Shown here piece after piece: positions 1 through 64,000 of a DNA stretch of 64,000 bases. Made by a program: the position numbers and the translations under genes. Within the stretch, counting starts at the first letter, position 1; the number at the start of each line of letters is the position of its first letter. This DNA is from Brachyspira hampsonii 30446 (lineage in GTDB: Bacteria > Spirochaetota > Brachyspiria > Brachyspirales > Brachyspiraceae), in assembly GCF_000316195.1 (NCBI RefSeq), contig NZ_JH994111.1, forward strand, positions 504,571-568,570, read 5' to 3'. A model generated the notes under the pieces. That model saw only the letters and a program-made list of their open reading frames with translations, did not search any database and had not been told where the DNA came from.

Positions 1-1432
1 TTATTAAATATTCTATTTTATAATCTTGATTAGTATAAGTATTTTCTTTTTTAGTTAAAAATAAATTCATAGCATAATTAAAAATATTTCTTGAATACAA
101 AGTAAAAGGCTCTCCATCAGCATCTCTAGCCATGTTTTTTACAATATCATAAGTAAGCCTTTGTTTTTTACCTATCAAAGAAAAATAATAATTTTGTTTA
201 TAATAATGCCAAGGAACTGCAAGAACATGAATGAACATAAATATTATTAACAGATTAAATAATTTAGTCTTTTCATAATATAAATAATTTGTAAATAATA
301 AAATAGTAAAGAAAGATAATGCAAACATTGAAAAATGATAAACATATCCTCCTCCTTTACCTTTTAAAACCATAGGGCAAAGTATAGCTACAGGTATATA
401 CAAAAAATAAAATAATAATACTTCTTTTAATAAAGCATCATTTTTAAATCTTTTACCTCTAAATAAATCCTTCTTACATAAAAACATAATAGAATATACA
501 AAAGAAGCAATAACTATAATATGAGAAATTATTATTGTAATTATTACTATAGGACTAAATATACCCCAATATGTTAGTGCAGTTTTTACATCAAATTTAT
601 TTAATATAAAAGTAGGAAATATTATTTGTGCATATATTTGTGGGAAGCGTTTATAAAATGCTACAGTATATCCTTTTGATAAATTAATCATCTTTAAAGA
701 GTTATTAAATCCATTTTGAATCTCAACTATTAAATATGGTAAATACAATAAAAATGATATGAACACCCCTAAAGCTAAATATTTAAAATATTTTTTAGAA
801 TAATCTATTTTAATGATTAAATAAACTAAAAGTGTAGGAACTATACCATAATATACAGCAAAATGAAATTGTCCCATAATAGCTAAAACAGGAAATAAAA
901 GTGTAGCAAAAACTTTTGAATATTTTTCATCTCTCAAGTACTCTGCAAAAAACATACAAAACAAAAATGAAAACATTACTACAGGATTAGGATTAGTAAA
1001 AGAAGTGGTAACTTCAAATATAATACAGTTAACTGCCATAAAAGAAGTCATTATAGCAGCAGAAACAAAACCAAATCTAAAATAAATCCAAATTAAAAAT
1101 ATAAATAAAACTAATAAATATAAACTAACATCAATAATTCTAGCTGTATAATAATTTTCTCCGCCCAAATTAAACAATAGTAAAAATTTAGAATAAAACC
1201 CAGCTCCAGGAACTCTTGCTATATCATCAACTAAAAGCCCGCTTGTAACTAATCTTGCTCCTGTATGAGGAATTTCTTTATTATCATAAGCTGTTCTCAT
1301 CTCATAAAAATGCTGTTCATTATCATTAGATAAAAAATAATCTTTTTGAAAATAAAAGCTGGATATTAAACTTATTATAATGGATAATACAATTAACAAT
1401 TTTAATAAAACATAATTTAAATTTTTTTTCAT
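1..1432 (-). CDS. GT-C type membrane glycosyltransferase-like protein (partial, 3' end outside window)
   Basis: Reading frame open from the ATG at 1430-1432 to the window edge without a stop, so the C-terminus is missing. An AGGA ribosome site lies about 8 bases upstream. The product starts with a membrane segment followed by a loop with DNEQHFYEM and RVPGAGFY, then many hydrophobic helices. The same pattern (acidic residue, H-x-Y, R-x-PG-x-x-Y) recurs in the next two genes, so the three are paralogues. An acidic residue in the first loop of a polytopic protein is typical of GT-C enzymes (PMT/ArnT-like) that transfer sugars from lipid carriers on the outer face of the membrane. The sugar and acceptor cannot be told. 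It is likely co-transcribed with the genes upstream on the minus strand. Confidence 0.6.
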   Translation of the reverse strand, partial: MKKNLNYVLLKLLIVLSIIISLISSFYFQKDYFLSNDNEQHFYEMRTAYDNKEIPHTGARLVTSGLLVDDIARVPGAGFYSKFLLLFNLGGENYYTARIIDVSLYLLVLFIFLIWIYFRFGFVSAAIMTSFMAVNCIIFEVTTSFTNPNPVVMFSFLFCMFFAEYLRDEKYSKVFATLLFPVLAIMGQFHFAVYYGIVPTLLVYLIIKIDYSKKYFKYLALGVFISFLLYLPYLIVEIQNGFNNSLKMINLSKGYTVAFYKRFPQIYAQIIFPTFILNKFDVKTALTYWGIFSPIVIITIIISHIIVIASFVYSIMFLCKKDLFRGKRFKNDALLKEVLLFYFLYIPVAILCPMVLKGKGGGYVYHFSMFALSFFTILLFTNYLYYEKTKLFNLLIIFMFIHVLAVPWHYYKQNYYFSLIGKKQRLTYDIVKNMARDADGEPFTLYSRNIFNYAMNLFLTKKENTYTNQDYKIEYLI

Positions 1433-1461
1433 AATTCATTCCTAATTTTAATTATAAAAAA

Positions 1462-2526
1462 TTATATAAAATTCTCCGGACTTAATAATTCATCATTACT
1501 ATGCTGAAATTTATAAACTAATATATATTCATTTGTATAAATTAGTTTAGAATTAGAAGCTAAATAATTTATATATTTTGGATAAGCCGGATCATCTGAA
1601 TTATTTAATTTTATAAAATCAATAAGTATATATAAATTTGTACCATTATTATTACAATTCCAAGCATATTCTGAAAATAAATTTTTTGATATATCACAAT
1701 AAGTCTCCTTTCTCTCTCCATATATTGAGATTAAGTTTACATCCATACCGCCATTAGAATCATCATAAATAGTTTTAATAATATTTTTCATATTAAGAAA
1801 TCCGCTTTGTAATTCATACATTAAATACGGAACATACTGTAAAAAAGATAAAAATACACCTATTACCCAAAATGTTAAGTATTGTTTGGTACGTTTAAAT
1901 CGAATGAGCAAATAAATTATTATAGTAGGTACAACAGAAAAAAAAGTAAAAAAATGAAGCTGAGATATTAATGCTATTATAGGAAATATAATAACAACTG
2001 AAAATCTAACAATATTTTCATTTTTACTATCTATATATTCATACAAAAAAATAAATAATAAAAAACTAAAAATTAAAGCTAAATTTGGATTCCATAAATC
2101 TGTTAATGAAATAATAAAATATGGATTCATTAATATCAAGGAACCTATAATAGATGTAATAAATAAACCATATTTTTTATAAAACCAAAACAAAAAAATA
2201 AAAAATATTGATAAACTAAATAACAAATTAATTATTTTAGCACCAATTAAATTTTCAGAAGCTAATTTATAAAATATATAATAAGCTCCGCCAGGAACTC
2301 GTCCTGTTACAAATTCATCATCTATAGTACGGCTGTTTGTAAATCTAGTACTTGTAACAGGAATTTTTCCGCTTTCATACCATCTTTTTATATCATAAAA
2401 ATGCTGTTCCTGGTCAGTTCTTATGGCTCTATTAAATACAATATATGAATCTAAATAAATATTAACAGTAATAGATATTATTAATAAAACAATACATAAT
2501 ATCATTTTATTTAATTTATTAATCAT
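1462..2526 (-). CDS. GT-C-like membrane protein, internally shortened paralogue
   Basis: 354 residues, ATG start with TGGAG ribosome site. The first 240 residues match its two neighbours (DQEQHFYDI, GRVPGGAYY, DLWNPN, several membrane helices). After the NMKNI segment it jumps to the soluble C-terminal part; the neighbour at 2544 has about 170 more residues here, including roughly four membrane helices. The tail, with a YAWNCNNNGTNLYILIDF stretch, aligns with the neighbour's LDWNRDDNSKLVYFIYY. This looks like an in-frame internal deletion, so the protein may be inactive or altered. Family membership is well supported by the paralogy; function is inference. Confidence 0.55.
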   Translation of the reverse strand: MINKLNKMILCIVLLIISITVNIYLDSYIVFNRAIRTDQEQHFYDIKRWYESGKIPVTSTRFTNSRTIDDEFVTGRVPGGAYYIFYKLASENLIGAKIINLLFSLSIFFIFLFWFYKKYGLFITSIIGSLILMNPYFIISLTDLWNPNLALIFSFLLFIFLYEYIDSKNENIVRFSVVIIFPIIALISQLHFFTFFSVVPTIIIYLLIRFKRTKQYLTFWVIGVFLSFLQYVPYLMYELQSGFLNMKNIIKTIYDDSNGGMDVNLISIYGERKETYCDISKNLFSEYAWNCNNNGTNLYILIDFIKLNNSDDPAYPKYINYLASNSKLIYTNEYILVYKFQHSNDELLSPENFI

Positions 2527-2543
2527 ATATTCTCCATAAAAAA

Positions 2544-4130
2544 TTATTGACTTTTATTATTTTCAATGTATCTGTAAACTTTCAACTTATCATCGCCGGC
2601 AATTATTTCTGCATCACTAGGCAAATTATTTAATATATCATCATAAGGTCTTGATTTACCTGTTGTTTTTAACCTTATATTTTCAACCTCATAATAAATA
2701 AAATATACTAGTTTTGAATTATCATCTCTATTCCAATCTAAATTTGGAAAATAAGCTAGCTTCATATTATCAAAGTAATTTTCATCATAAGGTATTATTT
2801 TAAAAGCTCTGCCTTCAGCATCTTTAGATATAGCAGTTAATATATTTCTAAACTTCTTCTCTGTATATGGAGCCTCAAATAAATTATAATATCTTGTAAG
2901 ATGTAAAAATCCCATATTTATACTATTTAATGTGAGAAGTATTATAGAAATCATAAGCAGTTTATTCTTATTTTTTAATAATTCATTAAATAATATTATT
3001 ATAGTTATAAAAGAAAAAGCAAATACCCCATATAGGTATCTGAATGTGCCGGGTACTGATTTAAATATAAAAAATGTAAAACAAGTAGCTGGTATAAATA
3101 GTAAATAAAATATAAACCCTTCTCTTTCAATAATATATGTTGAAATTTTTGATTCATTTTTTCTTGATTTAATAAGAAATATGATAGAGTATATAAATGC
3201 TGCTAAAGAAATAACGGCAGTAATAGCTAAAAATATCATACCTATAATAAAAGTATTTTCATTAAACCAAAAATAATTTACAGGTGTTGAATTAGTACCA
3301 TATAAGACAGAAATCTCATTTGTAGGAAAAATAAGTATCGAATAAACTTGAGGAAGACCTTTAAACACAGAAGAACTCTGCATATTCAGCATTAAATTCA
3401 TATTAAAAAAGCCATTTTTTATCTCTGAAACCAAATAAGGCAAATAAGTTAAAAAAGCAATAAATACACCAAGCAAATGAGCTTTAATATATTTTAAGGT
3501 TCTCTTATATCTTATTATAAGATAAATAATAGTAGTTGGAACAATAGAGAAAAATACAGCAATATGCCCCTGAGCCATTAATGCTTCTATAGGAAAAATT
3601 AGCATTGCAAATGTAGAAGCTAATTTATCATCATTATTTGATACATATTCAGAAAACATTATAAAAAGTATAAAAGAAAGCATCAATGGTATATTAGGAT
3701 TCCAAAAATCATTTGAGGAAAACATAACATATCCATTAGTAAGAATTAATGCTGACAAAACGGCACATAAATACAGAGAAAACTTTTTATATACCCAAAA
3801 CAAAAATATAATGAGTATTAAAGCACAAAGTATTATATAAATAATTCTAGCACCGGTAATAGATGCTCCTCCCAAAGTATAGCATAATAAATAAAGTATA
3901 TAATAAAATCCGCCCGGTATTCTTGCATAAGTAGTATTATCTCTTACATCCAAAGGATTTGTGAGTCTATTTCCTACAACAGGTATAGTTTTTGTTTCAT
4001 AATACTGTTTCATATCATATAGATGGTATATAGGATCTATATAAATAGCTGTTTTATTAAAAGCATAAAAATGTATAAATATTGAAGAAACAACTACTGC
4101 AAATATAGAAATGATAAACAATTTTTTCAT
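2544..4130 (-). CDS. GT-C type membrane glycosyltransferase-like protein
   Basis: 528 residues from the ATG at 4130; an in-frame TTG at 4148 is less likely. It has an N-terminal membrane anchor, a first loop with IDPIYHLYDM and ARIPGGFYY, about ten further hydrophobic helices and a C-terminal soluble domain of about 110 residues. This is the full-length version of the family seen in the two downstream genes. The gene begins 22 bases after the oppF stop, so it may be read through from the opp operon. A role in surface glycan or lipid glycosylation is inferred from the GT-C layout; no specific enzyme can be named. Confidence 0.6.
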   Translation of the reverse strand: MKKLFIISIFAVVVSSIFIHFYAFNKTAIYIDPIYHLYDMKQYYETKTIPVVGNRLTNPLDVRDNTTYARIPGGFYYILYLLCYTLGGASITGARIIYIILCALILIIFLFWVYKKFSLYLCAVLSALILTNGYVMFSSNDFWNPNIPLMLSFILFIMFSEYVSNNDDKLASTFAMLIFPIEALMAQGHIAVFFSIVPTTIIYLIIRYKRTLKYIKAHLLGVFIAFLTYLPYLVSEIKNGFFNMNLMLNMQSSSVFKGLPQVYSILIFPTNEISVLYGTNSTPVNYFWFNENTFIIGMIFLAITAVISLAAFIYSIIFLIKSRKNESKISTYIIEREGFIFYLLFIPATCFTFFIFKSVPGTFRYLYGVFAFSFITIIILFNELLKNKNKLLMISIILLTLNSINMGFLHLTRYYNLFEAPYTEKKFRNILTAISKDAEGRAFKIIPYDENYFDNMKLAYFPNLDWNRDDNSKLVYFIYYEVENIRLKTTGKSRPYDDILNNLPSDAEIIAGDDKLKVYRYIENNKSQ

Positions 4131-4152
4131 TTTAATTTTTTCCGGCAAAATG

Positions 4153-5115
4153 CTAAACTAAATGACAAGCACAATAATGACCGCTTTCTACTTCTCTAAA
4201 CTCAGGTACTTTTTCTGCACAAACAGCCTCAGCCTTAGGACATCTAGTTCTAAACTTACAGCCTGAAGGAGGATTGATTGGAGAAGGTATTTCACCTGAA
4301 AGTATTATACGCTGTTTAGTTTTAGCTATAGAAGGCTCTGATATAGGTATTGCAGAAATCAAAGACTGAGTATAAGGGTGAAGTGATTTTGTGTATAATG
4401 ATTCACTGTCTGTAAGCTCTACAATATTACCCAAATACATAACCCCTATTCTTTTTGATATCTGACGAACTACAGCTAAATCATGAGCTATAAAAAGATA
4501 AGTAAGCCCCATATCCTGCTGCATATCATAAAGCATATTTATAATCTGTGCCTGTATTGATACATCTAAAGCTGATACAGGTTCATCGCAAACTATAAAC
4601 TCTGGATTAACTGCCAAAGCTCTCGCTATACCAATACGCTGTCTCTGTCCGCCTGAAAACTCATGAGGATATCTCTGTGCCTGCTCGGCATTAAGCCCTA
4701 CAAGTTTGAGAAGATTAATAACTTTTTCTCTTCTTTCATTTTTTGTAGAATATAGTTTATGTACATCGAGAGCTTCGCCTATTATATCTTCAACAGTCAT
4801 ACGAGGATTAAGAGAGGCATAAGGATCTTGGAAAATTATCTGCATCTTTTTAGCATAATTGCGGTAGTTTTCATTATTAACTTCTTCTCCGTCAAAAAAT
4901 ATTTTTCCGCTTGTAGGTTTATATAGATGAAGTAAAGTTCTTCCCAAAGTAGTTTTTCCGCTACCAGACTCTCCAACAAGTCCAAAAGTTTCTCCCTTAT
5001 TTATGGTAAAAGATACTCCATCAACAGCTTTTACTGTTTGTATACTTCTTCCAAAGAATCCGCCTTTGATTTTAAAATGTTGTTTCAAATCTTGTATTTC
5101 TATTAAAGGTTTCAT
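4153..5115 (-). CDS. oppF: Oligopeptide/dipeptide ABC transporter ATP-binding protein OppF
   Basis: 320 residues, the usual length of the family. Walker [10 protein letters not shown] at about 48-56, Q-loop QDPYASLNP at 96-104, signature FSGGQRQR at 153-160, Walker B FIVCDEP at 173-179. The C-terminal oligopeptide-transporter extension with [11 protein letters not shown] and further cysteines is present, which separates OppD/F types from other ATPases. It works with OppD to drive OppB/OppC in the inner membrane. It is the last opp gene here; the order B-C-D-F matches classical operons, but no oppA binding-protein gene is in the window. The substrate could be peptides or nickel; OppF is the safest name. 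Confidence 0.88.
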
Positions 5116-5166
5116 AAAAACTCTCTTTTATTTACTATATTTGCTATTTTATTATTAAATAAAAAA

Positions 5167-6144
5167 TTATTTAGGCATTTGATGAAGCCAGCAGGCCGAA
5201 AAATGTCCTTTCTCAAACTCTGTTATAGGAGGCTTATTATCAATACATACTTTCATACATTCTTCGCATCTTGTACTAAATGGACAGCCTGCCTTCATAT
5301 TTAAAAGGTCAATAGGAGTTCCCTCTATAGGAATAAGTCTGTCCTGCTTTATGTCAATACGCGGAAGTGATTTCAAAAGTCCCAATGTGTAAGGGTGTTT
5401 AGGACGCTCGAATATATCAAAAACAGTGCCGCGTTCTACTATGCCGCCTCCGTACATTACTATAATATCATCTGCCATATCAGCTACAATTCCAAAGTCA
5501 TGCGTAATTAGTATAACAGCCATATGTATTTTTTTCTGTATATCTTTTATAAGCTCTAGTATCTGTGCCTGTATGGTAACATCAAGTGCAGTTGTAGGCT
5601 CATCAGCTATGAGTATTTTAGGACTTCCTGCAAGTGCCATCGCTATCATTATACGCTGACGCATACCGCCTGAAAGCTCATGAGGATATTGTTTTATTCT
5701 TCTTCTAGGTTCATTAATACCAACTAATGTAAGAAGTTCAACTATTTTCTCTATTGCATCGGTTTTGCTTATTTTCTGATGCGTAGTTAAAGCCTCCATT
5801 AATTGGTTTCCTATAGTGTATACAGGATTAAGACAAGTCATAGGGTCTTGGAAAATCATAGAGATTGAGTCACCTCTGATTTTCTTTTTTTCATGCTCTG
5901 AAAGTTTAAGCAAATCTCTGCCTTCAAAAAGTATCTCCCCATTCATAATTTTACCTGGCTCTTCTATAAGCCCCATAATAGAATATGCTGATACACTCTT
6001 ACCGCTTCCAGATTCTCCTACTATTCCTAAAACTTTTGATTTATCCAAATTGTAAGAAATATTATTAACAGCCTTAACCTCTCCAAGAGGAGTAAAGAAA
6101 GATACTTGTAAATTTTTAACTTCTAACAAATGATTATTATCCAT
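5167..6144 (-). CDS. oppD: Oligopeptide/dipeptide ABC transporter ATP-binding protein OppD
   Basis: 325 residues. Walker A GESGSGKS at 43-50, Q-loop FQDPMTCLNP, signature LSGGMRQR at 157-164, Walker B ILIADEP at 177-183 and the C-terminal GCPFSTRC segment of the Opp/Dpp ATPases. The SGKS Walker A and LSGGM signature mark the OppD rather than the OppF subtype. A strong AAAGGCGG ribosome site precedes the ATG. It pairs with OppF to energise peptide uptake and lies between oppC and oppF with short gaps, so it is in the same operon. Confidence 0.88.
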   Translation of the reverse strand: MDNNHLLEVKNLQVSFFTPLGEVKAVNNISYNLDKSKVLGIVGESGSGKSVSAYSIMGLIEEPGKIMNGEILFEGRDLLKLSEHEKKKIRGDSISMIFQDPMTCLNPVYTIGNQLMEALTTHQKISKTDAIEKIVELLTLVGINEPRRRIKQYPHELSGGMRQRIMIAMALAGSPKILIADEPTTALDVTIQAQILELIKDIQKKIHMAVILITHDFGIVADMADDIIVMYGGGIVERGTVFDIFERPKHPYTLGLLKSLPRIDIKQDRLIPIEGTPIDLLNMKAGCPFSTRCEECMKVCIDNKPPITEFEKGHFSACWLHQMPK

Positions 6145-6169
6145 ATATATACCGCCTTTATAAACTTCC

Positions 6170-7162
6170 TTATCTGTTCTTCATTCTAGGATCTAATGCA
6201 TCTCTTAATCCGTCGCCAACCAAATTAAAGCAAAGTATTATAATACTTATCAAAGCAGCAGGAAAAAGAAGCTGATAAGGATAAGAATAAACACCGCTTA
6301 CAGCATTAGAAGTAAGTGATCCTAAAGAAACCATAGGGGCACTAACTCCCAAACCTAAGAAACTTAAAAAAGCTTCAACAAATATAGCATTAGGTATCTG
6401 AACCATAGCAGATACTATTATAGCTCCCATAGCATTAGGTATTAAATGCTTGAAAATTATTCTGCTGTGAGGAGTTCCTAAAGCTCTGGCGGCAGTTACA
6501 AACTCCTGACCCTTTAATGCTAAAATCTGCCCCCTTGTCATTCTTGCCATATTAGTCCAATAAAGCAGAGATATAACTATAAATATACTAAAAAGTCCTG
6601 GACCTAAAAGTCCTATTCCTCTTAATGATTCATTTTGTAAAAATAATTTATCCATAGGGGCTTTAAGTACAACTGATAATAATACAACTACTAAAAGTGT
6701 AGGAACTGCACTTATTATATCTACTATACGCATCATAATACTGTCAGTAATACCACCGAAATATCCTGATATAGAACCATAAACTATTCCTATTATTACA
6801 ACCAAAGTAGCAGATACTATACCTATTAAAAGAGAGATTCTTGCCCCTATCATACATCTTACAAGCAAATCTCTTCCCAAAGTATCAGTACCGAATGGAT
6901 GTTCAAAAGTAGGAAGGCTATTTTCCACACCTCTATTTATCTGAGCATATCCGTATTCTGAAACCATAGGTATAATAATAGAAAGAACAGCTATAATAGC
7001 AATAACTATAATAGATACCAAAGCAATTCTATTTTTTTTAAATCTTCTGTATGCATCCTGCCAATATGTTACACTCTCTCTTTTTACCTCAGCTGAAGCC
7101 TTCTCTTCATCTGTAGCTTTAACAAATAATGATTTATCTAAATTATCTAAACTATTTTCCAT
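6170..7162 (-). CDS. oppC: Oligopeptide ABC transporter permease OppC
   Basis: 330 residues with a hydrophilic N-terminus of about 45 residues, then six predicted membrane helices. The permease coupling loop (EAA motif) is visible as ARALGTPHSRIIFKHLIPN at about 226-244, and the typical HPFGTDTLGRDLL segment of OppC/DppC lies in the periplasmic loop near residue 88. The C-terminus ends with GDGLRDALDPRMKNR, characteristic of this family. It forms the membrane channel with OppB. AAGGCGG lies upstream of the ATG. Confidence 0.9.
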   Translation of the reverse strand: MENSLDNLDKSLFVKATDEEKASAEVKRESVTYWQDAYRRFKKNRIALVSIIVIAIIAVLSIIIPMVSEYGYAQINRGVENSLPTFEHPFGTDTLGRDLLVRCMIGARISLLIGIVSATLVVIIGIVYGSISGYFGGITDSIMMRIVDIISAVPTLLVVVLLSVVLKAPMDKLFLQNESLRGIGLLGPGLFSIFIVISLLYWTNMARMTRGQILALKGQEFVTAARALGTPHSRIIFKHLIPNAMGAIIVSAMVQIPNAIFVEAFLSFLGLGVSAPMVSLGSLTSNAVSGVYSYPYQLLFPAALISIIILCFNLVGDGLRDALDPRMKNR

Positions 7163-7185
7163 TTAATATCCGCCTTTTATAAAAA

Positions 7186-8106
7186 TTATTCCTGTATTTT
7201 TATTCTAGGGTCTATAATACCATAAGATAAGTCAACCAAGAAATTCATAGCTATTAAAAAAGCTCCGTAAAATATTGTAACACCTAGTATTGTAGGATAA
7301 TCTCTTTGTGTTATGCTTTCAACAAAGTATCTTCCAAGACCTGGTATATTAAATATTTTCTCTACTACGAATGAACCAGTTAATATTCCTGCTGCAAGAG
7401 GTCCTATATAAGTAACTATTGGTATAATGGCATTTCTTAAGGCATGTTTAAATATTATTATGCTTCTTGATATACCTTTAGCCCTTGCTGTTTTTATATA
7501 ATCCTGATGAATAACATCAAGCATAGAGCTTCTCATAAGTCTAGCCATAAAGCTTAAAGAACTAAAAGATAAAGCAAATCCGGGCATTATATACTGAGCA
7601 AAAGAATCAAAACCATAAGCTGGAAGAAGTCTTAATTTTACAGAAAATACTATAATAGAAACTGTAGCTACAACAAAGCTAGGTACTGCTATACCTAGAG
7701 TGGCTGCAACCATTACAGCCCTGTCTACAAATTTACCATGCCTCAATGCAGCAACTATTCCAAATAATACCCCTATAGTAGTAGAAATAAACATACTAAA
7801 TATTCCAAGCCTAAATGACACTGGAAAAGCTCTTATAATAGTTCCTGAAACTGACTGTCCTATTTTAGTAAGAGAAGTACCTAAATCACCTTTTAAAGCA
7901 TTATTTAGATAATTACCATATTGTACTATTAATGGTTTATCAAGTCCGTATTTTCTATTCAAGTTTTCAAGAGCAACCTTACTAAGAGGCTTTTCTCCTA
8001 CGAAAGGTCCGCCCGGTACTGTGTGCATCAAAAAGAATGTTATTGTTACTATAACAAAAAGTGTTAGAAGTGAAATTAATAATCTTTTTATAACATAAGA
8101 AAACAT
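7186..8106 (-). CDS. oppB: Oligopeptide ABC transporter permease OppB
   Basis: 306 residues if started at the ATG at 8104-8106, which has an AAGGT ribosome site 6-7 bases away and gives the standard N-terminus MFSYVIKRLL. The frame is open for 44 codons further upstream, but that stretch is not family-like. Hallmarks: HTVPGGPF near residue 30, NRKYGLDKPL, the EAA loop with ARAKGISRSIIIFKHALRN, and the end IIDPRIKIQE. Inner-membrane channel subunit and first gene of the oppBCDF operon. No promoter was identified with confidence; the upstream 550 bases hold a dispersed repeat. Confidence 0.9.
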   Translation of the reverse strand: MFSYVIKRLLISLLTLFVIVTITFFLMHTVPGGPFVGEKPLSKVALENLNRKYGLDKPLIVQYGNYLNNALKGDLGTSLTKIGQSVSGTIIRAFPVSFRLGIFSMFISTTIGVLFGIVAALRHGKFVDRAVMVAATLGIAVPSFVVATVSIIVFSVKLRLLPAYGFDSFAQYIMPGFALSFSSLSFMARLMRSSMLDVIHQDYIKTARAKGISRSIIIFKHALRNAIIPIVTYIGPLAAGILTGSFVVEKIFNIPGLGRYFVESITQRDYPTILGVTIFYGAFLIAMNFLVDLSYGIIDPRIKIQE

Positions 8107-8382
8107 AAAAAATACCTTCTTGATTAGGATAATGCAAATAACTAAAATTAGTATTGACATCATATTATCTATTAAAATGAAACTTTTGTCAAACTTTAAA
8201 ATAAAGCAAATTTTGTTTAATTGATGCGTATATAACATATTTTTAGTTTAAAAAACATGTATTACTTACTAAGTTAAATTAATTCAAATAAACTATGCTA
8301 AAAATTAAATCAAAAATTAATGCGTATATAAATTTAAGAAGTTTTTTATTATTCTATACATACTAAATTTAAAAATACATTC

Positions 8383-8584
8383 AACGCACGGTGAACAAAA
8401 TTTTTTATATAATTTAAATTATTATTATTAATTCATCTGTAATTATAATATCACTCTGCGTGCGGTTTAGATATTGTAAATCTTAATAAAATTTTGGGCG
8501 GGTGCTTTAATTTCAGTTATAAACCAAAAAGAAATATGACATAAAATTATCAGAAAAATTTAAAAAGCCTAGATGGCGGGATTC
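8383..8584 (+). repeat. Four-box GC-rich dispersed element, copy A
   Basis: Four GC-rich islands in very AT-rich sequence: ACGCACGG at 8384, GCGTGC at 8458, GGGCGGG at 8496 and GGCGGG at 8575. Offsets from box 1 are about 74, 112 and 190 bases, the same as in copies at 36823, 57664 and 59833. The spacers are not visibly conserved. It fills most of the otherwise empty gap between oppB and the BspA-like gene; nothing else is seen in 8107-8640 apart from a possible promoter just before the next gene. Confidence 0.75.
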
Positions 8585-8649
8585 AGTATAAGTAAAATGC
8601 ATTTCTAATAAGAATTATATTTTTATTGGAAATAATTCTAAATAATTGT

Positions 8650-8655
8650 TATAAT
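8650..8655 (+). promoter_or_regulatory. Extended -10 box immediately before BspA-like gene
   Basis: TGTTATAAT with TATAAT at 8650-8655. Transcription would begin about 7 bases later, at or next to the ATG at 8662, which has no visible Shine-Dalgarno sequence. Confidence 0.45.
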
Positions 8656-8661
8656 ATTAGT

Positions 8662-9627
8662 ATGAAAAAAATAATTTTATTAATTATAATACTATTAATG
8701 TCGCTGTTTTTATCATGCAGAAACAGTATCACTCCAGCATCATATATAAATTCTACTGATAATGAATATTTAGAATACTTGGAATACGGGCTAGAAATAG
8801 ATGAGGCTAATACACAGAATATGGAAGAGGCATTGATACGATATGCTAATAACAATAATGGAAAATATAAATTAATATTTAAAGGAACATCAACTAAAAA
8901 ATATGATATTTGGAGTTCAATTACTCAAATGCTTAATTATATTTCTTTGGAAAACATAGAAATTGAAGTATCTTTAAAATATGTAAATTTTCCAGATAAT
9001 AAAATACAAGATTATTTATTTGGAGCAAATGCTATTAATAAATCAGTAAAAAAAATAATACTTCCAGACACAATAACAGAGATAGGTGAATATTCTTTTT
9101 ATTGTCCTGGATTAACAAATATAAATCTTCCTGATACATTAACGAAGATAGGCAGAAGAGCATTTGTAGCATGTTATGATTTAAAAACTTTGAAATTACC
9201 TAATTCATTAAATACTATAGATGAGTTAGCATTTTCATTATGCGGACTTGAAAGTATAGAAATTCCTGATTCTGTAACTTCTATAGCAAAATCGGCATTC
9301 GGAGACTGCGATAATTTAACATATATAAAATTACCTAATAATTTACATACCATATCTGATAGTACATTTGAAAGCTGTAATTTATTAAATACAATAACTA
9401 TACCGGCATCTGTAAAAGTAATAGAAAAAAATGCTTTTTATTATGACAGAAATTTGGAAAGTGTAAGATTCTTAAATAATGATCCTTCATCAATGATTAT
9501 TGCTAATAATGCATTTGTAGGATGCAGTTTAAAAATAGTATATATACCGTCAAGCAGTACAGCTTCAGATGAAACTTGGAGAACTGCTTTAAATTTAGAT
9601 TCATCTGTAAATATTATAAGAAAATAA
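8662..9627 (+). CDS. BspA-like leucine-rich-repeat lipoprotein
   Basis: 321 residues from the ATG at 8662. A lipoprotein signal (MKKIILLIIILLMSLFLSC, lipobox cysteine at residue 19) is followed by a short linker and at least five LRR_5/BspA-type repeats of about 23 residues (pattern I-x-L-P-x-x-L/V-x-x-I-x-x-x-A/T-F), such as IKLPNNLHTISDSTFESC. These repeats occur in surface proteins of oral and gut anaerobes that bind host proteins or other bacteria. An upstream in-frame ATG at 8626 would bury the signal peptide and is rejected. TATAAT at 8650-8655 ends 6 bases before the ATG, so the transcript may be leaderless. Confidence 0.8.
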   Translation: MKKIILLIIILLMSLFLSCRNSITPASYINSTDNEYLEYLEYGLEIDEANTQNMEEALIRYANNNNGKYKLIFKGTSTKKYDIWSSITQMLNYISLENIEIEVSLKYVNFPDNKIQDYLFGANAINKSVKKIILPDTITEIGEYSFYCPGLTNINLPDTLTKIGRRAFVACYDLKTLKLPNSLNTIDELAFSLCGLESIEIPDSVTSIAKSAFGDCDNLTYIKLPNNLHTISDSTFESCNLLNTITIPASVKVIEKNAFYYDRNLESVRFLNNDPSSMIIANNAFVGCSLKIVYIPSSSTASDETWRTALNLDSSVNIIRK

Positions 9628-9633
9628 TATAAG

Positions 9634-9681
9634 ATTTTGGGTTTATATTAAGTATTATACTTCTTAATACAGACCCAAAAT
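9634..9681. terminator. Bidirectional hairpin terminator between BspA-like gene and purD
   Basis: ATTTTGGGT and ACCCAAAAT form the base of a stem with inner TATTAAG/CTTAATA pairing. It lies between two converging genes and can stop both. Confidence 0.75.
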
Positions 9682-9723
9682 TATGAAATTTATTATATTA
9701 GTCAATTTAATTTTTGAATATAA

Positions 9724-10977
9724 TTATTTTATTAATCCTATATCTTTTCTGTAGTATTTATCTTTAAAATCTATTTTTTCAATATCTTCGTAAGTTAACT
9801 TTCTAGCCTCTTCTAAAGTATCTGCTATATTAACAACATTAAGAACGCGTCCGCCGTCAGTAACAATATTATTATTTTCATCTATTTTCGCCCCAGCAAT
9901 AAAACATTTGCCTTTTATATTTTCAATGCCTTCTATTTTATATCCTTTATTATAGCTTGCTGGATATCCGCCTGATGCCATTACAACACAGCATGCATGT
10001 TTATTTTTCCATTTGATATTTAAATTTGATAAATCTCTTTTCATAGCGGCTTCTATAATAGATAAATAGTCAGTATCCAAAAGCTGAAGTACTGCCTGAG
10101 TTTCAGGGTCGCCCATTCTTACATTATATTCCAGCAAGTATACACCTTTTTTTGTTATCATAATACCAAAGAATATTATGCCTGCAAAAGACATTTTTTC
10201 GGACTTTATACCTTTAAGTGTAGGCCCTAATATATCTTTTATAAATAATTCTTCTGCTTCTTTTGTATAGTAAGGATTAGGAGCAATAACTCCCATTCCT
10301 CCTGTATTATTTCCAGTATCATTATCACCTATCTTTTTATGATCTTTTGCGGATATAAAAGGTATTATAACATTGCTGTCGGTTACTGAAAGTATAGATG
10401 CTTCAACACCTTCTAAAAACTCTTCTATTACAATTTCATCTCCAGCTTCTTTAAATATTTTTTTAACCATTATATCTTCTAAAGCGTTTTGAGCCTCTTT
10501 TTTATCTTGGCATATTAAAACGCCTTTTCCCAAAGCAAGTCCGCTCGCCTTTATAACTATAGGATAACTGCATTTATTTAAATACTCACTTGCTTTATTA
10601 TAATCAGTAAATGTTTCATATTCTGCAGTTTTAACTCCATACTTTTTCATGAAATTTTTAGCATAAACTTTTGAGCCTTCAAGTATAGCAGCATCTTTAT
10701 TAGGTCCAAATATTTTTAATCCGTTTTCTTCAAACTTATCAGCTATTCCGTATACAAGCATCTCTTCGCTTCCTACAATAGTTAAATCAATATTTTCTCT
10801 TTTGGCAAAATTTAATATTTCATCTATAGAAGAAATTTTTACATTTTCGCATTTGTTTTCTTTTTCAGTTCCAGCATTACCTAAAGCACAATATATTTTT
10901 GATACTCTTTCATTTTTACTCAAATTATTGCAAATGGCATGCTCTCTGGCACCTGAGCCTATAACTAATATTTTCAT
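9724..10977 (-). CDS. purD: Phosphoribosylamine-glycine ligase
   Basis: 417 residues, the usual length. It catalyses the ATP-dependent joining of glycine to phosphoribosylamine, step two of purine synthesis, in the cytoplasm. The N-terminal VIGSGAREHAI matches the family start (usually GSGGREHA), followed by the ATP-grasp domain with VIKASGLALGKGV, DHKKIGDNDTGNNTGGMG and EYNVRMGDPETQ. The start has AAGGAAA in front. No other pur gene is adjacent; guaA is far downstream in the window. Confidence 0.95.
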   Translation of the reverse strand: MKILVIGSGAREHAICNNLSKNERVSKIYCALGNAGTEKENKCENVKISSIDEILNFAKRENIDLTIVGSEEMLVYGIADKFEENGLKIFGPNKDAAILEGSKVYAKNFMKKYGVKTAEYETFTDYNKASEYLNKCSYPIVIKASGLALGKGVLICQDKKEAQNALEDIMVKKIFKEAGDEIVIEEFLEGVEASILSVTDSNVIIPFISAKDHKKIGDNDTGNNTGGMGVIAPNPYYTKEAEELFIKDILGPTLKGIKSEKMSFAGIIFFGIMITKKGVYLLEYNVRMGDPETQAVLQLLDTDYLSIIEAAMKRDLSNLNIKWKNKHACCVVMASGGYPASYNKGYKIEGIENIKGKCFIAGAKIDENNNIVTDGGRVLNVVNIADTLEEARKLTYEDIEKIDFKDKYYRKDIGLIK

Positions 10978-11046
10978 ATTTTTTCCTTAATTTTTATTTT
11001 TATAAAAACTATTCTCTATAAGTATATAGATACTAATAATTTTTTG

Positions 11047-11931
11047 TTATAACTTTTCTACTTCCTCTATACTCAAACCTGTATTATTACTGATAAACTT
11101 AATATCTAAACCAGATTTTTTAAGACTTTTAGCTATGCTTAAAGCTTTATTTTTTTCACCCTTTTCTATACCTTGTTCTATTCCCTCTTTTATTCCTTCC
11201 TCTCTCTCCTTCTTTAACATTAAAGTTTGTCCATATAAAAAAGCATCTCTAGCATTATAAACTTCCATTTCTTTTTCACTTGATATAAATCTTTCATATT
11301 TATCTATTACTTTAGGCATGATATCATTGACCTCCTTTAATTTTTCTTTAACTTTATTTAAATCCTTAACTGTAAAAAACTCTATCCAAGATAATATCTT
11401 ATTTCTCTTGATATCATCTATATTTGAATTATTAAGTACCTTTATAAATCTTGGTACTTCTATTATATGCATTTGCATCATATCTAATGATACCTGATGA
11501 TTTTCAGTATCTATTAATTTAAAACATCTATGTGCCTTACCCTCATCATAAAAGTCCATATTAAAATTAACAAAATTAATACTTATTACCTGACTGATAA
11601 TATCATAAGACTCATTTTCATTTAATTCACTAACAATATTTTTCGATATATAATAAAATATCCTTTTTACAAAGTCTATATTTCCAGATAATTGTATTTC
11701 TATAATAATTTTTTTATTGTCTTTAGTAATAGCTTTAACATCAAGAACAGATTCTTTAAGATTAATATTTTCAGGAAGATTATGAGGATTAATTATTTCT
11801 AAATTATGTACTTCTTGAAAGCCTGAATCTCTAAGAACGCAATTAACTATATTTTCAAGTATATCTTCATTTCCAATAGAGCCTAAAAGATAGCGTACAA
11901 AGTAATCATTCATTCTGTTAATATTTCTCAT
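11047..11931 (-). CDS. Rpn/PD-(D/E)XK nuclease family protein
   Basis: 294 residues. The N-terminal MNDYFVRYLLGSIGNEDIL and the core ESVLDVKAITKDNKKIIIEIQ match the Rpn/transposase-like PD-(D/E)XK family, with the active-site series D...ExQ (Q in place of K is usual there). The C-terminus holds the familiar charged repeat EGIKEGIEQGIEKGEKN and a small helical tail (LSIEEVEKL). Such proteins are DNA endonucleases that promote RecA-independent recombination and are often multicopy. It lies directly beside the nested repeat elements at 11995-13155. No clear ribosome site, so the start is approximate; an alternative is the Met at residue 7. Confidence 0.8.
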   Translation of the reverse strand: MRNINRMNDYFVRYLLGSIGNEDILENIVNCVLRDSGFQEVHNLEIINPHNLPENINLKESVLDVKAITKDNKKIIIEIQLSGNIDFVKRIFYYISKNIVSELNENESYDIISQVISINFVNFNMDFYDEGKAHRCFKLIDTENHQVSLDMMQMHIIEVPRFIKVLNNSNIDDIKRNKILSWIEFFTVKDLNKVKEKLKEVNDIMPKVIDKYERFISSEKEMEVYNARDAFLYGQTLMLKKEREEGIKEGIEQGIEKGEKNKALSIAKSLKKSGLDIKFISNNTGLSIEEVEKL

Positions 11932-12048
11932 ATAAAAATTATAACAAAAAGGATAATAAAAGTAAATAATAAACTATAAGTTATAAAAACTATATTAGAC
12001 ATGTTGCAATTTTGTATTTTTATACAGTTAAGATTAAAAATATATAAT

Positions 12049-12360
12049 AGACTTGTTTCAAAACTACTTGACAAATAATTTTATGATTTTGTTATTTTAT
12101 GCTAAATTATATAATATTAATTATTAAATAAATCATATGTTGTATATGTGGTATAATTTATTATTTTGACATATAAATATGCAGTCCTTCGCCGCAGGAG
12201 TACTTCGTATGCTTCTCGCCGCAGGCGGGCTGTGCCTGGGTCACACCGAGTAGGTGCCTAGACGGCAAAAGAAGTGGGGTTTTGCGAAGCCCCAACTATA
12301 TCAAAAAAATACTAAATAAAAAACTATAAGTATTAATAAATTGAGTTTTGAAACAAGTCT
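12049..12360. mobile_element. MITE copy 1 (AGACTTGTTTCAAAACT termini)
   Basis: Perfect 17-bp terminal inverted repeats AGACTTGTTTCAAAACT and AGTTTTGAAACAAGTCT, flanked by AAT on both sides (candidate target duplication). 312 bp, no transposase. The core has CGCCGCAGGCGG, TACTTCGTA and CAAAAGAAGTGGGG. Inserted in the element at 11995. Confidence 0.8.
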
Positions 12361-12666
12361 AATATAAGTTTTATTTATAGTAATTTTATATATTATTTTT
12401 TGTTTTAAATGTATTGTAATTTTATCGTAATAAGATATAAAAATGCAGTCTTTCGCGAAGCATATCCGAGATTGTTCGAGGATATTGCTTCTCGCCTGCC
12501 AAAGGCACGCACAGCGAGGAGTACTTCGTATTGTGGTATCACCGAGTAGGTGACTTAACTATGCACGTAGAGCGTCGGTAAAAGAAGGTGGGCACGAATG
12601 TGTACTTCGTAGGTAAAGCTCCAATTATTAAAACTATAAATATTATTTTTAAATTTATTATATAAT

Positions 12667-12930
12667 AGACTTGTTTCAAAACTACTTGACAAAAAATTTT
12701 ATGAGTTTGTTATTTTATGCTAAATTATATAATATTAATTATTAAACAAATAGTATGTTTTATATGTGGTATAATTTATTATTTTAACATATAAATATGC
12801 AGTCCTTCGCCGCAGGCGTACTTCGTATACTTCTCGCCGTAGGCGTACTTCGTATGGGTCACCAAAAGAAGTGGGGGTGTGGGGGCTAGTCCACACAAAT
12901 TATAAATAAAATTACTTTTGAAACAAGTCT
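12667..12930. mobile_element. MITE copy 2
   Basis: 264 bp with AGACTTGTTTCAAAACT on the left and a near-match right end (TACTTTTGAAACAAGTCT). The core carries CGCCGCAGGCGTACTTCGTAT and CAAAAGAAGTGGGG. It abuts copy 3, whose left end is missing. Confidence 0.78.
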
Positions 12931-13121
12931 AATAATGTTTGACATGTTTTATAAATTATTGTTTTAGTATATCAATATGCAGTCTTTTTGCTTCTTTGTG
13001 TCAACAAAAGAAGTGGGGTTTGGCACGACTGTGTGCTTCGCAGCAAAGCCCCAACTATAATAAAAAAAATATTAAATTAAAAAACTATAAATATTAAAAA
13101 TTTGAGTTTTGAAACAAGTCT
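12931..13121. mobile_element. MITE copy 3, left end missing
   Basis: It begins inside the element (TAATGTTTGACATG, matching 31983 onward in copy 5) and ends with a perfect AGTTTTGAAACAAGTCT followed by AAT. The short core is GCAGTCTTTTTGCTTCTTTG ... CAAAAGAAGTGGGG. Copies 2 and 3 together look like one insertion event or an unequal recombination product. Confidence 0.7.
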
Positions 13122-13220
13122 AATAATATCATTATATATAATTGCAACAGGTATAATGAATTTGAGGGGAGGAGACTCCTATAATAAAATTAAAAATATA
13201 TTTTATAATTATTTATCAAT

Positions 13221-14408
13221 TTAATTTATATACATTATTGGCATTATAAAACATACAAATACAGAAAATACTAAATATACATATATAAACATTAAATGTT
13301 TGTTATCTATGACTATATTTAAAGTATTATTATACTCTCTGTTTTGAAATGAGTTTATAAAAGATTTTATAGTATTTAAAGAAATTAATATTAAATGTAT
13401 TAGAAATAGTATATTTAAAATGAGTAATGTTAATTTATTAGGAGTAAGTCCGTAATTTACTATTCTGTATATAGTTGCGGTTATAGTTAATATATCAAAG
13501 AGTAAAGCAAATATTGGCACTATAAGATACATTGCTTTTATGAATATATTTGATTTTTTATCCATTCTTGCAAACATCAAATTAATTATAGTTAATGATA
13601 AAATTATATTATACAATACATATACAAATCTATTATTATATGGTCTTGCTTCATAAGGCAGCATAAAAAACATCATTATAAATATAGAAAACAAGTTTAT
13701 TACTAAAAAGAATCTTGAAATATAAATTGATATTACAGATTTGGTATTATTATATATGTAATATGATATAAATGGTATGAATCCGTATAAAAATATTATA
13801 GAACATATAACAAATTTTGCTATTGTAAATCCGATTCCTGTTGATGCTGAAAATAATTCCATTATAGAAAATCCAACTATAAAAAGAAGAGAAAATAATA
13901 TACTCAAAATGGTGCTGCTTCCTGTATTAATTATTAAGAACCATATAAAAGTATCTGCAAATAAAGTAAAAAAGTCAGATATAGAATCAGTATCTGTTAC
14001 ATTAAATGAATTGTATGAAAGCATCATTATTACAAAGTATATTATATTAAAAAATATGAGTCTATTTATTAATATCTGAAAGTCTGTAGTATTTGCAGGT
14101 GGCATATAAACATAATTAAAGGATATATTAGAGAAAATTGCTATTAAAGATATAAATAAAAATGATAAAAATGTAATAAAAATAAGTTTTTTATTTAAAT
14201 TATTTATATGAAAAATTACAGTAAAACAAAATAAATAAAGACTAATAAAAAAATGGATATTCAAAAATATTGGAAATATATAGCCTCTATCAATGTTTCG
14301 TAATGTAAGTATATAAACACATATAGGAATAGTTGATATTACTGGTATTAATATTTTTAAATAATTAAATTTTTTTATATTATTTTTTGCAGTTAAATTA
14401 TCATTCAT
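13221..14408 (-). CDS. Polytopic membrane protein of unknown function
   Basis: 395 residues, about eleven hydrophobic helices with short loops and no recognisable catalytic motif; the N-terminus is MNDNLTAKNN followed by a basic stretch. The ATG has GGAG 8 bases upstream. I do not recognise a family. The gene is isolated, with MITE copies immediately on both sides (right end at 13121, left end at 14439), which could mean it moved as a unit or simply sits in a tolerant site. It is probably an inner-membrane protein; transporter or sensor cannot be decided. Confidence 0.65.
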   Translation of the reverse strand: MNDNLTAKNNIKKFNYLKILIPVISTIPICVYILTLRNIDRGYIFPIFLNIHFFISLYLFCFTVIFHINNLNKKLIFITFLSFLFISLIAIFSNISFNYVYMPPANTTDFQILINRLIFFNIIYFVIMMLSYNSFNVTDTDSISDFFTLFADTFIWFLIINTGSSTILSILFSLLFIVGFSIMELFSASTGIGFTIAKFVICSIIFLYGFIPFISYYIYNNTKSVISIYISRFFLVINLFSIFIMMFFMLPYEARPYNNRFVYVLYNIILSLTIINLMFARMDKKSNIFIKAMYLIVPIFALLFDILTITATIYRIVNYGLTPNKLTLLILNILFLIHLILISLNTIKSFINSFQNREYNNTLNIVIDNKHLMFIYVYLVFSVFVCFIMPIMYIN

Positions 14409-14438
14409 TTCATAATCTCCGTATTTTGCTTAAATAAT

Positions 14439-14654
14439 AGACTTGTTTCAAAACTACTTGACAAGATTGTATATTAAATTTTTATAATTTATCAATTATA
14501 AAAATAATATTTTACATGTTGTATAAAATATAGTTTTAGTATATAAATATGCAGTCTTTCGCCGCAGGCGTACTTCGTATGGGTCACCAAAAGAAGTTGG
14601 GGTGTGGGGGCTAGTCCCCACAAAATTATAAAAAATTAGTTTTGAAACAAGTCT
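14439..14654. mobile_element. MITE copy 4
   Basis: 216 bp, the shortest complete copy. AGACTTGTTTCAAAACT left end, TAGTTTTGAAACAAGTCT right end, AAT on both flanks. The core has CGCCGCAGGCGTACTTCGTAT and CAAAAGAAGTTGGGG. It fills the 14409-14768 gap; nothing further is seen in 14655-14768. Confidence 0.8.
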
Positions 14655-14768
14655 AATATATATCATAAATAAAAAAAATCAATTATAAATAATATAATGC
14701 TTTTTGTTGAAAAAAGTGTTTTTTTATATTAAACTTGGATAATTATAAATCATTTAGGATTTTGGATT

Positions 14769-15620
14769 ATGTATAATGATATGGAAAATTATTTTTATGA
14801 GTTCTATAAAAAGTTGGAGAGAGATTCTATATTAATGTCATTAGATTTTAATACAGAGAATGAATTATCAGAAAACTTATATACTATAGATAAAAACTAT
14901 AAAGTAATAAAAAATGATATAACAAATATTCTCTCAGGATATTCATTCAATAACAATTTATTAATTCATAATGGAAAATTATACAATAAATCAGAGATAA
15001 ATGATAATAAAGAATATATAAATGAATTAATATATAATGCATTTAATAAAAATATATTGTACGCCATACCTTTATATTTGGCAGATGATACTAAAAAAAT
15101 TAATAAGGCATTATTTTTGGATAGGGACGGTATATTAATGGAGGATGTAGGATATATAGGCACTATAGATAGAGTAAAAATAAAAAAAGAGTTTATTGAT
15201 GTGGTAAAATATGCAAATGAGAAAGGATATATAACAATAGTAACAACCAATCAGGCAGGGGTATCATATAATTATTATACTAATGAAGATGTTAATAATG
15301 TTCATAAATATATTTACGATGAATATAAAAAGGGCAGTGCGATTATAGATGATTTTTATTATTGCCCTTATCATATTAAAGGACATGTAGAACCTTATAA
15401 TATACTATCAGTATTGAGAAAACCAGAAGCAGGAATGCATTTGCTTGCTTCAAAAAAATATAATATAGATTTATATAATTCTTTTATGATAGGCGACAGA
15501 GACAGCGATATTATAAAAATACCTTATCTTAAAACTTTATTAATACAAACTGATGTTTATGAAATAGAAAATAAAAAAAATATAGTAAAAATAGATGATA
15601 TATATAATATTATCAAATAG
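14769..15620 (+). CDS. HAD-IIIA phosphatase, GmhB/histidinol-phosphatase-like, with N-terminal extension
   Basis: 283 residues. From about residue 113 it carries the HAD motifs KALFLDRDGILMEDVGY (motif I, DxDG), TTNQAGV (motif II), a lysine in VLRKPEAGM (motif III) and MIGDRDSDI (motif IV). This is the D-glycero-D-manno-heptose-1,7-bisphosphatase/histidinol-phosphatase group. The zinc-binding loop is degenerate: CPYH is present, but the later Cys pair is replaced (HVEPYNI). The first 110 residues are not part of the family and are not recognised. Substrate is likely a sugar phosphate, unproven. A second in-frame Met at codon 5 is a possible start. Confidence 0.72.
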   Translation: MYNDMENYFYEFYKKLERDSILMSLDFNTENELSENLYTIDKNYKVIKNDITNILSGYSFNNNLLIHNGKLYNKSEINDNKEYINELIYNAFNKNILYAIPLYLADDTKKINKALFLDRDGILMEDVGYIGTIDRVKIKKEFIDVVKYANEKGYITIVTTNQAGVSYNYYTNEDVNNVHKYIYDEYKKGSAIIDDFYYCPYHIKGHVEPYNILSVLRKPEAGMHLLASKKYNIDLYNSFMIGDRDSDIIKIPYLKTLLIQTDVYEIENKKNIVKIDDIYNIIK

Positions 15621-15656
15621 AAATCATAAAAATATTATTATCTATTTTAATCTAAT

Positions 15657-18053
15657 TTATTGCGGTATTTCAGGTATTTCATTATTTTTCAATCTTTCAA
15701 TAAAGCTTCTTAAGTCATTTTTACTATTTTGATTATTATTAACTTTTCCTCTTTCAATGATTCTCTTAGTACCAAGACTTACTATTGTCTGTATGTCCAA
15801 AATGAAGCTTACAGTACCATCACCCAAAACAGTAGCACCAGCCAAACCTTCGCTTTTTGTAATATTATCTTTAAGAGTTTTGATAACTATATCCTGTTCT
15901 CCTATTAGGTTATTAACAAGAAGTGCCACTTTTTTACCTTCAGAAGAAAGTATAACAGCATAGTAAGATTTTATATTGCTGTATCTTGAAGGAAGTCTGA
16001 ATAATTCTTTGATGCTAAGTACATTAATAACATCATCTCTAACTTTAATAACTTCTATACCTTCCAATTCCTGAATATCTTTAACATCTATTTTTACAGT
16101 TTCTAATATACTGTTAATAGGAACTGCATAATATTCTTTTTCTGCATCAACTATAAGAGCCTGAATAATGGCAACAGTAAGAGGAATTCTTAAGAAGAAA
16201 GTAGAACCTTTTCCCCATTCTGTTTCTATACCCACAGTACCATTAATTTTTTCAAGACTTTTCTTAACAACATCCATACCAACACCACGGCCTGATACAT
16301 TTGTAATTTTAGCAGCGGTAGAAAAACCCGGAGCAAATATATATTCAAGCATTTGTTTTTCAGATAGTTTAGCATCAGCAGAAACAAGTCCTTTTTTAAC
16401 GGCACTTTCAAATATTTTCTGCGGTATCATTCCTTTACCATCATCAGATATTTTAATAATTATCAAGTTGCCTTCATGCGAAGCACCTAAAACAACAGTT
16501 CCTGTTCTAGGCTTACCTGCTTTTTCTCTGTCATCAGGATGTTCTATACCATGGTCCATTGCATTTCTGATAATATGTACTAATGGATCTACCAATACTT
16601 CAATAACAGATTTATCTAATTCTGTTTCTTCTCCGTACATTTCTAATTTTACTTCTTTACCTAAATCTCTTGATAAATCTCTTATAAGACGAGGGAATCT
16701 GTTGAAAGTCTGAGCTATAGGAAGCATTCTTATTTTCATTACAGTTTCCTGAAGTTCATTTGTTACCCTAGTAAGAAGCTGATAAGAGTTTCTGAATTTG
16801 TCTAATGTGTTTTTAAACTCTTCTTCCATTTTTACAATTTCAGTTAATCTATTATTAAATCCGTCAATGTAAGTATTCCTAATTTCTTTGGCTTCTTTTT
16901 TTTGCAAATGCTCTTCAAATTTTCTAAGTATCTGAACAATACTGTCTCTATAGTATCTTTTTACTTCATTTATGCCATTACCTATTATTTTTTGATATGA
17001 AGTAAGATCGTCATCATATTGTACATAAGAACTTTTGTTTGTTACAAGCTCTCCAACCTGATTCATCATGGCATCTATTCTGTCGCTTTCTACCCTTAAG
17101 AATGAACTTTGTCTTTCAATCTTATGCTCTTTTCCGCCTTTGGCAGCATCAGGTTTTTTTGCTGCATTTGGAGCAGGTGCAGCAGCTTCTTTAGTTTTTT
17201 CTGCTGCTTCTTTTTGTTTTTTCTCCTGAAGGAATTTTTCATATTCCTCTAATATAATCTCTTCAATAGATATTTCTTTAGTAACATCAGGCAATGTAAT
17301 AGCATCTATTATAGTTTTATCTTCATTAATGGTAGCAAGTATATATGTAACATGTTCATAAAACTCATCTCCCTCCAAAGATTCTAAAGGAGGAATACTT
17401 CCCATTATTTCGCCTAAATCTTTCAAAGCAACGAATACCTGAACACCTCCAACTGTTCTCATAGGGCTTTCAGGATCAAAACTTACATGAACTAATTTAG
17501 TTTTTACACCTTCTTCAACATTATCTCTTATTATACCTAATAAATCATTATCATTTGGAAGAAGTTCATATTTATTAACTTTTTTTTCAGCTTCAGGAGA
17601 TGATGTCTGAGGAGCAGAAGATGCAGCAGGCGAATCATTTGTAGGTGTAGAAGGGGCAGCCCCTAATTTCATATTTTTAAAATCTTCTAATTTTTTAATT
17701 TCAGCTTCTATATCTCCAGAATACTCACTTTCTTCGCTTGCCGTATTAATAAGGTCTTTTAATATATCTATACCTTTTAAAAGCACATCTATAGTAGCAT
17801 CATCTACTTCTATTTTATTGTTTCTTATTAAATCTAATAAATCTTCAAATCTGTGGGCATATTTTTGAGTTTCAACTAGCTCTACAGCACCGGCACTTCC
17901 TTTTAAAGTATGAACCGCTCTGAATATTTCTTGTATGGCATCAACATTATCTCTTTCATTATCTAAAATAAGAATATTTTGTTCTAGTCTGTCAAGCATT
18001 TCAAATGCTTCTTCAAAGAAATCTTTAAGCAGACTTTTTATATAATCATCCAT
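15657..18053 (-). CDS. cheA: Chemotaxis histidine kinase CheA
   Basis: 798 residues. Order: HPt domain with the phosphorylated His48 in AVHTLKGSAG; a P2-like region after a Pro/Ser/Ala-rich linker near 135-155; another Ala/Lys/Pro-rich linker at about 285-305; dimerisation helices starting at RVESDRIDAMMNQVGELV; ATP-binding domain with HIIRNAMDHGIEHP (N box), ISDDGKGM (G1) and GRGVGMDVV (G2); and the C-terminal CheW-like domain that binds CheW and receptors. It relays chemoreceptor signals to CheY at the cytoplasmic face. No other che gene is adjacent; it is divergent from the UDP-glucose dehydrogenase gene. Confidence 0.95.
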   Translation of the reverse strand: MDDYIKSLLKDFFEEAFEMLDRLEQNILILDNERDNVDAIQEIFRAVHTLKGSAGAVELVETQKYAHRFEDLLDLIRNNKIEVDDATIDVLLKGIDILKDLINTASEESEYSGDIEAEIKKLEDFKNMKLGAAPSTPTNDSPAASSAPQTSSPEAEKKVNKYELLPNDNDLLGIIRDNVEEGVKTKLVHVSFDPESPMRTVGGVQVFVALKDLGEIMGSIPPLESLEGDEFYEHVTYILATINEDKTIIDAITLPDVTKEISIEEIILEEYEKFLQEKKQKEAAEKTKEAAAPAPNAAKKPDAAKGGKEHKIERQSSFLRVESDRIDAMMNQVGELVTNKSSYVQYDDDLTSYQKIIGNGINEVKRYYRDSIVQILRKFEEHLQKKEAKEIRNTYIDGFNNRLTEIVKMEEEFKNTLDKFRNSYQLLTRVTNELQETVMKIRMLPIAQTFNRFPRLIRDLSRDLGKEVKLEMYGEETELDKSVIEVLVDPLVHIIRNAMDHGIEHPDDREKAGKPRTGTVVLGASHEGNLIIIKISDDGKGMIPQKIFESAVKKGLVSADAKLSEKQMLEYIFAPGFSTAAKITNVSGRGVGMDVVKKSLEKINGTVGIETEWGKGSTFFLRIPLTVAIIQALIVDAEKEYYAVPINSILETVKIDVKDIQELEGIEVIKVRDDVINVLSIKELFRLPSRYSNIKSYYAVILSSEGKKVALLVNNLIGEQDIVIKTLKDNITKSEGLAGATVLGDGTVSFILDIQTIVSLGTKRIIERGKVNNNQNSKNDLRSFIERLKNNEIPEIPQ

Positions 18054-18205
18054 TTATACGCCCCGTAAAAATTTAAAATCTTATTATATATTATCGTAAA
18101 AAGTTAAAAATATCTATAGTAAATAATATTTTGCTTGAAAATATAATAATTTATTATATGATAAAAACAATTAAATGTCTACTTTTATTTTAAAGGAGTA
18201 TAAAA

Positions 18206-19513
18206 ATGAAAATATGTATAATAGGTACAGGTTATGTAGGACTTATTACAGGTGCATGTTTAGCTGAAATGGGAAATTATGTAATATGTGTAGATAATGA
18301 TGAAGAAAAATTAAAAAAACTTAAAAATGGTATTACTCCTTTATATGAACCCGGTTTGGAAGAACTTATTATTGATAATGTTTCTGAGGGAAGATTAGAA
18401 TTTACCAATGATTTAGATTATGCTGTAAAAAACTCTATTGCTTGTTTTATTGCTGTTGGAACTCCTTCAGGCGATGATGGAAGCTGCGATTTGAGTTTTG
18501 TACTATCTGTAGCTAATGATATCGGAAAATCTATGAACGGATATAAAGTTATAGTAGATAAATCAACCGTACCTGTTGGAACTCATAAATTAGTAGAAGA
18601 TGAAATAAAAAAACATTACAGCGGAGAGTTTGATGTGGTTTCAAATCCAGAATTTTTAAAACAAGGTGCTGCTGTTGATGATTTTTTAAAACCTGACAGG
18701 GTAGTTATAGGTTCAAACTCTGAAAAAGCTATAGATATAATGAGAGATATTTATAATCCTTTTACAAGAACAGGAAATCCTATAATAATAATGGATGTTC
18801 GTTCTGCTGAGATGACTAAATATGCTGCTAATGCTTTTTTGGCCACTAAAATATCATTTGCTAATGAAATTGCTAATATATGTGAAAAAGTAGGTGCTAA
18901 TGCCGATTTAGTTAGAATTGGTATGTCAAGTGATAAGAGAATAGGAAATCAGTTTTTATTTCATGGTTTGGGATACGGTGGGAGTTGTTTTCCAAAAGAT
19001 GTACAGGCTTTGATAAAAACAGCATCTGATTATGGTATAGACTCTGATTTGCTTAAAGCTGCATATCAAGTTAATGTTAATCAAAGGAAGATTTTTGTCA
19101 ATAAGATTTTAAAACATTATAATAATGATATTAAAGGCAAAACATTTGCTTTATGGGGATTGGCATTTAAGCCTAGAACTAATGATATGAGAGAAGCCCC
19201 ATCTATCACTATAATAAATATGCTTTTAGATGCGGGTGCTAGTATTAGGGCTTATGACCCTAAGGCTTTTGATAATGCTAAAGCTATATTTGGAGATAAA
19301 ATATATTATGCTGAAAACTCTTATGATGCTTTGAAAGGTTCTGATGCTTTGATTTTAGTTACAGAATGGAACGAGTTTAGAAGACCTAATTTTGATAAAA
19401 TAAAAGAGCTTTTAAAAGAGCCTATTATATTTGATGGAAGAAATCAGTATGATAAAAAAAGAATGGAGGAAAGAGGTATTAAATACATATCATTAGGTGT
19501 TGCAGATAATTAA
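18206..19513 (+). CDS. ugd: UDP-glucose 6-dehydrogenase
   Basis: 435 residues. It oxidises UDP-glucose to UDP-glucuronate with two NAD+. GTGYVGLITG at 7-16 is the NAD fold, with Asp30 closing it; STVPVGT at 120-126; NPEFLKQGAAVDDF at 147-160; the catalytic Cys261 lies in GYGGSCFPKD; the C-terminal UDP-binding domain has LAFKPRTNDMREAPS. Strong AAGGAG ribosome site. UDP-glucuronate feeds surface polysaccharide synthesis. The metallophosphoesterase follows 3 bases after the stop, so the two are likely co-transcribed. UDP-mannose or UDP-GlcNAc relatives are less likely. Confidence 0.9.
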   Translation: MKICIIGTGYVGLITGACLAEMGNYVICVDNDEEKLKKLKNGITPLYEPGLEELIIDNVSEGRLEFTNDLDYAVKNSIACFIAVGTPSGDDGSCDLSFVLSVANDIGKSMNGYKVIVDKSTVPVGTHKLVEDEIKKHYSGEFDVVSNPEFLKQGAAVDDFLKPDRVVIGSNSEKAIDIMRDIYNPFTRTGNPIIIMDVRSAEMTKYAANAFLATKISFANEIANICEKVGANADLVRIGMSSDKRIGNQFLFHGLGYGGSCFPKDVQALIKTASDYGIDSDLLKAAYQVNVNQRKIFVNKILKHYNNDIKGKTFALWGLAFKPRTNDMREAPSITIINMLLDAGASIRAYDPKAFDNAKAIFGDKIYYAENSYDALKGSDALILVTEWNEFRRPNFDKIKELLKEPIIFDGRNQYDKKRMEERGIKYISLGVADN

Positions 19514-19516
19514 TAT

Positions 19517-20035
19517 ATGATATATTTTATTTCAGATACTCACTTTTTTTATATGCCTTCAAGCAGAAAAAATGTATTTGATGATTATCAAGATATGCAT
19601 AATTATTTAATAAATAAATGGAATGAAAAAATAAGTAAAGAAGATGATGTATATATAGTAGGCGATTTTTCCAATGATAGAGGATATTTAAAAACTGCGG
19701 AGTTATTAAAATTATTAAATGGTAATAAATACCTTATAAAAGGTAATAATGATAAATTTTTAAATAATAATAAATTTGATAGAAATCTATTTAAATTTAT
19801 TAAAGACTATTATATTTTAGATATAAAAAATTACAGCAGTATTATTAAAAAAATAGTTTTATTCCATTATCCTATATTGGAATGGGAGGGCTATTATAAT
19901 AATACTATGCTGATACATGGACATTGGCATAAAGATAAAAAATATCATAATTTAGCATTCAATATTGCATGTGATATTCATAATTTCAGCCCATTGTCTA
20001 TTAATGAAATATTAAAAATGGTGCTAAATGAATAA
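19517..20035 (+). CDS. Metallophosphoesterase (calcineurin-like)
   Basis: 172 residues with the dimetal phosphoesterase signature: SDTHF at residues 6-10, GDFSND (GD motif), KGNND (GNHD variant), LFHYPI, and HGHWHKD near the end (GHxH). This compact form is common in bacteria; substrates may be phosphodiesters or nucleotides and cannot be assigned. It sits between ugd and an unknown gene that overlaps its last bases, so an operon is likely. Confidence 0.82.
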   Translation: MIYFISDTHFFYMPSSRKNVFDDYQDMHNYLINKWNEKISKEDDVYIVGDFSNDRGYLKTAELLKLLNGNKYLIKGNNDKFLNNNKFDRNLFKFIKDYYILDIKNYSSIIKKIVLFHYPILEWEGYYNNTMLIHGHWHKDKKYHNLAFNIACDIHNFSPLSINEILKMVLNE

Positions 20036-21191
20036 TCATAAAGATATACTATTAAATAGGCTTCATACTACTATAGAGCATCAAAACGAAATAGAAAATG
20101 ACTGCATTAAATTTTTGAGTTATGATATTACTATTGAGCCTAAAATAGTGCAGCTTGAAAAGAAAAAAAGTATATTATGCACAATATATTTTTATGTTAA
20201 AGCTCCTCTTTTTGATAATGTTTTTTTTGAATCTTCTTCTAGCATAGCTTCTGATGAGTATAAGGCAATAGAGTTATCTTCTGATAATTTTGTGTATTGT
20301 GCTTTGCATGGTATATTGGATTTTCTTTCAGGCATACATCATCATGATATAGAAACTTCAATATTAGGTAATAAAAAGATTTTTACAGTATGCGAAAGTC
20401 CTATATTAGGTCTTGGAAATATAGATGACAAAGAAGATTTTTATAATGATTATATTGGCTTTGATGATAAAAACGGATATTCTAGTTTTTTATGGAATTG
20501 CATATGTAAAGAAGTTCCTTTTATACTTTCAAATAATAGAGTAAGTTTTATAAAGACTTATGCTGCCAAAATGCCTAATGATGACATTATAGTAGAGTGT
20601 ACGATAAATAATATTCAAAATAAAACATTAGAAAACTGTGTTCAAAATGAGATTATTAAATGGGATAATAATGGAGAGTTCTTTTCTATAAAGCAGTTTT
20701 TCTTCATACTTCAGTCGGATACTACATATATAAAATATCCATATACAAAGGAAGAAATTGAGTATTTTGTTATGGAATATGTATTAGAATTTGAAAAATG
20801 CGGTTTTAATTATGATAACTTTATTAAAAATATAAAAAATTTAATATCTGATAATAATATAATAGAAGAAATGATAAATTTTGTACCTGAAATATGTGCG
20901 GAATATGCTTTTAAAGATGCTGTTTTTAATGATAGGGTAGATGTTAATATAGGAAATAATCATTATAATGTATTGAAAACACAATTTACAAGCTATGGAT
21001 ATATTGAAGATTCTTTGATAGACGGATTTTCAAATAAAATTTTTAAAAAAGAAAGTTTTAATGAATTAGTTCATATCAGCAATTCTTATCATATAATATA
21101 TGAGGCTATGCAAAACGATAATGATATACAAATGAATGATATATTTGTTTCTGTTACTTTTAATTTCTCTAATGATTATAAGTTTATATAA
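20028..21191 (+). CDS. Unknown soluble protein (387 aa)
   Basis: Starts 8 bases inside the preceding metallophosphoesterase gene, so translation is probably coupled. There is no signal peptide or membrane helix; the protein is acidic with few visible motifs (GIHHHDIET near residue 103, GFDDKNGYSSFLW near 145). No family recognised. It ends 4 bases before the convergent FUSC-type gene. Confidence 0.6.
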   Translation: MNNHKDILLNRLHTTIEHQNEIENDCIKFLSYDITIEPKIVQLEKKKSILCTIYFYVKAPLFDNVFFESSSSIASDEYKAIELSSDNFVYCALHGILDFLSGIHHHDIETSILGNKKIFTVCESPILGLGNIDDKEDFYNDYIGFDDKNGYSSFLWNCICKEVPFILSNNRVSFIKTYAAKMPNDDIIVECTINNIQNKTLENCVQNEIIKWDNNGEFFSIKQFFFILQSDTTYIKYPYTKEEIEYFVMEYVLEFEKCGFNYDNFIKNIKNLISDNNIIEEMINFVPEICAEYAFKDAVFNDRVDVNIGNNHYNVLKTQFTSYGYIEDSLIDGFSNKIFKKESFNELVHISNSYHIIYEAMQNDNDIQMNDIFVSVTFNFSNDYKFI

Positions 21192-21194
21192 AAA

Positions 21195-23195
21195 TTATAA
21201 TATATTATCTATATTGTTTTTGATTGAATCGTTAATAGAGTTTATGCTGTCAAAACAATTTTCTAATCTGTAAAATATATATGAATCTGTTTTTATAATA
21301 TTTTTCTTTTTTTCTTCGCTGTTATAATCATTAATTTCATTTTTAAATAATTTAGCAGTGTTTTCTAAAGTATTTGAAATATTTTCAATGAATATTAGTA
21401 TATTATTTTTATCTTCAGGTCTATTATATTTTTTCATAAGATGTATTAATTGTTCTGCCTCAACTATAAATTTTCTATTGCTTTCTATTAAAGAGTCTGT
21501 TATAGGAGTCCCTTTATATCTTGTTTGGTTTTTTTCATGTATTATAATATTGTTTTTTATCATGTATGCTTTTAATAGTATTTCATATAGATACTGAGAT
21601 GTAGTTTCATTATTTATAGCCTTTCTCATTTGATTTATTATTATAGTATCTATTTCTATAAGTTCGCTTATTTTATCTACCATGCCTTTATGACTTTCAG
21701 TTCTTATAATAAAATGGTCAAATACCCATACAATAGAAAGAGCCATTATTATAAATCCTAGTCTTGATGAAGCTGACATCAATTTCGGCATATACGGAAA
21801 TGATGATATTAATGCTGAAATTGTACCGTATATTTTTTTTAAAAAGTCATTAATAGATGCAAGGGATAATATAAAGCATACCCCTATAGCAGGAATAATC
21901 ATATCATAAGGTATATACTTGAAAAAAACTGAGAATATAAATACTCCTATAAAGTTTCCTAATACATTTATTTTTAAATTATGTTTCTGTTCCTCATAAA
22001 ATGGATAGAGCATTATATATGATAAAATAGGAAGCCAATAACCTCTTATTGCTATTTCTTCCGGTAAAAAATATCTAATAGTAAATGATATGCACATTAT
22101 GATTCCCATTTTTAGGGAGAATCTAAAATGGCATTTATTGATATTGAACTCTTTCTTTAATCTTATAAATTTTAAATTAAATAATTTTGTTATTTCAAAT
22201 TCATCTTTTTTATTTTCAAACATATTAGATAATATATTTTTCAATTTAGATATAGTATATATCCATTCATAATTACTTTTTTCATCACTTAAAAAATAAT
22301 TATCATTAAAATAATTTATAGCACTAATTATACTATTGTATTCTTCTTCATGCTTTGATATATCTTTTTTTAATAAATTAGATATTCTATCTAAAATTTT
22401 TGAAAGCATCATAAAATATTCTGAATCATTATCTGTAAAATTAATAATATTCTGATGTTCTTTATCTATTAATAAATTTATTTCTTCCAAAAATAAAACA
22501 AGCTGAAAATGATTAATATTTCTATTATTCATAGTATTATGTCTTTTTAATGTATCTACATATATGGCAGTAGTATATTCATTTATAATAGGAAATAAAT
22601 CATCTTTTTTATTTAACGAGCATGTTTTATTATATAATGATGATATTTTTTTATTTATGGTTTCTATTGTTCTGCAAGCCAAATTATTAGATAATTTATG
22701 TTTAGTTAAAAATTTATTTATTACTAAGAATATAAATATTATGAGTAAAGCTGTTAGTATAGCTTCCATTCTTAAGTGTATATATGATATAGGTATGTTA
22801 TATGCCTGCAAAATAACATAAGTAAAGCCGTATATAAAGTAATTTCTAGGTACAAAATCATCTGAAAGCAAATATACTATAGAAAACGGCACTATAAAAT
22901 TAAGTGATATAGTAAGGAATAAATTTTGTTCTGCTATGGTAGCCAAAAGCCCTAATAAAAGTATTCTAAAAGATACAGCAGGAAAACTCTCTATTGTAAA
23001 ACTTTGACGCATTAAAGCACATATAAATATAGAAATTACACCTATTGTTGAATTCTCTCTTCCAAATAGATTAGTTGACAATATCATTATAAAAAGTCCC
23101 ACTAATACACTAGGTAAAAAATCTAAGACTCTTTTTAGAAATGCAATTAATATTTCTTTTTGTTTTTGATAAAATAGTTTATTTTTTAAAAACAT
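21195..23195 (-). CDS. FUSC-family membrane protein (YccS/aromatic acid exporter-like)
   Basis: 666 residues with two hydrophobic blocks of about five to six helices (about residues 15-165 and 350-480) separated by a helical cytoplasmic segment, and a helical C-terminal domain of about 180 residues. This duplicated layout is that of FUSC/YccS/AaeB-like proteins. The second block carries REYWLPILSYIMLYPFYEEQ-like residues (here IRGYWLPILSYIMLYPFYEE), a hallmark of the family. It probably exports small organic acids or has an envelope role; the substrate is unknown. No strong ribosome site was found. Confidence 0.7.
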   Translation of the reverse strand: MFLKNKLFYQKQKEILIAFLKRVLDFLPSVLVGLFIMILSTNLFGRENSTIGVISIFICALMRQSFTIESFPAVSFRILLLGLLATIAEQNLFLTISLNFIVPFSIVYLLSDDFVPRNYFIYGFTYVILQAYNIPISYIHLRMEAILTALLIIFIFLVINKFLTKHKLSNNLACRTIETINKKISSLYNKTCSLNKKDDLFPIINEYTTAIYVDTLKRHNTMNNRNINHFQLVLFLEEINLLIDKEHQNIINFTDNDSEYFMMLSKILDRISNLLKKDISKHEEEYNSIISAINYFNDNYFLSDEKSNYEWIYTISKLKNILSNMFENKKDEFEITKLFNLKFIRLKKEFNINKCHFRFSLKMGIIMCISFTIRYFLPEEIAIRGYWLPILSYIMLYPFYEEQKHNLKINVLGNFIGVFIFSVFFKYIPYDMIIPAIGVCFILSLASINDFLKKIYGTISALISSFPYMPKLMSASSRLGFIIMALSIVWVFDHFIIRTESHKGMVDKISELIEIDTIIINQMRKAINNETTSQYLYEILLKAYMIKNNIIIHEKNQTRYKGTPITDSLIESNRKFIVEAEQLIHLMKKYNRPEDKNNILIFIENISNTLENTAKLFKNEINDYNSEEKKKNIIKTDSYIFYRLENCFDSINSINDSIKNNIDNIL

Positions 23196-23336
23196 TGGGA
23201 TTAATTTGTATTTTTTTATTATATTTATATAATAAGACTATATTACAAATAAAAAATAGTCAATAAAGAATTATATAATTTTTTATTATTGCCGATATTT
23301 TAAAATTAGATATATTAATTTTAGGGGGATTAAATT

Positions 23337-23840
23337 ATGCCGCCGGTAATCATAGAACATGAAGAATACCCTTCTGTAGTAGTTATAGAATATAACAGCA
23401 TATACAGAAATGAATTACAAAATTTTATACATAATATAAAAATAAAAGATAATAAAGAAGAAGTTTTTGTTGAGCCTTATTTTAATAAAATCCTTTATAC
23501 GAATAATACCAATATAGGGCTTCTTACTATAGATGGAAGAATAAATGGATATTATTATATAAATAAAGAGGGTGTATTGAAATATATATATATGAATTAC
23601 CCATATAGAAGAAATGGTTTTGCTAAGCTTCTTTTAACACATGCAATCAAAGCTAATCCTAATATACAATTTGAGAAGAATGCTAATCAAGCCTATACTA
23701 GACTTATAAGTTCTCCTATATTTGAAGATATACTTAAAGGCAACTCTTCAGGAGCATTTGATAATAATTCAGGCTCAATGGATACATTTGAAGATCTTAG
23801 CGGCGGCGGAAGTAAAGAAGGGGAGCTTACTCTATTTTAA
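23337..23840 (+). CDS. GNAT-like N-acetyltransferase
   Basis: 167 residues. The segment GYYYINKEGVLKYIYMNYPYRRNGFAKLLLTHAI fits GNAT motif A (usually V-x-x-x-x-R/Q-x-x-G-x-G/A), with RRNGFAKLLL as the acetyl-CoA loop. The C-terminal 35 residues are Ser/Gly/Asp-rich and probably disordered. AGGGGG precedes the ATG. Substrate unknown. The next gene starts 2 bases after the stop. Confidence 0.65.
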   Translation: MPPVIIEHEEYPSVVVIEYNSIYRNELQNFIHNIKIKDNKEEVFVEPYFNKILYTNNTNIGLLTIDGRINGYYYINKEGVLKYIYMNYPYRRNGFAKLLLTHAIKANPNIQFEKNANQAYTRLISSPIFEDILKGNSSGAFDNNSGSMDTFEDLSGGGSKEGELTLF

Positions 23841-23842
23841 TT

Positions 23843-24256
23843 TTGAAAAGATTTTTATATTTAAACATTATATTAGTGATATTCTTATTTATATCATGTG
23901 CTCATAATATGGTTTCTATATCTGAAGATCCCATAATAGAAGAAAAAATTAAGGTTTATCATCTTATAAGTATGCATCCCGCTTCAAATATTACCATAAG
24001 TATAGATGATGGAAAAATCTATGGAAAATCTGCTATAAATGATTACTATGCAAATTGTACAATTAATGGAGAGTTGATTTCAATAGATATGATAAAAACT
24101 ACAAGAAAAACGGATACAGTAGAAAAAAGAAGAATAGAGGGAGATTATATTTCTATACTTCAAACAGCATACTCATTCAAAGTAGAAGGAAATAAACTTA
24201 TAATATATACAAGATTTATAGATGAACCTCTTGTTTATGAAGAAATAGAAGATTAA
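23843..24256 (+). CDS. Small lipoprotein of unknown function
   Basis: 137 residues from a TTG codon, giving MKRFLYLNIILVIFLFISC with a lipobox cysteine at residue 19. The mature part is probably beta-rich (ITISIDDGKIYGKSAINDYY ... INGELISIDMIKTTRKTDT), resembling META/HslJ-type domains, but the match is too weak for a name. Only 2 bases separate it from the GNAT-like gene, so it is probably translated from the same transcript. Confidence 0.65.
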   Translation: MKRFLYLNIILVIFLFISCAHNMVSISEDPIIEEKIKVYHLISMHPASNITISIDDGKIYGKSAINDYYANCTINGELISIDMIKTTRKTDTVEKRRIEGDYISILQTAYSFKVEGNKLIIYTRFIDEPLVYEEIED

Positions 24257-24270
24257 ATGAAATAAAAATT

Positions 24271-24312
24271 AAAAAGGCTGTACTTAAAAATATTAATAAG
24301 TACAGCCTTTTC
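24271..24312. terminator. Bidirectional terminator
   Basis: AAAAAGGCTGTACTTA pairs with TAAGTACAGCCTTTT. It lies between the lipoprotein gene and the convergent mgl operon. Confidence 0.85.
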
Positions 24313-24315
24313 TAT

Positions 24316-24471
24316 TTAACGATATATTAAACTAGCAATATACCTTATAAACTCAGCAACTAAAAATATCATTACTATGAAACCCAAGAATATCCAAGAT
24401 TTCAAAGTTCTTTTTTTAGTTTCCTTTTTATTAAATTCTCTCCTAAAAGGATCGTTATTATCATATTCCAT
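24316..24471 (-). CDS. 51-residue single-span membrane protein downstream of mglC
   Basis: ATG at 24469-24471 with AGGGT about 8 bases upstream; stop TAA at 24316-24318. The product is charged and basic for 25 residues (MEYDNNDPFRREFNKKETKK...), followed by one hydrophobic helix (SWIFLGFIVMIFLVAEFI) and a short tail. It begins 12 bases after the mglC stop and ends right at the terminator, so it is the last gene of the mgl transcript. The positive-inside rule puts the N-terminus in the cytoplasm. Small membrane proteins of this type often modulate a transporter; here that is only inference. Confidence 0.65.
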   Translation of the reverse strand: MEYDNNDPFRREFNKKETKKRTLKSWIFLGFIVMIFLVAEFIRYIASLIYR

Positions 24472-24483
24472 AATAAAACCCTA

Positions 24484-25506
24484 TCACACTTTTTTCAAAT
24501 ATTTTTGCGTATCAACTGCAACAGCTGCAATTATGATAGCACCCTTAATTATGTACTGCATATATGGAGAAATACCAACGAATGTCATACCATAGTTAAT
24601 AACTTGGAATATTAAAACCCCAGATACAATACCTAAGATAGAGCCTATACCTCCAGAGAATGAAACTCCTCCAACTACACAAGCAGCAATAGCATCAAGC
24701 TCATAACCATTACCCAAATTGTTAGTAGCAGAACCAACACGGGCAACCTCTAATGAACCAGCTATACCATATAAAGCACCAGCCATAGTATAAACTATCA
24801 TAAGAGTAAGAGGAATATTTACACCGCTTACAGCAGCAGCTTCAGGGTTTCCTCCCACAGCAAATATATTTTTACCTAATTTGGTTTTATTCCATATTAC
24901 CCACATAATTGCGGTTATTATGACAGCAAATATAATTAGGTATGAAATAGTATAGTTTCCTATTTTTATACCTCCCAAAGCAAGATTAGTAAATCTAGGA
25001 TCAAGTCCTCCGATAGGCTGAGCACCATAAGGAGGTCTGTCAAAATAAGTACTAGTTACACCATAAAGTATAAGCTGCATACCTAAAGTAGCAATAAATG
25101 GAGTTACATAAAGTTTAGAAATGATAAAACCATTTATAAATCCGAATACCATAAGTATAAGCATAACTAAAAGTATAGGAAGTATAACCGGAAGCATAGG
25201 TAAATCCGGATACATTCTAGTAGGGTTAGAAGGAGATTGTAAAAGTGAAGCACTTACAACCGCAGCAAGCCCTACAGCTCTTCCTGCTCCTAAGTCATTA
25301 CCTTGAGTTACAAGAAGTGTGCCTACTCCTACAGCTATTATCATACGAGTAGAAGCCTGAGCAAATATATTTAAGAAATTACTCAATTTGAAGAAACTAG
25401 GGTCTTTAATGATAATACCTATAAGTATTAAGAGTAATGCTGCAAATATAGCATTGTTTAATATAAATGATTTAATATTTTTAATGTTTATTTTATTAGT
25501 GTCCAT
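24484..25506 (-). CDS. mglC: Galactose/methyl galactoside ABC transporter permease MglC
   Basis: 340 residues, about ten hydrophobic helices, with the family segments VGVGTLLVTQGNDLGAGRAVGLAA, TPFIATLGM and NIFAVGGNPEAAAVSGVN of the MglC/RbsC permease group. It forms the channel for galactose/glucose import with MglA and MglB. AAAGGACGG precedes the ATG. It follows mglA by 21 bases. The YFDRPPYGAQPIGGL segment is typical of MglC rather than RbsC. Confidence 0.93.
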   Translation of the reverse strand: MDTNKINIKNIKSFILNNAIFAALLLILIGIIIKDPSFFKLSNFLNIFAQASTRMIIAVGVGTLLVTQGNDLGAGRAVGLAAVVSASLLQSPSNPTRMYPDLPMLPVILPILLVMLILMVFGFINGFIISKLYVTPFIATLGMQLILYGVTSTYFDRPPYGAQPIGGLDPRFTNLALGGIKIGNYTISYLIIFAVIITAIMWVIWNKTKLGKNIFAVGGNPEAAAVSGVNIPLTLMIVYTMAGALYGIAGSLEVARVGSATNNLGNGYELDAIAACVVGGVSFSGGIGSILGIVSGVLIFQVINYGMTFVGISPYMQYIIKGAIIIAAVAVDTQKYLKKV

Positions 25507-25527
25507 AATCCGTCCTTTCGATTAAAA

Positions 25528-27033
25528 TTATAAATATTTAGCAGACAATGCCATAATTTCTTCCTGATTAGTATTTTTAGTTTCAACTATACCAGCAACT
25601 CTTCCATTACTCATAACCATGATTCTGTCAGTTATTCCAAGCAATTCCGGCATCTCCGAACTTACAACTATTACAGCTTTTCCAACAGTAGCCAAATCAA
25701 TAATAAGTCTGTATATATCATATTTAGCACCCACATCAATACCTCTTGTAGGTTCATCAAGCATAAGAATATCAGGTTTGCTTAAAAGCCATCTTCCTAA
25801 TATAACTTTTTGCTGATTTCCTCCGGATAATGACTGTATAGCTGTTTTTTCAGAAGGGGTCTTTACCTGCATACTGTCTATAACCCATTTAGTATCTTCA
25901 TGCATTTTTTTATTGTCCAAAAATCCAAATTTATTTTTGTAACTGTCTATATTTGCTATAGTAGAATTAAAATTGATGGACAGCATACCGAATATGCCTG
26001 TTTGTCTTCTCTCTTCAGTAACTAAAGCAAAGCCATTTTTTATAGCTTTTCTTGTAGAAGAATTATTAACTTCATGATTCATTTTTACAACATGTCCTGA
26101 AGACAAAGTACGCATGCCGAATATACTTTCTAATACTTCAGTCCTTTTTGCTCCTACAAGTCCTGCAATACCAAATACCTCGCCTTTTCTTACATTGAAA
26201 TTAACTTCTTTAAGGGAAGGCTGATAAAATGCAGTAAAATCTTTTATTTCTAATATATCCTCTCCCGGAACATTTGTTTTTTCAGGGAAACGATTAGTTA
26301 AATCTCTTCCTACCATCTGCTTAATAATCATATCGGTAGTTAATTCTTTAGCAGGAGTAGTGGCAACATATTTACCATCTCTCATTATAGTAACTTCATC
26401 AGAGATTTGCAGTATTTCTTCCATTTTATGTGATATGTAAATCATACCTACGCCTCTGCTTTGAAGTTTTCTAATGATTTTAAATAATTTAGCAACTTCT
26501 TTTTCTGTAAGAGAACTTGTAGGCTCATCTAATACCAATATTTTGGAATTATACGAAACTGCTTTTGCTATCTCCACCATCTGCATTTCTGATACAGATA
26601 ATGTAGATACTTTTGTTCTGGGATCCAGAGGTATTTCTAAATCATCAAAAATAGCCTTAGTATCATCATACATCTTCTTTTCGTCAATAATAACACCATA
26701 TTTGGTAGGATATTTTCCAAGCCATATATTATCCTGTATATTTCTTTGCCTAACTTGATTAAGTTCTTGGTGCACCATGGCTACACCATTATTTAAAGCT
26801 TGTTTAGGAGATATAAAGTTAATTTCTTTACCATCTAAGAATATATGTCCTGAATCTTTACGATAAATACCAAATAAACATTTCATCAAAGTAGATTTTC
26901 CGGCTCCGTTTTCTCCCATAAGAGCAACTACTTCTCCTTCTCTTACAGTGAGCTTAACATCATCTAATGCCTTAACACCCGGAAAAGACTTTGAAATACC
27001 TTTCATTTCAAGAACAATTTTTTTATTATCCAT
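25528..27033 (-). CDS. mglA: Galactose/methyl galactoside ABC transporter ATP-binding protein MglA
   Basis: 501 residues, two fused ATPase domains as in all MglA/RbsA proteins. The first has Walker [10 protein letters not shown] (about 39-47), signature-like LSVSEMQ and Walker B KILVLDEP. The second has a changed Walker A (GLVGAKRTE), signature SGGNQQK and Walker B DILMLDEP, the normal asymmetry of the family. It powers sugar uptake through MglC. It lies between mglB and mglC; a hairpin in the mglB-mglA gap probably lowers its expression relative to the binding protein. Confidence 0.94.
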
Positions 27034-27092
27034 ATTTATAAAACCTTTATTTTCAAACTCTGCTAATACAATACTATATAGATAATTAACAA

Positions 27093-27126
27093 ACAGGGAT
27101 ATTAAAAATATATTAATATCCCTGTT
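27093..27126 (-). terminator. Attenuating hairpin between mglB and mglA
   Basis: AACAGGGATATTAA pairs with TTAATATCCCTGTT just after the mglB stop. Partial termination or 3'-end protection here would give more binding protein than ATPase, as known for many importer operons. Confidence 0.65.
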
Positions 27127-27143
27127 TTATAGCAAATTAATTA

Positions 27144-28190
27144 TTATTTATAAGCTTCTTCAGCAACATTTATATTATCTTTAGTTATAGGTACATAAGG
27201 AACGCGAACTGCTTTAACTTCGTCTAAAGTCCAAGTAGTACCATCTAATGGATCTTTTCCAGCAGCAACATTTAAAGTAATGTCAACTAAAGCCTGAGAT
27301 TGTCCAACTGGGTCATTAAGAACAGAACCTACTACAGTTCCTTTTTTGATTTCATTGATCATATCAGGAATAGCATCAACACCAACTATAGGTATAAATT
27401 TAGTATTATCACCTTCTTTATTATATCCTAAAGCCTGTATAGATTGTAAAGCACCTAAAGCCATAGCATCATTGTTACAGAAAATATATTCAAGTTTATC
27501 ACCATATTTTTGTATCCAAGCATCTACTATATCTTTAGCTTTTGCAGTATCCCACATAGCTGTTTGTTCTTCTAATCTTTCTACTTGAAGACCATTGTTA
27601 GTAATATATAAAGTAACATGGCTAGTTCTAGCTTCAGCATCTGGGTGTCCTGGTTCGCCTTTTAATAAAGCATATTGTATAATACCGTCGCCATTTTTAT
27701 CCCAAGCAGGATTATTTTTCCAAGTATCTACAACTATTTTTCCTTGCATATCGCCTGATTCTTCAGGAGTAGTACCTACATACCAAGTTTTATCATAACT
27801 AGCCATAGCTTCAGCACTAGGCTGTTTGTTAAAGAATACTACAGGTATATTTTTAGTTTTAGCTTTATCTATGATAGTTTGAGCTGCCTGAGGGTCTACC
27901 AAGTTAATAGCTAATGCTTTTGAATCTTTTTGAAGCATAACATCAACTTGGTCATTTTGCTGAGCTTGGTTATTTTGTGAGTCATTGATTATTAAATTAG
28001 CTTTTCCGCTGATTCTGCTTTCAATGTTTCTTCTGTAGAAAGACATAAAGTTATCATCATAACGATAAATTGTTACTCCGATAGTTGGTCCGTCAGTAGT
28101 TGTGGAAGAAGAAGCTCCGCCGCCGCAAGATACTACAAAAAGTGCAGACATTATAAATAATGCTGCCATAACTATAAGTGACTTTTTCAT
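27144..28190 (-). CDS. mglB: Galactose/glucose-binding lipoprotein MglB (copy 1)
   Basis: 348 residues, lipobox cysteine 22 in VVSCGGG. Ligand positions known from E. coli MglB are kept: Asp46 and Phe48 (RYDDNF), Asn96, His182/Asp184/Arg188 (GHPDAEAR), Trp213, the NND at 239-241, Asp272 and Asn292. The EF-hand-like calcium loop DKNGDGIIQ is at 164-172. So this copy should bind glucose/galactose and feed MglAC. Lipid anchoring replaces the free periplasmic form of E. coli. It has its own promoter (TTGATT/TATACT upstream) and an AAGGAG site. Confidence 0.94.
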   Translation of the reverse strand: MKKSLIVMAALFIMSALFVVSCGGGASSSTTTDGPTIGVTIYRYDDNFMSFYRRNIESRISGKANLIINDSQNNQAQQNDQVDVMLQKDSKALAINLVDPQAAQTIIDKAKTKNIPVVFFNKQPSAEAMASYDKTWYVGTTPEESGDMQGKIVVDTWKNNPAWDKNGDGIIQYALLKGEPGHPDAEARTSHVTLYITNNGLQVERLEEQTAMWDTAKAKDIVDAWIQKYGDKLEYIFCNNDAMALGALQSIQALGYNKEGDNTKFIPIVGVDAIPDMINEIKKGTVVGSVLNDPVGQSQALVDITLNVAAGKDPLDGTTWTLDEVKAVRVPYVPITKDNINVAEEAYK

Positions 28191-28231
28191 ATTAGAAAAC
28201 TCCTTAAATTAATTAATATTCTCTATTAATT

Positions 28232-28259
28232 AGTATATAAATTTATTTTCTTAAATCAA
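28232..28259 (-). promoter_or_regulatory. Promoter of mglB copy 1
   Basis: On the minus strand, -35 TTGATT (28259-28254), 16-base spacer, -10 TATACT (28237-28232), with the ATG about 42 bases beyond. Confidence 0.6.
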
Positions 28260-28381
28260 GTAAAATCAGATCTTTTGATTTTTGATATTTATATAAGCTT
28301 CAATTTATGATTTAGTGTTATGATAGTTTAAAATTTTTGATTTTTATTTGTAAATGTCTTTTGTATATAATTAAAGTAAAT

Positions 28382-28424
28382 AAAAGGTAAGATACTATTA
28401 TATAATTAATATCTTACCTTTTTT
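28382..28424 (-). terminator. Terminator after mglB copy 2
   Basis: AAAAGGTAAGAT pairs with ATCTTACCTTTT. It separates copy 2 from copy 1, so copy 2 is probably a single-gene transcript. Confidence 0.8.
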
Positions 28425-28453
28425 ATTAAAATTAAATTTATAATTATTAAAAA

Positions 28454-29485
28454 TTATTTATATGCTTCAGCAGATTCATCTATATTTTCTAATGTAATAG
28501 CTCTATAAGGCACTCTTACAGCTTTTACATCATCTAGTTTATATTCTGTACCGCTTAATACATCTTTTCCATTTGCAGCATTAATAACCATATCAACCAC
28601 AGCTTTAGCCTGATCTTTAGGGCTTTGTAAAACAGTACCTACTACAGTTCCTTTTTTAATTTCTTCTATTATTTCAGGAATAGCATCAACTCCTACTATT
28701 GGTATAAATTTATTGCTGTCTCCTATGTTATAACCTTGTTTTTGAATAGATTTTAATGCTCCCAAAGCCATAGCATCATTATTTGAGAATATAAACTCTA
28801 TACTGTTTCCGTATTTTTCTATCCATGAATCAGCAGCTGTCTGTGCCTGAAGTATATCCCAATTAGCAGTATATTCATCTAATTGATCTATAGCTATTGA
28901 ATTATCATTTAATACTGCTTTAATTCTCTCTGTTCTGGCTTCTGCATCTGGGTGTCCTGCTTCTCCTTTCAATAGAACATATTGAATTTTGCCGTCTCCG
29001 TTTTTATCCCAAGCAGGATTTGCCTGCCAAGATTTAACCACTATATCTCCTTGTATATTTCCGGATTCCTCACTTAAAGTACCTACATACCATGCCTTAT
29101 CATAAAGCATCATATCTTCTTTACTTGGCTCTTTATTAAAAAATATTACAGGTATTCCTGTAGGTTTTATTTTGTTAATCATAAAACTAGCTGATGTGGA
29201 ATCTACTAAATTAATTGCTAATGCATTAACATTTCTCTGAATAGCAGCATCTACCTGATCATTTTGTTTAGCTTGATCATTTTCTGAATCATTCATTATA
29301 AATTTAGCTTTTCCATTTAGCATAGTTTCAATATTTCTTCTCATAAATGAAATAAAGGCATCATCATATCTGTAAATAGTAATACCTATCTCTATTTCAT
29401 TATTATCAGATTTTGAAGAATTGCTGCAGCTGATTAATGATATAAACAATAAAATTGATAAAATAGTAACTATTGCTTTATTCAT
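28454..29485 (-). CDS. MglB-like sugar-binding lipoprotein (copy 2)
   Basis: 343 residues from the ATG at 29485, which has GGAG in front; the upstream in-frame TTG is less likely. Lipobox cysteine in LISCSNS. It is strongly similar to copy 1, including RYDDAF, the calcium loop DKNGDGKIQ, GHPDAEAR, the Trp in TANWD, and NNDAMALG. One sugar contact differs: the position of E. coli Asn256 is Gln (TVLQSP). A related but possibly retuned sugar specificity is inferred. It likely shares the single MglAC membrane complex. Confidence 0.88.
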   Translation of the reverse strand: MNKAIVTILSILLFISLISCSNSSKSDNNEIEIGITIYRYDDAFISFMRRNIETMLNGKAKFIMNDSENDQAKQNDQVDAAIQRNVNALAINLVDSTSASFMINKIKPTGIPVIFFNKEPSKEDMMLYDKAWYVGTLSEESGNIQGDIVVKSWQANPAWDKNGDGKIQYVLLKGEAGHPDAEARTERIKAVLNDNSIAIDQLDEYTANWDILQAQTAADSWIEKYGNSIEFIFSNNDAMALGALKSIQKQGYNIGDSNKFIPIVGVDAIPEIIEEIKKGTVVGTVLQSPKDQAKAVVDMVINAANGKDVLSGTEYKLDDVKAVRVPYRAITLENIDESAEAYK

Positions 29486-29570
29486 AAAAAACTCCAATTT
29501 TTTATATAATAATATTCTAGTTTATTAAAAAAAAATATATAAGTCAAATTGAATTATGAAAAAATATAAT

Positions 29571-30590
29571 TTATTTATATATTTTTATTGCAGTATCTAT
29601 ATTATATTTAGTTACGGGTATATATGGTATAACAATGTATTTATTATTGTAAAAATTGAAATGCAGCCCTTCCAAAGGGGATTTACCATTTATAATATTG
29701 CTTGAAACAGAACATAAAGCCTGAGCTTGTATAGAAGGGTTCTGCATAACTGTTGCAAATATTCCATAATTATTTATTTCTTCCAAGCATTCAGGTATTC
29801 CATCTATCCCAACTATAGGAATATAATTTAGCATTCGGCTGCTGCTGTTATATCCCAATTCTTTTAATGTATCCAATGCTCCCAATGCCATATTATCATT
29901 ATTGCATATAATGTATTCTATTTTATCACCGTATTTATATATTATATTTTGCATTACTTCTGCTGCTTCATTTCTTTTTCCATTGGCTGAAACTTCTGCT
30001 AAAATATTTAATTTTATATTGTTTGAAGCTATGTATTTTTTCATGTATTCTGTTTTATTTATTGTATCATTATCATTCAAATCGCCTTTTAATATTACGC
30101 ATTGTATTTTTCCGTCCTGATTTTTATCCCAATTCATTCTATCTTTCCAGCTTTCTACTATTACTCTGCCTTGAGCATTTCCTGCCTCTTCGCTTATTCC
30201 TCCTATATACCAAACTTTATCATAAGTTTTTAGAACTTCTAATCCGGGATCTCTATTAAAAAATATTAAAGGTTTATTATTTATGCTTATTTTATCTAAT
30301 ACTTTCTGAGCTTGTGTTTTATCTACCAAATTTATAGCTAATAGACTTACATTTTTTTGTAAGAACATATCTATTTGACCGTTTTGAGTTGATTGGCTAT
30401 TGTAAGAGTCTGACATAATCAGAGAAGTATTTTTATTTATATTTTTTTCTATGTATTGCTTTAAATATTTCATATAACTGTCATCATATCTATAAAGTGC
30501 CACACCCATAGAATTTATTTTTCTTTGCGTATACAATAATACAGAAGATGATAATAATACTGTTAATAATAAAATAATAAATCTTTTCAT
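29571..30590 (-). CDS. Divergent MglB-like binding protein without lipobox (copy 3)
   Basis: 339 residues with an N-terminal hydrophobic signal (MKRFIILLLTVLLSSSVLLY) but no cysteine, so it is secreted or uncleaved rather than lipid-anchored. The fold and calcium loop (DKNQDGKIQ) are kept, yet most sugar contacts have changed: Phe16 equivalent is Tyr, His152 is Asp, Arg158 is Lys, Trp183 is Gly and Asn256 is Gln. It probably binds something other than galactose/glucose or has a regulatory/receptor role. It has the best promoter in the cluster (perfect consensus, 16-base spacer) and a TAGGAG site. Confidence 0.82.
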   Translation of the reverse strand: MKRFIILLLTVLLSSSVLLYTQRKINSMGVALYRYDDSYMKYLKQYIEKNINKNTSLIMSDSYNSQSTQNGQIDMFLQKNVSLLAINLVDKTQAQKVLDKISINNKPLIFFNRDPGLEVLKTYDKVWYIGGISEEAGNAQGRVIVESWKDRMNWDKNQDGKIQCVILKGDLNDNDTINKTEYMKKYIASNNIKLNILAEVSANGKRNEAAEVMQNIIYKYGDKIEYIICNNDNMALGALDTLKELGYNSSSRMLNYIPIVGIDGIPECLEEINNYGIFATVMQNPSIQAQALCSVSSNIINGKSPLEGLHFNFYNNKYIVIPYIPVTKYNIDTAIKIYK

Positions 30591-30619
30591 TTATATATAC
30601 TCCTAATAATGACTTTTAA

Positions 30620-30647
30620 ATTATAGTAAAATAGTTTTTATTGTCAA
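30620..30647 (-). promoter_or_regulatory. Consensus promoter of mglB-like copy 3
   Basis: TTGACA (30647-30642), 16-base spacer, TATAAT (30625-30620) on the minus strand, about 30 bases before the ATG. Confidence 0.75.
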
Positions 30648-30805
30648 GTTTATAAATATTCAAATATGATTTTTATATTATGAAAGTTTGTTTTTTATAT
30701 TAATCTTATATAAAAATATAAGAATTTTTTTTAGTTATTAGAAAATATAATTTTATGTTTTTTTATTTTTGAAAATGATTTATAATATTAAAATATAAAA
30801 AAATA

Positions 30806-31882
30806 ATGGATTTTAATGTTATGAATAAAGTAGAAGTAAAAATAAAAAATGATGTAAATATTAATTATGATATTTTAGTTCAAAATGGATTAATAAAAGA
30901 TACAGGTAAATTAGTAAAAAATATACTAAGAGGAAAAAGAGCTTTAATAGTTACAGATGATATAGTAAATAAACTTTATACTGATATAGTAAAAAAAAGT
31001 TTGGAAAAAGAAGATATTATCACTTCTGTATGCGTTCTTACTCATGGAGAATCAAATAAAAATATAGAAAGCATTAATAATATATTTTCATCATTGGCAA
31101 AAAATGAATTAAGCCGCAAAGATATAATAATAGCATTAGGCGGCGGTGTAGTAGGGGATATGGCGGGATATGCTGCTGCTGTTTGGATGAGGGGTATTGA
31201 TTTTGTGCAGATTCCTACTACTTTGCTTGCATGTGTTGATTCTTCTGTAGGCGGAAAAACAGGAATTAATATAAAAGAGGGTAAGAATTTAGTAGGTGCT
31301 TTTCATAGCCCTAAACTTGTTATAATAGACAGCAATACTTTATTAAGTCTTCCTAAAAGGGAGTTTAATGAAGGAATGGCTGAGGTGATAAAGCATGCAT
31401 TTTTATTTGATGAAAAACTTTTAGAGCTTATAGAGGATCACTGTTATAATAATGCTGAATTAGATATGGATTATATACTTAAAAGAAATTGTGAATTAAA
31501 GGCTCATATTGTAGAAATAGACTATAAAGAACAGAAAGAAAGAATGTTTTTGAACTTCGGGCATACTATAGGGCATAGTGTGGAAAATGCTGCAGGTTAT
31601 GGTGTGCTGCTTCATGGTGAGGCTGTTTCTATCGGCATGATTTTTGCCATAGAGTACGGTATTAGAAAATCTATAACAAAAGATAAAAATATATTAGAAA
31701 GAGCTAAAAATATATTGTCATCATGTTCTTTGCCTGTAACTATACCTGATAATATAGATTTGAAAGAGGCTATTAAACTCGATAAAAAAAGAAGCGATGA
31801 TAAAATCAATTTTGTATTTTTGGAATCTATTGGAAAACCTTGCATTGAAAAAGTGAGTATTGAAGATATTTTAAATGAATAA
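30806..31882 (+). CDS. aroB: 3-dehydroquinate synthase
   Basis: 358 residues. It converts DAHP to 3-dehydroquinate, step two of the shikimate pathway, using NAD and a divalent metal. Visible: GGGVVGDMAGYAA (NAD loop), PTTLLACVDSSVGGKTGIN, and the metal ligands Glu in FNEGMAEVIKHA, His in NFGHTIGHS and His in LLHGEAVS. The start could be the Met at codon 6 (30821); neither start has a clear ribosome site. A TATAAT lies about 20 bases upstream. Other aro genes are not adjacent. Confidence 0.94.
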   Translation: MDFNVMNKVEVKIKNDVNINYDILVQNGLIKDTGKLVKNILRGKRALIVTDDIVNKLYTDIVKKSLEKEDIITSVCVLTHGESNKNIESINNIFSSLAKNELSRKDIIIALGGGVVGDMAGYAAAVWMRGIDFVQIPTTLLACVDSSVGGKTGINIKEGKNLVGAFHSPKLVIIDSNTLLSLPKREFNEGMAEVIKHAFLFDEKLLELIEDHCYNNAELDMDYILKRNCELKAHIVEIDYKEQKERMFLNFGHTIGHSVENAAGYGVLLHGEAVSIGMIFAIEYGIRKSITKDKNILERAKNILSSCSLPVTIPDNIDLKEAIKLDKKRSDDKINFVFLESIGKPCIEKVSIEDILNE

Positions 31883-31918
31883 ATTACTTTGATATTTATA
31901 CTTTATTGTTATACTAAT

Positions 31919-32256
31919 AGACTTGTTTCAAAACTACTTGACAAGATTATATATAAAAATTTCGTAATTTTATAATTTATAAAATAATGTTTGACATGTT
32001 TTATAAATTATTATTTTAGTATATAAATATGCAGTCTTTCGCCTGCCGTAGGCACACACAGTGAGGCGTACTTCGTATGCTTCTCGTCGTAGGCGTACTT
32101 CGTATGTGCCACACCGAAGGCGGACAGCGTCACAAAAGAAGTGGTGTTTTACGAAGTACGCAGAGCGGTGCACGACTGTGAAGCCCCAACTATAATCAAA
32201 AAAATATTAAATTAAAAAAACATAAATATTAAAAATTTGAGTTTTGAAACAAGTCT
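31919..32256. mobile_element. MITE copy 5
   Basis: 338 bp, the longest copy. Perfect AGACTTGTTTCAAAACT / AGTTTTGAAACAAGTCT ends and AAT on both flanks. The enlarged core carries two TACTTCGTATG units plus CGCCTGCCGTAGGC and CGAAGTACG palindromes. Two small frames inside are chance. Confidence 0.82.
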
Positions 32257-32339
32257 AATGTCTTTAATATTAAATTCTATTAATAAAATATTCTATAGAT
32301 ATTATAATTTGTTTGAATGAAGAAATAAGAAGAAATAAT

Positions 32340-32377
32340 AAGAGGCATTAACTTTTTATAAGCTAATGCCTCTTTTT
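32340..32377. terminator. Terminator downstream of flavodoxin
   Basis: AAGAGGCATTA pairs with TAATGCCTCTT, with T-runs on both strands. It lies just after the flavodoxin stop. Confidence 0.8.
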
Positions 32378-32398
32378 TGTTTTAGGATTTATTTTTAC

Positions 32399-32830
32399 TT
32401 ATGCTTTCACCAATGCCTCGCCTAAACTAACACATTCACTTACAGCATTATCATCTGGAGTGAGATTGACAATAAGTCCGTCTTTAACTAAAGAAGCACC
32501 TGCAGAACTTACATCTTCCTGCCAAGTTCTCATCCATTCGCCGTCGCCCCAGTCATAAGAACCAAATAATGCAACTTTTTTACCAGATAAACTTCCTTTT
32601 ACAGAATCATAAAAAGGCTGAAATTCTGATTCTTCCAAAACTTCTGCTCCCATAGCAGGACAGCCTAATGCTATTTTTGAATAGTTATTTATATTTGCAG
32701 CATCAAAGTCAGATACACTGAAAATATCAGCCTCTCCTCCGGCATTTTCTATACCTTTTTTTACATTCTGAGCCATTAATTCAGTATTACCTGTGCCGCT
32801 CCAATATATTATTCCTATTTTATTACTCAT
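32399..32830 (-). CDS. Flavodoxin
   Basis: 143 residues, short-chain flavodoxin. The N-terminal YWSGTGNTELMA is the FMN phosphate loop; ALGCPAMGAE and FGSYDWGDGEWM are the two loops that sandwich the isoalloxazine ring. It replaces ferredoxin as electron carrier when iron is short. Strong AAGGAGG ribosome site. It lies downstream of a DUF3793 gene, a pairing seen in anaerobes and consistent with iron-linked control. Confidence 0.93.
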   Translation of the reverse strand: MSNKIGIIYWSGTGNTELMAQNVKKGIENAGGEADIFSVSDFDAANINNYSKIALGCPAMGAEVLEESEFQPFYDSVKGSLSGKKVALFGSYDWGDGEWMRTWQEDVSSAGASLVKDGLIVNLTPDDNAVSECVSLGEALVKA

Positions 32831-32882
32831 CTTATTACCTCCTTAGTAATAAATAATAATTTTTATTTATAAAGCCAAATAT

Positions 32883-32939
32883 AAAAATTGTGAGCATATA
32901 GCAAATTCATTTGCTATATATTTTTAGCGAACAATTTTT
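32883..32939 (-). terminator. Nested hairpin between DUF3793 gene and flavodoxin gene
   Basis: A perfect 11-bp stem (ATATAGCAAAT / ATTTGCTATAT, 2-base loop) lies inside an outer AAAAATTGT / ACAATTTTT pair. It could end or attenuate the DUF3793 transcript before flavodoxin. Confidence 0.6.
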
Positions 32940-32943
32940 ATTA

Positions 32944-33510
32944 TTATAAATAATGAAGTTTGTAATCGTCCATTATCTCCAAAATGCCCTTTCCTTTTAG
33001 AAATGTATTTATATAAAAATTTCTGCATCTATTATAATTATCAAAAGTTTTTAGAGCTTCCTTTTTATTATGATACACTTTCCAATATCCTGTATATAAA
33101 CTATTTTTTCCATAGTTGTTTATAAAGCCGTTTATATCTATAAGCGGATAGCCTAAAAATATACCTATTTCATGGGGAAAAGTTTTAGAATACTGCATTC
33201 TTTTTTTCAAAATCCCTATACTTTCATATGTATTTTTTGACTTATATCCGTAATTTCTCAAAAACTTAAAAATATTATCATCTGATAAATAATTTTCTAA
33301 TGCTTTTTTGTTATAAACATAAACTACAGCCTTATTATCATAGTATTTTATTACAGCTACATTTATACCTCTTTTGTTTAGAATATTATTATATAAAGAA
33401 ACTTTTTTATTAAGTTCTTCTTTATTGTTATATTCATAAGTAAATATATTAGCTATTTTTATACCTGATAAAGCAGGTGCACAATGGTTAATAATTAATT
33501 TGTCAAACAT
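32944..33510 (-). CDS. DUF3793 family protein
   Basis: 188 residues. HCAPALSGIKIANIF at the N-terminus and FPHEIGIFLGYPLIDINGF plus YTGYWKVY in the middle match the conserved blocks of DUF3793 as I know them from clostridia and other gut anaerobes. Function unknown; it is often next to flavodoxin or iron-uptake genes. AGGAG lies before the ATG. Two copies of a palindromic site lie in its promoter (see the regulatory entry), suggesting it and possibly flavodoxin are repressed by a metal- or redox-sensing regulator. Confidence 0.78.
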   Translation of the reverse strand: MFDKLIINHCAPALSGIKIANIFTYEYNNKEELNKKVSLYNNILNKRGINVAVIKYYDNKAVVYVYNKKALENYLSDDNIFKFLRNYGYKSKNTYESIGILKKRMQYSKTFPHEIGIFLGYPLIDINGFINNYGKNSLYTGYWKVYHNKKEALKTFDNYNRCRNFYINTFLKGKGILEIMDDYKLHYL

Positions 33511-33522
33511 TCAATCTCCTAT

Positions 33523-33584
33523 TGTTAGAGTATTCTAACATATAGTTTAAAAATTGTCAATAGATTTGTTAGTATATTCTAACA
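33523..33584 (-). promoter_or_regulatory. Promoter with two palindromic operators upstream of DUF3793
   Basis: On the minus strand, -35 TTGACA (33560-33555), 17-base spacer, -10 TAGAAT (33537-33532). The palindromes TGTTAGAGTATTCTAACA (33523-33540) and TGTTAGTATATTCTAACA (33567-33584) are centred 44 bases apart; one covers the -10 and one lies above the -35. Confidence 0.7.
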
Positions 33585-33621
33585 TTTTTTAAAAATTTTA
33601 TTATTTTTTAATTTTTAAGAA

Positions 33622-34545
33622 TTATACAAAACTAATAATTATACAGAATATCAATGACATTATAATTTGAAGCGACAAGAAACCGGATATAAATTTATTA
33701 ATTTTATCATTATTGGTGTACATTAATAGTATGAAAGGCGATGGAGAGAGAAAATATATAATCATAGACTTTACAAGAATTGAATTTACAACTATAATTT
33801 TTGACATAACAAATAAAGTTAATGATATTAACACAGCCATAGTAGCAAATCTTACAAAGAATAATTTAATTGCTTTTTTGAATATGTCTATTTCAAATTC
33901 AAGTTCGGCACCTATACATATTAATATCATAGGGGATAAAGGCTCTGTTAAAAAAGATATTATTCTATTGTATGTAGACGATAAATTTGAATTATCAATT
34001 TTTTCTCCTAAATTGAATAAAGCTCCTATTATACCTAATATAAGGCTTATTATTATTGGGCTTTGGAATATAGATTTTATTATTTGTTTAGCACTTTGCT
34101 TATTTCCTGATATTAAAGTTAATCCTGTTGTAACTACTGTAAAAACAAATATATTATTTACCATATCCATTTGTATTATTTGAAAGAGATTATCTTTACC
34201 TATAATCATATTAAGTACAGCTAAAGCAAACATTCCGCTTTCAATACAGGTATTTGTATAAGGTACATATTTTTTTATATTATCTGTAAATAATGGTTTG
34301 TACAAGAAGCCTAATAAATATGCTGCAAATATAATTATAAAACCAGCTATTATTAATACTATAGAATCCTTATTAAATGTGCCATGAATAATGATATTAA
34401 AAAAAGTGAATGGAAGAAATAAATTAACTGCCAAATTTTTTATAGTTTTTATTCCTTCATTACTGATTATATTGAAATGTTTTAATATTTTACCGAATGC
34501 TATCAAAACAAATATCGGAAGTATTAATTCTATAATAGTATACAT
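33622..34545 (-). CDS. AEC family transporter (auxin efflux carrier-like)
   Basis: 307 residues from the ATG at 34545; the frame extends 20 codons further upstream, but that part is not family-like. Ten hydrophobic helices; ILPIFVLIAFGKILKHFNII at the start and NLFLPFTFFNII soon after match the AEC family, which exports or imports organic acids such as malate. Substrate unknown. GGGTAAA precedes the chosen start. It is upstream of the DUF3793 gene on the same strand, but the operator-promoter lies between them, so they are separate units. Confidence 0.8.
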   Translation of the reverse strand: MYTIIELILPIFVLIAFGKILKHFNIISNEGIKTIKNLAVNLFLPFTFFNIIIHGTFNKDSIVLIIAGFIIIFAAYLLGFLYKPLFTDNIKKYVPYTNTCIESGMFALAVLNMIIGKDNLFQIIQMDMVNNIFVFTVVTTGLTLISGNKQSAKQIIKSIFQSPIIISLILGIIGALFNLGEKIDNSNLSSTYNRIISFLTEPLSPMILICIGAELEFEIDIFKKAIKLFFVRFATMAVLISLTLFVMSKIIVVNSILVKSMIIYFLSPSPFILLMYTNNDKINKFISGFLSLQIIMSLIFCIIISFV

Positions 34546-34788
34546 TTTTTTACCCAAATATCTTATTATGATATATAGTATATAAAATATTATATAAATA
34601 ATCAAAATTTATCATAATAAAATATTTGCTTTTTTTAAAATTTTTATTATAATTGTAGAATATTCATAAACTTTTTACTTTTTTGATTTTTAGCTTTTAT
34701 ATATTTAGACTTTATATATTCACTTTAATACTTTTATATTTAATCTTTAACCTTTAAAGAATAATAACTAAATTAAGGAGTTTATATT

Positions 34789-36705
34789 ATGGCAGAAAAA
34801 CAAATATTAAATTTTGAAGCCGAAACTAAACAAATATTAAATTTAATGGTGCATTCTATATACACTCATAAAGAAATATTTTTAAGAGAGCTTATTTCAA
34901 ATGCAAGCGATGCATTAGACAAAGCAAGATTTGAATCTATAACGAACAGCGATAAATATAAAGATATAGATAATTTAAGAATAAAAATAGATACAGACGA
35001 ACAAAACAGAACTCTAACCATTCAGGATAATGGTATCGGTATGACTAGAGAAGATGTTATCAATAATATAGGTTCTATCGCAAGAAGCGGTACTAAGGCA
35101 TTTTTAGAAAAGATACAGAAAGATAAAGAAGCATCAAAAGAAAGCGGTATTGATTTGATAGGGCAGTTTGGGGTTGGTTTTTACTCTGCTTTTATGGTTG
35201 CTGATAATATTGTAATAGAGACAAAGCATGTTGACAGTGAAAAAGGCGTTCGTTGGGAAAGTAATGGAGACGGATCTTACTCTATAGAAGATATTGATAA
35301 AACTGATAGAGGAACTAAGATTATTTTAAAATTAAAAGGAAAAGATGAAAAATTAGAAGAAGATGGTTTTATTGATGATGATTACTGCAATAAATATACT
35401 TTGGAGAGTTTAATACATAAATATTCTAATTATGTTCATTATCCTATAGTTATGGATATGCCTATACCAAAAAAGGATGAAAATGAAGTTCAGCAGTATG
35501 AAGAAAAAACTATAAACTCTATGATAAGTATATGGCAGAAATCAAAAAGTGATGTTAAGCCGGAAGAATATAATGAGTTTTATAAAGAGCATTTTCATGA
35601 TTATGCTGATCCTTTCGAGGTTATACATACTAAAGCAGAAGGTACTATAGAATATACTGCACTTTTATTTATACCTTCAAAAGCTCCTTTCAATTTCTTA
35701 CACCCTGATTTTGAAAGAGGACTTGAACTTTATTCAAGAAATGTATTTATAATGAGTAAATGCAAAGACTTACTTCCTGAATATTTAAAATTTGTAAGAG
35801 GATTAGTTGATTCTCCAGACTTCTCACTTAATATTTCAAGAGAGATTTTGCAGCATAGCACTCAATTAAAAAGAATAGCTTCTAATGTTGAAAAGAAAAT
35901 TTTAGATGCTTTAGAAAATATACTTAAAAACGATAGAAAAAGATATGAGAAATTCTTCAAAGAGTTCGGTGAATCTATAAAAATAGGAATATACTCTGAT
36001 TTCAGCAAAAAAGATAAACTTGCAAATCTTTTATTATTTGAATCTTCTAGTACAGCAGAAGGAGATTATACTACATTAGCAGAATATAAATCAAGAATGA
36101 AAGAAGGTCAGGAGTTTATATATTATGCTGCTGCTAAGGATAAATCTGCTATAGAAAAACTTCCTCACATGGAAGGAATGAAAGAGAAAGGCTATGAAGT
36201 GTTATACTTTACTGACAGAGTAGATGAGTTTATGATTAGCATGATGATAGAGTTTGACGGTACTAAACTTCATTCTATACTTCAGGCTGATAATTCTGAA
36301 AATAAAGATGAAAACAAAGACAGTGCCAATAAAGAAGTTCTTAATGCAATAAAAGATGTATTAGGTTCTGGTAAAGTTGCAGAAGTAAGAGAAACTAACA
36401 GACTTAAAGAAAGTGTTGTTTGTTTATCAAATAAAGAGGATTCTATCAGCTTTAATATGGCTAAAGTTTTGGCTGAAACAGGAAATAATATGTTTGGTAT
36501 GAAGCCGGAGAGAGTATTAGAGATTAACACTTCTCATGATGTATTCAAAGCTATAGAAAAAGAATATAATGAAAATAAAGTTTCAGATCTCTTCAAAGAA
36601 TACAGCGAGCTTTTATATGATGAAGCATGTATACTTGAAGGACTTCCTCTTGAAGACCCAAAATTATTTGCTAGTAGAATGAGCAAATTAATGCTTAAAT
36701 TATAA
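34789..36705 (+). CDS. htpG: Molecular chaperone HtpG (Hsp90)
   Basis: 638 residues, normal length. N-terminal ATPase: EIFLRELISNASDALDKARFE, IQDNGIGMT, GQFGVGFYSAFMV and GTKIILKLK; middle domain with the catalytic Arg in SLNISREILQ; C-terminal dimerisation domain. There is no C-terminal MEEVD, as expected for bacteria. It folds and remodels client proteins with DnaK. Strong AAGGAG ribosome site. No CIRCE-like operator seen. Confidence 0.96.
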   Translation: MAEKQILNFEAETKQILNLMVHSIYTHKEIFLRELISNASDALDKARFESITNSDKYKDIDNLRIKIDTDEQNRTLTIQDNGIGMTREDVINNIGSIARSGTKAFLEKIQKDKEASKESGIDLIGQFGVGFYSAFMVADNIVIETKHVDSEKGVRWESNGDGSYSIEDIDKTDRGTKIILKLKGKDEKLEEDGFIDDDYCNKYTLESLIHKYSNYVHYPIVMDMPIPKKDENEVQQYEEKTINSMISIWQKSKSDVKPEEYNEFYKEHFHDYADPFEVIHTKAEGTIEYTALLFIPSKAPFNFLHPDFERGLELYSRNVFIMSKCKDLLPEYLKFVRGLVDSPDFSLNISREILQHSTQLKRIASNVEKKILDALENILKNDRKRYEKFFKEFGESIKIGIYSDFSKKDKLANLLLFESSSTAEGDYTTLAEYKSRMKEGQEFIYYAAAKDKSAIEKLPHMEGMKEKGYEVLYFTDRVDEFMISMMIEFDGTKLHSILQADNSENKDENKDSANKEVLNAIKDVLGSGKVAEVRETNRLKESVVCLSNKEDSISFNMAKVLAETGNNMFGMKPERVLEINTSHDVFKAIEKEYNENKVSDLFKEYSELLYDEACILEGLPLEDPKLFASRMSKLMLKL

Positions 36706-36770
36706 AAAATGTTTAAATAATTAAGATTTTTAACTGATTAGAAATAATTAGTTTATCAAAAACTTTAATA

Positions 36771-36803
36771 AAGGGCTTGAGTTTTAATACTTGAGCCTTT
36801 TTA
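36771..36803 (+). terminator. Terminator after htpG
   Basis: GGCTTGAGT pairs with ACTTGAGCC (two wobble pairs), followed by TTTTT. Confidence 0.7.
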
Positions 36804-36822
36804 TTTTGTAATTTATTTTAAA

Positions 36823-37027
36823 TCCCGCCCTTTAAACTTTATAACTATATTTGAAGTAAATAATTTTATTTATATTTAATACTTAAACTGTAAAAGCATG
36901 CCCACCCAAGCGTTTTTTAAATTTATGCACTTTAACAGCACGCGGTAAAAAATATTAAAATTTATAGTTTACATTATTATTATTGTTTATCTCTATTTTT
37001 AGAGCTAGTTTAACGCGTGGTTTAAAA
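36823..37027 (-). repeat. Four-box GC-rich dispersed element, copy C (reverse orientation)
   Basis: On the minus strand, ACGCGT at 37018, GCGTGC at 36943, GGGTGGGC at 36907 and GGGCGGG at 36830: offsets 75, 111 and 188, matching the other copies. It fills the gap between htpG and the next minus-strand gene; no gene is seen there. Confidence 0.75.
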
Positions 37028-37038
37028 TTTATTATTTT

Positions 37039-37707
37039 CTACCTGAAGAATGAAGCATATCTATAAGCTATTTGTATACCTAAATCTAAATTGCCATACG
37101 CCTCACCTTTTGTAATATCAGGTAAATCAATATTGTTAAGATTAAATCCCCAATCATAACCTAGGTATAATCCAATAGCTATAGCCATATCCTCTCTGAA
37201 AAATATATTATAATCAGCTACGAACTTTAAATATGTTCTAGGAGTTCCAGGTTTATTTGAAGTATAATCTTTTCCTTTATATTGTATTGTAAGAGCAGGT
37301 GTTACAGGCAGTCTTATTCCTATATCTAAACCTAAAGAGAAATTTCCTATATAAACTTTAGGCATTCCCCCAAAAGTAAGTGAACTAGATTCATAAATAT
37401 AATTAATATTTACATTATCTTTATGTATACTTGTTTTATTATATGAATAAGAAAAAGTAGCTAAGAAGCTCATACTCACTAAATCACTTATCCCTAAGTA
37501 GTATCCTAATCCTATACCAACGCCACCTTGAAAATTTACTTCATTTCCTGATGGTTTATATTGTGGGATACTTCCATGCGGAATCATTATACCCATTCCT
37601 ATAGGCACATTAACATTAAAATCAAGTCCATGTCTTATTATAGGATAAATATTTTGAGGTATAGCTAATATTATAAATAATATGATTATATATTGTTTTT
37701 TTATCAT
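37039..37707 (-). CDS. Predicted outer-membrane beta-barrel protein
   Basis: 222 residues from the ATG at 37707, which has GGA 8 bases upstream; a longer frame overlapping the PepSY-like gene is less likely. Signal peptide (MIKKQYIIILFIILAIPQNIYP) followed by alternating hydrophobic/polar strands with Gly and aromatic residues (GVGIGLGYYLGISDLVSMSFLATFSYSY). This pattern fits a small outer-membrane beta-barrel such as the OmpW/opacity type, but no family is certain. Last gene of a three-gene envelope operon. Confidence 0.6.
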   Translation of the reverse strand: MIKKQYIIILFIILAIPQNIYPIIRHGLDFNVNVPIGMGIMIPHGSIPQYKPSGNEVNFQGGVGIGLGYYLGISDLVSMSFLATFSYSYNKTSIHKDNVNINYIYESSSLTFGGMPKVYIGNFSLGLDIGIRLPVTPALTIQYKGKDYTSNKPGTPRTYLKFVADYNIFFREDMAIAIGLYLGYDWGFNLNNIDLPDITKGEAYGNLDLGIQIAYRYASFFR

Positions 37708-37726
37708 GTTTTTTCCATTTTTTATT

Positions 37727-38152
37727 TTAATCATCAAATTTCTGACCCAAAAGCTGTCCGCTGCCGGCATCTATATAAAGCTCCATCATATTATTTAGCT
37801 TTACTTCGTATATATTCCATTTCTTTTTTATTTTAGTTATTACAGTATTAGGATAGGTTTTTGCTACTGTATTTGCTACAGACCTAGGAAGTATATTTGA
37901 AGGCAAAGCGGTATAATTTCCTTCTATTTCTTTTAAATCCCCATTTCTAAAGAACTCTATTTCTACTCCATTATCTAAAGCTATTTCATAAGTTTTTCTG
38001 TCCATTTCAGCATAAATGATATTCGTATTTTGAAAATATGTTTTTATAAACTGAAGTATATTACTTGGCAGCTGATTTGGTGCAATATACATTCCATCAG
38101 CGTATGCAAAAATAGACACTGTTAAAAATAATAATATTATTTTCTTGTTCAT
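37727..38152 (-). CDS. PepSY-like periplasmic protein
   Basis: 141 residues with a signal peptide (MNKKIILLFLTVSIFAYADG) and two tandem PepSY-like units of about 60 residues. The units share L-P-x-x-I-x-x-x-I/V-x-x-x-Y/F and a beta hairpin with E-I/V-x-x-x-x-G-x-x-x-E-I/L-x-F/Y. This is the PF11396-like group, which may restrain proteases or bind peptides in the periplasm. It lies between a small secreted protein gene and the barrel protein gene with gaps of about 20 bases, so one operon. Confidence 0.72.
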   Translation of the reverse strand: MNKKIILLFLTVSIFAYADGMYIAPNQLPSNILQFIKTYFQNTNIIYAEMDRKTYEIALDNGVEIEFFRNGDLKEIEGNYTALPSNILPRSVANTVAKTYPNTVITKIKKKWNIYEVKLNNMMELYIDAGSGQLLGQKFDD

Positions 38153-38173
38153 GTTTCCTCTTGTTTTTATTTT

Positions 38174-38428
38174 TTAATTAGCATTACAGCAAAACATGTA
38201 ATTATATAAATTTAATCCTATTTTATCTATAAAGTTTATAGATATAGTTCCATTTACTTCTTTACAATATTCGCATAAATCAAAATGCATTACTATATAA
38301 TTATTGAATACATGTATTTTATTTATTATATTGTCATAATTAAAATCAACTGACTTTTTAGAAATAGAATTGCTTTGTGGAAACAATACCGTACTAATAA
38401 GAATAAATAATATTACTGCTTTTTTCAT
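38174..38428 (-). CDS. Small secreted cysteine-containing protein
   Basis: 84 residues. Signal peptide (MKKAVILFILISTVLFPQS), then a short mature domain with CEYC (CxxC) in the middle and a CC pair near the end, which may form disulphides or bind metal. No family recognised. It is the first gene of the envelope operon and is divergent from the HD-GYP variant gene. Confidence 0.55.
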   Translation of the reverse strand: MKKAVILFILISTVLFPQSNSISKKSVDFNYDNIINKIHVFNNYIVMHFDLCEYCKEVNGTISINFIDKIGLNLYNYMFCCNAN

Positions 38429-38573
38429 TTTTATTTAATGCTACATTATAAATATAACAAAAATTGTATAAATATCAACATAAATAATTATTTAAAAAAA
38501 TAAAAATAAACTAGTAATTAATGTAAAATAATATAAAATATTATCAAGTATAATTTGTTAATGGAATAGTTAT

Positions 38574-40010
38574 ATGATAGTAGATTTAAAAAAATATTCT
38601 TTAATAGATTTGCAGAAAATAAAGAATAATATTGACAGCATAAAAGATATGAGGTTGGATATTATTATTATTAATGAAGATGGTATATTGAGTGTAGTAC
38701 CTTATGAACAAATAGAAGATGTTTTACTGCAATTAGAAGAATCTGAATATATTAAGAAATCTTCAATTTATGTAGATAAATCATTAATTTCAATAATAGG
38801 CAATCAATTAACTATAGATTTAAATAAACAGCATGCAGATATACATGATATTAATATTTTTTATTCATTGTATAAGAACTGCAAATTTGAAACTGATAAA
38901 GAATATTATGATAAGCATTTTAACGAATTAATTTCAATAAGAAATATAGAAAGAATAGATTATCTAAAAGAACTATTTAACAAATTAAAATTATTTATAA
39001 CACATAATAAAATAGATTTGGAATTAGCGAAATTAATAGGTAATATCCTAACAGATATAGGCATTATAGAAAGATTAAATTTAATATACCATTTGAATTA
39101 TATAAAACAGAATAATATATCAGATTTAAAAAACTATCAAAATGTTAAGAAAGATGATCTTCTTTTTGCAGATATTATAGGTACTATAGTTAATATATTA
39201 GATAAAGAGCATAGTGATGCAGTTATATTCAATAATATTTCATCATTTAAAGATGATAATGTAATATGCCATAGCAACAGAGTATTTGTTATGATGGTAG
39301 AGTTTTTATATTATTATAATGAAGAGATATCAAGAGGCGTAGCTTCTAAATTAAGAGTAGATTATAAAAAGAAATATTATTCATATTATGATGAGATAGG
39401 TAAAAAATATAATTTACTTACCAAAGCAGATAGAATAGAAGATATATCTAAAGTAGGTTTTAGAAAAATAGAGCAAAATGAGATAAAGTATTATGCTAGG
39501 GCTGCTTTTTGGCATGATATAGCACTTGTAGACATACTTCCTAATATTCCTATAGTCAGCAGTAATGAAGGAGATAATCATGCTGTATTAGGATTTAATT
39601 TGCTTAAATACTGTATGGCACAGAATGAATATACATATACTACAGTAGGACTTCATCATGAATATTATGGAAATGGATATGGTATATTTACAAATATGTA
39701 TAATAAACAGTTTGCTAATAAGAGTTATAATAATATAGAAAATATATTAACTTATGATGCTAATGATATTGATAATTTAACTGCATTATCATATTTTCCT
39801 GCCAAAGCTTTGGAGATAGTAGATTCCTATGATAGTTTATATACTAGAATATCTAAGGATAGTGCGGGAAATATAGTGAATGATGTAATATCTTATATGT
39901 ATGAGAATTTTTTAGGATATGATGTAAGGATTGATCCTATAATTTTTTATATATTTATTAGATATTTAGAAAATGTTAGGAATGCCCGTATATTTGATTG
40001 TCCTTTATAA
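38574..40010 (+). CDS. HD-GYP-like phosphohydrolase variant
   Basis: 478 residues. The second half carries the HD-GYP order of residues: His in CHSNRVFVMMVEF, HD in AAFWHDIALVD, His in GDNHAVLGFNLL, then LHHEYYGNGYG and VDSYDSLYT. The GYP tripeptide reads GYG, and the HHE-x(2)-GNGYG box is otherwise intact. Known members hydrolyse cyclic di-GMP or related dinucleotides; here activity is unproven because of the changed tripeptide. The N-terminal 200 residues are not recognised. No signal peptide, so cytoplasmic. Confidence 0.7.
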   Translation: MIVDLKKYSLIDLQKIKNNIDSIKDMRLDIIIINEDGILSVVPYEQIEDVLLQLEESEYIKKSSIYVDKSLISIIGNQLTIDLNKQHADIHDINIFYSLYKNCKFETDKEYYDKHFNELISIRNIERIDYLKELFNKLKLFITHNKIDLELAKLIGNILTDIGIIERLNLIYHLNYIKQNNISDLKNYQNVKKDDLLFADIIGTIVNILDKEHSDAVIFNNISSFKDDNVICHSNRVFVMMVEFLYYYNEEISRGVASKLRVDYKKKYYSYYDEIGKKYNLLTKADRIEDISKVGFRKIEQNEIKYYARAAFWHDIALVDILPNIPIVSSNEGDNHAVLGFNLLKYCMAQNEYTYTTVGLHHEYYGNGYGIFTNMYNKQFANKSYNNIENILTYDANDIDNLTALSYFPAKALEIVDSYDSLYTRISKDSAGNIVNDVISYMYENFLGYDVRIDPIIFYIFIRYLENVRNARIFDCPL

Positions 40011-40090
40011 TTAAATATATATTGCATACTTGACAATTTACAAAAATCTTATATCCTAATAGTAATGTTTTTTTGTTTTAGGGAAAGTAA

Positions 40091-41020
40091 TTGTTAAAAA
40101 AAGATATTAATCAAGAGTATAAGGGACCTGTTAGCGTATATTTAAAGCAAATAGGTGAAATAAGAAGACTCACTAAAGAAGAAGAACTTGATTTATGGCA
40201 GCGTCTTGAAGTTTGCCGGGATAATAGAGCCGCATTAGAAAATAATGACGATGAAGAGTCTTTAAAAAAGATAGAAGAGATAGATAAAGAAATAGATTCT
40301 ATACAGCATAAACTTGTAAAATCTAATTTGAGGCTCGTAATAAGCATAGCAAAGCGATATTATAACAGCGGAGTACCTTTTATTGATATTATAGATGAGG
40401 GTAATATAGGTCTTATAGAGGCTGTTAAAAGATTTGAGTATAAAAAAGGATTTAAATTTTCTACTTACGGTGTTTGGTGGATAAAGCAGAGTATAGTTAA
40501 AGAAATATCAAGTAAAAGGCATATTATCAGATTTCCTATGCATATAGCAAGGCTGATAAAAAAGAGCATACAAACTTCAAAAATACTTACTCAGAAATTG
40601 GGCAGAGATCCTACAATAGATGAAATAGCTAAAGAAATGAAAATAGATAGAAAAACTCTATCGTATATAATGATATTTACTCAGGATACTGCTAGTGTTG
40701 ATTCTTTTTTCAGAAATTCTGATAATAATGATATGACTTCTATCATAGAAGATAAAAATTTCCCTTCACCGCATCAGAAAGCATTTATGGACAGCCTTAG
40801 AGATACATTAACAGAGGCTCTTAAATGTTTAGATGAAAAAGAAAGAACTGTAATTATATCAAGATACGGATTATATGGAAAAGAGGCTAAAACTCTTGAA
40901 GATACAGGAAAAGAATTAAATATTACAAGAGAAAGAGTAAGACAAATCCAAATAAAGGCTATAAAGAAACTTGCGGGGCTTAATTTATCTAAAGAATTAA
41001 AAAGTTTCTTATGGGATTAA
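40091..41020 (+). CDS. RNA polymerase sigma-70 family factor (RpoD/RpoS-like)
   Basis: 309 residues from a TTG codon with GGGAAAG in front. Region 1.2 (GPVSVYLKQIGEIRRLTKEEE), region 2 with DIIDEGNIGLIEAVKRFEYK and FSTYGVWWIKQSI, region 3, and region 4 with the helix-turn-helix KTLEDTGKELNITRERVRQI. It lacks the long N-terminal domain of housekeeping RpoD, so it is a group 2 (RpoS-like) factor or a short RpoD. A TTGACA box lies about 60 bases upstream. Confidence 0.88.
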   Translation: MLKKDINQEYKGPVSVYLKQIGEIRRLTKEEELDLWQRLEVCRDNRAALENNDDEESLKKIEEIDKEIDSIQHKLVKSNLRLVISIAKRYYNSGVPFIDIIDEGNIGLIEAVKRFEYKKGFKFSTYGVWWIKQSIVKEISSKRHIIRFPMHIARLIKKSIQTSKILTQKLGRDPTIDEIAKEMKIDRKTLSYIMIFTQDTASVDSFFRNSDNNDMTSIIEDKNFPSPHQKAFMDSLRDTLTEALKCLDEKERTVIISRYGLYGKEAKTLEDTGKELNITRERVRQIQIKAIKKLAGLNLSKELKSFLWD

Positions 41021-41114
41021 GTAATTTTCATCTTATCATTATATTTTTTTATTAAACAATTTATATTTTTACCGAAAAATTAATATAATAATTTATAATC
41101 ATGGATGGGAATTT

Positions 41115-41987
41115 ATGTCTAACGAAATGAAAGCAAAATTAAAACCTATAATTATAATAGTAATATTACTTGTAGTTTTAACTGCGGGTTTTTTTATTAC
41201 TAAAAGTATATTGAGCAGCAGTAATATACCTGTTCTAGATTTCGGGGCTTCTGATACTAATGATATGCCTGAAGATACTTTAACAACAGATGATATATTC
41301 GGTGAGGATATAACCCCTGAAGAAAAAGATTTCTTAGCTACGAATAATACTATATTATCAGATAATAATACTAAGTCAACAAATAAAGATTCTTCTATAA
41401 ATCTTACAGATAATGGATTGTATGAGGCTGGAAATAATCTTGATATACCAGATATAAAGCCTTCTCCTGCTAAGCCAAACAATAGCGGTTCAGCTTATAC
41501 TTATAATACTGAAAATACTGTTTTAGTAACAAGTTCTAATACTCTTAGACCTAATAATAATAATATGACTATGATGGATACAGCACTTTCTGCTGAAACA
41601 AATGTGAGAATAAGCTCATTTATTATTAATTATAATGACAGATTTGTTGCTACTAGAAATAATCCTGTTTTAATAACTTTAGCAGTAAAATCTCCTGCTG
41701 AAGGAAAATATGCTAAAATAAGAGTATATGCTAGAAGAGTAGATAATAATTATAATATATTAAGCAGAGATTTAGTATTCTATTTGCCTAAAATATATGT
41801 ATTGGACGGACAGGCTCAAACACAATTCTACTTCGCAGGAAGAACTTCTGCAAGCGGAAGATATTTGCCTAAAGGAAGATACTTATTATATGCCGAAGCA
41901 GAAATTACAGATGCTAACGGCAGATCAGTTGGAAAAGCAGGAAGATATCCTGTTCCTCAATGGAATTATGTTGTAACATTACAATAA
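41115..41987 (+). CDS. Membrane-anchored protein with C-terminal beta domain, unknown
   Basis: 290 residues. One N-terminal membrane helix (KPIIIIVILLVVLTAGFFIT), then about 130 residues rich in Asn/Asp/Ser/Thr (probably disordered), then a 125-residue beta-rich domain (NVRISSFIINYNDRF ... GRYLPKGRYLLYAEAEI) that may extend into the periplasm. No family recognised. ATGGATGGGA precedes the ATG. It follows the sigma factor gene by 94 bases and is followed by a strong terminator. Confidence 0.6.
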   Translation: MSNEMKAKLKPIIIIVILLVVLTAGFFITKSILSSSNIPVLDFGASDTNDMPEDTLTTDDIFGEDITPEEKDFLATNNTILSDNNTKSTNKDSSINLTDNGLYEAGNNLDIPDIKPSPAKPNNSGSAYTYNTENTVLVTSSNTLRPNNNNMTMMDTALSAETNVRISSFIINYNDRFVATRNNPVLITLAVKSPAEGKYAKIRVYARRVDNNYNILSRDLVFYLPKIYVLDGQAQTQFYFAGRTSASGRYLPKGRYLLYAEAEITDANGRSVGKAGRYPVPQWNYVVTLQ

Positions 41988-42010
41988 AAATATTTTGTTG
42001 TAATAAAATG

Positions 42011-42049
42011 AAACTCCTCAGTATATAAAAAATATTGAGGAGTTTTTTT
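42011..42049 (+). terminator. Terminator after 41115-41987 gene
   Basis: AAACTCCTCAGTAT pairs with ATATTGAGGAGTTT (14 bp, one wobble) followed by T7. The stretch 42050-42248 holds nothing recognisable. Confidence 0.85.
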
Positions 42050-42248
42050 ATATTGTAATTATTTTAATGTAATTTTAACTTGAAAATATAACATTATTGA
42101 CAAATCATATATTTGTTAATATCTGAAACTTATTATTGATGTTTGTATTATAATACATTTTTATTAATTTTATTATAATGCAGTTTAGTATAAAAACATT
42201 TTTAAGTTTTTAATATGTTTATAAAAACTCATAAATAGCCTATAAAAA

Positions 42249-42294
42249 ATCTATGCAGCTTAATTTAATAAAAAATTAAACGGCATAGATAAAA
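42249..42294 (-). terminator. Terminator after the amino-acid-binding lipoprotein gene
   Basis: ATCTATGC pairs with GCATAGAT, with an inner TTAATT/AATTAA stem. Confidence 0.7.
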
Positions 42295-42315
42295 TACTTT
42301 TTAATTTATGTGAAA

Positions 42316-43059
42316 TTATTGAAAGTTCTTTTCTATTAATTTTTCATAAGTACCATTTGTCATTATTTGAGAAAGTCCTGCATTTATTTTTTCTAAAAGT
42401 GCTGTATCATCTTTTCTTACAGCAATAGCATAATCTTCTTTTACAGCATCGCTTTCTATTAATTTGATATCTTCATTGTATTTAGCAAAATTTTTACAAG
42501 GCTCTTTATCAAATACTACAGCTGATATTTTCTTTTCTTTCAAAGCAAGTACAGCAGCAGCACCAGTGTCAAATTTTTCATTATTTACACCAGCTTTTTC
42601 AGTCATTATAGTATCTCCTGTAGTACCTATAACAACTCCGATATTTTTTCCAACCAAATCATCAAATGTTTTTATTGTATCATCATCTTTATGAACCAGC
42701 ATAACCTGACTTGAAACATAATAAGGCTCTGAGAAATTAACAGATAATTTTCTTTCCTCAGTAACAGTCATGGCAGCTATTATAGCATCTATTTTTTTTG
42801 TCTGAAGTGCAGGAAGAAGTCCGCTAAACTGCATATGTGTAAACTCTACATTCAATCCTGATAATTTTGCAATCTCGCTCATTATATCATAATCGAAACC
42901 GCCTATTTGTCCATCACTATTTAAATATCCGAAAGGAGGAAAATCAACATCTATTCCAACATATATTGGTTTATTTTCTGATTCTGATGTTTTTGAATTT
43001 CCGCATGATATAATGATTATCGAAGAAATAAGCATTAATAAGATTAGTATTTTTTTCAT
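42316..43059 (-). CDS. Amino-acid-type ABC transporter substrate-binding lipoprotein (SBP family 3)
   Basis: 247 residues, lipobox cysteine 19 in IIISCGNS. Family 3 landmarks: YVGIDVDFPPFGYLNSDGQIGGFDYDIMSEIA near the start, AMTVTEERKLSVNFSEPYY in the middle, GVVIGTTGDT, and the C-terminal AVRKDDTALLEKINAGL. It would bind a polar amino acid (Arg, Gln or similar) at the outer face of the membrane. No permease or ATPase gene is next to it. The promoter region contains two ACTAT-NN-ATAGT sites (see regulatory entry). Confidence 0.88.
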   Translation of the reverse strand: MKKILILLMLISSIIIISCGNSKTSESENKPIYVGIDVDFPPFGYLNSDGQIGGFDYDIMSEIAKLSGLNVEFTHMQFSGLLPALQTKKIDAIIAAMTVTEERKLSVNFSEPYYVSSQVMLVHKDDDTIKTFDDLVGKNIGVVIGTTGDTIMTEKAGVNNEKFDTGAAAVLALKEKKISAVVFDKEPCKNFAKYNEDIKLIESDAVKEDYAIAVRKDDTALLEKINAGLSQIMTNGTYEKLIEKNFQ

Positions 43060-43101
43060 TTTGAACCTCTATTATATAGATAGTTATTTATATATTATAT
43101 A

Positions 43102-43153
43102 ACTATTTATAGTATTTTTAATAAAGATAATACTATAAATAGTATAAATGTCA
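43102..43153 (-). promoter_or_regulatory. Promoter with paired ACTAT-NN-ATAGT sites
   Basis: On the minus strand, TTGACA (43153-43148) and TATTAT with a 16-base spacer. ACTATTTATAGT (43102-43113) and ACTATAAATAGT (43132-43143) lie 30 bases apart centre to centre; together their 15-base extensions form a perfect inverted repeat (43102-43116 / 43129-43143). Confidence 0.55.
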
Positions 43154-43262
43154 AGTATAAAATATTATGAAACTTAATTTTTTATAAAGGATTATGATGT
43201 ACTTACAAAAAATATATTTATTGTAATATTGATATAATGTTTATTTAATATATAATAAAAAT

Positions 43263-44030
43263 ATGAAAGTTAACATATTTACAGAAAATTTAAATACTAA
43301 AATATACGGACAAAATACTTTATTATTTGAATCATTAGAAAGTACAAATAAAAAAATGATAGAAGATTTGAATAATGGTATGAAGTTGGAAGAGGGCAGT
43401 GTATATATAGCATTAGTACAGACATCAGGAAAGGGCAGCTATGGTAATAAATGGGAATCTAATAATAATTTAGGATTATGGTTTAGTATTTTGGTTTATT
43501 CTCCTTATAAAAAAGAGGCTTTAAGTTTTCTGCCGGGTATAGCATTGAGTAAATGTTTAAGAGAAAAATATAATGTTGATGCTCATGTTAAATGGCCTAA
43601 TGATGTTTTGGTGGATAATAAAAAAATATCAGGAACACTTATACAAGTTACATCTTTTGAAAATACAAATGCATGTGTTATAGGCACAGGAGTTAATTTA
43701 TATCAAAGTAGTGAAGATTTTGATTTGAGCATAAGAAATAAAGCTACTTCATTGTATATAGAAACTAATAAAAAGGCTAAATTAGAAAGTTTTTATAAAG
43801 ATTTAATTTATTATTTTGAAGATATTTATACAGGAAGTAAAAAATTATCAGAATATTTTAAAGAGTATAGTAAAATGATAGGCAAAACCATAAAGGCCAT
43901 AAAAGATAATGCTGAAATATATGCTTATGTGAAAGGAATAACTGAAGAAGGATATTTGCAAGTTGAAGTTAATGGTAAAGATGAAACTTGGATATCAAGA
44001 GCTTCTTTAGATATAGATACAAATTATTAA
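43263..44030 (+). CDS. birA: Biotin-[acetyl-CoA-carboxylase] ligase
   Basis: 255 residues, catalytic domain only (no N-terminal DNA-binding domain), so a monofunctional ligase that adds biotin to carboxylase carriers. Visible: LFESLESTNKKM (substrate strand), QTSGKGSYGNKWES (the biotinyl-AMP loop, usually GRGRxGRxW, here divergent), LWFSILVYSP, HVKWPNDVLVDNKKISGTLIQ (KWPND plus catalytic Lys) and GTGVNLYQ. TATAAT at -12 to -7 from the ATG suggests a leaderless transcript. Confidence 0.9.
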   Translation: MKVNIFTENLNTKIYGQNTLLFESLESTNKKMIEDLNNGMKLEEGSVYIALVQTSGKGSYGNKWESNNNLGLWFSILVYSPYKKEALSFLPGIALSKCLREKYNVDAHVKWPNDVLVDNKKISGTLIQVTSFENTNACVIGTGVNLYQSSEDFDLSIRNKATSLYIETNKKAKLESFYKDLIYYFEDIYTGSKKLSEYFKEYSKMIGKTIKAIKDNAEIYAYVKGITEEGYLQVEVNGKDETWISRASLDIDTNY

Positions 44031-44053
44031 AAATTAATAAACGGAAGGTAATT

Positions 44054-44290
44054 ATGAGAAAACCAATACCATACAAAAAACCTGAAGAGAAAAAACATAT
44101 AAATAAAAAGAGATTATTTCTTCTTATCATATTTGAAATAATTATTATATTGCTGTCAATAGTTACTACGGCTATAATATCACTATTATTTGGAATTAAT
44201 CCTTATATAAGTGCTGGGATAAGTGCTGCTATACTTATTGTATTTAGCATATTTGTTGCTAGGGAGTTTTTACTTAGTATTAATAAATGA
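44054..44290 (+). CDS. Small two-span membrane protein
   Basis: 78 residues from the ATG at 44054, which has GGAAGG in front; an upstream frame overlapping birA is not used. A basic N-terminus (MRKPIPYKKPEEKKHINKKR) is followed by two hydrophobic helices separated by GINPY. No family recognised. It follows birA by 23 bases and ends before a strong terminator, so it is likely in the birA transcript. Confidence 0.6.
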   Translation: MRKPIPYKKPEEKKHINKKRLFLLIIFEIIIILLSIVTTAIISLLFGINPYISAGISAAILIVFSIFVAREFLLSINK

Positions 44291-44307
44291 TATAAGAATA
44301 AAAAATA

Positions 44308-44348
44308 CCTACCATATAATAAATGGGGTTTATTATGGTAGGCTTTTT
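44308..44348 (+). terminator. Terminator after the birA unit
   Basis: CCTACCATA-AATAAA pairs with TTTATTATGGTAGG around a TGGGG loop, then TTTTT. Further on, TATAGTATACTATA (44388-44401) is a perfect 14-bp palindrome of unknown role. Confidence 0.82.
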
Positions 44349-44512
44349 AAGAAAACATATGATAAAAAATAAAAACAATCTACAATGTATAGTATACTAT
44401 ATATGGTTTTTGTCAAGATAAATTTTTAAAATATTAAAAAAATAAATAATATAAATTTAATAAACATGTTTTTTATATTACATATAATACAAATAAATAG
44501 TATGTTATATTA

Positions 44513-46177
44513 TTATAATGTAATCTCTTTTTTACTGCTGATTTTAAAAAATATAATAAGCGATATAATGGTTGTGAGAGTAAGTATTGTAGAAAGGGCA
44601 GCTGCAGTTCCGTAACTAGCCCTTATAACCTCTTGATAAATTGCTACAGACATAGTCCTTGATTTAGTTGTATAAAGAATAACAGATGAGCTTAATTCAT
44701 TAATAACTGTTATCCAGCTGAGTATTGCCCCTGATAATACTCCTGAGAGCATTAATTTTGCTGTTATATTAAAAAAGGTTTTTATTTCGGAAGCCCCCAA
44801 ACTTATAGAAGCTTCATCAACATTTTTATCTATTTGATAAAGTATAGCAGAGCTTGATCTTAAAGTATAAGGTAGTCTTCTTATTACTAATGATATGATA
44901 ATAATTATGGAGCTTCCTGTTAATATTATTGGAGGTTTATTAAATGCTGTTAAAAATGTTATTCCAAGTACAGAGCCGGGTATTATGTATGGGAACATTG
45001 ATACTGTATCTATTATGTTAGTAAATATATTCTTTTTTCTGATTGTTATGTATGCTGTGAGCATTCCTATCACTATTATTATTAATATTGTTATTATTCC
45101 GTATATATATGTATTTTTTATTGAAGAAGCTAGGGAATGAAATATTGCTGTATAGCTTTCAAAAGAAAATTGATTTGTAAAAACGGATCTGTTTGTTTTT
45201 AAGAATGAAGTATATATTACTGTAATTTGAGGAAGTATAGAAATAAAAACTAAAATATATATTATGATATGAATTAATATAGATTTTACACCTTTTATAT
45301 TTTTTGATTTTATGCTGTTCATAGAATTCATAGAATATGATCTTTTATTTACAATATATTTTTGAAATATAAACATCATAGTTGTAATTATTACCATTAT
45401 AACAGACATAGATGCTGAAAAATTAGCATTACTTCCAACTTCGCTTATGAATTCAGAATATATCATAGTGGGCATAGTTCTGTATCCTTCTCCTATGAGC
45501 ATAGGTGTGCCAAAATCAGCCAATGCATTCATAAATACAATTAGTCCCGCTGAAACTATGGTTGGTTTTATTAATGGTATAGTTACAGTCATATTTCGTA
45601 CAAAACTAGAAGCTCCCAAGTTTTCAGAAGCTTCTAAAAGTATATTATCAATTTTGCCCAAAGCTCCATAAATATACATAAATATAAATGGATATAACTT
45701 CAAAGAAAAAACTAAAAGTATTCCGCCAAAACCATATATAGTTGGTATATTAATACCTATATATGAGAAAAATCTGGTAATAACACCATTTCTTCCAAGA
45801 AGAAGTATCCAAGAATAAGCTCCTATAAATGCGGGAGACATCATAGATATAATTATTAGAATTTCTATTATTCGCTTGCCTTTTAAATTATACATTTTCA
45901 TGCAGTATGCTAAAATTGTGCCTATTAATACGGCAAGTATAGTTACAGAAGTTGTTACGGCAAAACTATTTATTAATGTACTGTAATAATATTTTTTAGT
46001 AAAAAATCTTATAAAATTATTTAATGTCCAAGCATCTGTTTTTACATCTTTAAAACTGCTTAAAAATAATGAAAATAATGGATAAATTAAAAATAAAGCA
46101 AAAATAAATGTTATTATTATAGTAATATATGTCCAAAAGTCCATTTTTTTTAATATAGCGTTAATTTTGTTTTTCAT
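44513..46177 (-). CDS. Fe(III)/spermidine-type ABC transporter permease (two fused permease halves)
   Basis: 554 residues, about twelve helices as two repeats. Each half has a coupling loop: EASENLGASSFVRNMTVTIPLIKPT in the first and EASISLGASEIKTFFNITAKLMLSG in the second. This fused layout is that of FbpB/SfuB-type permeases for iron(III) or 2-aminoethylphosphonate. Its substrate-binding genes lie upstream on the same strand (46338 and 47375). The ATPase gene (FbpC type) is not in the cluster. Substrate is inferred and uncertain. Confidence 0.8.
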   Translation of the reverse strand: MKNKINAILKKMDFWTYITIIITFIFALFLIYPLFSLFLSSFKDVKTDAWTLNNFIRFFTKKYYYSTLINSFAVTTSVTILAVLIGTILAYCMKMYNLKGKRIIEILIIISMMSPAFIGAYSWILLLGRNGVITRFFSYIGINIPTIYGFGGILLVFSLKLYPFIFMYIYGALGKIDNILLEASENLGASSFVRNMTVTIPLIKPTIVSAGLIVFMNALADFGTPMLIGEGYRTMPTMIYSEFISEVGSNANFSASMSVIMVIITTMMFIFQKYIVNKRSYSMNSMNSIKSKNIKGVKSILIHIIIYILVFISILPQITVIYTSFLKTNRSVFTNQFSFESYTAIFHSLASSIKNTYIYGIITILIIIVIGMLTAYITIRKKNIFTNIIDTVSMFPYIIPGSVLGITFLTAFNKPPIILTGSSIIIIISLVIRRLPYTLRSSSAILYQIDKNVDEASISLGASEIKTFFNITAKLMLSGVLSGAILSWITVINELSSSVILYTTKSRTMSVAIYQEVIRASYGTAAALSTILTLTTIISLIIFFKISSKKEITL

Positions 46178-46337
46178 AATAATTTTCTCTTTATTATTTT
46201 AATAAGAAAATGTATAAAATATAATTTTCTATTTTTAATATTATATATTCTAAAAAGAAAAATATATTTAATGAAAAATTATTAACTATAAACATTTTAC
46301 ATGCTTTAAAATAACATTAGAAATGTATATAAATATT

Positions 46338-47351
46338 TCAAATGCCTGTAACTATATTTTTAAATTTTTCAAGCCAAGCATCTTTATTTTTATCAACCAT
46401 TTCTTCGTCTTCTTTTATATCATTTATATTTTCAAGAGGTATAAGTATTTGAGAACCTTCTAAATTTTTTATTATCGCTCTTGTAAATAATTCATCATTT
46501 ATGATTTTTTGTGCATCATAGCTTGTTACATAATCTACAAACTTTTTGGCATTTTCTAAATTTTTAGCATTTTTTATTATAGCCATAGAATGTGCTTTAG
46601 TTAGTACACCTTCTTTCATGTATATAACATCTATAGGAGAGCCTGTATGTATATAGTTGGCAGCGGCACTTTCAAATGTGAGTCCTACAGCATATTCTCC
46701 GTCAGCAACACCTTTATATACAGCAGAAGAACTGCTTAAAAGTTTGCCGTCTAAATTAGCATATAATTTTTCTACATAATCCCATCCATTTTCAGGATTG
46801 CCATTACCCATAGCATAAAGCATATTAACTAACTGTTCAAAAGATGATGATGAAGTAGTAGGGTCATTAAATGCTATTTGTCCTTTCAAAGATGTATTAA
46901 GTAAATCAGCATAGCCTTCTATTTTTATGTCTTTTATTAAATTTGTATTTATTATCAATACGCTTGGACTAAGCATAAAGCCTGTTATGTATTTTTCTTT
47001 GCTTCTGTAATTCTCATATATATTATCATAATTTGTTGTAACATAATCTTCAAAAAGCTCTGAATTATATTTCAATATATTTTCATTAGCAGCAAAAAAT
47101 ACATCGCCTAAAGGATCATTTTTTTCAGCTTCTATTCTTTTTATTATTTCAGCGGTACCTGCTATAATAATTTCTACATTTATGTCAGGATTTTTTTTAT
47201 TAAATTCTTCTACAAGTCTGTCAATAAAAAATCTAGTGGCAGGAGTATATATTACTAAACTATTTATGTTTTCCTCTTTCTTACTAGAACATGAAGAAAT
47301 TAATATTACTGTAATGAAAGATACTAAAAATAATTTAATGATATTTTTCAT
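46338..47351 (-). CDS. Fbp-like ABC transporter substrate-binding lipoprotein (copy 1)
   Basis: 337 residues, lipobox cysteine 21 in LISSCSSK. Family: LVIYTPATRFFIDRLVEEFNKKNP, IIAGTAEIIKRIEAEKNDPLGDVFF, FNDPTTSSSSFEQLVNMLYAMG and VADGEYAVGLTFESAA match iron(III)/phosphonate-type binding proteins. The twin-tyrosine iron site of classical FbpA is not evident, so another ligand is possible. The next gene is a close paralogue. Confidence 0.8.
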   Translation of the reverse strand: MKNIIKLFLVSFITVILISSCSSKKEENINSLVIYTPATRFFIDRLVEEFNKKNPDINVEIIIAGTAEIIKRIEAEKNDPLGDVFFAANENILKYNSELFEDYVTTNYDNIYENYRSKEKYITGFMLSPSVLIINTNLIKDIKIEGYADLLNTSLKGQIAFNDPTTSSSSFEQLVNMLYAMGNGNPENGWDYVEKLYANLDGKLLSSSSAVYKGVADGEYAVGLTFESAAANYIHTGSPIDVIYMKEGVLTKAHSMAIIKNAKNLENAKKFVDYVTSYDAQKIINDELFTRAIIKNLEGSQILIPLENINDIKEDEEMVDKNKDAWLEKFKNIVTGI

Positions 47352-47374
47352 ATTTTTACCCTCGTTTTTATTTT

Positions 47375-48412
47375 TTATAATTTATCTGTAATTATATTTT
47401 TAAATTTTTCAAGCCAGATCTCCTGATTCTCTTTTACAAAATTGTCTATATATTCCAATTCTTCATTTGAAGTAATGGCATTGATATTTTTTATATCAAC
47501 TAATATAGTAGAACTTCCCAAATCTTTTCTTACAGCTCTTGCATTAAGTTCATCATTCATTTTCTTTTGAGTATCAAAGCTAGTCATATAATCCAAAAAC
47601 TTTTCAGCATTTTCCATATTTTTAGCATTTTTTATTATATATATTCCGGCAGGCTCCATTATAACGCCTTCTTTCATATATACCAATTTTACAGGCGAAC
47701 CTGAAGCAGCATAATTGGCAGCGGCATTTTCAAATGTAAGTCCTACAGTATATTCTCCATCAGCAACGCCTTTATATACAGCAGAAGAACCTGTAAGTAA
47801 TTTTCCATCCAAATTATCGCATAATTTATTAACATAATCCCAGCCTTTATTAATATCATCTTTTCCCATTGTATATAACATAGTAACTAAATGTTTAAAA
47901 GATGATGATGAAGATGAAGGATCATTAAAGGCTATTTTTCCTTTTAATTGCTCATTAGTTAAATCAGAATATCCTTCTATATTGATATTTCCTACAAGAT
48001 TAGTATTTACTATTAATACGCTTGGGCTAATCATAAATCTTGTCATAGAGCCTTCTGTATTTTTATAGCTGTCTAGTATTTCATTTTCATTTGTTGATGT
48101 GTAGTTTTCAAATAAATCCTGATGATTCTTTACCAAATTAATATTAGCTGCCATTAAAACATCGCATAATGGATCATTTTTTTCTGTTTCTATTCTTTTT
48201 ATTAATTCACCTGTTCCGGCTATTATTACTTCTACTTCTATATTTGGATTTTTACTTTTGAAATCTTCTATTAACGGATCTATAAAATCTCTTGATGAAG
48301 GTGAATATATTACTAAAGATGATTTTTCTGATGTATTTTCATTTTTTTCGCATGACAATATCAATATAGAAATTATCAAAATTGTCATTATTATATTAGC
48401 AAAAAGTTTCAT
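47375..48412 (-). CDS. Fbp-like ABC transporter substrate-binding lipoprotein (copy 2)
   Basis: 345 residues, lipobox cysteine 21 in LILSCEKN. It shares the full framework with copy 1 (IYSPSSRDFIDPL, AGTGELIKRIETEKNDPLCDV, FNDPSSSSSSFKHLVTMLYTMG, VADGEYTVGLTF), roughly half of residues identical by eye. It is upstream of copy 1 with a 23-base gap, so it is the first gene of the operon. Ligand differences between the copies could broaden uptake. Confidence 0.8.
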   Translation of the reverse strand: MKLFANIIMTILIISILILSCEKNENTSEKSSLVIYSPSSRDFIDPLIEDFKSKNPNIEVEVIIAGTGELIKRIETEKNDPLCDVLMAANINLVKNHQDLFENYTSTNENEILDSYKNTEGSMTRFMISPSVLIVNTNLVGNINIEGYSDLTNEQLKGKIAFNDPSSSSSSFKHLVTMLYTMGKDDINKGWDYVNKLCDNLDGKLLTGSSAVYKGVADGEYTVGLTFENAAANYAASGSPVKLVYMKEGVIMEPAGIYIIKNAKNMENAEKFLDYMTSFDTQKKMNDELNARAVRKDLGSSTILVDIKNINAITSNEELEYIDNFVKENQEIWLEKFKNIITDKL

Positions 48413-48603
48413 AATTTTATCCGCAATTAATTTTAGAATAAAATATATTATATTGTGTTTTTGTCAACAAAAAAATATACTTTTTATCACTATGAATTAA
48501 TGAATCGTATCAAAAAGTTTACATAATAAAAAAATGCTAATAAAAGTTATCATAATATCGATAATTATGTTAACACTTTAACTTTAGGATTATAATATAT
48601 ACT

Positions 48604-49716
48604 ATGAAAAGCAAAATAGCTGACAGAGCATATACTCTCATAAAAAAAAAGAAATATAAAAAAGCCAAAAATTTACTTCTTAATAATAAAACTAAAATTT
48701 CTCATGATGCAGATGCCCTTGCCATGCTTTCATTTGCAGATATATTTTTAAAAGATTTTTACGGTGCTGAAGAACTATCAAGAAAGGCACTTAGAGAAGA
48801 TAATTTTTGTTTTAATGCTATGCTTGCCAAGGCTTATGTGAGTTTACATAATGGACACAGAGAAAATGCATTGAGAGAGTATTTCAGAATATTAGATTTA
48901 GATCCTGAAAATAGAATTGCAAAAGATAATATAGAGAGAATAAGATTTTTAACTAATAATGCAAAAGGTGATGAGATAAATCCAAGAGCATATTTACTCG
49001 GCAAAAAAAAGTTATCAATGTCAAGATTTTTGGTTCTCATACCTATAGCATTTATACTTACATTTTTATCATACATTACAATAGACAGAGTATATCCTAA
49101 AATAAGATATGTACTTCTTGATAAAGACCAAAAAGAGTTAAGAGAAAAACTAGAGAATGTTTACTTATTTGAGGGACTTGAAGACGGAAAGATTCCAGAT
49201 AGTGCCAAAAGTCCTACATACTCACCGCGTGAAGTGGCTGAGATGTTTGACAAGGCTAAAAACAATATGAGAAGTGCCTCTGTTAATGAAGCGGTTATGA
49301 TAATAAACGGTGCATTAAAAAGCGACATTAACGAATATTTAAAAGAGAGATTCAGAGTTTTAAAAGAGTTTGTAATAGCACCAGACTACAATATATTCAG
49401 AGAGAGTCCTAGTTATCTTACAGTAGCTGAGAATTATGACCTATACAATGGCGGATATGTGAAATGGAAAGCCGATGTAAACAGGGTGACTCAGACTAAT
49501 ATCGACGGCATACCAAAAAAGAAAGCAAGAATATTAATTTACGACACTAATGACAAAGACATTGCGGGTGTTGCTGATTTAATTGTGAATGTAACTGTAA
49601 CATTAGAAGCTAAAAATTATATAGAAGTTTACGGCAAGATTTTGGGTTATGATGCTAAACAAAAATCAATACAGCTTGAAGGTCAGATTATAAAGCATTT
49701 GCCTAAGAAGAAGTAA
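48604..49716 (+). CDS. TPR-containing membrane protein
   Basis: 370 residues. The N-terminal part has TPR-like helices (RAYTLIKKKKYKKAKNLL, ADIFLKDFYGAEELSRKALRED, AYVSLHNGHRENALREYFRILDLDPEN), one membrane helix at about 140-160 (FLVLIPIAFILTFLSYITI) and a C-terminal soluble domain likely outside the membrane. No family name. Its last nine codons and stop lie in a 33-bp sequence that is repeated at 50249-50281. TATAAT lies about 7 bases before the ATG, with no ribosome site, so it may be leaderless. Confidence 0.7.
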   Translation: MKSKIADRAYTLIKKKKYKKAKNLLLNNKTKISHDADALAMLSFADIFLKDFYGAEELSRKALREDNFCFNAMLAKAYVSLHNGHRENALREYFRILDLDPENRIAKDNIERIRFLTNNAKGDEINPRAYLLGKKKLSMSRFLVLIPIAFILTFLSYITIDRVYPKIRYVLLDKDQKELREKLENVYLFEGLEDGKIPDSAKSPTYSPREVAEMFDKAKNNMRSASVNEAVMIINGALKSDINEYLKERFRVLKEFVIAPDYNIFRESPSYLTVAENYDLYNGGYVKWKADVNRVTQTNIDGIPKKKARILIYDTNDKDIAGVADLIVNVTVTLEAKNYIEVYGKILGYDAKQKSIQLEGQIIKHLPKKK

Positions 49717-49718
49717 AA
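49686..49718 (+). repeat. 33-bp direct repeat, left copy
   Basis: It covers the end of the TPR gene (last codons encode HLPKKK and the stop). Identical to 50249-50281. Confidence 0.9.
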
Positions 49719-49731
49719 ATAATTTATATAA

Positions 49732-49759
49732 TTGCATAATCATCAAAAAACTATATAAT
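49732..49759 (+). promoter_or_regulatory. Promoter of hicBA module 1
   Basis: TTGCAT (49732-49737), 16-base spacer, TATAAT (49754-49759), about 28 bases before the hicB ATG. It lies inside the unit framed by the 33-bp repeats. Confidence 0.6.
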
Positions 49760-49786
49760 AAAAAATATTTGTTAATAGGATTTTAT

Positions 49787-50023
49787 ATGTCTAAATATGA
49801 TTTTAATATTATTATAGAACAAGATGAAGATGGAATGTATATAGCAACAGTACCTGCATTAAAAAGCTGTTATACTCAGGCAAAATCAATAGATGAATTA
49901 TATATAAGAATAAGAGAAGTTATAGAGCTTTGTCTTGAAGTCGAAGAAGAACATAACTATTTAAAAGATAATTACAAATATAATAAACTCATAAAAGCTG
50001 ACAGGGTAGAAGTTAGTATATGA
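49787..50023 (+). CDS. hicB: HicB-type antitoxin (module 1)
   Basis: 78 residues from the ATG at 49787, with AGGA in front. FNIIIEQDEDGMYIATVPALKSCYTQAKSIDELYIRIREVIELCLE is the HicB partial RNase H-like fold. No C-terminal DNA-binding domain is evident, so it resembles the short UPF0150 form. Its stop overlaps the hicA start (ATGA). It should neutralise the HicA toxin encoded next. Confidence 0.82.
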   Translation: MSKYDFNIIIEQDEDGMYIATVPALKSCYTQAKSIDELYIRIREVIELCLEVEEEHNYLKDNYKYNKLIKADRVEVSI

Positions 50024-50250
50024 GCAAATTATCTATATGTGATTCAAAGACTATGATTAAGATTTTGATGTTATTAGGATTCAAAGAATTAAGACAAAAA
50101 GGAAGCCATAAATTTTTTATCAATAATAAAGGACTTACTACAGTCATTCCCGTTCATAATGAAGATTTAACAAGAGGCTTAATAAGAAAAATTTTAAAAG
50201 ACATAAATATCACTATAGATGAATACGAAAAACTAAAAAAAGAGATTTGA
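50020..50250 (+). CDS. hicA: HicA-type mRNA interferase toxin (module 1)
   Basis: 76 residues. The double-stranded RNA-binding-like fold with catalytic His is visible in LLGFKELRQKGSHKFFINNKGLTTVIPVHNEDLTRGLIRKIL (GSH motif). It cleaves mRNA when free. Overlaps hicB by 4 bases. The stop codon overlaps the first base of the right-hand 33-bp repeat. Confidence 0.85.
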   Translation: MSKLSICDSKTMIKILMLLGFKELRQKGSHKFFINNKGLTTVIPVHNEDLTRGLIRKILKDINITIDEYEKLKKEI

Positions 50251-50281
50251 TTATAAAGCATTTGCCTAAGAAGAAGTAAAA
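50249..50281 (+). repeat. 33-bp direct repeat, right copy
   Basis: Identical to 49686-49718 but not part of a long gene here. With the left copy it frames hicBA and its promoter. Confidence 0.9.
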
Positions 50282-50329
50282 TATATTCATCACTATTGAT
50301 ATTATAGTTTAATAATATAAAATAATATT

Positions 50330-50632
50330 ATGATAAAATTTGAATGGGATAACAATAAAAATCTTATAAATATAAAGAAACATAAAATTTCATTTGAAGA
50401 TGCAATATATGTTTTTTCAGATAAAAATGCACTCATTATGAAAGATGAAGAACATTCTGATTATGAGGACAGATTTATTACAATGGGAAATATTAAAAGA
50501 AAGTTTATTATTGTTGTTGTTCATACAGACAGAACAAAAAACTCTAATGAAGAAGTTATAAGAATCATATCAGCTAGATATGCAACTAAGAATGAAATTA
50601 ATCAATACTATAATAGGGGGAATCATGAGTGA
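50330..50632 (+). CDS. brnT: BrnT-type ribonuclease toxin
   Basis: 100 residues. The family start FEWDNNKNLINIKKHKISFEDAIYVFSD matches the BrnT signature (F-x-W-D-x-x-K-x-x-x-N-x-x-K-H-x-I-x-F), and EEVIRIISARYATKNE is the conserved RxxSAR end. BrnT has a RelE-like fold and cuts RNA. The antitoxin gene starts 8 bases before its stop. No clear promoter distinct from the upstream hicBA. Confidence 0.88.
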   Translation: MIKFEWDNNKNLINIKKHKISFEDAIYVFSDKNALIMKDEEHSDYEDRFITMGNIKRKFIIVVVHTDRTKNSNEEVIRIISARYATKNEINQYYNRGNHE

Positions 50633-50840
50633 TATAAAAAAAGAATACAATTTTTCAAAAGCTCAGAGAATTACAGATTTTGAAAATGGTAAATTTTTTA
50701 TTAATAATGAAGATATAAAAACTCCAATTTATTTAGATAAAAAAGTATTATCTGAACTAGAAATTTTATCCAAGCAGTCAGAAATCTCAATATCAGAAAT
50801 AGCTAATGAAATACTTTCAAAATATTTCATTAATAAATAA
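50625..50840 (+). CDS. brnA: BrnA-type antitoxin
   Basis: 71 residues from the ATG at 50625, with GGGGGAA in front; the frame upstream lies inside brnT. IKTPIYLDKKVLSELEILSKQSEISISEIANEILSKYF is a ribbon-helix-helix DNA-binding domain. It pairs with BrnT and probably represses the brnTA promoter. Toxin-first order is typical of brnTA. Confidence 0.82.
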   Translation: MSDIKKEYNFSKAQRITDFENGKFFINNEDIKTPIYLDKKVLSELEILSKQSEISISEIANEILSKYFINK

Positions 50841-50849
50841 TTTGGATTA

Positions 50850-51083
50850 TTATAGTTTTTCTATCAAATTATTATATTCTTCTACATCAAGATTTATTTC
50901 ATTTAATATTTTTCTCATAAGAGGTCTTGATATTACCTTGCTTGAGTGAAAAGGAATAACAGTACATCTCCCATTTTCATGTTTATAAAAAGCATGACTT
51001 CCTTTTTGTCTTTGTTTAATAAATCCTAATAAAATCAGCAATTTTTCTATAGTTTTTGCATCTTTTAAAATCAGCTTACTCAT
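50850..51083 (-). CDS. hicA: HicA-type mRNA interferase toxin (module 2)
   Basis: 77 residues. LILLGFIKQRQKGSHAFYKHENGRCTVIPFHSSKVISRPLMRKIL keeps the GSH catalytic motif. It is on the opposite strand from module 1 and clearly diverged from it, so it is not a recent copy. Overlaps the upstream hicB by 4 bases. Convergent with brnA. Confidence 0.85.
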   Translation of the reverse strand: MSKLILKDAKTIEKLLILLGFIKQRQKGSHAFYKHENGRCTVIPFHSSKVISRPLMRKILNEINLDVEEYNNLIEKL

Positions 51084-51301
51084 ACTAGCTCTATTTCTTC
51101 TACCTTTACAAACTCTGGAATAGAATTCTTCTCTTCGCTATCCATCTCTTCAAGACATAAATCCAGAACCTCTTTTAATTTTATATGTAATTCTTCCAAA
51201 GTATCAGCCTGTGTATGAGCACCTACTATTGAAGGAATATATCCCACATAAACATTGGTTTCTTTGTCATATTCTATATATGCGAAAAATTTTTTATTCA
51301 T
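51080..51301 (-). CDS. hicB: HicB-type antitoxin (module 2)
   Basis: 73 residues from the ATG at 51301, with AGAGG in front. FFAYIEYDKETNVYVGYIPSIVGAHTQADTLEELHIKLKEVLDLCLEEM is the HicB fold, short form. Antitoxin for the overlapping hicA. It follows the large pentapeptide-like gene by 42 bases on the same strand. Confidence 0.82.
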   Translation of the reverse strand: MNKKFFAYIEYDKETNVYVGYIPSIVGAHTQADTLEELHIKLKEVLDLCLEEMDSEEKNSIPEFVKVEEIELV

Positions 51302-51343
51302 TAATAAACCTCTAAACATTTAATATTTTAATTATAACATAAA

Positions 51344-52999
51344 TTAAGCCCCTTTTGCAAATTTCCTAAACGCAGTAACAGTCTGAACCGAGCCGTACCA
51401 AAAAGCAATTTTACCTATAAAGTAGCTAATACCTGCAAAAAATTGTTTTATATAATTTTGTCCTGACAATATTTCTAATCCTTTATAATCTGTAGGATTC
51501 AAAAAAAAGAAGAAATTATATATAAAATTACTTGTTAAATCTTGTCCCATAAATAAATCATATGTTATTTTTAATGGTACTTTTCCAAACACTATACCTG
51601 ATATAATTAATATTAATAAGTATACATATATTTGAATTTCTTTTTTTATAAATTTTATAGATAATAATAAAATTATAAATATTGATAGTATAAAATGCCA
51701 AGTATTATTTATGATTGAAAAATAAAAGCCGAAAAAAGTTAAATTAGTCAATAATGTTATAATAAAAGCCCTAATCCAATTCTGTCCATTATCACTGTAC
51801 AAAGAACTTAATTCAATTGAAAGTATATCTCCTAAAGTTTTTAGATTTTTATCCTTTTTAAATTGTTCTTTTAATTCTTCTTTGTGTAGTTCTACTTCCT
51901 GAGATTGATACTGCAAAGCATCAATAACATTATTTCTAGCATAAGCCTGATGCTTAAGCAATGATACACTTTCACGATTAGCAAATTGATGTACTTTGAA
52001 ATTAATAGTATTAATTAAGCCTCTACTAATCAAAGAACCTTTAAAATCTGCTTCATTAACTTCTATATTTTGTAAATCAATTTTTCCATTTATTATTATA
52101 TTATAAAAAGATACCTTATTTATTTTATTATTTTTATTTTTTAATTTTTCCTTATTTAAGAAATAATTAAATAAACTGTCATAAAAACTGTTATCTATAA
52201 AATTATTATCTATTGATAAAATAGAATTATCATTAAATTTAACTTCATTAAATGTTAATTCATTTATTTTAGAACCACGAAAATACATAACTCTATTAAT
52301 AGCTGTATTTACAAATTTTAAATCTAATTCAAAATCAGATATATAAAAACAAATAATATTATTTAATTCCGATTCTATAAATTTTAAAATATATTTAAAT
52401 GTATTTCCAATGAGAAATGAAATTCCATTGAATTCTGATTTTTTAATTTCAACTCTACATTGAAATTCACAATTTGAAAATAATAATCCGCCATTAAATT
52501 TTATTTTATTAAATTCTAATGTAAAACATTTATAAAAATTACAATTTGAGAATACTAATATTTTATTAAAATTGGAATCATAAAATCCAACCTTTGATTT
52601 TATAATAGTATTGATAAAATATACTGAACCATTAAAATTAAAATTTTGGATGCATAGTCCATAAGAAACTATGATATTTTCAAAATTAATATTATAATTT
52701 AATTCATATTTATTTTCTTTTTTTGCACTAAAATATAGAATTGCATCTTCTAAATAAAAATGAATTTGAATTTTATTTTTAACTTTATTATTTATAGCTC
52801 CTATATTTAAAGTATAGTATTTTTCTTCTTCATCTGTAATGGTTATAATATTATTTTCATCTGTTTTTTTACCTTTGTTAAGTGCCTGTTGTAATAAATC
52901 ATATTTTAACCATTTAATAAGTTCTTCTTCTGAATTATATACGGTTGGCTGTTCTGTTATACCATATTTATTTATTTCATCAACATTTAAAATAGTCAT
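51344..52999 (-). CDS. Pentapeptide-like repeat protein with C-terminal membrane helices
   Basis: 551 residues from the ATG at 52999 (AAGG 7 bases upstream). About residues 100-330 carry pentapeptide-like repeats with Phe/Ile/Cys at regular five-residue spacing (NFNFNGSVYF, SNFNKILVFSNCNFYKCF), expected to form a right-handed beta helix. Four to five membrane helices follow near the C-terminus. Function unknown; such proteins appear in stress and defence settings. It lies next to the toxin-antitoxin island. Confidence 0.65.
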   Translation of the reverse strand: MTILNVDEINKYGITEQPTVYNSEEELIKWLKYDLLQQALNKGKKTDENNIITITDEEEKYYTLNIGAINNKVKNKIQIHFYLEDAILYFSAKKENKYELNYNINFENIIVSYGLCIQNFNFNGSVYFINTIIKSKVGFYDSNFNKILVFSNCNFYKCFTLEFNKIKFNGGLLFSNCEFQCRVEIKKSEFNGISFLIGNTFKYILKFIESELNNIICFYISDFELDLKFVNTAINRVMYFRGSKINELTFNEVKFNDNSILSIDNNFIDNSFYDSLFNYFLNKEKLKNKNNKINKVSFYNIIINGKIDLQNIEVNEADFKGSLISRGLINTINFKVHQFANRESVSLLKHQAYARNNVIDALQYQSQEVELHKEELKEQFKKDKNLKTLGDILSIELSSLYSDNGQNWIRAFIITLLTNLTFFGFYFSIINNTWHFILSIFIILLLSIKFIKKEIQIYVYLLILIISGIVFGKVPLKITYDLFMGQDLTSNFIYNFFFFLNPTDYKGLEILSGQNYIKQFFAGISYFIGKIAFWYGSVQTVTAFRKFAKGA

Positions 53000-53057
53000 A
53001 AAAAACCTTAAAAAATTATGATTCAATTATAACCCAAATAATTAAATCATCAACAAT

Positions 53058-53328
53058 AGAACTGTTGCAATTTTGTGTTTTTATACAGTTAATATTAAAA
53101 ATATATTATAAAGTTTATTTATAGTAATTTTATATTTATTATTTTTTGTTTTAAATGTAATATAATTTTATCTAAATAATATATAAAAATGCAGTCTTTT
53201 TGCTTCTTTGTGTCAACAAAAGAAGTGGGGTTTGGGGCAAAGCCCCAATTATTAAAACTATAAATATTATTTTTAAATTTATTATATAATAATATCACTA
53301 TATGTATGTACAAAATTGCAACAAGTCT
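53058..53328. mobile_element. GTTGCAATTTTG-type inverted-repeat element, intact copy
   Basis: 271 bp, termini ACTGTTGCAATTTTG and CAAAATTGCAACAAGTCT. The core GCAGTCTTTTTGCTTCTTTG ... CAAAAGAAGTGGGG and GGGGCAAAGCCCC is shared with the MITE family, so the two are sub-families. It is the empty reference for the nested copy at 11995. Confidence 0.78.
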
Positions 53329-53350
53329 AATATATAAGATAACAATTAGT

Positions 53351-53510
53351 GCTGCAGTTCTTTTGGTTCTTTTATACCACTATACCACGCCACAGCGGAC
53401 AGGTGTCATAAAAGAACTGGGGTCATGGCACGACTGTGTGCTTCGCAGGGCTAGTACCCACAAATAATAAAAAATATAAAAATTTTATTGTTCTTTTTCC
53501 CACCGTACGC
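53351..53510. repeat. Degenerate palindromic core related to the MITEs
   Basis: GGTTCTTTTAT pairs with ATAAAAGAACT around GC-rich small palindromes; CACGACTGTGTGCTTCGCAG also occurs in MITE copy 3. No terminal repeats were found, so it may be a remnant. Nothing else is seen from 53511 to 53740. Confidence 0.5.
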
Positions 53511-53746
53511 CACAGGAGACTTAATCAAATAACCAAAAAGTGAAAATATTTTTACTTTATATCTTGTAATGTATAAACTTAAATTAATGCCTATATTTTG
53601 TATCTTTTTGATAAAGTAGTTACTCCTTCAAAAACACATGCTCATACACATTAGCAAAAATCTTTTATATATGAGTTAGATTTGAATTTATTTAAAATAA
53701 CAATATTTTTAATTATTAAAATTACTCAAAAAATATAATTTTCTAT

Positions 53747-53774
53747 TTGTGAATTTTTTATTATATAGTATAAT
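53747..53774 (+). promoter_or_regulatory. Promoter of the 51-residue orphan gene
   Basis: TTGTGA (53747-53752), 16-base spacer, TATAAT (53769-53774), then a leader of about 35 bases with AAAGGAG. Confidence 0.65.
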
Positions 53775-53815
53775 ATAGTGAGGACAAAGCTATATTTAAA
53801 AAGGAGTTTACAAAT

Positions 53816-53971
53816 ATGGTTACAGCTATTACAACTACTGACACAACTAATACTTATGTTACGTCAATAGGCGGGGTAAATATTACTGTTAGAAACAACT
53901 TTTCTGACAATACAGCTACGGTTGAGGTAGAGCCAAAGATCACAGGCGGTGCTTTAAATGTGCAAGGGTGA
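53816..53971 (+). CDS. 51-residue Thr/Val-rich orphan protein
   Basis: ATG at 53816 with AAAGGAG 9 bases upstream, stop TGA at 53969-53971. The product begins MVTAITTTDTTNTYVTSIGG and continues with alternating Val/Thr strands and Asn/Gly turns, ending GGALNVQG; it has no signal peptide, membrane helix or cysteine. The coding stretch is clearly less AT-rich than its surroundings (GGC, GGG, ACG, GAG, ATC codons). It has its own promoter and a strong terminator 85 bases after the stop. No family recognised. Confidence 0.65.
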   Translation: MVTAITTTDTTNTYVTSIGGVNITVRNNFSDNTATVEVEPKITGGALNVQG

Positions 53972-54055
53972 TTTCCCCCTTATCGTGTTTAAATTATCGG
54001 TTATTTAATTTTATACTTTAATAAAAAGTAGTTTTTTGTTCGCTTATTTAAAAGT

Positions 54056-54091
54056 AATGGGGTTGTTTGTGGGAAGCAGCTCCATTTTTTT
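54056..54091 (+). terminator. Strong terminator after the 51-residue orphan gene
   Basis: AATGGGGTTGTTT pairs with AAGCAGCTCCATT (13 bp with three wobbles), loop GTGGG, then T-run. Confidence 0.85.
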
Positions 54092-54183
54092 ATGCTTGAA
54101 TTATTGATATTTTTGTCTATAATTTTATATTAGCTTATATATTTTCTATAGTTATAGAATATAAATTATAAAGGCGGAATGTT

Positions 54184-54717
54184 ATGAATAATAAATATAA
54201 TGATAATAAAAAATATGAAACTATAGTGCATTATATAATAAATAGCTGTGATGATATTAGAAAGCTTGGAAGTATTAAATTAAACAAAATACTTTTTTAT
54301 TCTGATTGCGATATGTTTGTCAGAAAAAATAAAACCATTACTAATGATAAATATATAAAAAGGCAATTCGGACCTGTTCCTAAAAAAATTTTGACAATAC
54401 TATCAAATTTAGAAAAAAAGAAAAAAATTTCTATAAGAAATCCGTCTCAAAATAGATTATATGATACAACATTGTATTTTAGTTTAACTGATGATATGGA
54501 TTTAGATATTTTAACAGCGGAAGAGGTTTCTATATTAGAACATTATTTAAAAATTATATCAAATAATTATACAGCTAAAGAAATAAGTGAAATATCCCAT
54601 GATAGAATATGGGAATTGGCAGATTTAGGTGAAGAAATACCAATATATACTATACATGCTTCAGAAACTGAAGAAATAAATGCTGATGATATAGAGGCTT
54701 TAAGTGCAGCATTATAA
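54184..54717 (+). CDS. Panacea-domain (SocA/DUF4065) antitoxin-like protein
   Basis: 177 residues. IVHYIINSCDDIRKLGSIKLNKILFYSDCDMF and KRQFGPVPKKILTILSNL match the Panacea domain (KL-x-KL-x-Y-x-D, FGPVP), known from SocA and many PanAT antitoxins that neutralise varied toxins. AAAGGCGG lies before the ATG. The partner would be the overlapping gene that starts at 54704, which carries a frameshift. Confidence 0.8.
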   Translation: MNNKYNDNKKYETIVHYIINSCDDIRKLGSIKLNKILFYSDCDMFVRKNKTITNDKYIKRQFGPVPKKILTILSNLEKKKKISIRNPSQNRLYDTTLYFSLTDDMDLDILTAEEVSILEHYLKIISNNYTAKEISEISHDRIWELADLGEEIPIYTIHASETEEINADDIEALSAAL

Positions 54718-55029
54718 TATCGAAGTTAATCAAAAAGTCTATGATTTTATAGAAAAATATAAACCAATATATTCTGATTTATCTATTCTTTATGATGCAG
54801 CTTATTGGAGATTGCAAAGAGATGAAGAAGATTATTTTAATGATAAATTACAATTATATATATTATAGGTTCAAAAAAAAGCAGTCAAATATCATTATGC
54901 TTAGCTTTTGAGAAAGGTATTCAGAAATTAAGTAAAAATACTTTTGAAGAAACAAAATTAATTGTTTCGGCTTCTATAACTGATAAAAAAACAAATAAAA
55001 TTATAAAAATAAAAAATAATAATTATTGA
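54704..55029 (+). pseudogene. Frameshifted partner gene of the Panacea protein
   Basis: GTG at 54704 with AGAGG 6 bases upstream, overlapping the end of the Panacea gene. The first frame gives 54 residues ending near a TATATATATTATAG tract at about 54855-54868; a second frame continues from there for 53 more residues (GSKKSSQISLCLAFEKGIQK...) and stops at 55029. The two parts join into a protein of about 108 residues, so a slip in the TA tract has probably split one gene. The fold is not recognised; it may be the toxin. Confidence 0.6.
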
Positions 55030-55997
55030 TTAATAGTTTTTATATTTTTCTGAATCGATATTGTATTTCGCTCCCAAAATATATTGTCCGTGTATCCTTG
55101 TATTTCTTTATTTTGTTCGGCAAGCTCTATTCTTTTTTCTGCCCAAGCACAATAGGTTTTATGCTGCTCTATCCCAGAATAATTTCTTCCTAACTTTTTA
55201 GCTACCACCGAAGTAGTACCGCTTCCCAAAAAAGGATCAAATATAAAATCATTTTCATTTGAACTAGCTAATATCAATTTTGCAATTAACTTTTCAGGCT
55301 TTTGTGTAGGGTGAGCAGTATTCTCAGGCATAGACCAATATGGTATTGATATATCGTCCCAAAAATTAGAAGGATATGTATCTCTAAAGTTTCCATCCTT
55401 TGTTTCTATCCAGTCTTTAGGTTTTCCTTCTATTCTGTACGGAGCTATTACTTTTCTTCTTATCTTGACATCATCTACATTAAAAGTGTATTTATTGGAT
55501 ATGGTGGCAAACCAAATATCTTCCATTCCATTCTTCCAATTATTTTTTGCCCCTCTGCCTTTCTCCCTCTGCCAAGTGATTCTGTTTTGTATATTAAAAT
55601 ATTTATCTAAAACATTTCCTATTACAAGACTAGATTTCCAATCACAGCATACATATATTGTGGCATTTTCTTTTAACATAGGAATAATACTTTCTACCCA
55701 TAGATGAGTATATTTTTCATAGCTTAAATTATCTATATCTTTAAATTTAAAGCCATGATAATTTTTAGATATATTATAAGGCGGATCAACTATCATTAAA
55801 TCGGCTATATTATTTTCTATTTTTTTTAATACATCAAAAGTATTTCCATTTATAGTTTTGTTTATAATATCTTTTTTATTATATTCTTTTATATTTTCAT
55901 TATCTATAATACATTTATTAAAGTAGAATTTTCCCTCTTCAGTATTTATATCAAAATCAATAGTTTTATTCTTAACTGATTTAACTTTCGTATTCAT
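55023..55997 (-). CDS. Orphan DNA methyltransferase (DPPY type)
   Basis: 324 residues. DPPYN at 71-75 is the catalytic motif IV; the SAM-binding motif I comes later (DPFLGSGTTSVVAKKLGRNYSGIE), the beta-class order for N6-adenine or N4-cytosine methylation. HPTQKPEKL lies between. No restriction enzyme gene is adjacent, so it may act as a regulatory or protective orphan. Recognition site cannot be read from sequence. The gene tail overlaps the frameshifted gene end by 7 bases. Confidence 0.9.
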   Translation of the reverse strand: MNTKVKSVKNKTIDFDINTEEGKFYFNKCIIDNENIKEYNKKDIINKTINGNTFDVLKKIENNIADLMIVDPPYNISKNYHGFKFKDIDNLSYEKYTHLWVESIIPMLKENATIYVCCDWKSSLVIGNVLDKYFNIQNRITWQREKGRGAKNNWKNGMEDIWFATISNKYTFNVDDVKIRRKVIAPYRIEGKPKDWIETKDGNFRDTYPSNFWDDISIPYWSMPENTAHPTQKPEKLIAKLILASSNENDFIFDPFLGSGTTSVVAKKLGRNYSGIEQHKTYCAWAEKRIELAEQNKEIQGYTDNIFWERNTISIQKNIKTINQ

Positions 55998-56018
55998 GTA
56001 TTTACCGCAATTATAAAA

Positions 56019-57563
56019 TTATTCCCATTCTATAGTAGCAGGCGGTTTTGAAGATATATCATAAACAACGCGGTTAATACCTTTTACTTCATTTATTATT
56101 CTGTTTGATATTATACCTAATACATTGTAGTCAATTTTAGCCCAATCAGCAGTCATAGCATCAATACTCTCAACAGCTCTAACTGCACAAACTTGCTCAT
56201 AAGTTCTGCCATCTCCCATAACACCGACACTTTTTACAGGAAGAAGCACAGCAAATGACTGCCATAATTTTCTGTAAAGCCCTGCTTTTTTTATTTCAGC
56301 AACAACTATATCATCAGCCTCCTGAAGTATTTTTACCCTCTCTTCTGTAATATCTCCAAGTATTCTAACTGCCAATCCAGGTCCAGGGAAAGGCTGTCTG
56401 TATACGATATCTTCCGGTAATTTTAATTCTAAGCCTATCTCTCTAACTTCATCTTTGAATAATTCTCTGAAAGGCTCTAAAAGTTCAAATTTCATGTCTT
56501 TTGGAAGTCCTCCTACATTATGATGGCTTTTTATAACTGCAGAGCTTCCCCTTAATGATACACTCTCTATAACATCTGGATAAAGCGTACCCTGTGCTAA
56601 AAAGCCTACATTCTCTATTTTTTTAGCTTCATCATTAAATACACTTACAAATTCATGACCTATTATTTTTCTTTTCTGTTCTGGGTCTGTAATTCCTGCT
56701 AATTTATCCAAAAATCTCTTTGAAGCATCAACATATATCAAATCAATATTAAAATTATCTCTGAATACTTCTACTACTTTTTTATCCTCATCTTTTCTTA
56801 AAAGACCGTTATTAACGAATATGCATTTTAGCTGCTTTCCTATAGCTTTTTCTATCAATACAGCAGCAACAGAAGAATCAACTCCTCCAGAAAGACCTAG
56901 TATTACATTTTTATCGCCTACTTTTTCTTTTATTCGTTTTATCTCGTACTCTATAAAAGAGCCCATATTCCAATTTTTTTCGCATTTACAAATATTAAAT
57001 AAAAAGTTTTCTATAATTTTTATTCCATTTTCTGTATGAACAACCTCTGGGTGAAACTGTATAGCATAAATATTTTTTTGTTTATTTTCTATAGCGGCAA
57101 GTTCTGTATTGGGTGTTTTTGCTATAAGTTCAAAACCTTCTGGTATAGATTTAATACTGTCTCCATGACTCATCCATACAATATTTTTTTTATCAAATGA
57201 TTTGAATATGCTTTCATGATTAGTTATTTCAATTTCAGCTTTTCCGTATTCGCGTTTCTCTGCACTTTCAACTTTTCCGCCCATAGAATAAACTATTATC
57301 TGCATACCATAGCATATTCCAAGTATAGGTACTCCCAATTCAAATAAGGCTTTATCAACTTTAGGAGCATCTTCTTCATACACACTTGAAGGACCTCCAG
57401 AAAGTATTATAGCTTTTGGATTAAATTCTTTTATAAAATCTATTGAAACATGAAAAGGGTGTATTTCTGAGTAAACATTTAATTCCCTTATTCTTCTTGT
57501 AATAAGCTGAGTAAACTGTGATCCGAAATCTAGTATTAAAACCTTATCTATATTGCTTTGCAT
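56019..57563 (-). CDS. guaA: GMP synthase (glutamine-hydrolysing)
   Basis: 514 residues, normal length. It aminates XMP to GMP. N-terminal amidotransferase with the catalytic Cys in GICYGMQII and His in QFHPEV; ATP pyrophosphatase domain with [15 protein letters not shown]-terminal dimerisation domain ending [10 protein letters not shown], which is diagnostic. AGGAAAT precedes the ATG. No purine riboswitch is seen in the upstream region. Confidence 0.96.
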
Positions 57564-57663
57564 ATATTTCCTCTTTATTATGAAATGCGATTAATGATTA
57601 ATTGAATAATATTATATTAAAATAATAAAATTTCAATTAATAGTTATCATAATATTTTGATAA

Positions 57664-57868
57664 ATACGCACGGTAAGTTAATTTTTTATAATAATAATTG
57701 TTATCATACATATTTATATTTATTTTATATAAAAAATTAATCGTGCGTTAATTATACATAAAATTTAAATAATACTAGGGCGGGCGTTATAATTCATATT
57801 AAAGTAATAAAGATAAATAAAATTATAAATTCAAAATTAATCATTAAATATAAAGGGCGGGGATTGAG
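57664..57868 (+). repeat. Four-box GC-rich dispersed element, copy D
   Basis: ACGCACGG at 57666, TCGTGCG at 57741, GGGCGGGCG at 57778 and GGGCGGGG at 57855 (offsets 75, 112, 189). It fills most of the guaA-ankyrin gap; nothing else is seen in 57564-57974 except the ankyrin gene's AAGGAG. Confidence 0.78.
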
Positions 57869-57974
57869 AATAAAATTAATATATAATCTAGTTTTAAAAT
57901 TAAAAAAATACTGACAAAAACTGTCGCATAATCATTTTATAATTTTAAATGATTAATTTAAGGAGAAGCTTTAT

Positions 57975-59693
57975 ATGGAAAAATTAGAAAAAATTTACAG
58001 AAGCGGAAATTTAAAAGATTTTCAATTGTTTTTTAAAAGTCATATTAAAAATTATTGCTCTGATAATGGCGTGGAAATAGTTAGAAATTTAATACATTGC
58101 GATAATGAAGATAATAAATTTAAGCTTTTTAAATTCTTCATAGATTATTTATCTGACAAGAAATTTATAAAGATAAGCGATGATTTTTTATTTAAGATAT
58201 CTTCAATTCTTATAGACAATAATTATATGGATTTATTTAAATATGCCGTAAGTAAAAAATTTTATATAAGTTCTGATAACTGTGTAGAGATAATTAGAAA
58301 GTTAATACATTCTGATAATGAAGATAATAAATTTGAACTTTTTAAATATTTTATAGATCGTTTAAAAAATCGTTCATATTTAATAATAAAAATATTTAAA
58401 GAGGTTTATAAAAAACAAGATGCCGATTTTATAGAATATTTGGAAAAAAAATTTCATATAAAAGAAATATTATTAATTGAGGCTTGTGGAAAAAATAACT
58501 TAGAGTGGGTTAAATATTTAGTTAGAAATGGTGCCAATATAAATGGCAAAATTAATAATCATAATATTTTTGAATATTTTGACCATTGTACCATATTAGA
58601 TTTAGATATTAAAATAATTGAGTATTTACTAAATTATGCAAATGAAGAAAATTATAAGTCAGCACTATTTATATGCTGTGAAAATAATTATTTTGAATTA
58701 GTTAAATATATATTAACTAAAGGGATTGATATTAATATAAAGAACCGTTATGAAAAAACTCCTTTAATTATTGCATGCCTAAATGAGCATTTAAATTTAG
58801 CAGAGTATTTAATAAAAAATGGTGCTGATATTAATATAAAAGATAAATATAATGAAAATTTATTATTTAAAGATAGAATAAATAATAATTTTGAATTAAG
58901 TAAATTATTAATAGATTTAGGAATCGATATAAATACTAGAAATAATAAAAAAGAAACACCATTATATACAGCATTCAGAAATAATAATTTTGAACTTGTA
59001 AAATATTTAATAAATAATAATGCTTATACAAATATTTATGATCAAGTAAATCTTTTTAGAATAGCTTGTGAGAATGATAATTTAAAATTAATAAAATATT
59101 TATTGGAAATAGGATTTAATATAGATAAAAAACTTTTGAAAGGAACTTTATTATTTGCAGATAAAAATTGTGATTTAGAAACAGTTGAATATTTGACAAA
59201 AATAGGATTTAATATAAAAATTAAGGATTTAAAAGAATTATTATTCATGTCTATTATTAATAATAATTTTAATAGAATAAAATGTTTGGCAGATAATGGT
59301 ATTAATATGAACTGTTTTCATTATAGACCTTTAATGTATGCATGCATTAACGGAGATTTAAATTTAGTAAAACTATTACTGGATAATGGTGCTGATATAA
59401 ATGCTGTTAATCATAAAAAAAATAATTCATTACATTTTGCATTAAATCAAGCTAAATATGATGTTGCAGAATTTTTACTTGATAATGGAGCAGATATTAA
59501 TAATAGAGATTCTCACGGACAAACTTCATTAATTAAATATTCAAAAGCAGGAAATTATAATGCCGTAAAACTGCTTATTAAATATAAAGCGGATATCAAT
59601 ATAAAAGATAATGATGGACATGATGCTTTATATTATGCTGAGTTATATAAAAAACAAATGACTATTGAATTATTAGTAAAATATAAAGTATAG
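57975..59693 (+). CDS. Ankyrin repeat protein
   Basis: 572 residues. Residues 28-60 and 99-130 are a duplicated non-ankyrin unit (DNxVEIxRxLIHxDNEDNKFxLFKxFID, period 71). From about 165 onward there are roughly twelve ankyrin-like repeats of 33 residues (GADIN, TPLxxAxxNxxxELVKYLI). No signal peptide. Ankyrin repeats bind proteins; multicopy ankyrin genes occur in gut spirochaetes. It is framed by GC-box elements on both sides (57664-57868 and 59721-60037). AAGGAG before the ATG. Confidence 0.88.
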   Translation: MEKLEKIYRSGNLKDFQLFFKSHIKNYCSDNGVEIVRNLIHCDNEDNKFKLFKFFIDYLSDKKFIKISDDFLFKISSILIDNNYMDLFKYAVSKKFYISSDNCVEIIRKLIHSDNEDNKFELFKYFIDRLKNRSYLIIKIFKEVYKKQDADFIEYLEKKFHIKEILLIEACGKNNLEWVKYLVRNGANINGKINNHNIFEYFDHCTILDLDIKIIEYLLNYANEENYKSALFICCENNYFELVKYILTKGIDINIKNRYEKTPLIIACLNEHLNLAEYLIKNGADINIKDKYNENLLFKDRINNNFELSKLLIDLGIDINTRNNKKETPLYTAFRNNNFELVKYLINNNAYTNIYDQVNLFRIACENDNLKLIKYLLEIGFNIDKKLLKGTLLFADKNCDLETVEYLTKIGFNIKIKDLKELLFMSIINNNFNRIKCLADNGINMNCFHYRPLMYACINGDLNLVKLLLDNGADINAVNHKKNNSLHFALNQAKYDVAEFLLDNGADINNRDSHGQTSLIKYSKAGNYNAVKLLIKYKADINIKDNDGHDALYYAELYKKQMTIELLVKYKV

Positions 59694-59720
59694 ATAAATA
59701 ATGAAAAAACTATTTACATA

Positions 59721-60160
59721 CCCCGCCCTTTAAAGTTTTTTATTTTTTTTAGAATATAGAATTTTTAATTATTTTATTGTTTAATTAGAAAAAGCATGCC
59801 CGCCCAAACGTTTATTAAATTTGAAGATTTATTTAACGCACGGTTAACTAAATTTTATATATAATTGAAGCTGAATTTATGATTTTGTTTATATTTATAA
59901 TTTTGTTCTGCGTGCGTTGTTATAGTTAAAAATTTAAATAAAACTAGGGTGGGTGTTGTAATAAGAGAATAAAACTTATATAAATAATACTATTTGGAAT
60001 ATAATATAAAGCTAAATAACCTAGAGGGTGGGGAGTGTAATGAAGTTTCAAAATTTAAATTATATAATCCTACCTTTATACTTTTTACTTTATTTGACTT
60101 TTTAATTCTATTTATATTTGATACTTATACAGAAAAAGCATGCAAGCCCAAGTGCTTATT
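59721..60160. repeat. Four-box GC-rich dispersed element, copy B, head-to-head with partial copies
   Basis: Forward copy: ACGCACGG at 59836, GCGTGC at 59910, GGGTGGG at 59947 and GGGTGGGG at 60026 (offsets 74, 111, 190). A reverse partial copy shares box 1/2 and runs left to CCCGCCC at 59721 (box 3 at 59805, box 4 at 59728). An extra reverse box (GCATGCAAGCCCAAGTG) is at about 60138. The whole intergenic stretch 59694-60364 holds no convincing gene beyond this. Confidence 0.72.
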
Positions 60161-60364
60161 AATTAAAATAATATTATGTTAATTAAAATATGTTAATTCT
60201 TTTTTATTACTTTTTTATTTGTCTTTAGTTTTTTATTCTGTATGTTTGGTATAGGAAAGTTATATTATAAAAATAATATAAATCTTAAAAAATAATTTAA
60301 TAAAAATAAATTTTGATATATAATTATTATGATTTAATATATAATAATTTAGGAGGATATTTAG

Positions 60365-60586
60365 GTGACAGAGTTAAGATAAAAAACATTAAATTTAATC
60401 AAAGAATTACCAGAAGATAAACTTTTATCAGTAATAAATTTTATAAATAATGATTCAAATGAAAAAATAATAAATGATAAAAAACAGGCTTTAGAAAATT
60501 TAAATAAATATCAATGCAGATTACCTGAAAATTTTGATTATAAAAAAGAATTAGAAGAATATAGAGATGAAAAGAATTTTAATTGA
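60365..60586 (+). pseudogene. VapB-like antitoxin with premature stop
   Basis: GTG at 60365 follows a strong AGGAGG site, but codon 6 is TAA (60380-60382). The frame then continues cleanly for 67 codons (KTLNLIKELPEDKLLSVINFI ... YRDEKNFN) to 60586, overlapping the toxin start. The sense continuation and length fit a DUF2281/VapB-like antitoxin in which a CAA or similar codon became TAA. Re-initiation inside is possible but no internal start with a ribosome site is seen. Confidence 0.65.
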
Positions 60587-60983
60587 TACTAATATAATTT
60601 TAGACTATTTAATGAATAGAGATCCATTTTTTGAAAATTCTAAAAAAATAATAGACTTATGTGTTAATAATATTATAGAGTGTTATATAGCAGCACATAC
60701 AATAACTAATTTATTTTATATACTTAGGAAATATTATTCATATAGTGAAAGAAAAGAAATTATTTTAGAATTATATAAAATATTTACTATTATACCTATA
60801 GACGATAAAAAAATTAATTTAGTTCTGATAGATAAAGATTGCAAAGATATAGAAGATGGATTACAAATAGAATGTGCTAAAGAATATGATTTAGATTATA
60901 TAGTAACTAGGAACACATCAGATTTTTTTAATTCTAAAATAAAAGCAATAGAACATAACATATTTATAACTCTAATAGAATAA
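60567..60983 (+). CDS. vapC: PIN-domain ribonuclease toxin (VapC-like)
   Basis: 138 residues. Active-site acids: Asp7 in LIDTNIILDYL, the Asp in DIEDGLQIECA and the Asp in TRNTSDF; AAHTITNLFYILRK is the typical second block. It would cut RNA (often tRNA) when not bound by its antitoxin. It appears intact although the antitoxin frame upstream has a stop at codon 6. It overlaps that frame by 20 bases. Confidence 0.85.
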   Translation: MKRILIDTNIILDYLMNRDPFFENSKKIIDLCVNNIIECYIAAHTITNLFYILRKYYSYSERKEIILELYKIFTIIPIDDKKINLVLIDKDCKDIEDGLQIECAKEYDLDYIVTRNTSDFFNSKIKAIEHNIFITLIE

Positions 60984-61099
60984 AATATTATTATATACTT
61001 TTATAATATGGTTTATATACTGTTATAATTAAAAAGATTTTTATATAAAAAAATAAAATTATTATTTGAGTTATAATTTAATAATATAATAGAGGCAAT

Positions 61100-62713
61100 A
61101 TGTCAGAGAATAAAACAGTAAGCAAAGAAAAGATAGCTAAATCATCATTAAAAATGTCATTAGTAACAACAGTAAGCAGAATATTTGGGCTTGTGAGAGA
61201 TCAGATACAGGCAGCTTTGCTTGGCACCACATTCATAGCAGATGCTTTTGCCATAGGATTTATACTACCAAATCTATTGAGGCGATTATTTGCTGAAGGT
61301 AATATGGTTGCAAGCTTTATACCTGTATTTACAGAACTTGAAAAAGAAAAAGGTATTGAAGAATCAAAGAAATTTTTTAGGGCGGTTTTTACATTATTGG
61401 GATTAATACTTATAGCAGTTGTATGTATTGGAATAATGATATCCCCTTTGCTTGTTAGAATACTTTATAAATCAGCAGATAATAATATAGAAGCACTTAA
61501 TCTGGCATCAGATTTATCAAGAATAATGTTTCCTTATCTTTTTTTTATATCTTTAGCAGCTTTGATGCAGGGCGTACTTAATATAAGAGGCTATTATTCC
61601 ATATCAGCGGCTAGTCCTATACTTTTAAATACTGTAATTATATCTATGGCTTTATTCTTTAAATTCTTTCTGCCTAATTTTTTTAATAATATGTCTTATG
61701 TGTTTGCATTTGCAGTATTACTTGGAGGCTTTGTTCAATTTGCCTATCAAATGCCTTTTGTACATAAACAGGGTTTTAGTTTCAAGCCTTATTTTCATTT
61801 TAAAGAACCTTATGTTATAAAAATGATAAAATTATTTGCTCCCGGTATTTTTGGTGCTAGTATATATCAGATAAATCTGCTTGTTTCTACGGCATTTGCT
61901 GGAGCTATAGGAGAAGGCAGAGTTTCGGCTGTTACTTTTGCTACTAGAATACATGAATTTGTTTTGGGTGTTTTTGCTGTAAGTGTTGCAACTGTTATGC
62001 TTCCAACTTTAAGCAAATTAATAGCCGACAATAAAAAAGATGAAGCTATTGAGAATTTAGGATATTCTTTGAGGCTGGTTGCCTTAGTTACTATTCCTGC
62101 CACTTTCGGATTTGTGGTATTGGGCAGAGAAATTGTGAGAATGATATTTGAGTATGGAGCTTTTTCTTCAAAATCTACATATTTAGTATCCAGTGCTTTA
62201 AGATATTTATCTATATCATTATTTTTTGTGGCAAGCTATAGAATACTTGTACAATCATTTTATGCTATGAAAGATATGAAAACTCCTGTATATGTAGCAT
62301 TTTTTACATTTATTGTTAATGCTTTTAGTAATTATTTATGCGTTTATATATTTAAATTCGATATTATAGGAATATCTATATCAAGTGTTGTTGCAAATAT
62401 TGTATCTTTTTGTATACTATATATATTGCTTATAAAAAGAATGGCAGTAAAATCGATAATAAATAAAAAAGTTGAGGTTTTAAAGACATTGGTTGCTAGT
62501 TTGTTTATGGCGGCTTCTGTTTATGGAATGAAATATTATTTATTATCTGGGAATGCAGATTCTAGGATATTTTTCATATTAAAAGTATTTGCGGTAATAT
62601 TATTAGGAGTAGTATTTTATTCTATAATAAATATTGTATTAAGAAATGATGATTTTGTTTCTTTTATTAATATGTTTAAAGGCAGATTATCGAGAAAGTT
62701 TATAAAAAAATAA
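61100..62713 (+). CDS. murJ: Lipid II flippase MurJ (MviN family)
   Basis: 537 residues, about fourteen membrane helices. SRIFGLVRDQIQAALLGTTFIADAFAIGFILPNLLRRLFAEG is the family start, with the conserved arginines that contact lipid II, and NMVASFIPVF follows. MurJ moves the peptidoglycan precursor to the outer face of the inner membrane. AGAGG before the ATG. It stands alone between the vapC module and a chemoreceptor gene. Confidence 0.95.
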   Translation: MSENKTVSKEKIAKSSLKMSLVTTVSRIFGLVRDQIQAALLGTTFIADAFAIGFILPNLLRRLFAEGNMVASFIPVFTELEKEKGIEESKKFFRAVFTLLGLILIAVVCIGIMISPLLVRILYKSADNNIEALNLASDLSRIMFPYLFFISLAALMQGVLNIRGYYSISAASPILLNTVIISMALFFKFFLPNFFNNMSYVFAFAVLLGGFVQFAYQMPFVHKQGFSFKPYFHFKEPYVIKMIKLFAPGIFGASIYQINLLVSTAFAGAIGEGRVSAVTFATRIHEFVLGVFAVSVATVMLPTLSKLIADNKKDEAIENLGYSLRLVALVTIPATFGFVVLGREIVRMIFEYGAFSSKSTYLVSSALRYLSISLFFVASYRILVQSFYAMKDMKTPVYVAFFTFIVNAFSNYLCVYIFKFDIIGISISSVVANIVSFCILYILLIKRMAVKSIINKKVEVLKTLVASLFMAASVYGMKYYLLSGNADSRIFFILKVFAVILLGVVFYSIINIVLRNDDFVSFINMFKGRLSRKFIKK

Positions 62714-62793
62714 TATATATCATTCTTAATAATAACTTAAAAATATCCGATAATTTAAGTAATAATTTTTTTATTAATATAAGGTTTTTTCTA

Positions 62794-64000
62794 TGAGTCT
62801 AAAAAATAAGGTACTTTTATTAGTTATTATAGTTGTAATTTTAGCATTATCTCCAACAATTTTTATAAACACTAAAACAAATAGAGAAGCATTATATAAT
62901 TCTGCAATGAATATTTCACAGAACTATTTTTATGATGTATCTTCTACTTTTGATAATATATTCAATTCAACTACGGTAGGTACTGTTTCTTTGTCAGATA
63001 TAGCAACTGTATCTTATGATTTATACTCTACAGGAACTGTTACTGATGTTGCTACTAATTTAAGATCGGTAATATATAGATTCCATAAATCGCAATTAGG
63101 TTTGCATCATGTTATAGCAAATGGTATATATTTTGAACCTGATATCATAGATAATAATCCTTATATGAGAGGTCTTTATTCTTTGTACTTATATGACATT
63201 GGAAATACAGGTAATATGCAGCCTAAAATAGAAAGTGCTGTAGATAATTACAATAAGGAAGAATTTTATTATTTAGCTATTCCTGAAACTTGGAATAGAG
63301 AAGCCAAAAGACCTAGAACTATCTACTATTCTTCTCCATATTTGAAGAATATTGATAAGCCTCAAAAAGTTATTTCTTTTTCTTCTCCTATATACTCTAG
63401 TATTAATAATAATCTTATAGGAGTTTCTTTGTCTGATGTTTCTTTGGAAATAGTTCATGAGATGTTTACAAATATAGTAAAGACAGGACCTTTTAATACT
63501 GTTATATTTGATTCCAGAGATAGGAAAATAATTTATCATGATAATCCTAACTATATATTAAGCGATTTAAAAGATATAGAATGGATCAACAGTTTAATAG
63601 ATAATACAACATTTTATACTAATACTAGAATAATAGAAGATTATAAAGTAGGAGATAATAGCTACACTTTATTATTTAAACAGTTTGATAATGGTTTTTA
63701 TAATATATTTATGTATGTTCCTACGAGCTTTTTCTATAATGTATTAGTTACAACTAATAATACAATATTCTTTATATTAATAGTTGCCATTATAGTTATA
63801 ATAGTAGTTTTGAATATTACTATTCCTATATCATTAAAGCCTTTGGATAGAATATCTCAGGAATTAGAATCCGGAGTATTTGATAATAATATATTTGTTA
63901 ATGTCAGTAAGATTAATTCTAGGGATTCACTTGGAGATTTAAGCACTTGGATAAGAATATTTTTTGATATGATTCAGCATGTATTTTCAAGTGTGTCAAA
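62794..64000 (+). CDS. Methyl-accepting chemotaxis protein (partial, 3' end outside window)
   Basis: Open from the ATG at 62794 (AAGG upstream) to the window end, 402 residues. N-terminal helix (VLLLVIIVVILALSPTIFI), a large periplasmic domain of dCache type with ISFSSPIYSSINNNLIGVSLSDVSLE, a second helix (FFILIVAIIVIIVVLNITI) and the beginning of a HAMP segment (PLDRISQEL). The signalling domain lies beyond the edge, so a sensor kinase or cyclase is not excluded, but dCache plus HAMP in a cheA-bearing spirochaete favours a chemoreceptor. Confidence 0.75.

Follow-up and report, generated by a model that had tools for sequence, protein, structure and literature searches.

A 33 bp direct repeat at a Brachyspira hampsonii hicBA locus as the probable scar of two stacked toxin–antitoxin alleles

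The hicBA locus and its direct repeat

The window, a stretch of 64 000 nucleotides from the 3.04 Mb genome of Brachyspira hampsonii 30446 (G000; G001 onward denote other Brachyspira genomes), contains on its forward strand a gene for a protein of 370 amino acids (48604–49716). Orthologues of this gene, referred to here as the host gene, are present in 24 of the 26 Brachyspira genomes compared, a set with one genome per species in which fragmented assemblies end early. The first-pass annotation had labelled the product a TPR protein, a label that is less well supported: no Pfam family, TPR included, was matched at E 0.01.

The first-pass annotation described an exact recurrence, behind hicA, of the host gene's nine terminal codons and stop, and this was borne out. 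The 33 bp sequence GATTATAAAGCATTTGCCTAAGAAGAAGTAAAA, comprising the G of a CAG codon, nine codons, TAA and two further bases, is present at the end of the host gene (copy 1, 49686–49718) and again on the same strand at 50249–50281 (copy 2), as a perfect direct repeat with a start-to-start spacing of 563. Copy 2 is an orphan 3′ end of the host gene and, on the interpretation developed below, would form the upstream border of a displaced host gene–brnTA allele. A perfect repeat of such length is expected by chance approximately 3e-8 times in 64 kb. In the window's own genome it occurs at just these two sites, allowing up to three mismatches. Across the 26 Brachyspira genomes it was found only at the end of the 370 aa gene and as three duplicates (in G000, G005 and G007); the reversed-pattern control gave no matches.

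Between the two copies, all on the forward strand, lie an intergenic leader (49719–49786) that also accompanies hicBA at other loci and, as originally annotated, both genes of a toxin–antitoxin pair: the antitoxin gene hicB1 (49787–50023; PF15919, E 1.6e-6) and the toxin gene hicA1 (50020–50250; PF07927, E 1.4e-15), which are adjacent and overlapping and make up a type II toxin–antitoxin pair of the HicBA kind. The promoter that had been ascribed to this unit was not supported by a consensus scan, which returned 7 sites versus 6.9 expected by chance. Beyond copy 2 lie the toxin gene brnT (50330–50632, forward; PF04365, E 8.9e-26) and a probable antitoxin gene brnA (50625–50840, forward), assigned by position and without a Pfam match. 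These are followed on the reverse strand by a second, convergent HicBA pair, with hicA2 at 50850–51083 (PF07927, E 4.4e-15) and hicB2 at 51080–51319 (probable start 51301; PF15919, E 9.7e-6, just short of the curated cut-off), and by a pentapeptide-repeat (pp) gene (51344–53026, reverse; PF13576, E 5.5e-9), the tails of whose paralogues separate modules elsewhere in the genus. The cargo in the window consists of type II toxin–antitoxin pairs, with HicA and BrnT being RNases by family.

Phage and plasmid origins were considered and rejected: the 801 bp region had no match in phages and only a short BrnT match in plasmids, and in viral contigs the first 25 bases of the repeat were absent and no relative of HicA1 was found.

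Variable cargo behind the host gene in other Brachyspira

The position immediately 3′ of the host gene, referred to here as the slot, is hypervariable among the 24 genomes. In G006 the gene is followed by hicBA and then a pp gene, with the second repeat absent; G018 and G020 have brnTA directly behind a single copy of the gene end, with hicBA absent; and the window, G005 and G007 carry hicBA and brnTA in series with an identical junction. The slot in G021 holds hicBA2 together with an ImmA/PIN pair. Type III restriction genes of one kind occupy it in G004, G008, G011, G022, G024 and G025 and those of another kind in G002, G014 and G015; G009 has an N6-methylase/HsdR-type gene, and ordinary genes are present in others. 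These arrangements bear out two expectations of the first-pass annotation, namely relatives having an empty site with one repeat copy and no hicBA (G018 and G020) and other cargo at exactly the same point, here several restriction–modification (RM) systems. Modules also appear to decay in place at the slot: hicA1 is shortened to a 47 aa open reading frame in G007 (L051), and brnT appears broken in G005 (L043).

Remnants of the leader and opening codons of hicB persist directly 3′ of the host gene in the pilosicoli clade, in G010 (E 1.6e-8) and G012 (E 6.4e-7), with a weaker trace in G016. It follows from the relics in G010 and G012 that hicBA was here before the pilosicoli/hyodysenteriae split, or that there was an ancient transfer between the two. 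Judged from these relics and from the repeat-free arrangement in G006, hicBA1 is old at the slot.

The two halves of the locus match two resident alleles

Positions 48604–50256 of the window align unbroken, end to end, with the host gene and hicBA1 of G006 (89%). Positions 50253–50841 align end to end with the gene end and brnTA of G018 (97.5%), and positions 50253–51374 align with the gene end, brnTA and hicBA2 of G020 (91%). The two halves meet at 50249–50256 (forward), where the sequence natively 3′ of hicA and the host-gene end have GATTATA(A) in common. All five repeat-free copies of hicBA1 finish in native flanks, for example ATTTGATTATATC, TTTAATTATAAG (G006) and TTTAATTATAAA (G021); the flank in G022 is TTTGATTATATC, and the native flanks match the host-gene end CAGATTATAAAGC over GATTATA(A), either in full or without the first base. 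This microhomology is 7–8 bp long, and by formula at least 7 bp is expected at a random joint with P ~0.0015. The junction is the same to the base in G000, G005 and G007, whose copies differ by 0–2 mismatches, and one event is therefore enough for all three. An exact second parent, with brnTA behind a gene end of the GATTAT type, was not found among the genomes compared; G018 and G020 read GGTAAT.

As the original right end of a hicBA cassette, the native flank is simpler than the 33 bp copy, because otherwise other hicBA1 lineages, with different neighbours, must have lost the copy at the same base. With both halves of the window matching resident alleles end to end, stacking appears to describe the event better than cassette insertion. 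Our favoured explanation, which we consider probable, is that two alternative toxin–antitoxin alleles were stacked through approximately 7 bp of microhomology and then spread by homologous exchange, such that the repeat would be a scar and not an integrase footprint. The slot holds alternative addiction modules in different Brachyspira, and the window would combine the older host gene–hicBA1 allele with, behind it, the end of a second gene copy and its brnTA–hicBA2 cargo, the 33 bp repeat being the stub of the second allele's host gene. Incoming DNA may have paired by homology at one side, with an illegitimate joint formed at GATTATA on the opposite side; candidate routes are homology-facilitated illegitimate recombination and repair synthesis with a template switch. 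Homologous recombination, with the host gene as anchor, would then have carried the stacked block from one species to another. RecA acts poorly on short repeats, and stubs may persist for this reason. Because present-day relatives display the two parent alleles as well as the joined product, the route can be followed at single-base resolution, and this bears on the question of how small transposase-free toxin–antitoxin pairs spread between chromosomal sites.

A competing possibility is that hicBA alone inserted into a host gene–brnTA chromosome, duplicating a 33 bp target by an unknown process, which would make the event an insertion with long target duplication. G018 and G020 do provide an empty site with one copy, the cargo is likewise an addiction module without a transposase, and long, variable duplications are described for RM systems (PMC3874152 and PMC3031569). 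Gene-end duplications are also seen elsewhere in Brachyspira, of ~40–43 and 62–65 bp (pp genes), 42 bp (an 811 aa gene) and ~66 bp (a type IIG gene). However, hicBA1 already lies behind the gene without a duplicate in G006, and as relics in G010 and G012, and the joint shows microhomology to the native flank of hicA, which makes this explanation unlikely.

The first-pass annotation had proposed a circular or linear cassette inserted at the gene's 3′ end through homology or site-specific recombination. Its supporting observations, single-copy relatives, other cargo at the same point and the absence of a nearby integrase, have stood, while a site-specific cassette is not supported: the repeat represents one event in three genomes, neither the other cargo nor hicBA of G006 is accompanied by it, and the joint is a 7–8 bp microhomology. 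In its enzymatic form, with a tyrosine recombinase acting in trans on the gene end as attachment site, this model could draw on the rebuilding of the gene's 3′ end by the repeat, as happens with att sites in tRNA genes, and on the presence of integrase-family genes at other positions in every one of the 26 genomes. The vicinity of the slot, however, contains no PF00589 integrase, the nearest in the window's own genome being ~0.9 Mb away; for RM cargo at this point, the 3.5–6 kb searched contained no far-end copy; and tail lengths vary between host genes. No att-like fold was found, the repeat region folding no better than shuffled sequences (z 0.83), as was also the case for the pp tail (z 0.74). 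A common breakpoint motif, [AC]AG|AYT, guessed from the 370 aa and pp genes, fitted two further hosts and then failed on those found afterwards. We regard a recombinase of this kind as very unlikely.

Finally, the gene end and hicBA could have been duplicated locally in tandem, with the second hicBA later replaced by brnTA. Other Brachyspira genes do have tandem repeats of gene end plus hairpin behind them, but the interval from copy 2 to brnT retains no trace of a second hicBA, and the sequence 3′ of copy 2 is continuous with the host gene–brnTA allele of G018, leaving this history very unlikely.

Movement of the brnTA block

Under the stacking of two alleles, the question arises of which one moved. 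hicBA1 is 91.9% identical between G000 and G006 and the whole stretch of gene plus hicBA1 is 89% identical, a similar divergence that is as expected of descent in place. The brnTA genes of G000 and G018 are 97.5% alike versus only 84% for their host genes, and the brnTA block has therefore travelled. Between G000 and G007 the first 1.1 kb of the slot, corresponding to the stacked block, is 91–99% alike. Host-gene differences between these two genomes number 75 of 510 sites in the 5′ part (15%) and 35 of 603 sites in the 3′ part (6%), compared with 53 and 73 differences, respectively, between G000 and G006 (Fisher P 8e-5). The same mosaic is found in G009 and G015, both without the module. From these patterns the slot was likely exchanged by homologous recombination within the host gene, although G009 and G015 share the mosaic, which may, given that sharing, be older than the join. 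A gene transfer agent, VSH-1, has been described for Brachyspira (PMC2897892) and would be a plausible carrier of slot DNA.

Gene-tail stubs at other loci

G021, G022 and G025 also have hicBA1 at a second locus, near trmD, and G020 has it at a different site. The left flank of the G025 copy contains a relic of the 370 aa gene end, aligned over 33 positions with one gap and one mismatch, a score reached by 0 of 2000 shuffles, and a weaker relic is present in G022 (P 0.005); those in G021 and G020 were not convincing. The brnTA module of G008 carries a relic of the same gene end (0 of 2000 shuffles). Outside the 370 aa gene-end relic lies a 40–43 bp stub of a pp gene, and pp stubs separate modules comprising hicBA3 (G007, G015, G016 and G022), hicBA1 (G021, G022 and G025) and brnTA (G008 and G012). 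The window represents the 'empty' form for hicBA3, the pp tail being followed directly by hicBA2, with G007 and G022 having a pp stub and hicBA3 in between. Next to trmD in G022 (C30; L137:4353–7814) the order is hicBA2, pp stub, hicBA3, pp stub with 370 aa gene-end relic, hicBA1 and full pp gene. The genus has further arrays in which host-gene stubs record the order of arrival.

Stubs of other genes were also observed. In G011 (C55; L149:908–5405) the last 42 bp of an 811 aa gene recur ~2.0 kb downstream, preceded by an ImmA/IrrE and DUF4411 (PIN) pair and a ~62 bp pp stub. In the window's own genome, sampled in stretches amounting to ~2 Mb, a 1082 aa type IIG restriction–methyltransferase gene (C4:622365–625613, within C4:622365–626405; L175:12365–16405) is followed ~0.7 kb downstream, past two small open reading frames (72 and 134 aa), by a decayed copy of its final ~66 bp. 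Between ribBA and ribH, identified by their sequence, three copies of the ribBA-like gene end surround a hairpin element and a gene for an Rpn-like nuclease (PF12784) in G006 (C1; L246:7880–9160). Tandem gene ends with AT-flanked hairpins are present at G006:C1 180984–181650 and 232140–232771, G008:C2 ~3114900–3115569 and G000:C4 39600–40728, as if a terminator-like hairpin and 17–50 bp of gene end amplify as a unit.

Several apparent tail duplicates proved to be tandem paralogues, or tandem copies of gene end plus hairpin. A crude count gave 5 duplications of 3′ ends versus 3 of 5′ ends with a filter that drops short-spaced cases, and no bias is claimed. The clustering of pp stubs at one breakpoint was rejected as a sign of site specificity, being partly shared descent; G025 and G008, for instance, have the same joint of 370 aa relic and pp stub, and we do not claim one shared mechanism for all stubs.

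That gene-tail relics of 30–70 bp adjoin other modules at other genes counts against a single accident, and a recurrent process may lie behind them. In its broadest form, a general process in Brachyspira would stack toxin–antitoxin and RM modules behind gene 3′ ends, with 30–70 bp stubs as separators and without an integrase, and Rpn-like nucleases could supply the breaks; if true, module arrays would form without any integrase, but we hold this generalization to be quite improbable. Matches to PF12784 (Rpn-like nuclease) number 20 in the window's own genome and 12–40 in most members of the related large-genome group; the pilosicoli group mostly has 1–4, though G011 has 10, and G019 has none. 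Overproduced Rpn proteins of E. coli, from the related family PF04754, raise RecA-independent recombination (PMC5350276), and a role for the PF12784 family as a source of breaks is only a suggestion. A dedicated mobility process is possible but unproven.

Comparison with known systems

Integrase-borne islands likewise leave an empty single-copy site in relatives (here G018, G020 and others). The slot has no linked integrase and no other cargo bounded by the same repeat, a second copy being confined to G000, G005 and G007 and absent, for RM cargo, from the 3.5–6 kb searched. The locus also differs from integron cassette arrays, with neither a folded repeat or pp tail nor a PF00589 gene near the slot. 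The H47 genomic island of E. coli (PMC5426353) is closer in having short direct repeats and being mobile without encoding a recombinase of its own, although excision of H47 was shown by PCR. A further likeness is to the displaced orphan toxin–immunity modules of Rhs loci (PMC3967940), in which an incoming module settles next to the host gene and its predecessor stays behind with a stub of that gene. The present host gene, however, does not encode a toxin, lacks a Pfam match and has its end outside the module; the cargo consists of a HicBA/BrnT pair, and the stub measures 31 bases instead of hundreds. Homology-facilitated illegitimate recombination (e.g. PMC3240628) shares the microhomology at one joint, and long homology may account for the other side; its operation here is deduced from comparison of the alleles.

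In its anatomy the locus resembles the insertion with long target duplication known for RM genes (Nobusato 2000; Furuta 2010, as cited in PMC1643837, PMC3874152 and PMC3031569). In those accounts, as here, an addiction module without a linked recombinase lies between direct repeats of a sequence that the empty site has once, and the repeat length varies between events; the Brachyspira repeats measure 33, ~40–43, 42 and 62–66 bp across host genes, whereas PMC3874152 gives RM repeats on the order of 100 bp. The present case differs in that the cargo is a toxin–antitoxin pair, the duplicated target is a gene end, and two pre-existing alleles in relatives would explain the structure.
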